This document shows positions 1 to 64,000 of a DNA stretch of 64,000 nucleotides, piece by piece. Each line of letters begins with the position of its first letter. The first letter of the stretch is position 1. This DNA comes from Fomitopsis serialis (lineage: Eukaryota > Basidiomycota > Agaricomycetes > Polyporales > Fomitopsidaceae). The notes below the pieces were generated by a model, which was not told where the DNA came from, ran no database searches, and worked only from the letters and a program-made list of their open reading frames with translations. The stretch is from NCBI RefSeq assembly GCF_022376445.1, contig NW_025954962.1:124001-188000 (forward strand), given 5' to 3'. A program made the translations under genes and the position numbers.

Positions 1-51
1 TACAAATCGTAGCTCTGTCTTGAATATTATACCTTCTCCCTTCCTGCCTCT

Positions 52-968
52 ATGATCCATGAATCACCCCTCGCGAAGTACTTCCACCGAAGTGACCACA
101 ACTTTAAGACAGACCACTCTCACAAGGAGGCGTGGTGCAAGGCTTGCGTGGCGTACAAAGTCCGCGAGATAAAGCATACCGAGCTTACTACAGGCCAGCC
201 AGAACGGGGCGACGAGGACGTCGAGAAAGAAGGTATGGCAATTAGACAGTCGGATTTGAACATACCTATAGCTAACACGTCATCACTAGTCATGACCATC
301 CATATCGAACCGAGGAGTAACAAGGTCGAGTGGTACCGGAAGCATCTTATCGAGCAATGTCCTCATGTGACCGACGAGGTGCGCGCGGAGGCAGTGGCAG
401 ATGCGGCGAGAGGGAAACGAAAGGCTGCGGAGACGAAGATGACGAGGCTTCAGCACGAGCTTAGCCAAAACGAGAACAGACCTGTTGCGTCCGGCCCAGT
501 GGCAAGCCCTTTGTCCGCCCAGTCAAGTTTGTCGAGTATCGCGAGTGCCGACTCCGACGCGCTACTCACTAGTACCGTGACGGGCGGTCAATCGCTCCTA
601 GCACCTGCGTCCGCACCAGCTCCTGAGGTCGATTACGATAAGTGGATCATGGCGGCAGAGTCAAGTGGTGGTATGCATGCCTGTGAGGTGTTCTGTCCTA
701 GTGTACACACTCTGATATACACCCAATCTTGCAGATACCGAGCAAGCAGAGGCCCTGCGTTATGCTAAGCGCCAGCGGCTCGGGACCATCAACGGGACAC
801 CATTCTTCGGCGAGACAGTCCCGAAGTTGCAATCTTGGAACAACACGAGACAACGCGAGTTTTCAAGTGATCTGTGTTGTCTTCTGATTGCGTGCAACAT
901 TGCGTGGCACGCTGTCGAGGTCCCTTACTGGCAACACTTCTTTCAGAAGTGGGTCCCTGGTTGTCTAC
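52..968 (+). pseudogene. hAT transposase, N-terminal part (split by LTR element)
   Basis: This is the 5' part of a hAT-superfamily transposase gene. A BED-like zinc finger is suggested by WCKAC near residue 28 followed by an H-x5-C arrangement (HLIEQC) before a Ser/Ala-rich linker. An intron of 64 bp (671-734, GTATGC...TTGCAG) joins SSG to DTEQAEALRYAKRQR, and a second in-frame intron may lie at 233-289. The exon then gives a DUF659-like stretch (AWHAVEVPYWQHFF, WVPG) that stops exactly at the LTR insertion point after 968. The frame resumes at 7367 and no other lesion is visible, so the gene was probably intact until the insertion. The element's 5' end lies at or before the window edge, so the true start and terminal repeat are unknown. 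Confidence 0.8.
964..968. repeat. Target-site duplication, left copy (TCTAC)
   Basis: The five bases TCTAC directly precede the left LTR and recur at 7362-7366 directly after the right LTR. A 5-bp duplication is the usual footprint of LTR-retrotransposon integrase. Confidence 0.9.
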
Positions 969-1169
969 TGTTATGGCGCCTCACTCGTCGTGCCTCGTAT
1001 GCGCTGCACCCAGTCTCTATTCAAGGAGATCTGTCTACAGAGTGCATACAAAGCGGTGACGAGGTAAAGGCTGAGGACTTGTAGGTGCACTGGCGCGCCA
1101 TACGAGTCCTCGAGCAAACAAAGACAAACATTTAATGTAAGACATACCGTAACGGGAATATCCGTTACA
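969..1169 (-). repeat. LTR (downstream copy in element sense)
   Basis: This 201-bp direct repeat matches 7162-7361 almost perfectly. It begins TGTTATGGCGCC where the other copy has TGTAATGCGCC, and ends CCGTTACA. The final 20 bases contain a hairpin with arms GTAACGG and CCGTTAC. Confidence 0.95.
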
Positions 1170-1181
1170 CCCTCCCCCACT
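1170..1181 (-). other. Polypurine tract
   Basis: Read on the minus strand this is AGTGGGGGAGGG, immediately before the 3' LTR. It is the expected plus-strand primer of an LTR element and fixes the element's orientation. Confidence 0.75.
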
Positions 1182-1399
1182 GGACACGACCACGGGTCCC
1201 AGCAATAACCAGAGAAACAGATAGAAAAAGGAAAATGAAAGGAGACATATGCAACAACCCAACGGTGGTAGCAATTGGCAAACAAAGATGATGTTGAACT
1301 GTAGACAACGACATGTTAGATCGCGTCAGTGAGCAGACACAACCATTCATCATTGTCGTACATAACTCGACAAGGTTATGCAGGCCATAAGGTAAACTA

Positions 1400-4300
1400 C
1401 TACTCGGACTCGGAGTAGTAGTCAGCATCTTCAGAGTTACCCTCATCTTCGGCAGATAGTGCAGAAGAGCTGAGGGTATCCTCCATCTCATACTGCTCAT
1501 AGTAGTCAGAGACTACTACTGAGTTGGTCTCCTCAGACCCAGATCTTCGTGATTCCCACGAGCTAAGATGCTCGGACTCGGAGGAATACTCTGACTCAAC
1601 ATGGTCAGGGTACTCCTCACGAGTCATGGTACGAGGCTCCTCATCAGAGGAGTTGTACCAGTCGGACTCATCCACTGGTTGTTGACGAGGTGGTACAACA
1701 AGCCATCCCAGCTTGTTGTAGGCCCAATGTCGCACCATCTCCATAGGAAGTGGTGCAACAAGCCGAGGATCGAACTCGAGTGGAACCACTTCCAACTCCC
1801 TCTGGAAGTGGTCCCAGGCTCGACGAGCTGCACGAGAATATGTCCCCGGTCGCGGGGACATCTCCTCGATGGCATGCCCACAGCTAAGTGCTGACCTCTT
1901 GCAGTGAGCCCAGATGTCCCACTCGCCAACACTCGCCGCAACATCGGCCTCGTCGAAGTCGTGGTCAAGTTGGTCTGCAAGGAGGCTGAAGCATTCCTCG
2001 CGCGACCTCTTGTCACTCGGCCATCGACTCACATCAACGGTTACTGAACGATCCAGTGCGGTCGACACTCGGTTCAGTCCCAGTACTTCGCGGCGCGAGG
2101 TACTGGCTTCCCGAGTGATGTCGTGGCTGCGACGGTCACCCGTATCCTGCATTTCGAGTTGATCACTCGATGCGCGTGGTACAGGTGGTACACGTCTCGA
2201 TGTCCGACGTGAAGCTCGTACGTCGATCACTTCGCTGGACGTATGGCCCGAGACTACATCTGGTCCCAATACACCATTGTATGATGTACTGGCCACTCGC
2301 GCCGTATCCTGCACTTCGCGCCGACTACTCGATGTGCGAGTAGCTGGTATTCGCGTCGAGTTCCCGTGGGTGGCCCGTACGTCAAGCTCACGGCTTGGCG
2401 TCCGTGTCGCTGCCGGGTCCGAGGCCAGTACATCTTCGTGTGATGTACTGGTTGTGTTGTGGAACGAGCGGCGGCCGTTCGAGGCCCCGCTCCCTTCCCC
2501 TCTCAAGAGAGTACCCCCTCTCGTAGAGGAGATATCTCCTCCTTGCGCTCGCGCCGGCTCGGTCTCGATACCATCAGTAGTCGTTGAACATCGCCGTTCA
2601 CCTGAGTCCGATGAATCCAGCCCTCGCGGTGGATGTTCCTTCTTATGGGCGCGCGACGACGCCCTGGTCGTCGCGTCATTCGATGCGGGTGCATCACCCG
2701 GTAACCTGGATGTGCCTGCCACACCATATGGTCCAGGTAATTGTACCCGCGACGACGATGATTCGTCCTCGCCAAGGTTCCCTTGCCCTGGGACTACCGA
2801 GACCTCGTCAGTCCCCGTCCCTTCGTTTGACTGCGCTGGGTCCGGGAATAAGGCAGCACATCCATCTTGGATGTGCTCGGCGGTAGCTCCCGGTCTCGTT
2901 TGCTGGACGCACCAAGTACTTTGCAGTACTTGGGCTGGTGCTCGCCGTCGAAGACCACGGCCAGCTCACGTCGGTCTTGCTGAACGCGACGTGCCGGCAG
3001 CACGTAGCGTCCCGACGGTCGCCATTCAGACTCGTGTGCAGTCTGTCGTACGTCTACACTCGTAGACGTACCGGCTGACTGGCCGCGATTCGCCAGATTG
3101 AGCTTGTCCGTATCGTCATCGAGGTCTGTTGCAGTGTGACGCGGCGGTGACGCTGCAACAATAGGAGATGAGCTGGCGAGTACCGTGAGGTACTCGCCGT
3201 GGGCGGTAGCAAGGTCGCACCCTTGTGTGGCACCCTCAAGCTCGGTGCTTGACGTCGGTGCTACGCCCGCCGCGGAGAGATGGGACGCGCCAGTAGTGCC
3301 TGTGTGCACTCCGGACGCGTCGCTGTGCTTGATGGTAGACACGACGGTGTCCTCCTGTACGAGTAACGTACCACCGTCGGTCGCGACTACTGAGTGGGTA
3401 GTCGCGACGTACCCTGGTAGTGGTACAGAAATGGGGGGTGGTGACGGCGATGCGAGTACCGTGAGGTACTCGCTGTTCGATTCGCCACCGAACTCTTCGA
3501 CGGAGGCGTCGAGCGAGAGTCCCGACGTCTGTGTGTGGACGCGTTGCGTGACCGTGCCGGTTGCGACCTGTAGATCGCCCCGTGGGTCGATCGTACCGTC
3601 GACCTGCGTGGTTGCTGTCACGACAACCGCATTGGTTGTCGTAGTCGTCACGATTGGTGGTGGCGGTGTAGGAGATGGTGGTAGAGGCGGGGGAGGTACA
3701 TCCGGCATGGACGTACCTCTGTCTTTCGAGCTCGCAGGTTCGTCTCCTTCGCCTACACCGCACCCTTCCTCCCCTCCTCCTTCTGCCAGACCCTCCTCAT
3801 CTGACTCCTCTGTCTCTGCACTCTCATCCACGTCCCCTCGTCCCCGGCCTGATCCGCCATCCGTCCTGCACTCGATCTCCGGAGTGCGCGCGCGACCTCC
3901 GACTCGTGGTGCCTCTCGTAGTCGCCACCGATGTCGGGAGCCGCGAAGGAGTCGATGGGGAGTTGGGTAGGGGTCCCTAGGAGCGAGCCCTCGACGAGAA
4001 CTGTGAAGTTCTCGTCGGGTTGACGGTCGGGGTGCCGTTCTGGTCTGTCGGGGTCCGTAAGCGCCGGCCGCCGCACTGTTGGTAGTGCAGCAGTCGGGTC
4101 GCGATCTCGAGCTCGCGCGTCGCTCGAGACTACACGACTGTCGAGCTGCGCGATCGTGGGGCCGTCCGTGTCGCGGGGATAGTGGTGGTCGCTGAAAAAA
4201 CCAAGACCGAGGTCCACCGTTTCGTCGAGTCGGTCGAGGTCGTATCGCGGGCCTGTCAGTTGAACCGCGAGATGTTCAGCTGTCTTGGGACTACCGGGGG

Positions 4301-7016
4301 CTTGCACTTCCGGTTGGGAGTGCACGTCTTCTCGGAAGTCGGCCGCGCGCGATCGGGGGCTGCTGGAGGTGTCGTCGAGGTCGTCCCACGACCTGGCCAG
4401 CTGAACCTCAGGAGGTTCAGCTATATCGGAGCAGCTGGGGGCCTGCACTTCCGTGAGGATGTGCAGGCCGTGTGGTGTCGCGGTTGGTCGAGCGATGTAG
4501 CTGCCGGACGAGAGGTCCGGAACGTTCGGAGACACGCAGTCCTTGGCCCCGTCTACGTCAAGCTCATGGCTAGACGCACTCGCTGCGCAGCGGGCAGACG
4601 AGGGAATGGATACGTCAGACATGCAGTATTGCATGTCCGCCGTGTCGCTTTGCAGAGAGAACGGTCTGGGTACGACCATGAGGTCGTCCCGTAGCGCGGA
4701 CGCGCCGTCTTCATGGCCGACAACGCGCACGACGGACTTCACGTCCGTCGCTACGCTTGTTGGCGCGGATGCGGGGAAGGTAGGAGGTGTCGAGATGGAT
4801 ACGTCCATCAGGGGCGTACCTTCAGTTCTCGACCCTTCGTGCTGGTCGGTAGCGTGTACGTCGAGCATCAATCTCGGCGTACTCGCTATCCATCGGTCAG
4901 TGATGGGTGAATGGGGCCCGTCGGACGTGCACTGCTGCGCGTCCGCCGTGTCGCTTTGCGAGATGGGCGGTACGACCGCGAGGTCGTCCCGCAACGCAGG
5001 CGTGTGGCCTTGCAGATCGGCAGGCACGACCGGTAGGTCGTCCTGCGGCACAGATCTGCCGTCCCCTTGGCCAGCCACGCGTACGACGAACTCCTCGTTA
5101 GTCGCTACGCTTGTTGATACAGGTGCACACAAGGGGATAGGCGTCGAGGTGGATATGTCCGCCTGAGGCGTATCCGCTACTCGATATCCAGTCGCGGAAT
5201 GGTGGGGCACGTCGGACGTGCGATACTGCGCGTCCGTCGTGTCGCCTTGCTGAGTGTATGGTACGACCGCGAGGTCGTCCCAGGGCGCAATCGTGCCATC
5301 TTGCAGAGTGGAGGGTACGACTGTTAGGTCGTCCTGCAGGGCGAGCCTGCCGTCTTCCTGACCAGCAACGCATACGGCGAACTTCATGTTCGTCGCTATG
5401 CTTGCTGGTGCGGACACGGGCGAGAAGTGAGGTATCGAGGCGGGTACGTCCATCTGGGGCGTACCCGTTACTCGACATCCGGTTGCGGAACAATGGGACA
5501 CGTCGGACGTGCGGTATTGCGCGTCCGCCGTGTCGCTTTGCAATGTGAAAGGTTCAGGTACGACCTGGAGGTCGTACCGCAGCACAAACGTGCTATTTTG
5601 CGGAGAGGAAGATACGACTTCGCAGTCGTACCTGGTTCCGTGACCAGCGGTACGCTCGACGAACTCCGTGTTCGTCGATGCGTACGCTGGCGGGGGTACT
5701 GGCACAGGCGGAGGCGAGGTGGGTACGTCCAGCATGGGCGTACCTTCGATTTGCGAGCCTTCCTGCTCGCTTTCCCTGCTCGCCCCGCACCCTTCCTCCC
5801 TCTCTCCCTTCGTGCCTTCCTCGCACCCTTCTCGTTCCTTCGGGATTTCCTCGTCGCCTCCACGATCCGCGTTCCTCGTGGTCCGCTCGGTCTTGCAGCT
5901 CGGCGCTGGGCTTGAACGCGCGGTGTTCAAGTCCTGGGTCGCGCGGCTGGGTTGCGTGTCGCCAGAGCCGCGGTATTGGTTGCCAGAGTCAAGGCGCGAG
6001 TCGAGAGGGGTGAGGTGAGGAGCCGGGGAGGGAGGAATTGGCGGTCTGGTACCGTGAGGTACCAGGTCGTCGGTCGCCACTGACTGGACTGGCGGTAAGT
6101 CAGCCAGCCATTCGCGAACGCGAGTTCGCACTCGCGTTGGGGCCGCGCGCGCGTCTGGTTCGCCAGACGGGCGCTCGAGTTGGCTGCCCAGGGAGTGGAA
6201 ATGGTCGAAGACGAGGGGTCGGTGGTGGCGGTCGAGCGCAGTGCGGTGGGCGCTAACGCTCGGGGCGCTCACCACTGGCACGGTCTCGTGGCGCTCGACG
6301 CCCGCAGGGTCGAGCGTGTCGTGCGTCGCGTCGAGCAATCTGCTCGGCGTGGCGCTCACGTCGTTCGACAACAAATATATATTTTCTGTGTCACGGCTCA
6401 TCTCTGAGCGCGCGACGGGCGTGTCTACACGCGTGGGCTTGGTCCCACTGCACACAGTACTACTGTAGTACTGTGTGCCTATGCCCTCCCGGGTGCTGAT
6501 ACGAGTCAGCTCATTGCACTGCTCGTTCGACCCGGGCGCGAGCTCGACTACGGTTACGTCGTCGAGCTCGGTGCACTCACCACTCCTCCGAGTGGTGCCG
6601 ATCTTCATCGGCAGGGTGGTAGCAGGTGGAGGGTCGGTCTCCGTGCGGCTCTGAGCGGGCTCGACATTGGGCTCGAGCTGCTCAGTGTGCAGTGCCTGTT
6701 CGACCTCACGGTCGGACGGCGCCTGCTCTGTGAGGGCTCCGGCTGAGTCCTCGCGGTGAGAGGACTCAGTCCGGGTGGTCTTCGTGCGAGAAGACCGACT
6801 GCGGCTGCTGGCCTCGGACAACGCGGCGTCGACTGTTGCCAGCAGTTCGGCCTCGAGTTGCTTGGACTCCTCGAGAGCCTTGTTGATCCGCTCTTGACTT
6901 GCGGCGAGCTTCGCTCGGACTTCCGCGCGCAACGCCTTCAGCTTGCTGCGGGTTCCACTGTGGGACCCGCGGCTGCCTCGGGAAGGTGCAGACGGGGTGT
7001 TGGTCGACTCGGACAT
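1400..7016 (-). CDS. Giant hairpin-rich protein of the LTR element, no pol domains
   Basis: I do not recognise this protein. Three abutting open frames (7016-3753, 3831-2794, and about 2850-1400) read as one protein of about 1,870 residues if one base is restored in each of two short G/C runs (plus-strand 3834-3837 and 2852-2853). The start is the ATG at 7016, about 145 nt inside the 5' LTR. Residues 20-70 form a charged probable coiled coil (KALRAEVRAKLAAS, LEESKQLEAELL). The middle is Ser/Thr/Asp/Pro-rich with four imperfect repeats of about 90-120 residues carrying TPxMDVP, VATNxxFVVRVAG and DDLxVVP motifs. The C-terminus has a more ordered, Trp-containing segment (VGEWDIWAHCKR, RAWDHFQRELEVVP, VRHWAYNKLGW) and an acidic tail ending DYYSESE. 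No CCHC, DTG or YxDD motif is seen. By position it could be a highly diverged Gag, but that is inference. The coding DNA is studded with perfect inverted repeats (see findings). Confidence 0.7.
4590..5745 (-). repeat. Four tandem coding repeats within the element protein
   Basis: Four diverged repeats of roughly 275-350 bp encode units that begin with TPMLDVP, TPQMDVP, TPQADIS and TPLMDVS. They continue through VATN-like, VAGxxDGR and one or two DDLxVVP motifs to DTADAQYRTSDV. The TPxMDVP and DDLxVVP segments coincide with inverted repeats in the DNA. Confidence 0.75.
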
Positions 7017-7161
7017 CTTGTCGAGTTGTCGAGTTGGCCAGAGGATGATCAGAGTAGCATAGAGTTGTTGACGTCGAGTAGGTAGATATCGAAGTCGAGT
7101 TTTTGAGGTTGTTGCCTAGAATAGATCCCCAGAGTAGAAGCTTGTCTGGAGCGCAAAAAAG

Positions 7162-7361
7162 TGTAATGCGCCTCACTCGTCGTGCCTCGTATGCGCTGCA
7201 CCCAGTCTCTATTCAAGGAGATCTGTCTACAGAGTGCATACAAAGCGGTGACGAGGTAAAGGCTGAGGACTTGTAGGTGCACTGGCGCGCCATACGAGTC
7301 CTCGAGCAAACAAAGACAAACATTTAATGTAAGACATACCGTAACGGGAATATCCGTTACA
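7162..7361 (-). repeat. LTR (upstream copy in element sense)
   Basis: This 200-bp copy is near-identical to 969-1169. On the minus strand it begins TGTAACGGATATTCCCGTTAC and ends GCGCATTACA. The promoter of the element should lie here, but no clear TATA box was identified. Confidence 0.95.
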
Positions 7362-7366
7362 TCTAC
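7362..7366. repeat. Target-site duplication, right copy (TCTAC)
   Basis: This is the second copy of TCTAC, directly after the terminal CA of the right LTR. With it the hAT reading frame continues past the element. Confidence 0.9.
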
Positions 7367-9544
7367 TCCCTGGCCGGCTCACGTTGTCGGGTCGAGTTCT
7401 GGATGAAGAGGCAGACAAAGTGCTCACCACAATGAAGACTCGTGTCAAGGGCCGATTTGCCACAGGTCAATGTGATGCATGGAAGAACATCACCAAGACG
7501 TCCATAGTTGCATCAATGTTGAACGTCGAATACAAGGCACGTACCTAATATAGTAGCATCTAGTCCCGTTCTTTGCTGACCTGTGTTGTAGCCATACATT
7601 CTCAGTGCAGTTGATATATCTGCGAAGGCCAAGAACGCTGAGAATTTGCTCGAGATCGTCGTCAACGAGATCAAATACTGCCGTGACGTACTCGAGACAG
7701 TGGTGGTCGCATGGTGCACGGATTCGAGTGGCGAGTCTTTGAAGATGCGTCGCCTTCTTCGTGAGCGATTTCCTTGGATTGTGACAGTGGCGTGCTGGGC
7801 GCATCAGGTAACTTGTTTCGGTGTATGGATATTGAAATCCATGGCTGATACACTGCTGTCAGCTCAATCTCGTCGTGTCCGATTACCTCAAATTGAAGCT
7901 CCCGCATATCCGTGTTGTTGATCAAGCTTTGGAAGTGATCAAGTGGTTCAACAATCACAGTCGGGCTCTGGGGCTCCTGAAGGAGAAGATGATGGAGAAG
8001 CTAGCGAAGGTTTATGCGTTGATTTTACCAGTCATTACCCGCTGGACATCGCACTTCCTTTCATGCCGGCGACTGCTCCGCATCGAGAATGCCATGCGGA
8101 CCCTTGTGTTGGACTCGCGCGATCAACTGATCGTGTGCGCGGGCGATAAGGTCGAACTGAAAGCGAAGGCGACTGAGATCCTTGATCTCATCAGCGAGCC
8201 GTCTTTCTGGCGTAACCTTGCAGAGTACGTCAGCTAATTAACCCCTAAAAGTCCACATGGATGTCAACTTGAACTTACATTCACGTCCATTTCCCAGGAT
8301 CGAAAAGTCACTTCGCCCTCTCGCCATCGCGACTTATGCAACTGAAGCGAATAATGCCCGCTTGGACATTGTCTTGCTGACTCTTGGCCACCTCTACCAC
8401 ATATTCAGCAGCCTGGAGTACGATGCTGCTGCACGCGAGACAATCCGCAAGAGCCTGGAGAAGCGCTGGAAACAAGCCGATCAGGAAGTCTTCGTCCTTG
8501 CGGTTCTCTTTAACCCTTACCTGCGGCGAAAGGCCTTCAACCCAGACAACGCGCTTTTCACCGAGGCGTCACTCTGGGGAATGGTTGATCGATGCTTCCG
8601 CCGCATGTTTCCTTCACCAGAGTACGCACCACCCGATTACGAGATGCGCCGTGCATTTACAGATTATCTGACTGGGCTCGGGACCTTCTCCGACGAGGCG
8701 ATGAGCCTCGAGCTCCTGAAGAGGATGGCAGATGCAGAGGTAAGTACCTTAGATACTGCGTATGTTGATGTTCCTGTTGGACTTAGATTGGACACAGAAA
8801 TCCTTTGTCGATCTCGTCAGTGTCTGGCGGTCGTGCTGGACTCCTGGAAAGACAACAGGACCCGAGGGACTGGTTGTCCTTGCTATGCGGATACTCAGCA
8901 TTGTGCCCAACTCTGCCGCGACGGAGCGGCTCTTCAGCTTGATGGGTACAATACATACCGATCGACGCAATCGTCTCGATGCTGGAAGGGTTCGCAAGAT
9001 GGCCTTGGTCAAAGGTGACATTAATACACAGTGGCCTGCGAAGGAGCGCAAGAAGCGTCACACTTACGAATGTTCCACCACCGCATCCGCATCATCTGCC
9101 GCCGTCTCGTCCACAACCACATCCGAGTCAGCAGCACCGCCAGCAAACAGCGACGCGAGCTCAGGTCCAGGCCGAACCGCCGACTCCGAATGGGACACAC
9201 CCCTTATTACCTCGTTCAGCGCTGTCGCAGATGAACTCTCGCACGAAGCGGAGGAGCATGACAATGCGACTCGGAGTCTCAGCTCGCAGCCACTGGTACC
9301 CGGCAGTAGTACCGGCGACGGCGCGGCTGCCACCACTTCGAGCTCGGCACCGGTGGGTGCGGCGTTGCATGGTCGCGAGAGGCTTTTACTATGCAACCTA
9401 TTCCTGAAACCGTCGGACCCCCATTTTGTTCAACTGAGTAGCTATTGCGCTGGCTTCTGGCAGCAAGCCGAAGCGAGCCTAGATGTAGAATCCGACCTTC
9501 AGGAGGTCCTTATGTCAGAGCCCCCAGTATCTTCCGAGTTGTGA
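7367..9544 (+). pseudogene. hAT transposase, C-terminal part (split by LTR element)
   Basis: This is the catalytic and C-terminal part of the interrupted hAT transposase. The frame re-enters directly after the right LTR (PGRLTLSGRVLDEEADK). Introns inferred from GT/AG and frame are 7541-7591, 7808-7862, 8226-8297 and 8740-8797. Landmarks are TDSSGESLKMRRLLRERFP and ACWAHQ in the RNase-H-like core, then the hAT C-terminal dimerisation region GLVVLAMRILSIVPNSAATERLFS with RNRLDAGRVRKMALVK. A low-complexity Ser/Thr/Ala tail precedes the TGA at 9542-9544. The copy shows no stop codons or frameshifts besides the LTR insertion, so the disruption is probably young. It cannot make full-length transposase from this locus. 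Confidence 0.85.
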
Positions 9545-9888
9545 TCTTTCATTGCATGTGCATAATTCTGAAGTACCTGACAACTAGTGCTAATTGTATT
9601 TTTCGTCTCTGGTTCGATATGAGCCTCAGCGGTGAGCCTATCGTCGCCATTGACCGAGGAGCTTAGTCATCAGAGATAATTCACAGGGTCACGCATTGAC
9701 CTTGACCGCGGTCAACATGACCTCGGTCAGACCCTGCTTGACCTCGGTCAGACCGCGGTCAGACTCGGGTCATAACAACACTGCGAGTCACGCCTCCTCC
9801 TGCTCCTGTGATCAGCCGAGGTGATCCACACGAACCAGACGGTGGTCCAGACCTCGCGGTCGAGGGCCACCAACGATCACCCAAGCGA
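9545..9888. other. Spacer between hAT gene and MetE-like gene
   Basis: This convergent spacer holds the hAT 3' untranslated region and, at 9691-9770, a cluster of GGTCA/TGACC repeats (separate entry). No gene is seen. Confidence 0.6.
9691..9770. repeat. GGTCA/TGACC cluster, probable hAT subterminal repeats
   Basis: About 80 bp contain repeated, partly palindromic motifs: TTGACCGCGGTCAA, TGACCTCGGTCA (twice) and GACCGCGGTC. Short repeated motifs near the ends are typical transposase-binding sites of hAT elements, and this block lies just 3' of the transposase gene. The other end is outside the window, so the terminal inverted repeats and 8-bp duplication cannot be confirmed. Confidence 0.55.
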
Positions 9889-11696
9889 TCACAGCCAAAT
9901 CTGCTTCGCAGCTTCCACGACCAGCTCCAGCTTGCGTCGTTCCTCCTGTACATCGACGTCATATCGTTGAGATCGACCGCTAGAATGTAATCGACTGCGC
10001 ATGGAACTCACCTCTTCGCTCAGTGGGTTGCCTTCGAACACGGACGCAAAGCCACACTGCGGGCTAAGGCAGAGTCTAGATCCATATGTCAGCGCCCATG
10101 CTCCAACGGCGGTACATTTTCCGCTTACTGGTTCAGTGCGTCCTGTCTCGACCGCTTCGGCGTTCCTCGCGAGACTATCTCAGCAGCCTCCTCAACGCGT
10201 GCCTTGAGTTCCGAGATGCTCTCGAGCTAGTTATCAGACACCCGCATGAGTTCACCGACGTCACACGGCCTGTACATTGCATGTCGAAAAAGCGCACCTG
10301 AGACACCTTCGTTGACACAAGCCCTAGCACGGCAACCTTGTCGGGCGGCAGGAATCGTAAGGGCTCGAACCCTCCCGAGCGTTCTGTGTCGTACTCCAGC
10401 TAGGTTACTCAGCGTTCAGTCACAATGTCTGCGGAAGCGGTGATTGGACGACATACATAGTAGCAATCGACGTCCAAATTACGGAAGTACTTCTCCGCTA
10501 TTCTTTCGAGGCTACCTTCGCTGTAATGCATCCCCTTGAATTTTTGCCATGAGCATCAGAACAGCGGATGATTGACGATAGCGAAGCGCACACCTTGTAA
10601 TTGCCTCTGCAAGTATGGATGCCCACCATCAGGTCGCCTGGACGCTCCGCAAGGATATCGTTATAGATCGTAATGTACATATCCAGGAGAGCTTCATGAT
10701 CAACGCCAGCCTGCTCCATGCCGGCGATCATTGATTCCGCACAGAAGAAGGCAAACGTCGGGTCATCGAATTGGATGTTACGACACCCCAGTTGATACAG
10801 CTCGTCAATTTCCTCACGATAGGCCTTGATGAGGTCCTCGAAGTACTCGGCTAAGTGTCTATGTATTCAACGGTGCACGTGTCCTTGCTAGCGACTTACC
10901 GTCGGTCGCATAGACAGATTTGTCATACGCGTGTTCTGAGCCATGGCGGAGGTGCATCCACGTAGGGCCGCAGATAGTTATTTTGAGGTATTTGACATCC
11001 TTATCCTGGCTGAGAAGTTTGTGAGCACCAGACGTGTTGAGATACTTACCTCGGGGGAAACGAGGTTTTTCAGAAACTCGAAGTCCTCAGTATGGACCCC
11101 CTTGGTCCTCCTGATCTTGCCCTGACGTCACAGAAGCATCAGGATGGATGGATCTTTATCACGCACTGGACGCGTCGCTCACAGTCGTGTAGATCGATGG
11201 GTACTCGGTGAGTCTCATCATGTGAAAGATGGCCACGTAGGGAAGATATTCCTATACAAAAGACATGAGTGGGTGCATAAGGAACCGGTATTCAGTCTGC
11301 GAGACGTTACCTTGAATGTGGACAGGGAACCTGGGGAATCTACGTTAGATAGTGCTTGCACAGATCCTCATTATCCTTACGCGCAGGAATGACCGTCATC
11401 CCACCCAAAGTCTCGAACATGCCCTGATAGAATGCGCCTCTGCGAGCGTGCATGAGCGGCGCGAAAGTCAAATACAGCCTTACTTACCTTCTCATCTCGC
11501 CGTCAGTTATGCTCTTGATTCCGGCCTTTTGTTGTAATCGCACAATCGCAGGGATACTCTCGTCCTCGACGATCTTGAGTTCTGTGTGGCTGCATTTCTG
11601 GCCTTCATACTCAAATCGTTTCGCCACAAGCTTCTGCGGGCGGAGGAGCGAGCCTATGTGCTCAGCGCGGCAAGGAGGGTTGAGATGCAAAGACAT
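9889..11696 (-). CDS. MetE-like cobalamin-independent methyltransferase family protein
   Basis: This multi-exon gene encodes a protein of the MetE C-terminal/UROD-like TIM-barrel family, related to cobalamin-independent methionine synthase but lacking its N-terminal half. The start at 11696 gives AEHIGSLLRP, typical of the family, followed by AIVRLQQKAGIKSITDGEMRR. Later exons give YLPYVAIFHMMRLTEYPS, LKITICGPTWMHLRHGSEH, FDDPTFAFFCAESMIAGMEQAG, GIHTCRGN, YDTERSGGFEPLRFLP and CLSPQCGFASVFEGNPLSEE, ending AAKQIWL. The zinc ligands of MetE (HxC, E, C) are matched by HTC in GIHTCRGN, the E of EYDTERSG and the C of SPQCGF, so a zinc-thiolate methyl acceptor site is likely. At least ten short introns are needed. 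Its physiological substrate is unknown, and homocysteine methylation is not certain for these short fungal paralogues. Confidence 0.82.
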
Positions 11697-13059
11697 CGGC
11701 GCACGGTCAACGGGGAAACGCTACAGATTGACCGCAGAAGCATATATACTCAATGAGAAGCCGTAAGCTTCGCGATAATCGGCTCCGAGCAGCGATGTGG
11801 GTCCCTTCAAGGGAAGGGAGACTTGCCGCATTTCGGGCAAGCGTAACCAGTGGACCCTGTGTTCAATGAGACCGATCAACCCAATTGATATAGGCCACTC
11901 ATGCTAGAAGCAACGCGGCCGGAGGAATCGCCCGAGCGTCGCGGAGACCTTGAGGAGAGCGCAGGTGTCTGGGCCGGTGTTTACGGACAACTCTGCCAGT
12001 TTTTGGCAGGAGAGAAGCCTGGCAGGGCACCCGGAGACACAGAGATTGTCATGAGGGCGCATGTCGTTGGCAGGGGAAGGCAGAACGTGAGAGAGGAGGG
12101 CGATTGATGACAAAATATGCCGGCATACACGATGCCCGCGCTGGTTTTGGACGATGGTTAGCGAGCACGCTGCCGAACGCGTGCACAATGATTGCCACGT
12201 ACCACAGAATGAGCTTCATATATAACATCGAGGGGTATCGTAAGCAATGCAAAGCTAGGACTTAGCTGGGGATGCATAGACAAAGAATGGAGCCGGTGGC
12301 TCGTTCCAAGACTGATAGGATGCTCTGGAACACTCACTGTCACACAGAATACAGTACTCGGGCCCTGCAAGGCCGCCACACAGGCTAAAGACGCTAGCTG
12401 GGGATCATCTATTCGATGAAGTGAATGGCTCCAAGTACTCCCGTCGGTGGCTAGTAGCCCTTGGGTAGACCCTAAAGAAGACCTCTTCGACGGAGGGAAG
12501 ACGGTCTTCTATGTATGGGTCGGTGGCAGCATTGCACCAAGGTCCAACGTGACCGATTGAGTCCAGAGGAGTGGTAATAAACGTCGTATGCTGCCGCAGA
12601 TGTTTATCGGACAGTCTGTGTTCTGTAGAGGCGGAACGGCAACTCTCGAAGACCTGGTGATTCGCAAGGGAGGCGATGTATTCAAAGACCAAGCTGCAAG
12701 GCAGGCACTCAGCTGGTTAGAGTAGCGATGCCAGTAGCGCCCATAGCCACATGGCACCGTTGAGGCGCCGACACAACCCCTCGCGAGTTGCCGAGGCAGC
12801 AAACCGAATCCCTCAGTGTTGCCCGACGCTCGTCAAGACAACCCCCCTCAAGGTCTGTATGCCCCTCTGCCGTCTGGAAATGTGTCAGGACGTATCTACG
12901 ACCACTGCTCGTACGGCCTGTGCAGTCGAAATGCCGGTTTTCGCGCAGGAAAGTGGTGGATCGGCCGTTCAAGCAGTGGATGTAGTGACGCCTGGCATTT
13001 CTGCGACTTCTCTGTGAACCGTTTTCGCTGATTGTATCCATTGCTCTCCAGAGTAAGCC
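11697..13059. other. Intergenic region, no confident gene
   Basis: This 1.36-kb spacer carries the divergent 5' regions of the MetE-like gene (-) and RPL13 (+). Several open frames of 60-120 codons exist on both strands (for example 12405-12692 and 12709-13074, minus), but they lack recognisable motifs and coherent splicing. They may be remnants or chance. Confidence 0.5.
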
Positions 13060-13854
13060 ATGGGTTTCGCGCACAACAACGGTTCGTTCGTACCATTGGA
13101 GTCACAGATCGCACATCTATAACGTTGCATCTTGCAGTCCTCCCCGATAACCACTTCCGCAAGGACTGGCAAACCCGCGTCCGCACCTGGTTTGACCAGC
13201 CAGGGCGCAAGCTCCGCCGCCGCCAGGCTCGCAAGACAAAGGCTGCCGCCCTTGGCGTGCGCCCGCTCACTCTCCTCCGCCCCGCCGTCCGCGCACAGAC
13301 CGTGCGCTACAACCGGAAGGTCCGCGAGGGCCGGGGATTCACCTTGGGTGAGCTCAAGGAGGCCGGCATTGGCAAGAAGGAGGCCCGCGGTGTTGGCATT
13401 GTTGTTGATCACCGGAGGCGAAACCTGAGCGAGGAGGGCAAGGCGATCAACGTCGAGCGTCTCAAGGCGTACAAGGCGCGCCTCATCGTCTTCCCGCGCA
13501 ACGCTAAGAAGCCCAAGAAGGGTGACTCCACCGTGCGTGTCTTTTGATCAGTATTGGGATTACGTGAATTCATTGTCTGGTTTTAGGGCGAGGAGCTCTC
13601 TGCCCCCACGACCCGGTCCAACCTCTCTCTCCTCGACCCATACGTTCACGAGGCTCCCCGCCAGATCACCGACGAGGAGCGCGAGTTCCAGGCGTACCGC
13701 ACCCTCCGCCAGGAGCGTGGGCGTGCTCGCAACGAGGGTCAGCGCAAGGTGCGGGAAGCTAAGGTGAGTTGTTGAGTATATCCACCGTCGGCACGTCTAA
13801 TGTCAAGCTATCACTCTACAGAAGGCTGAGGAGGAGGCAAGCAAGAAGAAGTAA
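13060..13854 (+). CDS. rpl13: 60S ribosomal protein eL13 (RPL13)
   Basis: This encodes a structural protein of the cytosolic 60S subunit. Four exons (13060-13081, 13138-13532, 13587-13763, 13822-13854) give 208 residues, the usual length. A tiny first exon encodes MGFAHNN, followed by VLPDNHFRKDWQTRVRTWF and the basic RKLRRRQARKTKAA block of the family. VREGRGFTLGELKEAGI, GIVVDHRRRN and LKAYKARLIVFPRNAKKPK follow, and the C-terminus is AEEEASKKK. The first donor is an unusual GTTCGT, but the frame and conserved NHFRKDWQ junction support it. The short first exon ending close to the ATG is typical of ribosomal protein genes. Confidence 0.95.
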
Positions 13855-14089
13855 ATACTTGCTTTCGTTCTGTCGCACATCTCGTCCTCGCTCCCTTCTC
13901 CTTTGCACCGATGTACTCAAAAACTGGCGACGCCCGGGGATATTGCATTACATGCCTTATGCACCAATTATGACATGCTCTTGGTGGAGTGTACCGATTG
14001 CATTCTCCGTGCTCTGGTTCATTCGCATGATGCCGCTATGAGATGAGTTCTCTACAGCGACTGTACACGATGTCCACACCATACTACGG

Positions 14090-15898
14090 TCAATTTTGGC
14101 CCTTGATGGCCTCCTGAATTTCCGCATCCGCAACCATACCCATAATCTTCATCTGATCCGAGACTGACTTCAACACCCCCAAGACATCTCCATTGCCCTC
14201 CACGAAACCAAACTCCGCGTACTCCAAACTCTGCTCCTTGGCGTACGCCTTCACGAGCTCGCTGGCCTTGCGCAGATTGTGTCTTGGCAAGCGGGGGAAC
14301 ATATGGTGCGTCACTTGGAGATGGAGGCCACCATGGATGAACTCGATGGACGGGGAGCAGATGACGTCCACGGTCGTCCGCAGCTGACGAGCGAAGAAGG
14401 ATTCGGTGACTCCCAGATCCTCCGTTGAACGCGAGAAGTGGGATAGCACGATCTGGAGGGGAATATGCTCAACCCAAGCCGTGGTCATTCAACTATGCAG
14501 ATGCTCACCTGAACGTGGACTGGGCTAGCGGCAATATGGCTAACCAGCAGGTAGAGTAAAGTCTTACGCCAGCTCCCGCACCCGCCGAGAACGGACAGGA
14601 ACCAGCAGTAGAATAGGCCAAGGCAGAAAATCTCGGACCACCACCACCAGCGGCCACCCAGAGCGCGCTTTGGCTCAAAGGCCGTCTTGGCAAGGTAGGT
14701 GTAGGATAGGGCGTAGAGGTTGAACCGAGCCAAGGACAGCACGGCGTAGTACAGCTTGTGCTGGACCGATATCAACACCTTGCTGAAGTAGTCGAACACC
14801 ATGACACGCTTGTAGTACGACGAATACAACGATTTGAAGAATACGGGGGTGATAGCGAAGAATGGTATGTGTTGGATATCGGGGTCGCTAGTTGCACATT
14901 CGCTCAGGGATTGTGGTACACTCGCATGAGGAGCGACTCACTGAGTAGGATGGTTCGTGACCACTTGTAAACACTGATTGAGCATATGGAGCGCATCTGC
15001 GTCAAACAAAATACCACTCACGGTGATGAACATTATGATTCTGAAGAATAGGTCAGCTCCTTGCGCTCATTCAATACATCACAGGCGCACTTACATTGAC
15101 CCACCACCCGATACTGAGTCCACCGAGGAAATCGGCGACGAAGATGGCAATAAGTCGATCGTATACCCAGTTGTGCGTTACACCAACATGACCGAGGTCG
15201 TGGGCAAAGAATGTGAGTTGCTGCCAGAAGAATCCAAGGCAGAGGGCGCTCGGTACAAGCCAGCCTTTAGAGTAGAAGAAGGCAGCCAAGGCAGCGAGAA
15301 GGCTATATCTTACGACCTCCGGGCCATACCCAGTAAGGAAAGGCGTCTCGTAGAGACCTGCCTCCACAACACGCCTATGGAGTTCCTTGTATGCCGCCGA
15401 ATGCTGAGCCTGCAACTTCGGGGTGAGTGTGGTGGGTGGAGGCTGGAGTGTGGAAAGTGAAGGGCCTTGCGTAGTCGTTGCGCATTCGTCTCTTTTGACG
15501 AGTAGAATTTCGGACGCGGGTGCAGAGGGCGTATGTTCTGAAGACTTGAAAGCGGTAGCCTCGTTATACCATTCCGATTTCCCTTCTGCCCCAAGCCTTC
15601 TAATCCAACCGTTCATGATCGGCGGGACCAGAGGAAGCCACCCACCGGTCCCGGTCTCCACGGTTCCGACGGCATAGCCCTTCATCCTCTTCAGCGTTCC
15701 TTGAGAGTGAAACGCGTCGACTTCGTCCGTGGCATCGCGGCCAACGAAGTGCAGGATTGCAAGAGCGCCGCCGGGATGTGATGCCAGCCAAGACTGAGGA
15801 ACGCGAATGACTTGATTGTCGAGAATGACAAGTGTCTCGCCTGCGAGAATGCGAGCGGCGACTTGGTCGCGAGTCCAGAGGGGCGACGGGATACCCAT
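14090..15898 (-). CDS. Sphingolipid delta-8 desaturase (cytochrome b5 fusion)
   Basis: This is a front-end desaturase that introduces the delta-8 double bond into the long-chain base of fungal glucosylceramides in the ER membrane. The N-terminal cytochrome b5 domain has the haem-binding HPGG (SWLASHPGGALAILHFVG). The desaturase part has the three histidine boxes: HDLGH, HNVHH (built across an intron just after GWWVNN) and QVTHH, where Q replaces the first H as is diagnostic of front-end desaturases. Membrane segments flank the boxes (SLLAALAAFFYSKGW, IFCLGLFYCWFLSVLGG). The start at 15898 (MGIPSPLWTRDQVAARI) fits the family, and the C-terminus is EIQEAIKGQN. It is transcribed divergently from the Ser/Pro-rich gene starting at 16121, with about 220 bp between the two starts. 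Confidence 0.9.
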
Positions 15899-16120
15899 CG
15901 CAGAGCCTGAGTAACTCACACCATCAACTGCGACCACGGCGTATATCGTCTCACATGGGCGCCAAACAGCCACCAATTCCACATATGCACAAACAAGCGC
16001 GGTGGCCTCGACAGATCGGGAACTCGAACCTCGTTCGTCCTCTCGCCCTCAAGCCCGCGCGAGACCCTCTCCTCCATAGGGTGACACCTGCTGTTCAAGG
16101 CGCGCCGCTGGGCGGTGAAG

Positions 16121-19100
16121 ATGGTCAAGTATATCAAAGCCAAGGCTCCCACTCGGCGCGAGTTGCGCGTCGCAGAAAGGGAGGCAAAGAGGGCGCGTCG
16201 CGTCGGCCAGCGATCACCCAGACCCAGGTCGCCGCATCGGACCCTCTCTCGGACCAGTTCTTTCGCAAACTCATTGAATGAATTGGATGGGAACGTGTCA
16301 CCAATCTTGATTGTGCGCTCGCCATCGCCTGGCGGCTCACCTAGGCGCAGGGGCATATGGTCGCGTCCAGGCTCTCCCACCACAAGTCATCACTCGGACC
16401 ACCGGTAGGGTGTCTTCATGAACTTCTGTGAAGGTCTCTGAAGGTTGTTTCAGCTCTTCGCAGAGCCTCAAGCTGATGGCGAACTGCATTCAGTTCTGTA
16501 ATGACAACTTGGAGCAGATGAGGCAAGTAAGCCAACGACTAGAGGTGTTACGAGACAGACCTCCGTCTCCGAGCGCTGTGACCTCTCCGGACTGGAAGCG
16601 GCGCAGCCACTTACTGCGGAAGAAGCACGCAGGGATCACGCCTCCTCTGTCGCCGTCAAGCTCCTTTGGGCTTCTCCAGACTAGCTCGGTGCTTGTGAAT
16701 GGGGAGCGTTCTTTGCATGTCCCTACTGTGGATGACAAGTCTTCTTCGTCCGGCTCTGCGGACACCGGAAATACCTCTGCCCCCCTGGCTACCAAGGCTG
16801 CTGAAGGCGCAATCCCTGCTGTTGCTTTGTCGAATAATTCATCTCGAGTAGCTCCACAGTCTACTGCGTCCAAAGTTCTGGCATCGCCTTCGAAGTCTGC
16901 CGACATTATCAAATCCTGCGACGCACGCCCCGCTATACCCGGCTCGGGCGCTCCTCCGCGGCTTCTAAACCCCACCAGACGGTCGTCATCAAGTTCGCTA
17001 TCTTCTAACTCTGCTGTGCGACCGACTACTACTACTACGTCTATGGCCACGGAGTCTGTTTCGCCGCTGAACTCGAGCTCCAACAGGCGGGCCTCTAAAA
17101 AACTCGATCATCGGCCAGTCACCGCAGCACAGGAGCCCAGGGCCCGCACAGTCTCTGGCAGTAGTGCGAACGGCACTCGATCATGGCCCAGCCTCCCTCC
17201 AACTTCCGCGCGTGCAGTCGCCGGTGCTCGTGTTCCTATTCGGCCTGCTAATGCGCGACTCTCGTGTACTGCGGATTCCGACGCAGTCAATCGTCCTCGA
17301 CTTCCCTCTGAGCGCAGCATTGTGCGAACGACTACTGTGACAGCGCCCAAGACCGCTGCGGTGCCTCGCTCTCGGGTCTCAAGCGCCAGTTTAGTGTCCG
17401 AAGTTCGTCAGCCGTCTTGTGCTGCTGGAGGAAATGATGGCGGTGCAGCTGGCCGACCGGTTCTCTCTGGCACTGTGTCTGTTCCTAGGGTCTCTGGTGC
17501 GCGCACTCATGCTGGGAAAGCCACCGACCCGTCGAAGGTTTCTCAGGTGTCTAAGGTGTCCGCTGTCCTCGCCGAGGGTATTACCAGTACCTCGTCGTTG
17601 CAGGCTTCTCGTCAACTGGCTTCCCGCCCTTTGTCGAGCAACTCACAGGCACCCGCCGCGTCTGCACGTCCACGTTCAGCAAGCGGTACTCCTAGGGTTG
17701 CCCCTCCGGCCAACGCCCAATCTCGCTCTGGTGTCCGCCTTTCGCAATCGAGTTTCTCTGGTCCTACTCCCTGCACAAAGCCTGGTGATAGGATGAGAAC
17801 AAGAAGTGGCCCTCAGCCTCTGACCAGCCCCCTAAACGGCAGCAACTTATCTCAGCCTGCGCCTGTTGGCGCCACGGCCAAAGTCTCTTCAACGGCTAGT
17901 TCAGCATCGCGGCCGCCATTGACAGCAACTCGCTCTGAGTCTGTAGCTGGGGTTTCCTCGACTGTTCTTGATCGTACGCGGAAGAACAGTAGCTCTGCTA
18001 GGCCTGCTGGTGATGCGACTAAGGTGGTACTGGACGATGTCGATGGCCGCGGCGGTCACCGTACAAGGCAACCTTCTGGCCCTAGATCGAACACAGGAAC
18101 TTCCAGCGCAAGTGGGCACTCTGGCCAAGACAACGGAACCTCTCAGGCATCCAGGTCTACGGGTAAGGCTCCTGTTTGCAACGTCAATGTGAAAGTTGGG
18201 ACCATTCAGGCTCCACCGCCGCCATCACAGATACGTGGGGGCGCGAAGCCCGCTTGGGAAAGCACTCAGTCTTCCGGGCCTCAGCGAACCACTTGTTCTC
18301 CTGCCAGCTCCTCTACCGTCGCAGAGAAAGCTGCGCCTTCTGTCGCTAGTACACGAACAGGCCGACCCACCTTATCGCAGAACAGGACCGGACCACGGGT
18401 TTGCCCTCCCAGATTCACACTAGTTCGCAATGTACCCTTGCCTCGTCGCCCAGTTAACGCGGCTGCGCCGACAAACACTCGCCGCCGAGCATCTCGCCCT
18501 TACCATCAGGCCCACAGCAAATCAGGCGCCGCCGGTTTTACAACTGCAAGCCCGGATACACCTAGGGCGGCATCAGGGTCGGTGGCAATACAGCAGGGCA
18601 ACGCAAGAGTTTTACCTGGGGTTTCGCCTTCTGACGTTCCCCGGGAGACCTGCGCTAAAGCCCGGGCACCCACCAGGACGCGCAAGATGGATACGTTCGA
18701 CATGGCGGAAGTCAAGGCGTGTCTCTTCGGACATACTGTGACGACTGGTCCTCCGCGTGCTTACACATCTGCTCTTCGCTTGTGGCTCGAGCTTCTTCCT
18801 GGCGTGAACGCTCTCTTCAAAGTGCAGGGCTCCTCTGTGGTCGCGGACTTGGAAGCAAAGCCCCAGGCGTTCGCTGTGCGTAGGCTCAGGGACGCCTCTC
18901 CTCCTTCTCGCACTGCAATCAAGGCATTCCTGAAGAGCAGGCCTGTCCCTCAAATTGCCCTCGTCATCTCGCGGAGGTTCTCTAGCATCCCTGTCGAGCG
19001 AGTCATCATGGAGATTATGCCCTCGCCGGAGCCCCCGCAAACGGCTTGGTCGCCTGCTGGGTCTCCTCGCCCGGTGCCGCGCTCACCGGTGCTAGCTTGG

Positions 19101-19508
19101 TCAATGCCTACCGTGGTCGAAGACGTCTTCTTACCTGGCGGTCCCTTCATAGAAATGACGGAGGAAGAGAAGCCCCTCATGCCTGTACACGGGGTGCAGA
19201 AGCTGCGCAAGCAAAGCCTGCAGAGGGTCCTCGCCCGGATGTCTCGATTCGGTACTCCGGCTCGTGGGTCTCATCTCATGCGTCCTTTCATCGGTGCATC
19301 GAGGATGGATGCGTATCTGTCGGCTCTCGAGGCGCAGACCTTCGACGTGAAGGGCCCCGGAGGACGCAACTCCATCGGACCAGCCACGCACACACGTCGG
19401 GCTCTGGTCAGGATGCTGAAGACGGCGTGTCGAGCTGCCTGTCGGAACGCGACGAAGCTGGTTCTCAGCCCGTGGAGACTTCTGTTGCGGGTGCTCTTGC
19501 GCAAGTGA
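16121..19508 (+). CDS. Large Ser/Pro/Ala-rich protein of unknown function
   Basis: Two exons (16121-16404 and 16454-19508, intron GTAGGG...TTTCAG) encode about 1,112 residues. I do not recognise it. The N-terminus is short and basic (MVKYIKAKAPTRRELRVAEREAKR) and followed by Ser-Pro sites. Next comes a small ordered, probably helical stretch (LMANCIQFCNDNLEQMRQVSQRLEVL). About 650 residues of Ser/Thr/Pro/Ala-rich, Arg-dotted, probably disordered sequence follow. A conserved-looking C-terminal region of about 250 residues (MAEVKACLFGHTVTTGPPRAYTSALRLWLELLPGV and an SRRFSSIPVERVIMEIMP segment) ends in a basic tail. The architecture, with basic ends and a long Ser/Pro linker, suggests a scaffold or cytoskeletal protein regulated by phosphorylation. 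That is only an inference. Confidence 0.72.
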
Positions 19509-20032
19509 CAGAGGATCTCTGTCATGCACTGCATGGCGGTTGGATGTTGAGCTTGCTTCCCGAGTTTGGTTATTGTGTTAGGTTGATCACGGTGTTTCAT
19601 TGTCGATCCTCGGCCAGCCTTGTCCTCGATTGTGTAGTTTGACTTCTCGATGTGTGATTGCATCACTGTACAGTGTATCATTCCTATGTATGTTCACGGT
19701 TCACCAAGCTTTACCGTGTCTTCTCCCGATACGGGGCGAGTGCTGTGGGGGCTTTGGTAGTGAGATCTGTCAAACAACGCGTGGGCCACTCAAATTCAGC
19801 AAACAGCCCGAGGCGCCGGCAACGAGCAGCGCCCAGGCTGTCGTATTGGCAGGCTCGTCCCTCCCACCACTCGGTCTCCTCCCATCGTTGTCTCACCCGT
19901 CGTCTTCGTCTCCCTCGCTCGCCCGGCCTCTGAGCCTCGGCCTAAGAAGTCGTCGATTCCACAGGGCCTCCGTCTTCCGCTTCCTTCGGTCCACGCTGCC
20001 TCTCAGCCGTTCTTAGCTTACGCGCCCGGCCA
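19509..20032. other. Intergenic region with CT-rich leader
   Basis: No gene is seen. The last 150 bp before the next ATG are strongly pyrimidine-rich (CCTCCCTC-type runs), a common feature of basidiomycete promoters and 5' leaders. Confidence 0.5.
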
Positions 20033-22007
20033 TGCAGACGCGATTATCATTCCTGCTGGCTGTAATATCCCTCGGAGTACCTCAAGTCTACGCATCTAAT
20101 TTCACGTTCTCTTATGGCAACGCATCGCAATGCGAAGACTTCAACATTACCTGGTCTGGTGGGTCGTGGCCGCAGTGCGGGTCATGACCGTGTACTCACT
20201 GGTGGCGTCGGTATACAGGAGGCACAGCACCCTACGAACTTACTATTGTACCTGTAAGCATGCTCGTCGACGAAGCTTCCCTTTGAGCCCACTACTTACG
20301 CGTGGACAGTCGTTCAACACGCCCCTCACGTACTCGATTCCGTCATCGAGCTACAGCAATAATCAGGGATCCTACTCATTGCAGCTTACGGCAAATGCGA
20401 GCGTCCAGTTTGTTGCTGTGATGTCGGACGCCTCAGGCTTTGGGACAGGCGGGGTGTCGGACGTTATCACAGTCGGTGCGGGCAGCTCAGGATGTGATAG
20501 GTCATGGCAAGGTAAGTACTGTGTACACCCCGACCACTTCCCTAGCCGCATACTGAGGCCCTTGTATTGCAGTTGTCGACTTCTATTACGACACCGATAT
20601 GGCTCTCAGTCAATGCCGGTCAGTAAGAACACCTCGACATCCACGGTGGTGCTCATGTTATGTATAGGACATACTCATTCACCAACTACACGGGAGCGGT
20701 GCAGCCTGTGTCCATCACAGTACGTGGATTCTTTTTCGTGGCATTTGCAGTATTCTGTGAACTGGTTGCGATTTCTAGGGTCTCGTTCCGGGAGGTACGA
20801 CCTTCGTACTCAATCCGCCCAAAGGCCCGACAGACTTCGAATGGATCGCCGACGTCGCCGCCGGCACAGGTCTCATATTCTTCATGGCCGATTCAAAAGG
20901 CCACTCTGGAGGAAGCACACAGCTGGATACTGTCGGCTTGTCCGGTGATCCAAGCTGTCTGACGGGCGCCTATCCTTCTTCACTGTCTGTTCATCCATCC
21001 AGTACCGCTACAAGTGCTCCGGCGTCCGGGAACACGGGCACTTCGTCACCAACTGGTGCCATCGTCGGTGCCGTTGTCGGTGGTCTTGTAGGCCTCGGTC
21101 TCATTGCTGCGGCTGTCTTCATCTATCTACGAAGAGAACGTCAGAAGGGACGTTACGGTCAAGGCGGAACCTTCCCGTACCGAGGCACAAGACCCCAGAA
21201 AGATGAAGTCGACCTTGCTGGAGACGACGTACCTCCTCCGGATGTTGTCCAGCCATATCCCTACTTCCACCCCACCGGCAGCGTCCACTCGCAGGGACAG
21301 CAGTCGATTCGCGGCGCATCGATTGGCGGCGCACAATCCACAGTGAGTCTTATGCGCCCGATGAGCTACGCTGAGTCACAGGGCTATGCACACCCCGACC
21401 AGTACGGCCAAGGCGTCGCTACACACTCGCGCAACACCTCCCTCATGGACGGCGCGTCCGCGTTCGCTGGTACCCAGGCGGGCACACGCGACAGCGGCAT
21501 CTCGCGCTCGCAGACCCAGTCCCAAATACAGTCCCAAACACGGTCCAGAACTCAGTCACAAACTCTGTCCCAAGCCCCATCTCAAGCCCAGTCTCAAGCC
21601 CAGTCTCAAACCTTCTCGTCTGCGTCGCGGCGAAAAGCAGCGATGGCAGGCATCGGCCCGTACCAGTCCGCGGCGCCGCGCTTCATCTTACACACGGACG
21701 CGGAGGACGTGGTTGAGCTCCCCCGCAGTACAGCGCCCTTCGTGCGCCGTCCTCTTTGAGCCAAACGACAGACTCGGACGACCGCAGAGCGTCGGGGTCC
21801 GGGACCGCCTCCACTACTTATCCCCCACCGCCCATCTCCATCCCTCCTGGAGCTGCTATGCCGGACTCTGCAAGACCGCCGTCAAGCATCATCGAGGAGG
21901 ACCACCCCCACATGGGCTTGCCGGAGCCCATGGCGCCGTCCTCCACACGGTCGCCTGTCCCCGCACCGCCGTTCCCCGCACCGCCGTACGTCTCGAACCC
22001 GACATAG
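20033..22007 (+). CDS. Secreted-domain single-pass membrane protein, Gln/Ser-rich tail
   Basis: The ATG at 20033 opens a signal peptide (MQTRLSFLLAVISLGVPQVYA), then an extracellular region with N-glycosylation sites (NFTFSYGNASQC, NITWSGG) spread over small exons. Introns are inferred at 20159-20218, 20254-20309 and 20512-20572, with two more before about 20780. A Ser/Thr stalk is followed by a glycine-rich transmembrane helix (AIVGAVVGGLVGLGLIAAAVF) and a basic stop-transfer (YLRRER). The cytoplasmic tail holds a QSQTQ-type repeat. As written, the frame ends at 21759. One extra C in the run at 21720-21724 would instead give ELPPQYS, a PPxY motif, and continue to the stop at 22007. This is a common basidiomycete surface-protein architecture; a sensor role is possible but unproven. 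Confidence 0.75.
21515..21615 (+). repeat. CAGTCCCAAA-type coding minisatellite (Gln/Ser)
   Basis: Imperfect short repeats of CAGTC(C/A)CA(A/G) encode alternating Gln and Ser (QSQIQSQTRSRTQSQ pattern) in the cytoplasmic tail of the membrane protein. Length variation between strains would be expected. Confidence 0.7.
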
Positions 22008-22751
22008 CTTGCATCCTATCTATCCACCCCGTCGGACTGTGTATATCTTACACGTACTCACCCATGACCGTGCATATTTAAAACGGACACTGTCGCCGCG
22101 CTGTACCTGTCGCACACCCTCCCGCTCCCGTCTCCGTCTGGCGCTCTGGCGTGCTTCGTCTTCTGACTTCATACCTCCCCAGAGTCGCGTCGCATCCTCT
22201 ACGTCGTTGGGCCCCTTCTTCTGTGTCCATCTATCAGCACGATACATTCCTTACTTCTGCTTGCCGTTCCTTCTGTCTGCTGTCAGCATTCGGTAGATTT
22301 TTTTTGTCTGTCTAGGGCAGTGGACCTTCCCGAATCCCTCCCTGGTACCTGTCGTTGTTGCGCCTTGCGCGCACGCTCGAATCTGTAGCGAATGGAGTTC
22401 CTCGACTATGATGCATTACAGGCTTAGTGAGCCCGATCTACGAGTGCGAACGACATCGAGACGAAGGTATACTCCGTCGCGGCAGTCCAGGCATCAAGAT
22501 GTAAGTAGCGAGGGATATGAGAGATGGAGAGGCTGAGAGATTGAGAAGCAAATATGATGAGGAGGATGAGACAGACTCTGCGGTGCTACTAGAGACAGTT
22601 CCTCTGGATACATATGCAAGTGGAGAATAAGCAGAGCAGGCGTACAGTGCGTCGACGGTGGACAGAACGGATAGTATACATTTACACAAGGCTCTTGGCT
22701 TCTGCGCGCACCGGTGACGGCGGTCGCCAACGGCGTCCGCACAAGTCGACA
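22008..22751. other. Convergent intergenic region
   Basis: This spacer lies between the membrane-protein gene (+) and the small unknown gene (-). It includes a run of eight T at about 22288. No gene is recognised. Confidence 0.5.
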
Positions 22752-23682
22752 TCACTGTTGGACGGCGACGGGCTCCGCGGCGGCCATAGGTTGGTCCGCG
22801 GGCGTCGAGTCGAGCCCGGTGCGCTCCAGCGCCGCCACGAGGTTGTCTGTATCCTTGCGGCGCCTGTGACGCTTCCTGCGGTCGTCTTTTATCATGCGCG
22901 CGATGAGACGACGGTGCGAACTCTGCTGAGAAGAGTTGGAAGAGAACCTGCGCGAGTCACAGGTGAGCTCGATGCTGGCGAGCAAGCGGAGGGTCTCCGA
23001 GTTGTTCTGAGCCTGCAGAGACGGAGGCGAACGTAAGGCAATTTGAATTGACATGTATGAGTGATAGATAATACGTACGTTGAAGGACCATGAGACCACA
23101 CGGGTGCCCTCAATGCAACCTACTACGACGAAGTTGCCGCGCTTCTCAGCCTGAAGAGGGGCGTCCTGCGGGGCTGTCTTACTCATCTGGTGTGGCCATC
23201 AACAGGCTGACAACTCACCTCTCCAAAAGTGGTCATGATCTTGCGGGAGGCAGCAGAGCGTACGACTGAGTGTAGTGATCACAAGTGAGCTAAGGTTCAC
23301 TTGGAGGTGGGGCCACCTACCGATGCGCGACTGTTCCTGGGCAACGAGGGCGCGGCCAAGATAGGTCCATGAGTCCTTGTCAGGCCTACGGATGTGTACT
23401 TTCACTGAGATGTCCCGGAAGGGGTCGCGGGCTTGAAGTGAAGCTTGCATTGTAGCGGCCACAATGCTGGGCATCCCTTCATACAGGTGGTCGAGTTTGG
23501 TCAGCACTGGTGTTCGAAGAGAGATGTAGAATGCAGCGCGGAAGGCACGCAGTTCACCCACCATTAGATGCGGAGTTGAAGTCTTGGTTCGAGGGGGGCT
23601 GGCTGCCCGAGGGCGCGTGGCTCAGTTGGGGCTGTGGTGGGGGTGCCGACCCGCCAACGTCCATGACGGTGTCCATGTCCAT
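22752..23682 (-). CDS. Small fungal protein of unknown function, possible PH-like fold
   Basis: At least five exons encode about 220 residues. I chose the ATG at 23682 (MDMDTVMDVGGSAPPPQPQ), because an intron at 23507-23561 then joins SASN to VLTKLDHLYEGMPSIVAATMQ in frame. A start at 23564 is the alternative. The core reads RDPFRDISVKVHIRRPDKDSWTYLGRALVAQEQ, VVRSAASRKIMTTFGE, and RGNFVVVGCIEGTRVVSWSFNAQN. It resembles a small beta-rich domain in which a WxYLGxA strand, a V-R core and a closing W-S-F strand alternate, a loose reminder of RanBP1/EVH1-like PH folds. The C-terminus is basic (KDDRRKRHRRRKD). I cannot assign a function. The gene diverges from the acidic protein gene at 24499. Confidence 0.68.
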
Positions 23683-24498
23683 CTGGACTCGCGTCAGTAG
23701 ACTGACACCGGTACGCAGGAAGAATGAGCCTCACGTCGTCCATCATTGTCGGGCGTGTCCTCTTGAAGCCTGCGAGGTGAGAGCGGCGGACGAGGAGGTC
23801 GTGCGAGGAGGGAGAGAGGAGGAAAGCGACCTCAGAGCCACGGGGAGCGTCCGCAACACCCTCACGTGATGCGCATGTGTGGCTTCAATTCAAACAGGAC
23901 ACCTCTCCCAAGCCCCGCCACCCCGCCTTGTCTCCTACTGTCGCCGAGGCGGTGCGCCCTCCTCCTCAGATTATTTCCTGGTCTATTATGTGTCGCACAG
24001 AGCGGGAACGCAGAGGCTGCGCGAACACGCTCCGGACGCGACGTTATGCAAGTGACGCGTCGCGTCGCGTCTCGCGTAACGGACGGACGCGTGGCGACGC
24101 GCTCTGCTCTGGCTAGCTCCGACGTAAGCACCATTTCGAGTACGTACAATGCAGCTGCAGCCGGCCGAACCACAGGTACACAACGTTGTCCCCTGCGACG
24201 CCTCTCCGTGCGTCGGATCAGCCGTACAAAGACATCCACTCCGAATGCATTGTACCGGCACCTAACTCCGAACGTCACACCCACCCAACCACAACGACCT
24301 GCAGGGCTAACTTGTCTTGTCGTCCAGATATTGTCCCCGATATAGGTGACAATGGGCTTCTTGTACACAGGACGCCGCTGCCACTGGTGGCAGACTAACC
24401 CCTTAATGGGTACGGACAACTCGTCTCGCGACCGGTATAAAAGGCTCGTCGATTAAGGCATCGTACACACAACATCCCCACTTCACAAGCGCATCATC
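23683..24498. other. Divergent promoter region
   Basis: About 0.8 kb separates the starts of two divergent genes. It includes a CG-rich stretch near 24040-24110 (repeated ACGCGTCGCG-like words) and a TATA box close to the plus-strand gene. Open frames here lack recognisable domains. Confidence 0.5.
24436..24442 (+). promoter_or_regulatory. TATA box of acidic-protein gene
   Basis: TATAAAA lies 57 bp upstream of the ATG at 24499, a suitable position for a core promoter with a short leader. Confidence 0.6.
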
Positions 24499-25454
24499 AT
24501 GGCACGCGGCACACGATCCACGAAAGTACGCGGCTCTGACGACGACAGTCATTCCAAGGATGCCCGTCCGTACCTAACTCGCACGTTCGCCCGCAGCCTG
24601 GGCGCGCCCCCGAAGCAGGCTGACGAGGAGACCGAGCCGCCCACTCTCAGCCAGGAGGCGCGTTTGACGGCACACGAGGAGGAGGTCTATTACCAGGGAC
24701 TTGAGCTCAAAGCGGACAATGCCAAATTGCACCAGGCTCAGGCAAAGGTTTGTACCACTGCCAACTTGTCAATCATAGCCTGCTAACCAGAAACGTCAAC
24801 GGATAGGCAGAGGGGGAGGATCCCAGCTGGACACTCAGTCAAGATAGCAGCAGGTCCTTCAGTCGGACCAATTCGAAGAGCAGCGACATCAGCATAGGTG
24901 ACGACGGCGACGGCGACGACACAGACGAATTCAAGGTCCCGTCCTCGGGCGATAGGGCCACTGCATACCAGCAGAGCAGGAAGGGGACCAGCCCTCCAGG
25001 AAGCACGACCGGCGGCACGACCGACGCAGGCGACTACGACAGCGGACACGAGAACAATGACGATGAGTATGACGACGATGAGTACGACGACGATGAGTAC
25101 GACGACGACGACGACGACGACGACGACAACGACAACGACGGTGGGAGCCAGACCGACACTGAAAGGCCACCGACCAAGCGCGATCGCAAGAGCAGCTTCC
25201 CCGAGGACAAACTCGACGCGAAGAAACTGCGCGAGATTCGCGAGGCCTTCAAGAATCCGACTTCGAACCACCCTCACAAATTTTTCGACAAGCTCATGGA
25301 TGAGTATGAGCTTGACCGCGTTGATCTTGAGAAGGCGCAGACGTTCGCGAAGGATCACGAGAAAAGATTGGAGAAGCCCAAGAGCTGGAAGGACAGCGAG
25401 CTCCTCGATGTAGCGAGGAAGGAGTGGTCGATGCTTCTCGATAATCGTTACTGA
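24499..25454 (+). CDS. Acidic protein of unknown function with poly-Asp tract
   Basis: Two exons (24499-24747 and 24807-25454) encode 298 residues. The N-terminus is basic and Ser/Thr-rich (MARGTRSTKVRGSDDD). A helical Glu/Gln segment (LTAHEEEVYYQGLELKADNAKLHQAQAK) precedes the intron. The middle has a Ser-rich patch and a long Asp tract broken by DEYDDDE repeats, encoded by a GAC/GAT/GAG microsatellite. The C-terminal 80 residues look ordered and helical (KLREIREAFKNP, KFFDKLMDEYELDRVDLEKAQTFAKDHEKRLEKPKSW). A role with basic partners such as histones would fit the acidity, but no family is recognised. Confidence 0.7.
25065..25140 (+). repeat. GAC/GAT/GAG microsatellite
   Basis: A trinucleotide-based tract (GACGATGAGTAC repeats, then GACGACGAC) encodes the Asp-rich run of the acidic protein and stays in frame. 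Confidence 0.8.
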
Positions 25455-25551
25455 AGTCGAACAGGGGGTCCTTGGTTTTGTGTACAACATGTTATGGCAG
25501 CGTCAGCAGGGTATTATAATTACAGTGACATAATGACTACACATTCGGAGA

Positions 25552-28403
25552 TCATCGCTGCTCTGGGCTGAGATACGGGCCAGCAACAAGACACAAGTTA
25601 CGAGGCGTGAACTGCACATTGATCATCGGCGTGCGTTTCGTCGGGAACGTCGCAAGCAAGTCCGACCTGTACGAAGCATCAGTAACGACCCCTCGGTACA
25701 GCGAACAACAGAGAATGTACTGACGTCTCGATGCTCTCCTCTTCCTTGCCACTTGGCGCGGGTGCGTCGCCATTGACGCCATTCGCGGTGTTCCCATTTG
25801 TGAGGACGCCGTTCTCCTTGGCCTTGCTCTGCGGCCCGCCCGCCGCCGCGACGTCCCAACACCGCACCGTCCAGTCTGCGCTGCCTGAGACAAGCATGGA
25901 CGACTCCTCGCTGAATGCGAGGGAGTACACGGACGCGGTGTGCCCCGCCATCTTCTTGATCCGTTTTCCGGAGCCAAGGTCCCATAGGTTGATAGCGAGG
26001 TCCTCGCCTACAGGCCACAGTCGTTAGAACACATCACTGTGATGACCAACGCAGCGAACACACCGGCAGTGGCGAGGTACCGCCCGTTAGGGCTGAACGC
26101 GAGCGTAGAGACGATGCCTTGGTGGCCAATAAAGACACGCACGCAAGACCCACGCTGGACATCCCACAACCGTGCTGTCCAGTCGCTCGAACCCGTCGCC
26201 AGGTAGAGCGAGTTCGGATGGAAGCGCACACACTAGTCATCACCGTCAGCGCAAAGCGAGCCCAGAGACTGATCCAACCACTAACGTCAACGTCGCTCAG
26301 ATGGCCTGCATACACCCTCAGCGCCGACGTCCTATCCGTCGACCACAGCCTTGCCGTCCTATCTCGACTCGCCGTAGCGAAATAAATACCCATCGGGCCC
26401 CACTCCACATCCCAGACGGGGTTCTGGTGCCCCCTGTACGCGACAATGTTCGTCATCGTGTCGAGCGACCAGAGCCGCGTCGTCGCATCTGCCGACGCGG
26501 AGAGGAGGTAACGCGGTGGTGCGGCGGATCCGTTGGTCGGGTCAAAAGTAACGGAGTAGACGGGCCCGCTGTGCCCGATGAGTTTGCGGGTGGTCGAGCC
26601 GCCTTTCTCACGGATCTTCTTGAGAGAGGAGCCTGAACGACAACTCAGGGTCGCTCGGATAGAAGAAGAGAATAAAGGCTCACTGTCACGTATTGACGAG
26701 GGTTGGAAGTCGCTCCTATAGCCTTTTAGCTTCTCGCCTTTCAGGCTCCACAATCGAATGTAGCTCTCGGAGAACCCTGCGGCCATCATGGACGTGTCTT
26801 GAGAGAATGTGCAACATGGCACGCTGATGTTCTGACATCATACGACTGACAAGGAAACATTGAACCATATGCACTCACCCTTCGCCGACGTCATGCACCG
26901 TGTACGCGCAAATACTCGGTAATGGCTGATTCTTGACAACTCCTTGTTGCGTCCGCACCTCGGTGCGTTCCAGTCGTATCCGTTTTCTCGCGTCGCGGAC
27001 CTTCTCGACCTCCCTTTTCACATCCGTTGTCCTGAAAGACGGCGGGTATGGGGGTAAGTCCGACTGAGGGATCCCGCCTGTCTCTTGTGTCGGACGGTTG
27101 TACAGTATCTTCAAGTCGTCGTGAATGCCGGGGTCTCGCTCGACCAGTGCTTGGTCTCTGAGCGCGCGGTCTGTCTCCGTGCGCAACTCCTCTGGCATCG
27201 CGGGCATGCCGAGTTTAAGATCGCCCTTTGATGCGTTGAACGACTGTGCATTCGTGAATGTTGATGTTGAGGAAGAACCGCTGGCCTGTGGGATCACGGA
27301 CGTGAGCAGGCCTGTAGACTCCTCCCATGCATTTTCGGATACGGATGTTGTGGTCGATGAGGTGACTTATAGGTCGAAGTAAGTCAACGTGCCATCGGAT
27401 GCAGAAAATCAAGGATACATACCGTCAAACCTGAGGTGGTTGTTGACCACTCGCAAGACGGCAGCCCGCCCTCTTTTACCCCTCTTTCCGGTGAAGCCCT
27501 CCCCTGAGCCTGTTGGCTCTCCACCCACGCCTTCAGTCAGCCAGCCGACCAGGAGACCGAACCCTGACCGGCTCATTCGCACTGTGTACTTCTCGTTCCG
27601 GAAGCGTTGCGCGAGTTCATCGTTTTGCACATGGAAAGGTAAGAGCAATGTTGATAGATGGTGCAGCGTAGGGGCATGTGTGGGTGCTAGTGATGGTGAG
27701 AACTCGGCATAGAACTTCAAAGCTTGAAGAAGGGACGACAACAGGCGTCAGTCACAGTGCACCAACGTGGTCCTTGTCTTGCTCACCGGCTTCCTTGAAC
27801 CCATGCTGTATGAGATCAAGGTAGAAATGACAGAAGATGGGGAATAGTATGGGCCGAAATTCCGGCTAACGCGAGTTGATTATTTGGGCAACAACCTAGT
27901 TACATGCGTATACTCACTCGATACATGTCGAGAGATCCATCCACCCACGCCTCGAGCTCCCGGAAGCCCTCCTGCTTGTCGGTAGGATCTAGAGACAATA
28001 TCTCCTCCGCTCCGACAGCATCAATACTGGATATGAGGTTCTGGATGGTGGCAGGGTTGCCCATTGAGGCGAGCTCCTGCAGGACACTGGCAGCATCCTT
28101 GAGGAAGTTCTCGCCTTGGCGGTTCGCCTTCTGCACGTACACAGACAGCGCTTTGACCAGATCTTCAGCAGATATCGTGGAAGAAGTGGAGGCCTTAGAG
28201 GTGGAACCTTCCGGCTGTTTTCCTTTGTCGGGGCCATCGGCGTCCAGTGCAGCCAGGAGTTCCTTCTCGGCACCCTTGTAGCCCTTGTCTCGCAAGTAGT
28301 CCAGGATAGCCTTGTTGACGACGCTGAGAGGTTCTGCGGCAGCATTTGTGCCCGAGGGAGACGTCACATCGGGAGTAGAGGGCGCTGGCGTAGCTGCCGA
28401 CAT
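25552..28403 (-). CDS. taf5: TFIID subunit TAF5 (WD40)
   Basis: TAF5 is a scaffold subunit of TFIID, and in many fungi also of SAGA. The start at 28403 (MSAATPAPSTPDV) leads to a LisH motif (VVNKAILDYLRDKGYKGAEKELL). The TAF5 N-terminal domain follows (ALKFYAEFSPSLAPTHAPTL, STLLLPFHVQNDELAQRFRNEKYTVRMS, VVNNHLRFD), then a linker and the WD40 propeller. Clear WD repeats include LIGHSGPVYSVTFDP, YLLSASADATTRLWSL, GHQNPVWDVEWGP, FATASRDRTARLWS, GSSDWTARLWDV and AGHTASVYSLAFSEE with SGSADWTVRCWD. The protein ends YLSPEQR. Several introns interrupt the gene, for example one after SLDMYR. An insert of about 40 residues lies after the last full repeat. Confidence 0.93.
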
Positions 28404-28798
28404 ACTGGTGGAAGGTCGATCGTGCTGGAGAGTCGGTCGCGGCGATGGTCTGACGAACGCGCTTGACGCGTCCCACGTGATGTCGCCATGCGCGTCAGTA
28501 AGCGCCCAGCACAATGGCATCTTCATACTCTTCACGTTGGTCCTCCATGTCATCTATGCATATGTTCGACTTCAAAGCATCACGTTGCGATAACTTGGTG
28601 TATCGCGTCGACGGCTCATCGATTCATCGGGACGAAGACATTCATTCTGTCGGTACAGATTACAACAACCTGCCTATCATACAGTAAGTACTGCTTTGGC
28701 AGTTCGCATAAGGTAAGTACTGTCGTCTATCTGTACGAGCACTGCGCCCTTTCTGACACAATACGCAACGAACACAGTGAACTACTGGGCAACGGAGT

Positions 28799-31683
28799 CT
28801 AATACCTGCGTCCCCGCGCCCGCTTCGAGTAACCACCACGGTACGAGCTTCCACCACTGCTCGAGCGCGATCCGTACGACGAATACTGGGTGTAGCTTCG
28901 TTTCTGGGCCGTCTTCGGCGGCGGCGACGGGGGCTCCAGATTCACGTACCCGACTTTCTTGCACTCCTTCTCGAACGCCTCGACGAGCGCATTGAAATCC
29001 ACTTGCACCATGCTCCCAAACAGAGGATGCGCAGCGGACCACTTGTTCACGGTCAATCGCGGGGATGTGATTCCGAAGGCCATTCGTGCCAGCAGGCGCG
29101 GGTCGTCACGCACGGTGCAGGCGTTGAGGATCGCCTGGATCTGTCGCGGGTCGGGCTTGCAGCTTGCCGTTGCGGCGAACTCAACGCCCGAACCGGACAA
29201 GCAGAAGCTGCATTTACCGCACATCTGGTTCGGCACCGCGTCGTCGTCGCCAAAATACGAGGCGAGGGCATGTGCTAGGCCTACGCAGATTTAGGATCAG
29301 TAGTTGAGCGAATGCATAATGCCCAGGACACGCACAATCATCATTGGTAGCAAACTCCATGACTTGTCGGAGCTTCTGAACCGATTCCTCCTCGCGCGCC
29401 AGCATCCTGGTGAAGAGCTGATCTGCCAATGCTTGAATTTCCTCTGGGGCTTTCGGCAGGGGCTTTAAGACCTGATAACGCTGCAGATGAGTCCCAACGT
29501 CAATATGGTGTCCTTTGCTGAAGTTATTGTAATACACGCTACAACTTACAGCCCGGACCTGTGAGGCCTTGCAATTGATGTAGCCTACGAAAACGCATGG
29601 TGAGGAGTGTCCTAGACTGCGAGGAGCACCTGCTCACCAGCAAATTCCCACTCGCTAACATACCTCGCAAGGTCCGCGCGATTGATCTTCGAATATTCGG
29701 CGGCTTTGGCCATGTCAATCTGCGGCGACGCACATTTGACAACTGTACACGATATGTCGCCCATGCAATCTACGTACCTGATATCCAGTCCCTTTGGCTA
29801 TCCAGCACGCCTTCAGCGCCTGTGCTTGCTTGCTCCGGTCTGACGTGACCTTCTTCCAACCATCGTTCGTTCGCGCGCTGATGTCGTAGACAGAGTAGTA
29901 CGGCGTCACTGCGCGGATGTAGCCATGGTCGAGCTCGAGTTCGGCAAACGAGAGGTTCAACACATTTTGCTGCGTGGCTGAGTTCACTGATGTACCAAAG
30001 GACAATGTCACGGATGTTACTCACCCTGATGTCATATCTACACGGCGACAACGCCGTTAACGGGAGGAGGGCCAGATGATGAGAGCGAATGTAGACTCAC
30101 ATCTTCGCCTGGTGGTAATGGTTGAAGTCAATGGTGCCGTCGGGCGCGGGCTTGGCCATCGCGACCTCCTGGAGCCAAAGCTCGATGTCCCGCTTGGCGC
30201 AGGTATCCCCGCGCGCGAAGCCCTCAAGGACAGGAATATCGGCGGCAGAAAGGAACATCAGGCATGTCGATTCCAGCCCGTCACGTCCCGCCCTCCCGAC
30301 TTCCTGGCTGTAGTTCTCGAGTGTCTTCGGCATGTGGAAATGAATGACCTGGTGGGGTTTAATCCTGATAATTGCAAAAGATCGTACATCGATGATCTAC
30401 CTGGCGGATGTTGGCTGGGTGGTGCATTGGCTGAGCTCACGTCCACTCAGTTCAGCAAGACTCGTAAGGCTCACCTTGTCAATGCCCATACCAAATGCTA
30501 TGGTAGCGCATACAATACCTCTATCGGACTCCATGAATTGCATCTGGATCCTCTCGCGTTCTTCCGCGGGTAGACCTGCATGGTATACCATAGGTTCCAA
30601 CCCATGCGGGCGCAATCGGTCCGCAATTTCCTCCGCCTGCTTCTGCAGAGTGACATAGATGATGACGGGACCCGTCCTCGACTGCAACATGGGCAGCACA
30701 TGGGCCACCTTATCGTTCATGTTGTTCGCAACGTGTGCTCTCAACGCGAGACTGCCACGGCAGCGCCTTCAGAATAAACGAGACAGGAGGTTGGGCGCGA
30801 CGTACTTCGGGCGATAGACGGGAATGCGGAAGACGCCTTCCGTCGGGTGGATGAAGAAGCTCTTGCAGATGTCTTCCGCGACAGTCTTCGTTGCGGTGGC
30901 AGTCAAGCACAGGACGCGCTCGACGTCGAGTTCCTCCGCGAAACGCGCAATCTTGAGGTACTCCGGGCGGAAGCTTGCGCCCCACTACATGAAGAGCTTG
31001 AATGCATAAACGCGACTACGGATGCAAACACCTACTTGTGAGATACAGTGGGACTCGTCGACTGCCAGAAGCGAGATCTTGACCTTCCGCATCATCGCGA
31101 CAAAGGACTCGTTGTTCAGCCTGCGGTCGTCAGCCAACGCGTTCCCACATCGACATCAAGGACACTCGCCTCTCCGGGGCCACGTACAGCATCTTCATCG
31201 ACCCGCTCAAAACCTCTTGCTTCACCCACGCAGACCTGTCCGCGGTGAGTGTACTATCCAGGCTGGCCGCTTTCACGTTCCGGTTGACAAGCGCGTCGAC
31301 TTGGTCCTTCATGAGAGCAATCAAGGGCGAGATAACTAGCGTCAAGCCCTGCGCGTTGTCAATTAGTCGGTGGTCAGACACGCTCTTACAGGGGGTCGCG
31401 CACGTCGAGGCATAGCGCGGGCACTTGGTAACACAAGCTCTTGCCGCCTATAAAACATCCTTCAATAGGTCGCCCGCGGCGATAAAAAGCAACCATCATA
31501 CCTCCAGTGGGAAACAAAACGAGCGCATTGTCGTTTTCCACGAGCAGCCTTTGGATGACCTGTCGTCCACGCGTCAGTCCTCACACTCCTAAAGCCCAGC
31601 ACACTTATGCACACCTCTTCCTGGGTGTGGCGAAACCCAGGGAAGCCGAAGGTGTCCCTGAGGACCGCGTGTGCCTGCTCCAT
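28799..31683 (-). CDS. RecQ-family DNA helicase
   Basis: This is an ATP-dependent 3'-5' DNA helicase of the RecQ family. The ATG at 31683 gives MEQAHAVLRDTFGFPGFRHTQEE, the RecQ motif 0 region. Motif I is PTGGGKSLCYQVPAL. Motif Ia (LVISPLIALMKDQVDALV) follows. Motif II is VDESHCISQWG, with DESH instead of the common DEAH. TATAT is motif III, TGPVIIYV motif IV, and YSQEVGRAGRDG motif VI. The RecQ zinc-binding module has NDDC and CGKCSFC. A winged-helix region is plausible, no HRDC domain is visible, and the tail is Ser/Gly/Arg-rich (GGSSYRGGYSKRARGRRY). About ten short introns are present. The length, near 700 residues, suits the smaller RecQ group rather than Sgs1/BLM. Confidence 0.92.
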
Positions 31684-32177
31684 TATATCTCCTCTTAGGG
31701 AGAGAAGTACGATACGAAGGAGGTGGTGGTGCAAGACGGGTTAGTCGTCAGACACAAATCTGCGATCCCCACAATGGACGCGTCCGGTCGCGCCCACGGG
31801 ATCCGCAGTCACAACCGCGTTACGCGACGCGTAATGTCACATGCTCGCACCCCCGGAGGCTATTGCTCTGTCCAAGGCTCCACCACCATCTCGCTTCTCG
31901 TTCTTTGGATTCTGATGCAACGACCGTGGACTTTATCGACTCTGATTCCAGGCCGCCAGCCGTAGCTGCTGCGAAACTGACGACTGCTCAGTCCACCGTC
32001 CTGCGCCAAAGCATTATGCAATTGCAAAAGTAAAAGGTCTGTTATACAACACGAGCACTGAACGAACAGCAAGCGGCATATCCACGATCCAGGTCCACCA
32101 CTTCGAGCAGTCAACGCTCTCTATACCACAACGAACACCCCGTCTCTCCACCATCCTGTCTCGCGCACAGGGGAAGC
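31684..32177. other. Spacer between RecQ and NoxA genes
   Basis: This 0.5-kb region holds the RecQ promoter and the NoxA 3' region. No further gene is seen. Confidence 0.5.
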
Positions 32178-34298
32178 TTAGAAGTGCTCCTGCGGAGGGT
32201 GTCAGTAATGAGTGCAGGGAGGGGAGCACAAATGCACTGACCTTGGCGAAGCTGAAGTTGATATCCTTCGTGGACTGAGCGACGCACGCTTCCTTGATCG
32301 CCCTCGCCAGCACAGTCGGGCCGCAGAAGTACGTCTACAAAAGCACCACACCGTCAGCGACTGCGGAGGAGGAGCAAGGGAGTGCCATACGCCGACGGTA
32401 GTCTTGAGCTGTGAGTTGATGCCGGGCATGTACCGGCCGACCTCGATCGCCTGGCGCATCCGGCTGTAGATCGTCTTCCAGTCGGGCCTGCCGAACATCG
32501 TGCGCGTGCGCAGCAGCGTGAGCGGGTCGTATTCTGCGCCCGCGTCGTTCACCGCGATGTTCCACAGCATGTCTTCGCCAATCTTCTGGGTGAGGAAGAT
32601 GTTGATGCGCAGGAAGTTGGCTGTAGGTACCTGTTAGTCGTGGCAAGAACAGCTTTGACAGATACAACTCACGGTCGATTTGAGCTTCCTCGACCTCCTG
32701 GAGCAGAGTCTGGAACCAACCGAACGAAGGAGCGTCACGGCACACCCAGAAGAACTCCACGCGCTTGAGCGACATAAGCGTGCCCTTCTTCTGGCGGTAC
32801 CAGATATGCTTCAAGATAGAAGCGAAGGGAGTCACACCTGCAGAGGGCAAACACGACACTCATTAATACCAGCTCATCATTCCAACTAAGAATTGACATA
32901 CCGATACCGGCGCCAATGAGCACGGCAACCTCGACGTTGAACACGTCCTCAGCCGGTGCGCCGTACGGGCCGTCAATGCGGACCTCAGGCAAGTCCCGCG
33001 ATCCAGTACCAAGCTCGACGAAGTTGCCACGCGTGCCGTAGATGGACTCGTCCTTCTCCTCGCCCGCCATGGCCGCCTTCGTCATAGCCTGGACGACAGA
33101 TGGCCCGGCGCCTAGACGGTCGCCAAGAGCGTAGGTCCAGTCACCAACCTGACGAATGTGGACGGAGACGTAAGGATCCTCGGGGGCGGAGGTGATGGTG
33201 AACTGAAGTCCTTGTCAGCAGGATTGACCGGCACTGGGGATGTGACTCACAGGGTGCCACTGGTAGCCTGAGATGTCGGGAATATTGATAAACAACCACT
33301 GGCCAGCTACGTACTTGAAGCTCGGCTTGATGATACGGAGCTCCATGGCGCCTGCAACACGACAATGAAGCGTGGTTTCACCGTGAACGCGATGTACATA
33401 CCACTCGGGTGCACGAGCACTTTCGACAAACGGGTCGCCCTCCTTGCGCGGATCTCCCTCCAGACACGCTCAGCGAAGTAAGCAATGCCCGGCCAGATCG
33501 TAAAGCGCCAGCTCTCATAGCCCAAGCAGAACTCTGTGTTGTAAAACGGGAATGTCGTTGTGTACGCAGGCTCAACGGAGTCGCGCACGAAGCAGCCGGT
33601 AGCGTGGGCATAGAGGCCGATGAACCAAAAGAAGGCGAGGTGGTGCGTGTACCAGAACGCCTCGAAGCACTGGTTGCGAACCTTGTGGTGGGCGGTCGTG
33701 TACATGAGCACCATGATGAGCAGCATGAAGTGGCCCGAGATGCCACCGGCCTGGGTGTAATGAATGTCTAAGGCCTTCAAGATACGGACCTCTGAAATGG
33801 TGACCAAGGTGAGCATGGCCACAGCCGTTCTACCTCGTCAAGAAGAGAATTCACGCACGGGTACGCTCGACGTTGAAAAAGTTGACGTAGTGGGCGGTGG
33901 TGTGCACCATAGACCAGAAGGCCAATGCATACGCGACCTGTCTGTGGAACCAGATGTTCTCGTCCGCGGGGAAGAGCCAGGCGAGCTTGGGGCGGATGAC
34001 ACGGATGACGTTACGCAGCATGGGGAGGAGGATACATCCCCCAAGGAAGGCGAGGACCAGACCAGCGCCTCGGGAGACCCAGACGGACCATTCAAGCCGT
34101 TGAGCGCGGCCAGCTTCTGGTTCCTTTCCTGGACACAAGGGCTCGGGAGTTAGGCGGTGACGGGAAGACAACAAAGCTGGGACTGACCTGGGAGGACCAT
34201 CCATAGCCGAAGAAGAATAGCTGGAGACCGTAGAAGAGGACGTTGAAGATGAGACGCCTGGGGGAGAGGAACTCGCGGCGGAACCAGCTCTCGGTCAT
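32178..34298 (-). CDS. noxA: NADPH oxidase NoxA (gp91phox type)
   Basis: This is a membrane flavocytochrome that transfers electrons from NADPH to oxygen to make superoxide. In fungi it supports hyphal growth and fruiting-body development. The start MTESWFRREFLSPRRLIFN at 34298 is typical of fungal NoxA. Membrane helices carry the haem-ligating His pairs (SMVHTTAHYVNFF; GHFMLLIMVLMYTTAHH and FWYTHHLAFFWF). The FAD site is HPFTITSAPED, with DGPYGAPAED following. The NADPH-binding GAGIGVTPFASILK is interrupted by an intron after GAGIG. The C-terminus FSFAKEHF is the conserved Nox ending and comes from a tiny last exon. No EF hands are present, unlike NoxC. Several introns of 50-70 bp are needed. 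Confidence 0.94.
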
Positions 34299-34962
34299 TG
34301 TCGTAGGGGAGAAGGAGACAGGTCAACTGCAGCGCGGTAACCGGTACCACGAAAAGTAGTGGGCAGGTCCGGCCAGACGAGGGAAGAAAGAAATGAAGGA
34401 CGGGTCTCGCGAGGAGACTGGGCGGTGAAGGGAGAGAGAGGGCTGGCGGTAGCCAAGACGGACGGGGGAGAGACGAGATATAGTTGTGCGTGCGTGCCGT
34501 GGCCAGGCCGTGACCATGGCAATCCGTATCGGGTCGCCACTTTCATTCTGCATCAGCGCCTGCCGCTACTGCCCCCGCTATTGCCCCCGCCCCGAGTCTG
34601 GCTGCGTCCCTGGCGGGTCGCGTCCATCGCGTCCATCGTGACGTGTGACGCAGTGCACAGCTGCAGGCACCCGCCCGGTATGCCCGCCCCACCTGGCTGA
34701 ACCCATCCGCCGCAGCCCGCCTCTAAAGCCACCGCGCTCGAAGTCCTTCTCTCCCAAAGCGAGCGTATCGCCATATCGACGCCCCCGAGCCGCCCGCGGC
34801 AGCATCACTCGCACCACATCCCCGTGGCTTGCACTCTGTGCTCTCACCGTTGTCGCACGCTATCTGTCCGAGCAAGGCCACGCCCAATGATACATCATGC
34901 AAGAATAGCACAAGGAGACGTCCGGACACCACACCCGCCGCACACCGCACCCGCCCCCACGC
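34299..34962. other. NoxA promoter region
   Basis: This spacer of about 0.66 kb runs between the NoxA start and the Mad2 stop, GC-rich around 34550-34830. No gene is recognised. Confidence 0.5.
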
Positions 34963-35817
34963 TCATCCCTCGTAGCGGTACGCCACCATCGCCTCGATCC
35001 GGTGCACGTCCGTGCTGAAGCTCCGCAGCTTCACCTGCTGGCTCTTGCTCGCCTCGATCGCCAGCGGGTCCGTGTCCACCCACTCGTCCGCCGGCACGTC
35101 CGCAGACTCCGTCGTGTACGTCAGGATGTTGAACACCGTCGCCTCGTCGATCACCGGCAGGAACGTCACCGTCGACACGATTTGCTTCAGGATGTTGCGT
35201 ATTTCCGCCTGGATCTCCGCCTCCGGTTTCGCGGCTGCGCTGTCGGCGACACGTAAACAGACAGTTCCGCGGCAAGGCAGATGCAGATGGACGTACGGCT
35301 CCGACGTATTTGTCGGTTGCTCGACGAGATTGATGTCGAACACCCATCGCTCGAGCGTCGTCCGGGAGTCTTTGGAAATGATCGCGAGGACAATTTGCGT
35401 GACAGACCCGGTCAACAGCCACTCTATGAACAGCCTCAGACACTTTCGAATGATTGAATGAGGGTTGCTCACTGTTGACTTGTTTGAGTATCCTGTCCGT
35501 TGGTCAGCCCCCTTGATCGACGGATATGAAAGAGACAAAGGACATGCCTCTCCAGGTAGTTCTCCAGGGCTAGATCTTGTGTAACCAGAACTGTCTGCCC
35601 GTACTTCTTGACCATGTGAAAGTCGTCAGCAGGATACACACCGCGCTGGAACAGTATCCTACACGAGGCGACAAGCTCATGTCAGCTCACACGGAATGAA
35701 CACCGGCAGTAGCGCGGACAAACGTGTTTGCAGCGAACTTGAAGAATTCGGTGACAAGGTTCGTAGAGCCCTTCAGGGTGATCGCCTGGCGTGTCGGTGC
35801 CTGCTTGGTAGGTGCCA
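34963..35817 (-). CDS. mad2: Spindle checkpoint protein Mad2 (HORMA domain)
   Basis: Mad2 inhibits Cdc20-APC/C until kinetochores are attached. The ATG at 35817 gives MAPTKQAPTRQAITLKGST, then NLVTEFFKFAANTILFQRGVYP, the start of the HORMA domain, and DDFHMVKKYGQTVLVTQD. WLLTGSVTQIVLAII and LERWVFDINLVEQP follow. FLPVIDEATVFNILTYT and VKLRSFSTDVHRIEAMVAYRYEG form the C-terminal safety-belt region. The length of about 210 residues is normal. The second intron (minus-strand start near 35552) has a GC donor (GAG|GCATGT...GACAG) and the frame requires it. The third intron joins QVN to KWLLTG. Confidence 0.93.
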
Positions 35818-36287
35818 TACTTGCGGTCGTGAGTTTCACGCGTGTAGAACGGTTGCGGAGGCAGTGGCTGAGAGTGGCGGTTTGCGAGTGGCGATCGTAT
35901 GGTTTAGGACGCGAACCACACGCGTCGCGTCGCTAATTGAACTATACCGCGTCGGTCACGTGGCCATGACTAGTGGGCGTCGTCCGACTCCCGAGTCGGT
36001 GAGAGCAGCGGTTTGTCGGTCTGTCGCTCTGATAGCTACTCGATATGAATCTGACGTTTGTCTGTCAAATTCTAGTTACGGTTGCACTTCGTCTGCAGCA
36101 TCTTCCCAGAGAGGATGTTCTCGTCAGGGCCCCGTCGTTACCAGACTCTAGACGTGGGAGGGAGAGCTGAGGCATGATGAGCAATCCATGATGAATGGAT
36201 CGAATTTCGAATGCAGCACGCTGGCTGTGCATACGGAGCATACAAATCCATAAGGTACGATGAAGTGAAAGAGAAACGCCCAATCCG
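35818..36287. other. Intergenic region upstream of mad2
   Basis: No gene is seen; the region contains the mad2 promoter and the 3' end of the neighbouring gene. Confidence 0.5.
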
Positions 36288-37019
36288 TCATCGCCATGCC
36301 TTCAAAGGGCTCATGTCCGAGCCCAGATCCATGTCTGACACGTCCGACTCTTCGTAGTCCGAGTTTGCATCGAGGTCCATCTCTCCCAAGTCCGGCTCAG
36401 ACTGAAGGTCCATGTCCGAGTTGACATGCGCCGTGAGCATGTGCTCGAGCATGTCTTCCTCCTGCGACTCGTCGTCCTCACCGTTCGGCGCTGCAGCCGA
36501 GCAAGCCGGAACCTCCGGTGAAGACGAGGACGAGGACGAAGCAGCCCGGCCACCCTTGTCGACCGCTGGAGCGCGGCGGGACCTCGGCGGCGGGGCCTCG
36601 TCGTCGCTCGAGTCCGACGAGAGCGTGAGATCGATAAAGACAGTTTGTGGCTTCGGTTGTGCTACCGTCTTGCGCACGTTGACAGGAGTCCGCACCCTGG
36701 CCGGCGACATGCGGGATTTGACGGGTGTGTGCGAAATCGTAGTCTTGACCTTGACCGAATGGGCTCCGGAACGACTCTTGCCAGCCGTCTTCACGGACGT
36801 GGTGGCCACATATTGGTACGTAGCTATCGCATCATCAGATGTCCGCGAGATCATAAGCTTGTGGACCAGAGACAGGCAGCCGTTGGGACGATACGCACAA
36901 TTGGACGGGCGGTCTGCACGGTTAGCGTTGTTGCGAGAGCCTAGAGGGACAGCACTTGACCGGACAGGCTGCTTCCACAGCCTGCGCCTCTTGCGTTCTT
37001 CCCCCGCATCCCCGCGCAT
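36288..37019 (-). CDS. Acidic/Ser-rich coding region with SUMO-interacting-like motif
   Basis: An open frame of 243 codons begins with a basic segment (RGDAGEERKRRRLWKQPVRSS). It continues with Lys/Thr-Pro repeats (HTPVKSRMSPARVRTPVNVRK), then VFIDLTLSSDSSDDEAP, which matches a SUMO-interacting motif (hydrophobic core followed by phospho-Ser/acidic residues). The tail is rich in Glu, Asp and Ser. It lies 3' of the RNase III-domain exons and could be the C-terminal part of that gene: introns at about 37130 and 37040 would join them if one base is missing in the small exon between. It may instead be a separate gene. An intron may also remove part of residues 34-65. Confidence 0.5.
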   Translation of the reverse strand: MRGDAGEERKRRRLWKQPVRSSAVPLGSRNNANRADRPSNCAYRPNGCLSLVHKLMISRTSDDAIATYQYVATTSVKTAGKSRSGAHSVKVKTTISHTPVKSRMSPARVRTPVNVRKTVAQPKPQTVFIDLTLSSDSSDDEAPPPRSRRAPAVDKGGRAASSSSSSSPEVPACSAAAPNGEDDESQEEDMLEHMLTAHVNSDMDLQSEPDLGEMDLDANSDYEESDVSDMDLGSDMSPLKAWR

Positions 37020-37128
37020 GCTATAATCCGAGCTTGTGTACGGTCGTGCCCGCTTACCGTTGGGTAGCTTTTGACTGAGAACGGAAGAATAAACCCGCGA
37101 GAGCAGCCGTCAGAGGCCAGTCAGAGTC

Positions 37129-37703
37129 TCACCATTCGTAGAAAGCCTTCGTCGCCACAGTCACCAGAGGAGCATAGAGGTCTGCGACCCAATCACAAAG
37201 CGCGGTGAAGCCCTTCTCCTTGTAGTAGGCGCCTAGGACAGTCTCGAACAGGTCAGCCGTTGCCTTGACTTCTGTGTACGACTTGACCGCTGAGGCTGAC
37301 GCGCCTTCCCCGAAGTCCATCCTCGATAGGGCTCTCAGGACCACGTCGGGGACGGCGAGGATGTCAAGCTTCTCCGCCACTCTCGAAAAGACAGCGTTAG
37401 AGTGCAGGACGCCGCGGAGGTTCTGTGGCTTGTTGAGTTATGTCTTGACGAGGAGTGCCCGCCGGGTGCGCACCGTGTATAAATGAGGAGACCCTGGGGT
37501 ATCTGGTTGTAGAGGATGGTCCCAATCGTGGCGTACATGAGGGCGTCGCCTAGGAACTCGAGGCGCTCCCTCTCCATGTGGGCGGATCCTGCGAGGAGCC
37601 TCGCCCAGGTGGCGTCCGACAATGGAGGCAACGCGGCATCAAACTCGGGCCTGCGGATGGCTGCGACGACCGCATCGTAGATGGCTCGGTGTAATGCTAT
37701 CAT
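37129..37703 (-). CDS. RNase III-domain protein
   Basis: The RNase III signature ERLEFLGDALMYATIGTILYNQIP is present, as is the second acidic motif ADLFETVLGAYYKEKG. Together they supply the acidic residues of the two-metal dsRNA-cleaving site. The frame runs from the ATG at 37703 (MIALHRAIYDAV) to FYEW at 37129, where a GTGAGA donor suggests the gene continues. As written, the exon breaks at 37492-37494. Adding one base to the CCC run (GGG on the coding strand) gives IPQGSPHLYT followed by a clean GTGCGC...CAAG intron and PQNLRGVLHSNAVFSRVAEKL. No dsRNA-binding, PAZ or helicase domain is visible, so this is not a full Dicer. It may be a ribosomal or rRNA-processing type RNase III. Confidence 0.72.
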
Positions 37704-38050
37704 GGCGTCAGAAATACTAGGAACCACAGAGGTAGATTATTGTGAGAAGGAAATGACAGACGAAGAGGTAGCGAGCAGTAGAAATGGCTGGAAGGTGTGG
37801 CCTTGAGTGGTACCGTCGATGCTAGTCTGTTGTCAGCCTTGAAACAGGTGCATGTGGCGAGAGACAAGAGAGGTCGTCCGAGCTTTGACCAGAGGTCGGC
37901 GACGCGTCGAAGGCGCACGTGAGAGCCTGCCACAGACGCGTTCGAATTCTTGTTTTCCAATCCATCGTGGCGTCCTGCCCACCGCTTTGCCCCACCTATT
38001 GTGTATGCTCTGACCATAACTTCCATTTCCAAAGGCATAAAGGCGACAAT
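37704..38050. other. Divergent promoter, RNase III gene / nup170
   Basis: About 350 bp separate the two divergent starts. No recognisable core element was found. Confidence 0.5.
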
Positions 38051-41000
38051 ATGAACGGCCACGCTGACCCGTCTTCGAGCATGCTTGGGGCATCCACAAG
38101 CACCAGAGGCCGACAACTCCAGGTCGCGCCGAAGCCTGTCCCCGCACTTGACCTACCCGCTCTCCAGAACGCCAGTCGCGTTCTCCAGGATCAGCTCCTT
38201 AAGGACACACAAACCTTGCCGGACCTGAATGACCTGCTCACAGTTCGTGCGTCGCAATGGTTCGGTCGATGTTAGCGCGTTCACCTGACAGTCTCGAGTA
38301 GCTGGCGTACCATCGTCCGCGTCATACAGCGTCTTCCCCGATGACTTCCGCGTCCCGTTCCAGAAGAGGAGGCTTGTTGGGATCCCAGAGGGATTGTTTC
38401 AATATTACACCAGTACGTCCTGCATTGTGCATTGCATGCGTGCATGCATGTTCATACCTCCACAGCCACTAGCGTCACATCTCATATGGGGTTGATGCCT
38501 CAAATGAGCGTGTATGGATTACGATTGACCATAATTTATTCCTGTGGGACTACGTGGAGGGGTGCGTGTTGTGTCGACAGAACTCATCGTTGGTCTGACG
38601 CTTCCTGTCCAGTCAAGAGCTGAGCTCTTTTGTGGACCAACCGGACGTTATAACACACGTCGCGCTCGTCAAGCCCAAGCCCAGCGTCTTCATAGACGAG
38701 ATTACTTCTCTTTGGTGATATGCACTCCCCTCTCAGTATGCTATTGGCGTCTCCACCACGCCGGCCACCGGGCCCAATAACCGCCCGCGCAAGGAGATCA
38801 AGATGTACGCCACTGACATGGCAATACCCAGCGACATGGAGATGACGTCCGTTATTGGAACCGAGGATGGTCGAATATTCATGTGTGGCGTTCAAGACGG
38901 GGCTTTACGAGTTCACTACCAAGAGAAGGAAGGGTGGTTCGGCAAGAGGGTGCAATTATCAACCATTCTGTTGGAGGAGTGCAGAGCCTTCTTCCTCGAC
39001 TAGCAGCACCGAAGCTGGAAGGTGAGCTGATCGTTTTCGCGCACAAAATCCAGTCTCGAACCTTGCTTGTAGACCGCATCATATCTCTTGTTGCCGACAA
39101 CCCCAGAATTGCTTCTACGGGCTGACAACAAAGAACACGATCTGGTATACAAACAAACGGCGAAAAGAGCGTACAGCACCTTCAGACCCTCTCCAATCTG
39201 TACAAAGCTGCACAGGACAAAGCACCTGGCTCGCCTGCGTGACACCGCAGAACTTCCAATCATCTCCTTACATGTCATTGACACGTCAGAAGCACGATCA
39301 GGAGTCCAGTTGATGGCCGTGACTACCAACGGTGTCCGACTATACTTCGCACCGTCCTCCGGTTTCTACTCATACAACTATGCGAGCGCTAGCGGCACTC
39401 CAACTAGCTCGCGTCCGCTTCAGCTCATGCATGTGCGACTCCCGCCGTCCAATTTGCTGCATCCGGATGAACAATCGAACCCCTACCGGCCTCTGCGTCA
39501 AACTTCGGAATGTCGCAAGCACCTCCGCCGTCCATCTCGCGGCCATATATTGTCTCTGCCCTCGAGAACTCGTGTTATGATGTCGGACTCACTGTCGCCG
39601 CCCAGCCGGGTGACGTTGACGGCACCGACTTCGTCTTGTGCATGTCCCCGGACTTGACTCGCATTGGCTCGCTCGGCCAGCTTCACGGTCCGCCGCCTCA
39701 ACAGCAGAACACGCAATACGCGAATACGAACTATGGCACTGTTCCGGGTCCTAGCCGACCGCCGCTTACTGAGCATGCTACTCTGCTATCGATTCCGGGA
39801 CGGACTTGGGGTATGGCACCAGTGCCTCGAAGCTCGTCTGCTGCGGCTGTCGCTGGGCCATCCGGTACACCTGCTCCGGTGGTTACCAACGAATGGCGTA
39901 CCAGTTCTCCGAACCGACAAGACAATTCATGATCCTGACGAACGTCGGATTGACGTTCCTGGCGAAACGAAGGTCACTGGATTACCTGAAGGATGTCATT
40001 GAAGAATTCAGATTGAGGGCAATGCCCAGCCGCTATTGAGTTCCGCGACAGGTGAGAGGGCTCCCTACGTCCTTGATATGGAACTGTATAACCACGATCT
40101 ATAGCTTCGGCCGAGATCAAACTTGCGCGATGTTGCTAGCTATTGCGAGCGGGAACACATTCTTGGACCAATCGGAACAGTCACTGCTAGGCAGCATCAG
40201 CACCGTAAGCCCTGAAATTGCCATGGTAGCTAAGCAGGCATTTTATGACTTCGGCGAGCGGCCAATGTGGTCAGAGCGCGTAACATACGGCACGAGCAGT
40301 GAGCAGTTTGCTTTATGTCTTTAACTGAGCTCAATGGTGAGTAGCGGAAGGCTCTGGTACAGCCATTTTCAGCGGCCGACGGGAAGGTCTTACCATGTAT
40401 TTCGCTCGATTGGTCAGGCCATTCTGGAAAGCCAATGTTACTACGCCGGGGCAAGTGCTGTTACAGTTGGTCTGTCTGCATTGGAAGCTGACGAACATTC
40501 ACTGGCAGGGCTGCTGGCCTACAGCATCTGAGTGTTCCTGACGACGTCCTCGTCACTGCCCAGAAGAACCTGTTCGCTTTGAAAGAGTTGCTGGACACAA
40601 ATCCCCAACTCTTTCACTCAGCACCCGGCGATCATACTGGCGCACGGTCAACGACGGTCAGCGAGCAGGAGGCCTGGAAGGTAGGCCAATAGTGAACTGA
40701 ACTGTGCCGTGTCGTCCTGAGACCATTTCCGCAGGCGGAGCAAAGTTCGGTGTCGCAACTCATGTCTCTTCTCGGCAGGACAATCGAGGCGATCTCATTC
40801 ATTCTCCTGCTGAGCGATCATAGACTGGGGGAGCTCATCCGACAGTGCGTATAGTCCATCACTCACGGACTTCGCTAAAGTAGAGCAATCAGGTGTGAAC
40901 CCGATGTCCAGCGACTCGTCACAAGCATGACCTTCGAGGACCTAATAACCGACGAGAAGGGCATTGCAGCGTCCCGGGCGTTGGTCAACGTCGTGATCAA

Positions 41001-43101
41001 CCAACAGATCGGCCAGCAAATAAGCGTAAGCAGTTCTGTACCGTGTCTGCGCTCAACACTGTTTACCTACACATAAGCGCAGGTGGACACTGTCAGCGAG
41101 GTCTTGCAACAACGATGCGGCTCATTCTGCAGTACCGATGATGTGATGCTTTACAAGGTAGGAGTGCCTCCGCCTTGCAAGCCGTTGCCATTCAACATCG
41201 TTTCAGGCGAGAGAGAACATCCGCAAAGCCATTGAGACGCGGAATCCCGCAGAACGTCAGACTTGGCTTGGAGAATCGCTTAAGTAGGTCAGACTCAGGC
41301 CCCGTTGTCTTCGGCGCTGACTTGATGCATAGGCTGTTCATGAAAGGGGCTCGCAACCTCGATTTCGAGGGCTCCGGGAGATATGCGGCGATTACCAGCA
41401 GCTCAGCTACGCGAAAGGTCAGTAATACGTTTGAACCCGATTTGCTCAGCATAATGCAAACAATGGAAACCCGAATAGGCGCGGTGGAACTGCCATTACA
41501 TTGCGCGCAAGCGTACGATGCTGATGGGCAGGGCCATGAACACTGGCATGCCGGTGCCCTGCGAATGATCCTCGTGCCAAGGCATGGGAACGGCGATTGC
41601 ATTGTTATCAGCTGGTATTGGACTCGCTGTCGGTATTCGAGCAGCGGTGTAACCAGCAAAATATCTCTGACGAGACGGAGCGTGTCCGGAGTCATGCCTA
41701 CGAACTCGCGTTCGAAGGCGAAGATGAGATGTTCCACTCAACATTGTATGACTGGTTGATTGAACGAGGGATGGCGGACGAGTTGCTCGAGGTGAGTAGG
41801 TTGAGTTCAACAGCGTGAATGATGATGTGACTATTGGTTCGCAGATGCGTCCGGCCTATCTGGAAGCCCATCTGAGACGGCATCCCCTGACCGTGCAAAA
41901 GCTGCAGTTGCTGTGGCAATTCTATGTCAAGGATGGTCAGCCATTACGAGCAGCGGAGGTGTTGGCAGCGTTGGCGGAGTCCACCGAGTAAGTCGCATCA
42001 TTCCCCATTCAGAGTAGACTCATGACGTGCTTGTTCTCAGCTTCGATTTGCCGCTCGATGCGCGACTGAGTATCTCACACTCGCAGTTGGGAACGCGAAG
42101 TCACACCCCGTCTCCGCCGGCAGTAGACAAGAGACGGCAATCGCCTTCCTCACCGACCTGGAGGAGAAGCTCGAGGTTGCCCAGGTGCAGCTCGAACTCT
42201 CAACACTCTCATGCCGCACTTCAACGATCAAGACGAGGTCGGCGAGAAAGCCAGGCTCCTGTCCCAGAGTTTGATGTCGATCACGGAGGTATGTGCATCC
42301 TTCGTGTGCAAATCATTCTTGTCCAACCTCGCACCTAGCTATATCAAGAATACGCCGTACCATTCGACTTGCCAGCTATGCAGTTGCTGATTCTGCACGT
42401 CTCCGAGCATCGAGACGAGGGCCTTGTGTGTCCCATCTGGAACAGGATATTCGAGGAAGGTGAGGTTGAGGAATACCTCTTCACTGTGGCGGAATGTTGA
42501 TGTACCTTATTTGTAGCCATCGACAACGCTGAGACTGACGTCGCCGCGGACCATATTGTGTCCAAAGTGGTCCCTCTCGGACAACGATTCTACCCGTCTG
42601 AAAGTGCATTCCCACTACGTGAGTAGTCTCAGTGTCAGATCGCATGATTGATGCCTTACTACGGAGTAGGCCACGTCTCGTCACTACTGGTACGCTTCAG
42701 CCTGGCGCACAAAGGTGCACTCCCATACGGATGGGCGCCTCGAATACTGGTCCAGTGTGGTGTGCCATACCCTGAGGTCTGGGACATCCTCTACGAAATG
42801 TATGAGTCTCAGGCAAGTCCCATTCGTCTAGGCACGTCGGGTGCGATAGCTCATTCTTCCGACAGATCCCACCGTTCAACGAGCAGGCCAATGTACAGTC
42901 GATCTCGTCAGATATTGCCGTGCTCCTTACAGACTGGCTGGAGGATGCCATGCGACCACATCTGCCGTGTCACGGAGCGAGTTCCCTGTATACCGCGTCG
43001 ACCAGGCGGTGGACCAGTATACTGCGGAGCTTGACCCAAGCAGGACAGAAACAAAAGCAGCGTACGAGAATATCAAACGCCAGCTGCGGAGAAATTGGTG
43101 A
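38051..43101 (+). CDS. nup170: Nucleoporin Nup170/Nup155
   Basis: This is a structural nucleoporin of the inner ring of the nuclear pore. A large gene with many small introns starts at 38051 (MNGHADPSSSMLGAST). Family landmarks are SYSVFPDDFRVPFQKRRLVGIPEGLFQYY, MYATDMAIPSDMEMTSVIGTEDGRIFMCG, LAAPKLEGELIVFAHKI, GLTTKNTIWYTN, the C-terminal solenoid (DEMFHSTLYDWLIERGMADELLE, LLWQFYVKDGQPLRAAEVLAALAES) and the end YENIKRQLRRNW at 43101. Two frame breaks are evident: one at 41553-41554, where one extra G continues WHAGCPANDP, and one at 42956-42957, where one extra base continues to SRSEFPVYRVDQAV. Both look like missing bases rather than mutations. It converges on the RING-CH gene with a 133-bp gap. 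Confidence 0.9.
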
Positions 43102-43234
43102 TTATGTTGCATGCTGTACATTGATGTTGTGGGTATGTCTCGGATGTTACAATAAATACGGACTATGCGGCCAACAAGGAATCGGTACAATGTGGATGAG
43201 ATCCAATGTCCACGAAGGGGAAGCATGCGTCGCT

Positions 43235-44183
43235 TTAAACCTCCAGAATTACATCCTCCGCGCGCAGGAGAAGACGCTTGGTGAGCTTCTCCGTCAGTTT
43301 GTACACTTTGTATAGCGCTCTGTGGCAAGTCAGTTTAGTTCATGGGATGGTGAGCACTGCAGTCTTACTGGACTTACCTCGCGGCGCCCATCAAGACAAC
43401 GGCTACCATTAGAAGTGCTACAAAGTCTCGCGAGTCACGGCCTCGGGTATAACCTCTGAGGCGCAACCAGTGGAATGGCAAGGGGATCGAGAGTAGCATG
43501 TGTGCGATGGAGCCTGCACCCACGACAGGTAGACCAAGTAGGAAGCGACGCACAAGGCGTTTGATGAACCCCGGAGGCTTCGCAGGTGTGCGGATGTGCA
43601 TGGGTCGGACTTTGCCCCGTGAGCCCTGGAGGACAGTCTCGTCAAGTAACCTGTCGTCGATGAAGATGTTGACGGTCGCCCTGACGAGGTTCTGGATCAC
43701 CTCGAGCGGATTGTAGAAGCCGTAGGAATAGAGTATTGAGTCTCCGTCGTCGGACAACAGTGAAGTCGTAATGAAAGAGCTGCACAAGACAAGGACAGTG
43801 AATAGAAGGGAAGACACCGCAGCTATGACGACTGATGTCGATGTTATTTGGCGAGTGCACCATTGATTTCGGTGACACTGACCTGGGTTTGTAGCAATGC
43901 CTACCACTCGGGTACGGACGAAGTGGTACCTATACCCGCACTGTGGACATGAATAGAATGCGCTCTGGTTGGCGGCAGTGTTTCGCCACCGTTGAAGGCA
44001 TTTGACGTGCACATGCTATAGGATGGCATCGTCAGTCACAAACAGAGTCGCGCCAGCATTCGCGGTACTTACGCTCATAGAACCCTTGCATAGGCAAGGC
44101 CGAATGAGCCGTCCAAGCTGCGGGTCCTCGCCCTCGAAGCAGATCCGACACTGCTTCTCGCTGTGCGTGTCTGAATCTGCCAT
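43235..44183 (-). CDS. RING-CH (MARCH-type) membrane E3 ubiquitin ligase
   Basis: The ATG at 44183 gives MADSDTHSEKQCRICFEGED. The C4HC3 RING-CH finger follows: CRIC, CLCKGSMS, HVKCLQRWR and CPQCGY, with an intron inside the finger after GSMS. The finger is followed by at least two transmembrane segments (TSVVIAAVSSLLFTVLVLCSSF and a hydrophobic stretch around LLMVAVVLMGAAR), plus a probable further hydrophobic region near LLGLPVVGAGSIAHMLL. A small last exon gives ALYKVYKLTEKLTKRLLLRAEDVILEV. Proteins of this layout ubiquitinate membrane proteins in the ER or endosomes; the substrates are unknown. It diverges from the Myb-like gene, with about 316 bp between starts. Confidence 0.88.
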
Positions 44184-44499
44184 AGCGTTACCTGAAGAAC
44201 TAGATATGAGCGTTGTTAGTATTCTCAGGTCAAGACCAAAGAGTAATGAATAACCGGAGATGAAGGCATGGGAGAGGCTGAGATCTGAGAGTCAGCGGCT
44301 TGTCAGCGGCCTGGAAGGATCATTGCACCGCGCTCGCGCCTCCGCGATCACGTGAATGGATGCGCGCATACACAGGGGCTCAGGCTGGCGCTGGCTCTGG
44401 CGTGCCTTTGTGCAACTACCGTTCGTCCGTCGCGAGGTAGCTAGCCCACACCCATTGGTTTCGAACAGTCTACGCCGCGACCGCGCTACCTATCAATTC

Positions 44500-46320
44500 A
44501 TGTCCTCGGCCCCCACGCCAGGCAGTATTGTCGATCTCCTGGGCGGGGAGGCCGCTCTTGCCAGCCTCTTGCGACAGCGGACCGAGTCTCATCCACAACC
44601 ACAACATCAACCCAATCAAGCTTTGCTGGCCAACCTCGGCTATCTTTTGTCGAACAATGCTCAGCTCTCTTTCAACCCGTCCGTCAGCCAGGGCACCCGC
44701 GGCGCACCGCAACCCTTCAATGCCACTGGACACGGACAGTCTCGGATGACGGGCCCTGAGATGGGACAACTGCTTGTCGCGCTCCAGCAAGCGACACAAC
44801 AAACAGCAGTATCCGGTATGTCCCATCCGAACTCGCAGCCCCCGAGCCAGGCGACAACGCTCGACAAGCTAGCGGGTTCCTCGCCGGATGACGAGAGGAT
44901 TCTTGTGAATACTTTGGCAACTAGGGGACTGAAGGGGTGGTCTGTCAGACAGGCACTGGAAGCTTTGCATGGTGTTCGTTGTGTCATTGTGTTCACCAGC
45001 GCTCTGATTGACACGACCTCAGGTTAACAATCACACTGGCGGGTCTTGGAAGGACTACTTCCTGGACAACTATGACCGCTTGTCGCAGCGTGTTTCACTC
45101 TCAAACGAAGAAGAGGAAGACCCGGAGTCGTCACCGGTTGCGATCTCAAGAGGGAGAACGATGTCAAGAGGAGATAGCTCTGGTAATGGCCCTCCTACGT
45201 TGCACACAAGCCGACACTCGGCATCCCGCCCGAGGCCAAAAAAGCAGCGCAGTCGATCCCGGGGACGATCGAACTCTCGTGTACGTCCGCAACAACGCGT
45301 ACGCTTCTCCGAATCACCGTCAAGGTCGCCCACACCCCCACCTCCTGCTGGTCCGTCTACAGGAAATGGGAGGAGGTATACGGAAGAGGAAGAGGAATAT
45401 TTCATCAAATCGCTCAAACGGCAGCTACGCAATAATCCCTTTGTTACTTTCAAGAAGATGGCACAGGTACTGGCGGAGAAGGTGAGCGAGATCCAACCAC
45501 GGATGCATACGCTCATTCTGTCGACTAGGCACCTGCCTGTGGCCGATCAGTAGACTCATGGAGAAGTCATTTAACTATGGGAAGACGCACCGACGTCGAT
45601 CGCATGATTGCTGATGCCCGAGACAAACACAAGGGACGCATGTGCGAAGAACTCTCAGTCGAACATCACGGAGACGATCAGTCGAGCGCGGAAGACGAGA
45701 GTAACGAGGAAAAGTCAGCGGGGACGCATCACGGAAAGGGTAGGGAAAGCAGCCAGGCTTGTCTGCCGGATGAAGATCCTGATACGGAAGAGGACATCCC
45801 GAACATGACCACGTCGGGGCAACTGTTGAGGATGGCCGACTTTCGTATGGCTGCCAGATATATCGCCTCGAGAGGAGATTGGGATTCCGCCCTTCTAAAC
45901 TCGCGAGGTGGGACGCTTTCGCACTGCAGGTATGTGATAGCCATACGAGCTGTGTTGGTTTTGACTCAAAGTACACCTGTGTGTCTGACCATCGTACAAT
46001 TCTTAAGTATCCCCAACGGACTGCCAAAGCATGGGCACAGGCATACCTCAATCACCGCACGGGTAGGTCGTTCGCATCGTGAAACAACGGGGACACGTCA
46101 ATGTTCATGATCTGTATCAGTTATAGATCAGATGGTGCCGAAGTACAGGGCACGGTATGCACAGTGCCAGGAGAGGCGGACCTCATCGAAGGCTGGTGAC
46201 GCGGGCACCACAACAGGCTCACCGTCATTCCACGACGGGAGCAAGCGCAGCCATCGGGAGGTCGACGGAGACGATGGAGCGGTTTCTGCTACTGGAAAGC
46301 GTCCAAGAGATTCATATTGA
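44500..46320 (+). CDS. Myb/SANT-like DNA-binding protein
   Basis: I chose the ATG at 44500 (MSSAPTPGSIVDLLGGEAAL). A Gln/Ser-rich N-terminus is followed by a helical element (LKGWSVRQALEALHGVNNHTGGSWKDYFLDNYDRL) and an Arg/Ser nuclear region (RPKKQRSRSRGRSNSR). A first Myb-like module (YTEEEEEYFIKSLKRQL, FKKMAQVLAEKAPHRSVDSWRSHL) comes next, then an acidic linker and a second Myb-like module. In the second module the written sequence breaks at GGG 45881-45883. One extra G gives DWGFRPSKLARWDAFALQ joined over an intron to YPQRTAKAWAQAYLNHR. Two such modules recall Rap1-type Myb proteins, but the rest is not similar enough to assign. It is probably nuclear. Confidence 0.7.
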
Positions 46321-46781
46321 GAATGGCTGCATGGATATGCAATGCACGCTCATGTGCCGTATCTTGGAATGCCCCAAACTTCCATTTATGCAGGGCTTGT
46401 ATGAGCGAATTCTATGAAGTATTTTAGTACTTACTGCACTCTTGTCCTCCTCGCATAATTCCGTGAAAGCCATAAGTATCATAATGAGATACGTTCTGCA
46501 GTGCGTATGCCCCCAATACAAATGAGATGTTGGGTCGGATTGCTAGCGACTTGTATGGGGATCAAGTCGCTTTCAGTGACAACGCGACGTTATGTAGCGT
46601 TCAGCGAGGGGATCACTCGCAATGTTAGCAAACATCATTGAGCTACTTACACATCAGCTTAAGTACTTACGCGACGCGTTGTGCGCCTTTTCCCATTAAG
46701 ATTCCCAACCTTTCCCCGCCGTCAACTCGCTGAGCCTCGCTTGACCAGCGCATTGGCCGTTGACAAAAGGCTGCTATACAT
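46321..46781. other. Intergenic region
   Basis: No gene is seen between the Myb-like gene and the mitochondrial carrier gene (both plus). Confidence 0.5.
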
Positions 46782-48423
46782 ATGGCCTCGGAGCCATCTA
46801 CCAGCGGACATGTGCGCTTTGTAGGAGCTTTAGCTGGCGTCGGGAGCGGTAAGCCTGTCCCCATACGGGTACAGTTCGCGCAAGAGCTTATTAAAGCTTT
46901 CATCGACCGTCGGTCCGGTGGAACGTGAACGCGTGAACACTCCAGGTTTGACAAAGGTACGCTTCCGCAGGGGGAAAAATGCTTGACGGCTTTAGCCAAC
47001 GGCCCTGTGACATATAGGTGGCCGTCGGACACGGGTGCGAACCAAGGCTTAGCTTTCTCGGTACGTAGGGTAACATCCGACGATGGATATAGAGCATTGA
47101 CTTCGAGCCATTTGATAGAGTGCCTATATCGAACCCTGCTATTTCTGCAGGTTCGACACTATCAAAACACGGCTACAATGTTCTCCACCTGGTACTTACC
47201 GTGGAGCTGTCGATTGCATGCTCAAGATAGTCCGAAATGAGGTGAACAATCTGTCTCGTACCGTATGCGAGCACTCATTGATCTACAACTTGGTCCAGTC
47301 TATCTTTGCTCTTTACAAGGGTGCGACACCGCCGGCAGTGGCCTGGGCAGCGATTGACTCTGTCCTCTTGGGCTCGTTGCACAACTACCGGCTATTCCTC
47401 ATCAGGCATGGCATGACAGAGACAGTTCCCGGACGCGGTGCCCAAAGGCTCACAATCGCGGGACATACGACAGCGGGTTTATTTGCAGGGCTCACGAGGT
47501 AAAGCAGCCGACCACGGTGTCTTTGATGAAGTGACATAGTCGGGACAGTGCATTTCTGGCCACACCCATGGAGCACCTGAAAGGTAGAAGCTCAGCTTCG
47601 CGCTCTAAGATTGCATCATTGACGCTACTGATTCTAGTCAAGTTGCAGATGCAGTCCCAGAGATCTGTAGCCGACAGACAATACAAGGGGCCCATCGACT
47701 GTATCCGGCAAATCGTGCGCAGCCAAGGCGTACTTGGCTTGTGGACGGGTTTTACCGGTAGCCTCGCGTTCAGGAGTAATTTTGCCTGGCTCTTCGGATC
47801 CTACGAGGCGAGAGCAGAACTCGTTGACTGGCCGTCGGCCCTATGCTCAATCATAGCTTGGTTGTGCTTACCAGGTGTTCATGCGGGGGTTCTCGAGTCT
47901 AAAAGGAACAGGATACGAGGTGAAATCTCGTCTTGTCTACACGATGCTTATTAGCCTAATTCTACCTCCTCTCATTTGTCAGATCAGTACGCCAACTGCG
48001 AACTTCCTGTCGGGCGGCTTGGGCGCGTTTGCGTTCTGGATCATGGGTATCCCCGCCGACAACATCAAGAAGTGCGTGCTTTCCATCTTTGTATCCCTGA
48101 CACGCTCACGTACCGGTGACCACACGGCATGGTACTGCGATCCGTTCGAGCAGTCGAATGATGGCGATGCCTCACACAGGCGCGCGGCCATCGTTCCTCA
48201 CAACTGTTCGTCAAATACACGCGCTTGAGGGGTCCAAGGGCTACTTCCGTGGCCTCGGACCCTCCTTGCTGCGTGCATTTCCGGTGAATGCATCTGCGCT
48301 ATGGGTGTACGAAGGTCTGATGCGCTTACTTAATGCCGAGAAGGTGAGCAACAGCCTTATTGAAAGGGTGCATGGTCGTACTGAGACCGTAAAATTGTGA
48401 CGTGACGGCAGACGAGACATTGA
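46782..48423 (+). CDS. Mitochondrial carrier (SLC25 family, YMC/CRC1-like)
   Basis: This is an inner-membrane solute carrier. Exons spliced from the ATG at 46782 give FVGALAGVGSGLTKVAVGHG, then the three carrier signatures: GFDTIKTRLQ (Gly in place of the usual Pro), TPMEHLKVKLQMQ and IPADNIKNRMMAMP. Other landmarks are YRGAVDCMLKIVRNE, LYKGATPPAVAWAAIDSVLLGS, YKGPIDCIRQIVRSQGVLGLWTG and GYFRGLGPSLLRAFPVNASALWVYEGL. The C-terminus TRH comes from a tiny final exon. About nine short introns are needed. One (near 47810) starts with GC rather than GT (YE|GCGAGAG...CCAG|VFMRGF). The motif set is that of fungal carriers related to amino-acid/acylcarnitine transporters; the substrate cannot be told from sequence. 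Confidence 0.9.
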
Positions 48424-48802
48424 ACGCTTGAACGGCGAGACGGCGAGGTAGTCTCAGGCTGGCAGCTTGCATCATTTCTCACTATCATTTCTCACAACAT
48501 GTACTTGTTATGGGCGCGGTCATTCAATCTCGTTGCTATGTACGAGGACATGGAGCATTTGCATAGTTCACACAACGGATCCCTACACCGCAATCGCCCA
48601 CTTAAATGCATGCCGTTGTGCCACGCCGTATGTACGGCCGTTCCCTCGGATAAGTCTCAGCGATCAAGCCATAAGCACAATCAATGGAGACATCCGCGAA
48701 CTGTAGTCGGGGGTGCCCGGCACGCCGTGGCCTGTGCCATGAACCCAGGGAGCTCGAGATACAGTAGCGATAAGAACACAACATATCAGAGACAACATGA
48801 CA
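48424..48802. other. Convergent intergenic region
   Basis: This spacer lies between the carrier gene and the 3' end of ima1. No gene is seen. Confidence 0.5.
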
Positions 48803-50682
48803 TCACCTCCGCCAAAGCTTAACGGGATTCAACCACTGCGCAATATTTCCTCTCTTGTCTCGTGTCCCCGAGCGCGCGTCGGCCGCCGCCTGGTCGTCGT
48901 CAGACAACTTGATCGTAGTCGAGAACAAGCTCTCGAGGCCGGTTGGCTCCTCCGGCGCAAAAACCGTTGTGGGCGCAACCACGAACCGTCATCGTGGGTG
49001 CGAGCCTGTCCATGAGGTCTTCGTTTCTGAGGGGATGGGATCGTCGGCGACCAGTCCATCGCATTCGGGTCTCGTCTTCGTGAATCTACATCGTCGTCGT
49101 CGTCGTCATCCATGTCCATGGCGGGATCTTGCCATGCGTCGTGGTTGGAACCGCTGTCAGGGCTGTTCCGGAACGACGGCATCCCAAAGACAGGGTTGGG
49201 CGCCCGGACGATGGGGCAACAACGGGTTTGGAAGAGAGGCTCAAGGGCGCGAGGAGGTCGGGCTCGATAGCCGGCGTGGCACCTCGCGATGTGGGCCCGA
49301 CGCAGTGGAAACGAGCGACTGCTTGCCTTGTGAGGCCGCTTCCGTCAGACGGACGGGCGGCGGACGCTCTAAGCGTAACGTGCGAACATCGAATCAGAAT
49401 CTAAACAGCATGTTCGTGAGATAATCACGGGTCGTATGTGGGGCACTGACAACTGATTCGAGTACGAGGGATACCGTACAGTACTTGCTCCTGAGAGGCG
49501 ACTCGGGATCAGTCCAGCGTTGCAGTTCGCCCCATTCGGGCTTGAACCAGGACATCGCGAGGAGGAGCGAAGTACCACATCTGGACAGCCAAACTATCAT
49601 TGCAGGATCTATGCAAGGTACTGGTGAGCCTCAATGAACTACACTGGTAAGCTGAACATACGTTATATTCTCTCTTGCCCCGCTGCCGCACCATGCGCCC
49701 CTGGAATTCGGCTCTCTTGAGACTCCCATATGTCGGGTCCCATGCAGTCCAAAAGATAGACAATAATGCGAGTGCTGGTAGGCCCTGCTTCACGCTGTCC
49801 GGTACATGGAATCTGGCATAACCGAGTGCAACTACGCGTGGCCCTTAGGTTAATTGCTGTGATTCTGAAGCTCGACTCTCTTACCCGATGCATAGCATCC
49901 TAGTGTGCATACGAGGCACACCGACCATAGACATCCCGGATTTTCCAGAATGTTATTTGCCTCGTGAACCTATCACGGTCACGTTGCGTTCGGGCGACTG
50001 GGCGTCGTGGTGGATTGCTGGAACCGAGGAACCCTCCGAGAGCACGTGTACGAGCCATATTGTCTCGTCTGCGAATCTCCTCCTCTACAGCTGGCGCACA
50101 GTCGGTGCAGACAGGTGGGTAGCGTGTCTCAATTGATCGCCGGTACTCCGGGAGCATGGCGGCACGTTGGTCGTGGTCAGGGTGCTGAAGGTCGGGCACA
50201 TAACAAGAGAAATGCGTGGATTGCAGAAAATAAGTAACGGGCCACAATAATACACATGAGCTAATGGCGGAAGGTAATGTGCGGGGACGTACGCACGTCC
50301 GGAGGTGGGAGGTAGTTAGACAAAAGGTTGGATAGAAGCATCTGGTTGGTCTGGCATGTCCGGCAGAATGGTGCGCTCCCATACATGCTTGGCAGTCGGT
50401 CTTTGCGCGGAGAAGCTGGTGAACGAAGGACTTTGTCAGACCTCTATGCAGTGCGTCGCATGCATAGGCGTAACACTTACCTCTCCGGGCAAATGATTGC
50501 GTGTTCAAATTCTCGTCGTGCATCGCAGGTTCGTCCGAGATGATCTCGCCGTTTGGGTCGAACCGATTCCAGCAGTCGCAGTGTGGACATCGGAACGACC
50601 GAGGATTGCGAGGTATCGGGCTGATGATTGACTGGCAGAAGAAGCATATCACAGAGCTATGTTGTTTAAATATCTTGGACAT
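48803..50682 (-). CDS. ima1: Inner nuclear membrane protein Ima1 (Samp1/TMEM201 family)
   Basis: Ima1 links the inner nuclear membrane to chromatin and the cytoskeleton. The ATG at 50682 gives MSKIFKQHSSVICFFCQSII, and the Ima1 N-terminal zinc domain follows: CFFC and FRCPHCDCWNRFDPNGEIISDEPA. Later come PFCRTCQTNQML and YPPVCTDCAPAVEEEIRRRDNMARTRALGG, the conserved second Cys cluster. Hydrophobic membrane segments follow (PALALLSIFWTAWDP, VWLSRCGTSLLLAMSWF). The tail is Asp-rich and ends, as written, at 48829. One more base in the five-A run at 48959-48963 gives QRFFAPEEPTGLESLFSTTIKLSDDD and a stop at 48803, which fits the family better. It shares a divergent promoter of about 170 bp with the SNAP43-like gene. 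Confidence 0.88.
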
Positions 50683-50856
50683 TCGTCGGTTTGCAAGAAG
50701 TGGAGGCTCGAGGAGGTCGCCGGGGGCGTTGCGGAGGGAGTGCGGGAGAGGCGCTGTTACGCCACGAGCGCGCGCGCGATGTTGTTGCCTATTTTGCACG
50801 CGAGACGCGTCCGGAAGCGCCGGTGCATGACGCACTGTGCCTGCGCAGCGACCGCG

Positions 50857-52146
50857 ATGTCGACTGCTGCAGGCCCGTCTGCAGTCCGCGGGGACATCAC
50901 TCTCCAGCCATCGTATTTCACCTCCTCGCTCTATGTTGAGCCCCTCCGTGAGGACATAGCCACATCGTCAACCTCTTCGCTCAGCAGTACGTAGAGACAT
51001 GGCCACCCACCCAGCCATTCGCGCTTTTCAAGCGTCTCTGGTCAGACCAGGGATGGTGCTGGTTGCACCTCAAGGTACTCGACGCCCGCGCAAGGGAAAC
51101 TTTCGTCAATGTCACTGAGAGGCTGTTTATCGGTACGAACTCCGGCCGGCCGCTGAGTTAAATGCATGTTCACTTGTTGCTGCAGAACGCTTGGCAGATG
51201 GGGAACCTCTGTTGGCCCGAGTGGTTGTCCTCTTTGCGCTGTATGCATTCCACCTCAGTCAACCAACCGCTCAAAATCCGCCTGTCCATTCTGTGGGGCA
51301 CATTGCCATTCCATTAGGTGCGTCCGTGGTCGCATTCACCGTTAGATGTCATCTGACTGCGTCAGACATCTACAATGCACTCCTGCTTCTCCCTTCGAGC
51401 CTCACGGACCCTGAATTATTACCTCTTCAGCCGTACGCCATCTACGTCCTGAAGACACTCGAGGATGCGAAAGCATTTCACATCCTGCCGCAAGCTGGCC
51501 TACGCCCGTACACACCGAGCGTCTTACCGCGAGAGCTGTTCGTAACCGAAGAACAGGAATCTGCCATCATGGCGGCCTTAGGTGGCAGCGCCTCGACGCC
51601 GGGCGCGAGTGGCGTATCGAAAAAGAAAGGCCGGCCGTCACGCCGCGATAAGCAGAAGAAAGCAAAAGACGCGCTCGCTGCCCTAGAGAAATACCTCGAG
51701 AAGAACACGACCACACTAGCTCTTGAAGCCACGCCAACATCGCAATCTGCAGCCGCGGATCGCCCACATACGACCCATCGCATGGTTGCGCACCCTCCTA
51801 GCACGACACGCGAACAGTATCGGCTCCACAAGGTAGAGGCACTGGAGTGGTTGGACGCTAATGGTGCGGAGGCGATATCGGGGGAGACGAACCCACGCGG
51901 GATGTAAACGCCGGACGAGAGGCTTTACAGCGTGCGAATGAAGCCGTCCTGGCACGCCTCAAGATGATCGATGAGATGGCCGCTGAACAGGGCTTAGAGG
52001 TGGGCGGTGAAGGTGGGGAGAAGACAGGGCTTGCGCGCGTCGAGCGCGCCGTGCACGAGCTGCTCTCGTCGGGGAGCTCGACTGGGAGCGTGGGCATCCT
52101 GGGGCTGCTGGAGGGCGCCGGCCTCGACGCGCGCTGGGAGCTGTGA
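50857..52146 (+). CDS. SNAPc subunit SNAP43-like protein
   Basis: This resembles the SNAP43 (SNAPC1) subunit of the snRNA-gene activating complex found in agaricomycetes. The chosen ATG at 50857 gives MSTAAGPSAVRGDITL, with TSSLYVEPLREDIA following. One base appears missing at 50960-50961; with it the frame continues HIVNLFAQQYVETWPPTQPFALFK and then WSDQGWCWLHLKVLDARARETFVNVTERLFI. After an intron come ERLADGEPLLARVVVLFALYAFHLSQP, IPLDIYNALLLLP and PYAIYVLKTLEDAKAFHILP. A Lys-rich block (KKKGRPSRRDKQKKAKD) follows. A second missing base in the G run at 51880-51884 would continue to GREALQRANEAVLARLKMIDEMAAEQG and the stop at 52146. The family call rests on overall pattern rather than a catalytic motif. 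Confidence 0.6.
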
Positions 52147-52484
52147 CTGGCGGCGATGGCGGTGCGCGCTTCGCGCGGCGTTGGCATCCCCGCTGTCGGA
52201 CTGGATTCAAGGTTAGGTCTGGTGAGGCGCGTCGAGAGTGGCTGGAGGCTGACTTCGGAACACCCAGGGCGGACCAGGGCGTAATATACCGATCACAATC
52301 ATCAAACGCCAAGGACAGCCTCGTCGGGCTCGGTACCCCTGGGAGTTGGTCGTGACTAGTCCTTCGCTCGATCAGGATGGCAACGATACACAGATGTTTA
52401 TTGCAAGGCGCTTCAGAAGGACAGCCTAGCACGCGCCTGTCCATATGCCGCATCTGAGCACCTGCTCAGGCGGTGTACAAAACC
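52147..52484. other. Intergenic region
   Basis: This is the promoter region of the first GH16 gene; no other feature is seen. Confidence 0.45.
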
Positions 52485-54903
52485 ATGCTCGTCCGAATTG
52501 CGGATCATACACACCTCTCCTTGACCTCTCCCGCTGCCCGTCTGTTGTCCTCGAGCCCTTGGCCCTTGTCCTCGGTCCTCCCCACCGATGCCCCTCGCAC
52601 GCAAGCCCCCATCGGCTCGAGCTCAACCAACCTCTCCTTCGCACGCCGCTCTTTTGACTGCTCGGCCACGGCCGAGTCCACAACAGGCTGCTTATGGGCA
52701 AGCGCCGAACGCGGTTTGTGCGGTTTTGCGACGCCTTGATAGCGGGCTAAAATTGCCATGGCAGAGTCGATTCTCGTCGCAGAGTGTTTCGTCGACAGGG
52801 TTGACTGAGAAGGTTCGCCAGAAATATGATACTCTCTTGACGCGTATGAATGAATGATCAGTTCAACCTTTCGCCCGATCCGCGGTCGTGGAACTCAGCC
52901 ATCGCACCCGGCGTCGTGGAAGATGACGACGACATCACAATCCAGACTCACGACAGAGCCGAGGCAACTTTGACCGAGATTGGAACATCTTCACTTGGAG
53001 AGGTCTCGTAAACATCGGCAGTTTGACTCTCGTTTTTCTTGGGATTCTCGCGCTCTTGTGCGTTGAACGTTGATCTCGCATCAGGCGCGGGTTGCCGAAG
53101 CTGACCTCTGAGCAGTGCTGGGTACCCTATCATTCTGCTCTAACAGGCACCAACAATCCTACAACGGCGGCTTCAACGTGGCGGCATCAATCCTCGGGTC
53201 AAGTACCAAACTTGATCGGTGGTTTCGGTGCCATCGATCCTCAGACACCACAAGAGGTACGCAACAAGAAGGACTACGTCAACGGGAATGAATGGCAGCT
53301 GGTATTCAGCGACGAGTTCAACACGCCAGGGCGGTCATTCTGGCCAGGAGACGACCCATACTGGGAGGCGGTGAACCTGCACTACTGGCAAACGGGTAAC
53401 TGGATGGCTCGATCCCACGCTGTCACGACCAAGGATGGCGCACTGGAGATCACGATGTCGGTGAAGCCGAAGAAGGTTGAACTACACGAGCGGTATGATC
53501 ACGACGTGGAACAAGTTCTGTTCCAGGGCGGCCTGCTGGAGGTCAACGTGTCGCTGCCTGGTGCTGCCAATGTCGTTGGGCTTTGGCCTGCTATCTGGAC
53601 CATGGGTAACCTGGGGCGTGCGGGGTACGGTGCTAGTCTGGAGGGCATGGTGAGTCCACATCCGATGCTGCAGGTTAAGCCTTAGCTCATCTCGATGCAC
53701 TCAGTGGCCGTACTCGTACGACACGTGCGATGTAGGCACAGTAAAGAACCAGTCCCTGGGCGGCGTTCCTGACAACCCGGCCGCCTTCTCCTGGTTGCCC
53801 GGGCAGAAGCTTTCACGGTGTACGTGCCCAGGCTCGACTCATCCAGGTCCTATGCATAATGACAACACGTACGTCGGACGGGCTGCACCTGAGATCGATG
53901 TATTCGAGGCTTCGGTGGTACGCACAGCATCCCTGCTCTTCTCACCTTAACCCAACGTTGAGTTTCTCCTTAGTCCGTATCGGGTACTGGACAGGTCTCC
54001 CAGTCTGCACAATGGGCGGTATGTCGTAGTCATCTGGTCATCTGTATGGAGGCCTAGTTTCTAATTCGTGCTCTGCGTTAGCCTTTCGACTTTAATCACC
54101 AGTACCAGAACGACTCGAGTGACATCTACGTCGCAGACTCCAGCATCACGGGCTTGAACCCTTACACTGGGGCTTCATACCAAGAGGCAAGTTCCGGCGT
54201 CAGCAACACTGGTAAGGATCGGCATCCTATGTTCGATGGGCTGGTGACAGGAGCTCATGACTGCGGACAGACCAGACTGCCTGGGAGCTCAGTGGTGGCG
54301 GGTACTCGGTATACGGTGTTCAATATGAATATGGTTTCGATGACGCGGTGAGTCATATACACGCCTCGTCATTTCGAAGCGGATGAGGTTAATTTTGATT
54401 TGAAACGTAACTCAGTATATCGCCTGGGTCGCGAGCGACAAATTGACGTGGTCGATCAAGCAGACTGCTGTGGGGCCGAGCAGCAAAGTCCAGATTGGTC
54501 AGAGACTGGTGTCGCAGGAACCTATGGTGCGTGTTCCCGACCGTGTTGCTTGCTCATCCTCTGAACATGTACCTCGGCAGTACATCATCATGAATCTGGG
54601 TATATCGGAGGGCTTCGGAGGGAATGTGGACTTCGCACATCTCGTGTTCCCGACGACGATGCGGGTAGACTATGTTCGCGTTTACCAAGACCCAAGCAAC
54701 GTCAAGACGAGCTGTGACCCTCCCGACGCGCCGACTGCATCGTACATCAACGCGTACGTAGCCTATCATCATGGGTGTGCGTGCTGATTCCAATATCAAA
54801 TCTATGCAGGTTCCAGGGCGCGTACACGAACCCGAACTACACCGATTGGCAAACGCAGTACGGTGAACCATTCCCGGGAAACCATTGGGCAGGCGATTGT
54901 TGA
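52485..54903 (+). CDS. GH16 beta-glucan synthesis protein (SKN1/KRE6 type), copy 1
   Basis: This is a type II membrane glycosidase/transglycosylase of the secretory pathway needed for cell-wall beta-1,6-glucan. The start is uncertain; the ATG at 52485 with SSPWPLSSVLP is a reasonable choice. A cytosolic Ser-rich region leads to FNLSPDPRSWN. One C appears to be missing at 52936; with it the frame reads DIHNPDSRQSRGNFDRDWNIFTW and then the membrane anchor (SLTLVFLGILAL). The lumenal GH16 domain has LVFSDEFNTPGRSFWPGDDPYWEAVNLHYW, GLWPAIWTMGNLGRAGYG and APEIDVFEA, which carries the EIDxxE catalytic pair. The gene ends NPNYTDWQTQYGEPFPGNHWAGDC at 54903. A paralogue follows 516 bp downstream. Confidence 0.85.
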
Positions 54904-55419
54904 GCTTTATTATGACGCGACGAACATTGACGGACAGTATGTATTCTTATACTATTAGTGTAATGCTGTGATCTCGCTGCTATGGTGGGTCCGGTTGATG
55001 GGATTATTTTGGTCTCCGTGGATAGGTCTCTGTGTGTCCTCGCTTCCAGGCTCCGCGAAACGCTGCAAACCCGGCCGACTCGTCTAGTGTCCTCACTGAG
55101 TTGGGGCAACCAATGTATGTATGTATGTCGCGAACGGTCGCTTGCGCGGAAGGCTTGCACACGGATGCAGCATCCAGTTTTAAGCGCCGCTTGGCCAGAA
55201 GTGATTGCCGCCCGAAAAAGATGTGCGTCCGGCGCGATGATTGGCCAGGGGAGCGTCCGACGAGGCGGAGTTGAATCGGGCTGGAACAGGTGGCGCTGGC
55301 AACCGCGTTGTTTCCATCGGCGTTCGATGTAACAGAGGATAACCTCCATCCACTGTCTCTCCTCCGACTCGTATACCCTTCGTCGCTCCTCGCATCGACC
55401 CCCGCGTACGGCAGCAACC
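54904..55419. other. Spacer between GH16 paralogues
   Basis: This 0.5-kb spacer carries the promoter of copy 2. No gene is seen. Confidence 0.5.
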
Positions 55420-57776
55420 ATGGCTTCTCTGGGCCCCAACTCTCAGAGACGTTACATTCAACCTGACTCTCCTTCTACCACCAATCTCTTGGCACCCCAG
55501 TCGGCACGGTCTCCAAATGGCGTGCAGGCCGCGTCTTCCCACTCGCTACGCAGTATGGGCAGCAGTACTTCATTGGTATGTTACACCATTGCTCAGAGGC
55601 TAGCCCGTACCCACACAAGCGTCGCTCCAGAACGACAGTCAATCCCGCTACGCGCCTAGCGTAGTAGCACCTTCGATATCGGACAAGGTATGTCATCGTC
55701 ATCGCGCCTGTTTACGTACCATGTCACGTCTGACTTTTCGTCCAGTTCTCTCTTTCGCCAGATCCTACATCTTGGGGTGCCTACCTTACGCCCGACGTGC
55801 CAGAAAGCGATGACTACCTCCACAACCCCGACCCTAAGCGTGACCGAAAGAACGACCAGGGCGGCAATATCTTCACGTACAGAGGAATCACCAACCTTGG
55901 CTGCCTGATGATCCTCGCAGTCGGAACGGTCACTCTTTTGTGCGTCACACGGGGCGATCTCCGGTGCTGCACCTACTCACACGTTGATTCACAGCGCGGG
56001 ATACCCGCTTATCAGTCATTTCACCAAGAAGTCGCAGTCGTACGCAGGTGGCTTCAACTTGGGTGGAGTCAACGCGTCAGGCCAGATTCCGGAGCTCATT
56101 GGCAACTACGGGATGGTTGACAAGCATACCCCTACGGAGGCGCGCACCAAGACTGATCTTGTATCGGGGCAGAAATATGAGCTCATCTTCAGTGACGAGT
56201 TCGAGGTGGATGGGCGTACGTTCTGGCCTGGCGACGATCCTTACTGGGAAGCGGTCACTATGCACTATTGGTCCACAAACAACTTGGAATGGCTGGATCC
56301 AACAGCCGTTACGACCGCCAACGGGAGCTTGCAGATCACCATGCAAAAGAAACCCAAGAACGGTCTCGATTTCACTAGCGGAATGATGACGACATGGAAC
56401 AAGTTTTGCTTCACCGGTGGTCTTGTTGAGGTGAATGTGTCTCTCCCTGGAGCCAACAACATCATGGGTTTCTGGCCGGCTATCTGGATGATGGGCAACT
56501 TAGGTCGTGCTGGTTATGGCGCTACCCTTGACGGCACGGTGAGTTCTGTGGTAACTCGCAAGAGCATTTTGCTGACCTGCAAATAGTGGCCTTACACATA
56601 CGATGCTTGCGACGTGGGCACCCTAGCGAACCAGACGAAGAACGGGCTCCCGCTGGCCGCTACCCAGAATGGCGATCCTGCATTCGGCGACGTACTCTCA
56701 TATCAGCCAGGACAGCGTCTGTCGCGTTGCACTTGTAAAGGTTCATCACATCCTGGACCTATGCATGCGGATGGCACCTACGTCGGGCGCTCAGCACCGG
56801 AGATTGATATCTTCGAGGCAACGGTATGAATGCAGTCTTGATCCGTGTCACCTATCGTTGCTCATACTTAGTTTTTGACAGATCAGTGGCGGTATGGGTC
56901 AGGTATCCCAGTCTGGGCAGTGGGCAGTAAGTATGCCATCTCAACGTCGTGCCGCTCCTGAACATTTGTCGTGTAGCCGTACAACCACCAGTATCTGTGG
57001 ACCAATACTTCAGATACCTATTCGATACGCAACGAGACGAACACGATCTTGAATAGCTACTTGGGTGGCGTCTACCAGCAAGCAACCTCGGCGGTCAGTA
57101 ACACCGGTAAATACATCTTTCAGTGGTATTATACCATTCTCATTGAAACCACTACCTGTTTAGATCAGAACGCATATGAAAAGACGGGTGGATATGCCAT
57201 CTACGGCCTTCAGTATGAACCCGGGTTCGACAACGGGGTAAGTCTGGACCTGTCACGAAATACCTGAAGAAGTTTCCTGACTGTAGATTGTAGTACATCG
57301 CCTGGATCAACAATGCCGAGATAGCATGGACGCTTTTAGCTGCAGGTGTCGGTCCCGATACCACCGTTGAGACCAGTGCCCGTCCTATCCCGCAAGAGCC
57401 GATGGTATGTTGTTTGCTAAAATGAATAACGTGCCGTTTGACGGAGATTTGTGACGTAGTACCTCATCATGAACTTCGGCATGTCACACAATTTTGGTTT
57501 CGTTGATCTCGACAATTTGCCATTCCCATCCACAATGCGCGTGGACTACGTTCGTGTCTACCAGGATCCGAGCAAGAAGAACTATGGTTGCGACCCGGAA
57601 GACTTCCCGACAGCAGCGTACATCAATACGTAAGTCCCGCCTCGATACGAGATTTGAACGCGACTAACAACCATCTCAGGTATATCGAGGCGTACAACAA
57701 CCCGAACTTGACGACGTGGGTCGACGACTTCGGCCAGGTCATCCCCAAGAACAGTCTCATCGACAATTGTTCATGA
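55420..57776 (+). CDS. GH16 beta-glucan synthesis protein (SKN1/KRE6 type), copy 2
   Basis: This is the second tandem SKN1/KRE6-type gene. The ATG at 55420 gives MASLGPNSQRRYIQPDSPS. A Ser-rich cytosolic segment leads to FSLSPDPTSWGAYLTPDVPESDDYLHNPDPKRDRK and a membrane anchor (GCLMILAVGTVTLL). The GH16 domain reads LIFSDEFEVDGRTFWPGDDPYWEAVTMHYW, GFWPAIWMMGNLGRAGYG, LSRCTCKGSSHPGPMH and APEIDIFEA with both catalytic Glu residues. RVDYVRVYQDPSKKNYGCDPEDFPTAAYINTYIEAYNNPN follows. It ends IDNCS at 57776 after several short introns. No frame break was noticed in this copy. The two copies differ throughout, so the duplication is old. Confidence 0.92.
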
Positions 57777-58162
57777 CGTGTGTATGACTATGCCGATACG
57801 TCAGTTACCCGTAGTTACTGTCTGTAGTCGAGAGATCCACCTACTTACGCTTTCGATATCCTATTGGGACGCTTGATGTGACCCGTCTGCCTCTACTCTT
57901 AGCATTACATACTTGTCTTGTCGCATTCGCTTCTTTCTCTCAACGATGCGCCACTAGTGCTTCTTATGTAACATCTCGTCGGGTGAGGCGGAATAGACTG
58001 CAGGCCTATACCAGGGTCATGTACACGACGTACATGCTAGGATCATAAGATTGCTCTATGCTAGGTTGACTATGAAAACAACAGCAATGCACTAAAACAG
58101 ATAACATGCAACGAAATACCCCTGTGCCCACTACCGTGACCGTTGCCACAGTCTCGCGTTGT
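57777..58162. other. Convergent intergenic region
   Basis: This is the 3' spacer between GH16 copy 2 (+) and the UBE2O-like gene (-). No gene is seen. Confidence 0.5.
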
Positions 58163-61100
58163 TCAACTCTGCGTAGCGGGTGGCTTGGGAGGGTTGTCCA
58201 GTAGTGCCTGAAGCTTGGCTAGTGTCCGTTCCAATGCGATGATTCCTCCTCCAGTCAATCTCGGGACGGCGAGTTCCCGGTCGGCCTCTGTCTCCTCTTT
58301 CGAGAGCTTGCTCTTCTCGATCAATGCACGAGCGTCGCTCAGCACCTTCGCCAGTTTGGTCTTCGTGTAGTAGAACCAGTAAATCTCCTTCTCCAAGCCG
58401 CCCAAGGGGATCTCTAGTGCCCGACGGACGAAGCCACGAGAGAGCACGTAGGCCTTCTCGCTGTACAACCGGCTGGTGATGGTCGATGTGAGCTCCGACG
58501 GACCCATCAGCGTCAGTACAGTGAAGAACTAACCTGTTCACTATTCCTTCTTCTGTACCCCTAAGCTTCTCGTAGGCAGGTTCGCAGAACCAGCTAGGAG
58601 GACGGGATGAACATTCATTGAACGGAGCTGACCAAGGCATGTTCGACTTACGGCTCCCTGACGAGCACTACCCTTGTATTGAGACGAAGGCTTGCAGCAA
58701 CGAAGATCTTGAGGCACTCCACGTTTCGCTCTTGTCGCCGGCCCATGTGCCGAGAATGGACAAGCAGACCTTACCCTCTTCATAGAGGTTACTATTCAGA
58801 ATAACCGTCATGCCACGTTTCTCGGGAATCATCAAGTGTGACGCACGGGTTCACTGAAAGAACGGTCAGTCATAAGGACAAGGTTGAAACGAGACTACGC
58901 ACCTCTGCCATTCCCATTTGTCCAGCTCAGGAAGTGCGCGATAGGTGGACTTTGCGGGAAATTCGAGTCAAGCATCCAGTCGATCACGAAGGGGCATCTT
59001 GATATGGCGTGTTCTCTGGTCCAATGATCAAGCATCGCAGAAGATCTGTTCGGTCTTCGTATGCTCGGATCAGGATAGACTCTATGGGCCAGGTCAGTCG
59101 CGAAGGGCGTATACGAGTCGAGGACAGTACCTGGTAGACTGCTCTGGAGAGCGCGGTATTCTCGCGAGAGACGTGCCATGAATCCCCGCGAGTCTGGGCG
59201 GGAGGCGACGAGTAGAACGCATGGTCAGCGGGCGCAGACGGTAGGACCTCGAATCGTTTCCAATGTTCATCGCGGTCCTCCGCGTCAGTTGCCTCCGCGT
59301 CATCCGTCTCCGTCGCGTCCTGTGGTACGTCGGGCGATTTTGGCCTAGCGGATTTGGAGGTACTGTCCACTTTCTCGACTGGCGATGCGGGACCAGCTTC
59401 GGACGCCACTGCGAGGGGTACCTCGTGGTCTTGGTGGTGCACGGTGGGGTCTGACGATGACCATCCCTCTTCGTCGTCGACCTCCATGGTGTTGTCTTCC
59501 TCGCCTTCGTCCGTCGACCAGTCCCCGGTGTCCTCCTCGTCCTCCATCCCGACCCATTGTCCCTCCCCGTCCATCTCCCAGACTTCGACGTCCTCCTCGA
59601 CGTCGATGTCGCTCCCCTCCTCGCCTTCCGAGACGTCATCGCCCCAAAGTTCCTCGATCTGCTCCAGACCGTCCGCGAGCTTGGTCAGTCGCTGGAGCGG
59701 CAGGATCTCCGTGGTACCACTGGGAAGAACGACCTCGACGGTCCCATCCATGTGCAGCTGCGATTCGATCAGGGGTCTCCCACCAGACATCTCGGAACGA
59801 GCACTCACATCAACGACCTCACCGAACCAGTCGAGATGCGTGTCCCCCTTCTGCGGGCGCTGCAGCTCACCTTCCTCGATAGTCGGGTCCTTTCCGCGGC
59901 GTTCCGCAATCTTGTTGCCAATCTCCGCCATCTCCCTTCGCCAGCCGCCGAGGTGGCCGTCCCCGAGACGACAGGCGGCTCACGGACCCACTCCTCCACC
60001 TCGCCTATCCGGGGCACCATCGGTGGTTCTGCGCCGTTCGTCACGTCCGCTTGTGGATGAAGACGAAGTCGCCGCGGTGGACGCCCAGCCCGTCTGTCGG
60101 GGCGACGCAGACCAGTCAGATGTACCGTGCGGGTCGAGCTCGAGAAGAGACGCGAGCTCGACCTGCCCGTTGTCTTCGCATCGGACGTGGGCGATCCTGT
60201 CGACGGCGTTGACGTTCTGGACAATTGCTGCTCGTTTCTGGTCTTCGGTCTTCCAGATGACATGATCACCCGGCCTGGCGAATTATATTCAGCGATGCAT
60301 TGTATCCTTCCAAAGCGACGTATACTGACCAGCAGTCATACTCGTCGGGGTTCAGGTACGGGATGGTCTGCTTCGCGTCCAGTGCCTCCCGCGTACCGTC
60401 TTGCCAGAGCACGTTCACGAGCGTTTGGGTCTCCTTGACAATAAACGTCCGTACTTGGAGCATGTGGCGAGGGTCGTCTTCTTTGCCGTGCTTGGTGACG
60501 GGGACTCCAGTGGAGTCCTTTAGGACGACGCGGTCTCCTACACGGATGGCCTGTTCTGCTCGTCGGCGAACGAGGGTGAGTGTGCTGAGCGAAGGACCGG
60601 ACCAGAAGCGGGCCGGACGCAGACGAGACTGTGCCTCTTTGGGGTCCAGCTGTGTGGATTAGCTGTAAGACGAAGGCTCTGGCCGGATAACTGTCAGACA
60701 TACCGATTGGTTGATCGCCAACCATGCGATGGCGAGTACTGTGCGCCTGACTGCAACCACTGTGTCCTGGTTGCTGGGGCGCACGTTGCCCAACAGAAAG
60801 CCAAAAAGACTTTGCACGCCAGACACGGGCTGCGGTAGAACGTCCTGTAAAAGACCTTAGCAAATGCCATCGCATTCAATGAAGAGGTACTAACAGATCC
60901 CTTCTCCCCCACGGCAAGACGGGCACTAAGCTCCGGGACGCGGACGAGGTTGCCGTTGCCCATGTCTATCACGGCTTCGTCGAACATCTGGGGATGCTGT
61001 CAGTATACGCCGTGAGTTCCACGAATTGGTGCATACCTCAACGACCTGAACAAGCCGTCAGCAGACGTATCACTTGATTTGGTGGATGCAGTCTCACCTG

Positions 61101-61784
61101 GCCGATCCAGTCGTCGTGCACGACATAATCACCCATATCCACGTCAATGGCGGTCTGTACATCGCTCGTGGTCTTCCATTCTGATAGTGGTTCTTCGCTA
61201 ATCGCATGTTCGAGGCGGCCCTTGACCTCGATTCTGGTGCACGACGCTGTCAGCTGTATGCACCACCCGACAGAGGATGTACGCACCCTGTCACGACTCC
61301 CGAGACGACATCGTCCACACTCCGCTTGAGCAAGTCGCCGGGCTGGTAATTCCGGTCGACAAGCTCCAGTTGGGACTCGGGCAGGATCTCACGCGAAGGG
61401 CGAGGAAAGTAAGAGACGCCGACCTCGCCCTGCAGATCGAGGGTAAGAGTTCAGTGAAGAGACCGCAGAAAAGTCTGCCGCGACATACCGGCTTCAGTGG
61501 TCTCATTAATGGGTCTGCGTTCTCCGCAGGCGGTGGTAGGTCTTCTGCATCGTGCCAACATCGCTGGTGCGCGGGAGTCAGTCTCCAGTACGAGTCGCAT
61601 GCAGAAGCTGCGTACCAGAACGATGCCATATAGTGCCGGGTCGTCCTTTCGCCTAACGATGTCCTCCTGGTAGAACTGGGTAGATAGCAGAGAAGTTATA
61701 AACCAAGCGAAGGGACCTCATCGGAAACGTCGGCTGGAGCCTCACCTTCGCGGTTACGCCACCACGACGACCTGCAATCGGCAT
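58163..61784 (-). CDS. UBE2O-like ubiquitin-conjugating enzyme
   Basis: This is a large E2 that can act as an E2/E3 hybrid. The ATG at 61784 gives [14 protein letters not shown], then [17 protein letters not shown]. Several small beta-rich conserved modules follow: [43 protein letters not shown] and [24 protein letters not shown] Glu/Asp-rich linker follows ([20 protein letters not shown]). The C-terminal UBC domain has [23 protein letters not shown], then [22 protein letters not shown], where NPN replaces HPN and the C of GKVCL is the active-site cysteine. One base seems missing in CCC 58671-58673 (GGG on the coding strand), after which the frame continues [21 protein letters not shown] coiled tail ends PPKPPATQS at 58163. 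About a dozen introns are needed. Confidence 0.85.
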
Positions 61785-62828
61785 GTCGTCCTCGAGGCTG
61801 TGGGTACGTTCGAAAGGCTCTGTCGTGTGTCGTGGAGGGTGCTGGTGGCCAGCAATCGAGCAGGGTATGATACAAGGTTGTTCCCGTCCTGAGCGTCCTG
61901 GCCTGGAATTATGGCGCAGATGACTGTTTACCGTGACTTCGCCGATCCCCATTCGTCGCCCTATCTCTGCTCCCACCACCTGCCCACCCTCTGTTCAAAC
62001 CACGACACATCCTTCTCTGCAACGCTCCCAACCGATTGGCAGCCCTATTCTCGGGAGTGGGCGACATCCGACACCGCTAGCCATGCATCTGCGGTTTCGA
62101 CAGACAGCGTGATGAGGGATGTCCTCTGCTAAGGCTGTTAAGTTACTCTCAGCAGTCGATGATCGCTGCTGCTATGCAGCTGAACCACACAAGACACATT
62201 TCGATAAACGACACTGGCATCACGAAGACCGCATCGCCAGAATATCACACCGTTACTGTATGTCTTTCTATGCTCTGTGTCGTCATGCCTGTGTTCTCCA
62301 TATCAGCAGTGTTCTGGTGAGTTGAGTTCAGACCAGGATACATGCTGCTGTCTTCGATGTATGTACCTTGAACCATAGCTCAGAGTCCCTCCACAATGTC
62401 CCCGACAGGGCAGTGCAGTATTCCGTCGTGTTGTCAGCAGGCAAGTGCCACCGCTATACAGTCGATATGTACATGAGACATTCGTATATACGCGTCAATG
62501 ACAGCTGGCTTCATCGCAAGTACTGTCGCTCCTGTGGTCAAGTCAAATAGGGCCTGAGATAAGCTTGTCAGTTAAGTAGCGGGACCAGCGATGGAGTACG
62601 TGTGCACCCATTGGCGGTGTAAGAGGGTAGTGGATGCGGCAGAGACAGAGAGGAACGGTTGATCAAGCGCTCGCGCCGAGCGCGCATGCATTGTTGTGAC
62701 GCCAGTGACGTCGCGGTCGACGTCCTCGTGAGTCGGTCCAGCTTTCGGACGATCCTCACTCTCGCTCTCACCACGCAGGCCTGACCGCCGTCAGTCTCGA
62801 CATATATTTCTCTGAAGACGCGTTCATA
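61785..62828. other. Divergent intergenic region
   Basis: About 1 kb lies between the UBE2O-like start (-) and the F-box gene start (+). Only short, motif-free open frames are present. Confidence 0.5.
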
Positions 62829-64000
62829 ATGGCTTTCAAGATTGAGGAGTTACCTACCGAGCTCGTCGCGCATATTCTCGCGGATCTTGACTGTATCGAC
62901 TTGTTGAGATGCAGAGAGGTCAGTCTGCATTCGCACTTTCAGGGCAAGCACCTACGAGATGCGCCTTACACCTGCTATAGGTCTGTCGTATGTTTGACGC
63001 TGTCGTCGAGGACAGCGCCGTCCTGCAGTACAAGATAGAACTGCTGAAAGCCGGCCAGGAAGATAACCATCGTCTGGGCATACTCAGCGCGGCGGAACGC
63101 CTGCAGCTGCTCCGGAAGCACCAAGCGGCCTGGGCGTCGCTCGACTTCAGTTACCAAAAGTCGGTACCCATGCTCATCGGTCACACCTGGGAGCTTTACG
63201 GCGGAGTGTTGGCGCAGGGGACGGACCAGTCCAATCTGAACTTCAGGCAGCTGCCGTCCGCGCTCAGGAGCATCGAGGAGAAGGAGTGGAAGATCGAGGG
63301 GCTCGGTTTCGAGATTCGCGACTTCTCGATGGATCCTGCGCAGGACTTGCTGGTGGCCATCCAAATGCCGGATTCGTGAGTGCCTTCGTCTTTCTGGGCT
63401 CATTGAGGCGTTAGCATTTATCTGTGCACGGGAAGGCCGACCAGCGTGTTCCACGTCCACCTACGCAACATGTACACCGGTGCACCACACCCCGCTGCAC
63501 CCAACCCCGCCGTCCTCACGCACCAGCCCGATGGGACGCAAGCATCTTATGGCATCCAGATATCCGGCGACCACATCGGCATCTTCGTGTTGAGTGCGAA
63601 CGAGATCAGCAACGAGGTCGTCATATGGAACTGGAAGACAGGCGTCTGCAAGCTCGTAAGCTCCTTATTTCCAAGGCCTGAGCCTTCTGGACGTGAAACG
63701 CTGATGTGTGTGCCTTCCCTTTTACCGTGTCTGCCCGCAGCGCTACGTTGGCGGACGCTGGACAGCTTCGCGTTCCTATCTGAGCGGCACGTCCTCATCG
63801 GACTCGCGAAACGGCCTCTCAACCAGGCCGAGCTGCAGGCGCTCAACATAGCGGATGAGCCCCAGCTTCTGGTCGTCGACTACCTTGCGGGAACCGGCGA
63901 CCTGGTGAAGCTCGAGGACGCCGACTTTGTCTGTGCGTTCCACTATCCCGTCATGGTGGCCCATGCAGTCCGCTGGTATCACTATCAGGTCAGACCCAGC
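62829..64000 (+). CDS. F-box protein (3' end outside window)
   Basis: The ATG at 62829 gives MAFKIEELPTELVAHILADLDCIDLLRCREV, a clear F-box that would bind Skp1 in an SCF ubiquitin ligase. An intron (GTCAGT...GCTATAG) inside the F-box joins CREV to CRMFDAVVEDSAVLQYKIELLKAGQ. The remainder resembles the beta-propeller-like C-terminal half of agaricomycete F-box proteins (ERLQLLRKHQAAWASLDF, FEIRDFSMDPAQDLLVAIQ, HVHLRNMYTGAPHP, YGIQISGDHIGIFVLS, EVVIWNWKTGVCKL, PQLLVVDYLAGT). Two further introns lie near 63380 and 63660. The gene runs off the window at 64000. The substrate is unknown. Confidence 0.85.

Follow-up and report, generated by a model that had tools for sequence, protein, structure and literature searches.

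The window analysed here, a 64-kb stretch of Fomitopsis serialis contig NW_025954962.1 (positions 124,001–188,000, forward strand), contained one copy of an LTR element at 969–7361 (Table 1). Direct LTRs with TG...CA ends enclosed the interior, and a 5-bp target duplication was detected by script in 17 of 19 copies of the family, the window copy among them. Beside the 3′ LTR the minus strand read GTGGGGGAGGG at 1180–1170, which we take to be the polypurine tract; together with the coding frame, this placed the sense strand of the element on the minus strand. Inspection by eye after the 5′ LTR recognised no tRNA-complementary stretch as a primer binding site. The flanks (1–968 and 7367–9544) made up a hAT-like transposase gene interrupted by the insertion, with a Pfam match to DUF659 under the cut-off and one to the hAT dimerisation domain over it.

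Table 1. Features of the element copy and its insertion site (positions within the window; strand given where assigned).
Feature	Position	Strand	Remarks
Target-site duplication, left	964–968		TCTAC, 5 bp; read in sequence and by script
3′ LTR (sense of coding frame)	969–1169	-	Same as the other LTR over 194 bases compared
Polypurine tract (presumed)	1170–1180	-	GTGGGGGAGGG; abuts 3′ LTR; read in sequence
Hairpin, 10 bp, loop 7	1396–1422		Covers stop codon
C-terminal frame segment	1400–2965	-	Stop codon 1397–1399; last ~280 residues conserved
Hairpin, 10 bp, loop 7	1694–1720		Perfect in 16/20 copies
Hairpin, 10 bp, loop 8	1785–1812		Perfect (arm at least 10) in 19/20 copies
Hairpin, 9 bp, loop 4	1840–1861		Originally predicted as 1841–1860
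Hairpin, 10 bp, loop 7	2425–2451
Hairpin, 9 bp, loop 6	2652–2675		Added by scan
Middle frame segment	2794–4275	-	Different frame
Hairpin, 10 bp, loop 3	2855–2877		Three different perfect versions in family
Hairpin, 9 bp, loop 4	2912–2933
Hairpin, 10 bp, loop 4	3048–3071
Hairpin, 10 bp, loop 4	3175–3198		Loop inverted in 4 relatives
Hairpin, 11 bp, loop 7	3380–3408
Hairpin, 9 bp, loop 4	3452–3473
Hairpin, 9 bp, loop 5	3620–3642
N-terminal frame segment	3753–7016	-	ATG at 7016–7014 (MSESTN); first ~100 residues conserved
Hairpin, 11 bp, loop 4	3992–4017		Relatives with compensatory pair change
Hairpin, 10 bp, loop 4	4399–4422
Hairpin, 9 bp, loop 12	4440–4469		Added by scan
Hairpin, 9 bp, loop 4	5557–5578
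Hairpin, 9 bp, loop 5	5656–5678		Added by scan
Hairpin, 8 bp, loop 4	6046–6065
Hairpin, 9 bp, loop 4	6117–6138		Added by scan
Hairpin, 13 bp, loop 3	6450–6478		Arm 13 in 14/20 copies
Hairpin, 10 bp, loop 12	6539–6570
Hairpin, 8 bp, loop 4	6578–6597
Hairpin, 10 bp, loop 7	6743–6769
5′ LTR (sense of coding frame)	7162–7361	-
Target-site duplication, right	7362–7366		TCTAC, 5 bp

The coding sequence of the window copy was broken into three overlapping frames. A single open frame of 1,686–1,865 codons was kept in 8 of the 20 copies studied, and translation from the ATG gave proteins of 1,657–1,835 residues in these open copies. Clear conservation was limited to about 100 N-terminal and about 280 C-terminal residues. 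Ratios of nonsynonymous to synonymous change (N/S), scaled to the neutral expectation and calculated over six copies, were 0.19 in the first 300 columns and 0.31–0.36 in the last 834 columns; between the ends they ran from 0.46 to 1.71, mostly 0.7–1.2, and the long middle of the protein was mostly near neutral. Neither the three window frames nor the long relative P0001 had a Pfam match to reverse transcriptase, integrase or protease domains. With LTRs and target duplications present and no retroelement Pfam domain in the frames, the element is a non-autonomous, pol-less LTR retrotransposon, as had been proposed from the sequence at the outset. The structure model of the C-terminal 190 residues had a mean pLDDT of 45, and two weak matches from a solved-structure profile search (E 0.17 and 0.36) were dismissed. 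Viral contigs gave no match, nor did Rfam models run against 900–7500 at E ≤ 0.1.

A 601-base interior query against the 66-Mb genome returned 24 strong matches, together with three that were short and weaker, and a search with the LTR gave 40 scored matches among 82 candidates. Copies were 5.75–6.68 kb long. Their interiors mostly shared 76–87% identity with the window copy (one of the 20 copies reached 99.9%), yet the two LTRs were identical over the compared bases in 16 of 19 copies examined, which indicated that several diverged lineages were active recently. The family is recently active. The original prediction had missed this abundance of recent insertions, as well as the minus-strand coding and the broken frames of the window copy. 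Two copies, L040 and L041, had common flanks and are not independent. Comparison of the window copy with L031 (G000:C440:12200–18750), which lies at a different place, gave 5 substitutions but 15 gap columns; this surplus of gaps may reflect sequencing or assembly error, and some frame breaks may not be real. L034 and L049 had a common 5′ flank and different 3′ flanks; L049 was without a target duplication and its LTRs were 97.9% identical, as if it had recombined. The most diverged copy, L053 (G000:C643), carried a long private insertion (columns 1182–3086) with six hairpins of its own.

The original prediction had listed 20 perfect inverted repeats in the interior of the window copy, and all 20 were perfect at the positions given there. 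A scan for perfect arms of at least 9 bp with loops of 3–12 nt found 22 hairpins in 1396–6769, compared with 4 in the remainder of the 64 kb; the 56.6 kb following the element also held 4. Thirteen hairpins in the element had arms of at least 10 bp, the number predicted, and the chance figure of 0.06 offered for such cases was of the right order but somewhat low. Every one of the 20 copies contained between 11 and 22 hairpins with arms of at least 9 bp, whereas 77.8 kb of DNA beside the family copies held 15 (locus overlaps kept), five of them from one tandem repeat. L050 contained, at 3444–3842, a tandem repeat with a 9-bp hairpin in the unit and five identical copies. When one mismatch at most was allowed in a 10-bp stem with a loop of 3–8 nt (hereafter near-perfect sites), 32–42 sites were counted per copy in 13 non-redundant copies, or about 6 per kb, compared to 11 sites in the 56.6 kb that make up the remainder of the window. 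The description of the coding sequence as open proved true of the relatives; the three broken frames mean that it is not true of the window copy, whose hairpin at 1396–1422 covers the stop codon. Strict confinement of the array to the frame was rejected, since each copy had 1–2 hairpins with arms of at least 8 bp outside it, some of them over the stop codon.

Codon- and dinucleotide-preserving shuffles, which had been put forward as a check, failed to reproduce this density. The long single frames of eight relatives contained 8–13 hairpins with arms of at least 10 bp per frame, while synonymous-codon shuffles (20 per copy) gave means of 0.15–0.5 with a maximum of 2, and dinucleotide shuffles (20 per copy) gave means of 0–0.25. 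Mean folding energy per 150 nt lay 9.7–18.6 standard deviations below that of codon shuffles on both strands (three copies, 20 shuffles each). The array could in principle be a by-product of the encoded protein, of codon usage, of tandem repeats or simply of chance, and some hairpins do recur within one copy (those at 3175, 3452 and 6046 have a common core) while several encode similar peptides. Codon shuffling, however, abolished the excess in 8 of 8 long-frame copies, the hairpins occupy 57 aligned places across the 20 copies with many different arms, and the protein middle is mostly near neutral. We therefore rejected chance, protein sequence and codon usage as main cause on the strength of the codon shuffles, and consider an origin of the array as a by-product highly improbable. 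The claim that the array is not one amplified palindrome was borne out by the same 57 places, although a few hairpins do have a common core.

The hairpins followed rules of shape. Arm lengths formed two classes, arms of 4 bp being near background and arms of at least 8 bp far above it. Among 89 distinct cores with arms of at least 9 bp, 53 had loops of 3–8 nt, with a peak at 4 nt (19 cores), and 16 had loops of 26–35 nt. Of the 57 sites, 34 had C and 5 had G as loop-closing base; the closing C:G ratio was 6.5–8.4 for arms of at least 8 bp vs. 1.1–2.2 for arms of 4–7 bp. Loop sequences were not conserved, and no common motif was seen by eye in the 4-nt loops.

Covariation was examined in 13 of the 20 copies, the others being dropped as at least 97% identical. 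Two-sided changes in hairpin pairs numbered 598 vs. 114 expected under independent change, and 452 of the 598 were still Watson-Crick, although the copies are related and such counts are not independent. Six slid controls gave 191–329 two-sided changes, of which 54–98 were Watson-Crick. More than one Watson-Crick state was found in 53 of 586 pairs, and switches between such states ran mostly via transitions (45 vs. 10). Compensatory changes between homologous copies thus upheld the view that shape is kept while sequence varies. In a codon alignment of eight copies, stems differed at 12.6% of sites vs. 20.0% outside stems. Among 40 distinct double changes in that alignment, 20 were protein-altering at both positions, 12 at one and 8 at neither; given the near-neutral middle, selection on the protein is not the explanation. 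Taken together, these results suggest that it is the shape of the hairpins that is important to the element.

Perfect hairpins could also be gathered by mutation. If, in reverse transcription or replication, a polymerase jumped between the arms of an imperfect palindrome, it would match the arms and sometimes flip the loop, so that a near-neutral coding region would accumulate perfect hairpins. Such matching of arms and flipping of loops by template switching has been described for yeast genes and RNA hairpins in the excerpted accounts of PMC8604942 and PMC8794818. The element resembles these quasipalindrome mutations, to the extent that the excerpts describe them, in its perfect short inverted repeats in coding DNA and in occasional loop inversion: a script detected one exact loop inversion between relatives (column 7808), and a second was seen by eye (column 5614). 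Further in keeping with template switching, the middle of the protein, where hairpins lie, evolves mostly close to neutrally, and a Gypsy lineage (see below) has the excess too; a reverse transcriptase specific to the lineage could account for this. The events in the excerpted accounts, however, are rare and single, whereas the element carries about 6 near-perfect sites per kb with no one-arm excess. Copying of arms predicts multiple changes on one arm only, and these were rarer than an even split would give. With two changes, both were on one arm in 102 of 264 cases (an even split gives 50%); the corresponding figures were 37 of 178 for three changes (25%), 11 of 121 for four (12.5%) and 0 of 65 for five (6.25%). 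Copying would also be blind to the type of change, yet transversion-type events made up 10 of 55 pair-state changes compared to 111 of 330 one-step mismatches (p 0.015). Nor does it obviously predict the C-G loop closure. Besides the middle, the last 840 nt, which encode the conserved C-terminal end, held 3–6 hairpins with arms of at least 8 bp per copy (the first 300 nt held 0–1). In three other retroelements the longest frames contained 0, 3 and 1 near-perfect sites, compared with shuffle means of 0.65–0.90. The absence of a one-arm excess and the avoidance of transversions favour stepwise change under selection, possibly with some template switching. As sole cause template switching was not supported by the one-arm-change test, and the suggestion that inverted copying is the main cause fared no better, one-arm multiple changes not being in excess; we regard this mutational account as unlikely.

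Mismatched pairs bear on the question of which strand is structured. Single-copy changes on the sense strand left A-C 48 times and G-U 24 times (background 255 vs. 266), and stems with one mismatch showed 40 A-C vs. 16 G-U. Counted over all variants the numbers were 130 vs. 89 (background 1024 vs. 1112; p 0.0014 against background), and by site 30 vs. 16 (p 0.054). Structure in the sense RNA would predict an enrichment of G-U there. Wobbles therefore gave no support for such structure, A-C outnumbering G-U on the sense strand. Since A-C mismatches, which are G-T or G-U on the other strand, were tolerated better than sense G-U, structure may reside in minus-strand cDNA or antisense RNA; the asymmetry leans to the minus strand moderately. 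One reading of this is that the hairpins are active solely in minus-strand cDNA or an antisense transcript, for instance against silencing, nucleases or deamination, and not in packaging. Wobble-leaving variants were indeed commoner on the antisense strand in all three counts (48:24, 40:16 and 130:89) against an even background. This asymmetry, however, is moderate and comes from related copies, with p 0.054 at the level of sites, and we judge an exclusively antisense or cDNA role unlikely.

The original prediction had also asked whether other host genes reach equal hairpin density. Other DNA of the genome did not, with the exception of one Gypsy lineage. Three weak matches to the element lay about 2 kb from reverse transcriptase matches, and the one that was read, L058, contained element-like DNA that stops at sense 4213 and Gypsy pol that starts at 4214. 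This junction occurred in three copies with common flanks; it was read as segmental duplication, and a transposing chimera was rejected on the same grounds. The decayed pol-like part of L058 (1853–4788) had 5 perfect hairpins in 2.9 kb, where 40 dinucleotide shuffles gave 0 or 1, and its pol had 9 near-perfect sites in 2.94 kb. A relative, L059, which encodes protease, reverse transcriptase and RNase H, had 7 near-perfect sites in 3.5 kb (codon-shuffle mean 0.85, maximum 4 of 100), and the adjoining L060 had 2 further sites in 1.6 kb. L055, L056 and L057 had 1, 3 and 1 near-perfect sites in 5.5–6.5 kb, and the longest frame of L056 had 3 sites vs. a shuffle mean of 0.72 and a maximum of 4. A lack of hairpin excess in other retroelements thus held for near-perfect sites in L055, L056 and L057, and was false for the L058/L059 lineage. 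Hairpin pairs of L058 compared with five family copies were mostly unchanged or changed on one side, with 1–4 two-sided Watson-Crick pairs per comparison, from which little can be concluded. Because junction and hairpin excess coincide in it, this Gypsy lineage is indicated as partner of the element, although the evidence is thin, consisting of one old junction and one intact Gypsy copy.

In the explanation that we favour, selection would keep the ability to form hairpins in a single-stranded form of the element and would be blind to the sequence of the arms. The array, 32–42 perfect or near-perfect stem-loops of 8–13 bp, usually with loops of 3–8 nt, within the DNA of a protein frame, would act as many redundant sites read by shape, or as points of compaction. 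The nucleic acid of the element could be packaged or copied in trans by the machinery of another element, for which the Ty3/Gypsy lineage with the weaker hairpin excess in its own pol is the candidate helper, and it may be minus-strand cDNA or antisense RNA, rather than sense RNA, that is structured. The hairpins would probably serve in packaging or copying. Packaging had been suggested at the outset as a possible role, next to dimerisation, an interaction with dsRNA and control of translation. For the model as a whole, comprising selection on single-strand hairpins, packaging or copying in trans and a candidate Gypsy helper, we estimate a probability of about 0.5.

Several known systems share parts of this picture. 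Large non-autonomous LTR derivatives (LARDs) have a long interior without coding capacity, and TRIMs are very short LTR elements. The hairpin element is similar to LARDs in its near-identical LTRs, 5-bp duplications, polypurine tract, lack of pol, interior of several kb and many recent insertions; it differs in that its interior is coding (8 of 20 copies, 1,686–1,865 codons), with both protein ends conserved and a dense hairpin array. Its copies of 5.75–6.68 kb set it apart from TRIMs. Unlike Ty3/Gypsy elements, it is without gag-pol or a Ty3-type reverse transcriptase, the L058 junction being the only link. The L058/L059/L060 lineage is close to it in that an old copy of the element lies directly against its pol, where hairpins are in weaker excess; this lineage has its own gag-like, protease, reverse transcriptase and RNase H regions and, in the part that was read, no protein or DNA similarity to the hairpin element. 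Many redundant stem-loops across coding sequence also characterise the dispersed packaging signals of RNA viruses, which the available part of PMC6281560 describes for virus RNA and coat protein. The stems of the hairpin element differ in being nearly perfect, and no conserved loop motif of the kind that a coat or Gag protein would bind was seen in them by eye. A limited literature search found no description of the element, which is not to say that none has been published.

Should selection be the cause, a long coding region would retain dozens of short hairpins without common sequence through compensatory, even protein-altering, change. The element would then constitute a testable system for how a helper chooses non-autonomous LTR elements in packaging or copying, and a clean test case for distinguishing structure selection from mutation by template switching, a matter still debated for the evolution of RNA hairpins. 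More tentatively, with a Gypsy helper the genome of this pol-less element might be an array of sequence-free hairpins selected for their shape in a single strand, perhaps minus-strand cDNA, and the near-neutral stretch of the frame might be kept open mainly to carry that array. Doubtful as this last step is, it would, if true, make the element a coding sequence with structure as its main message.
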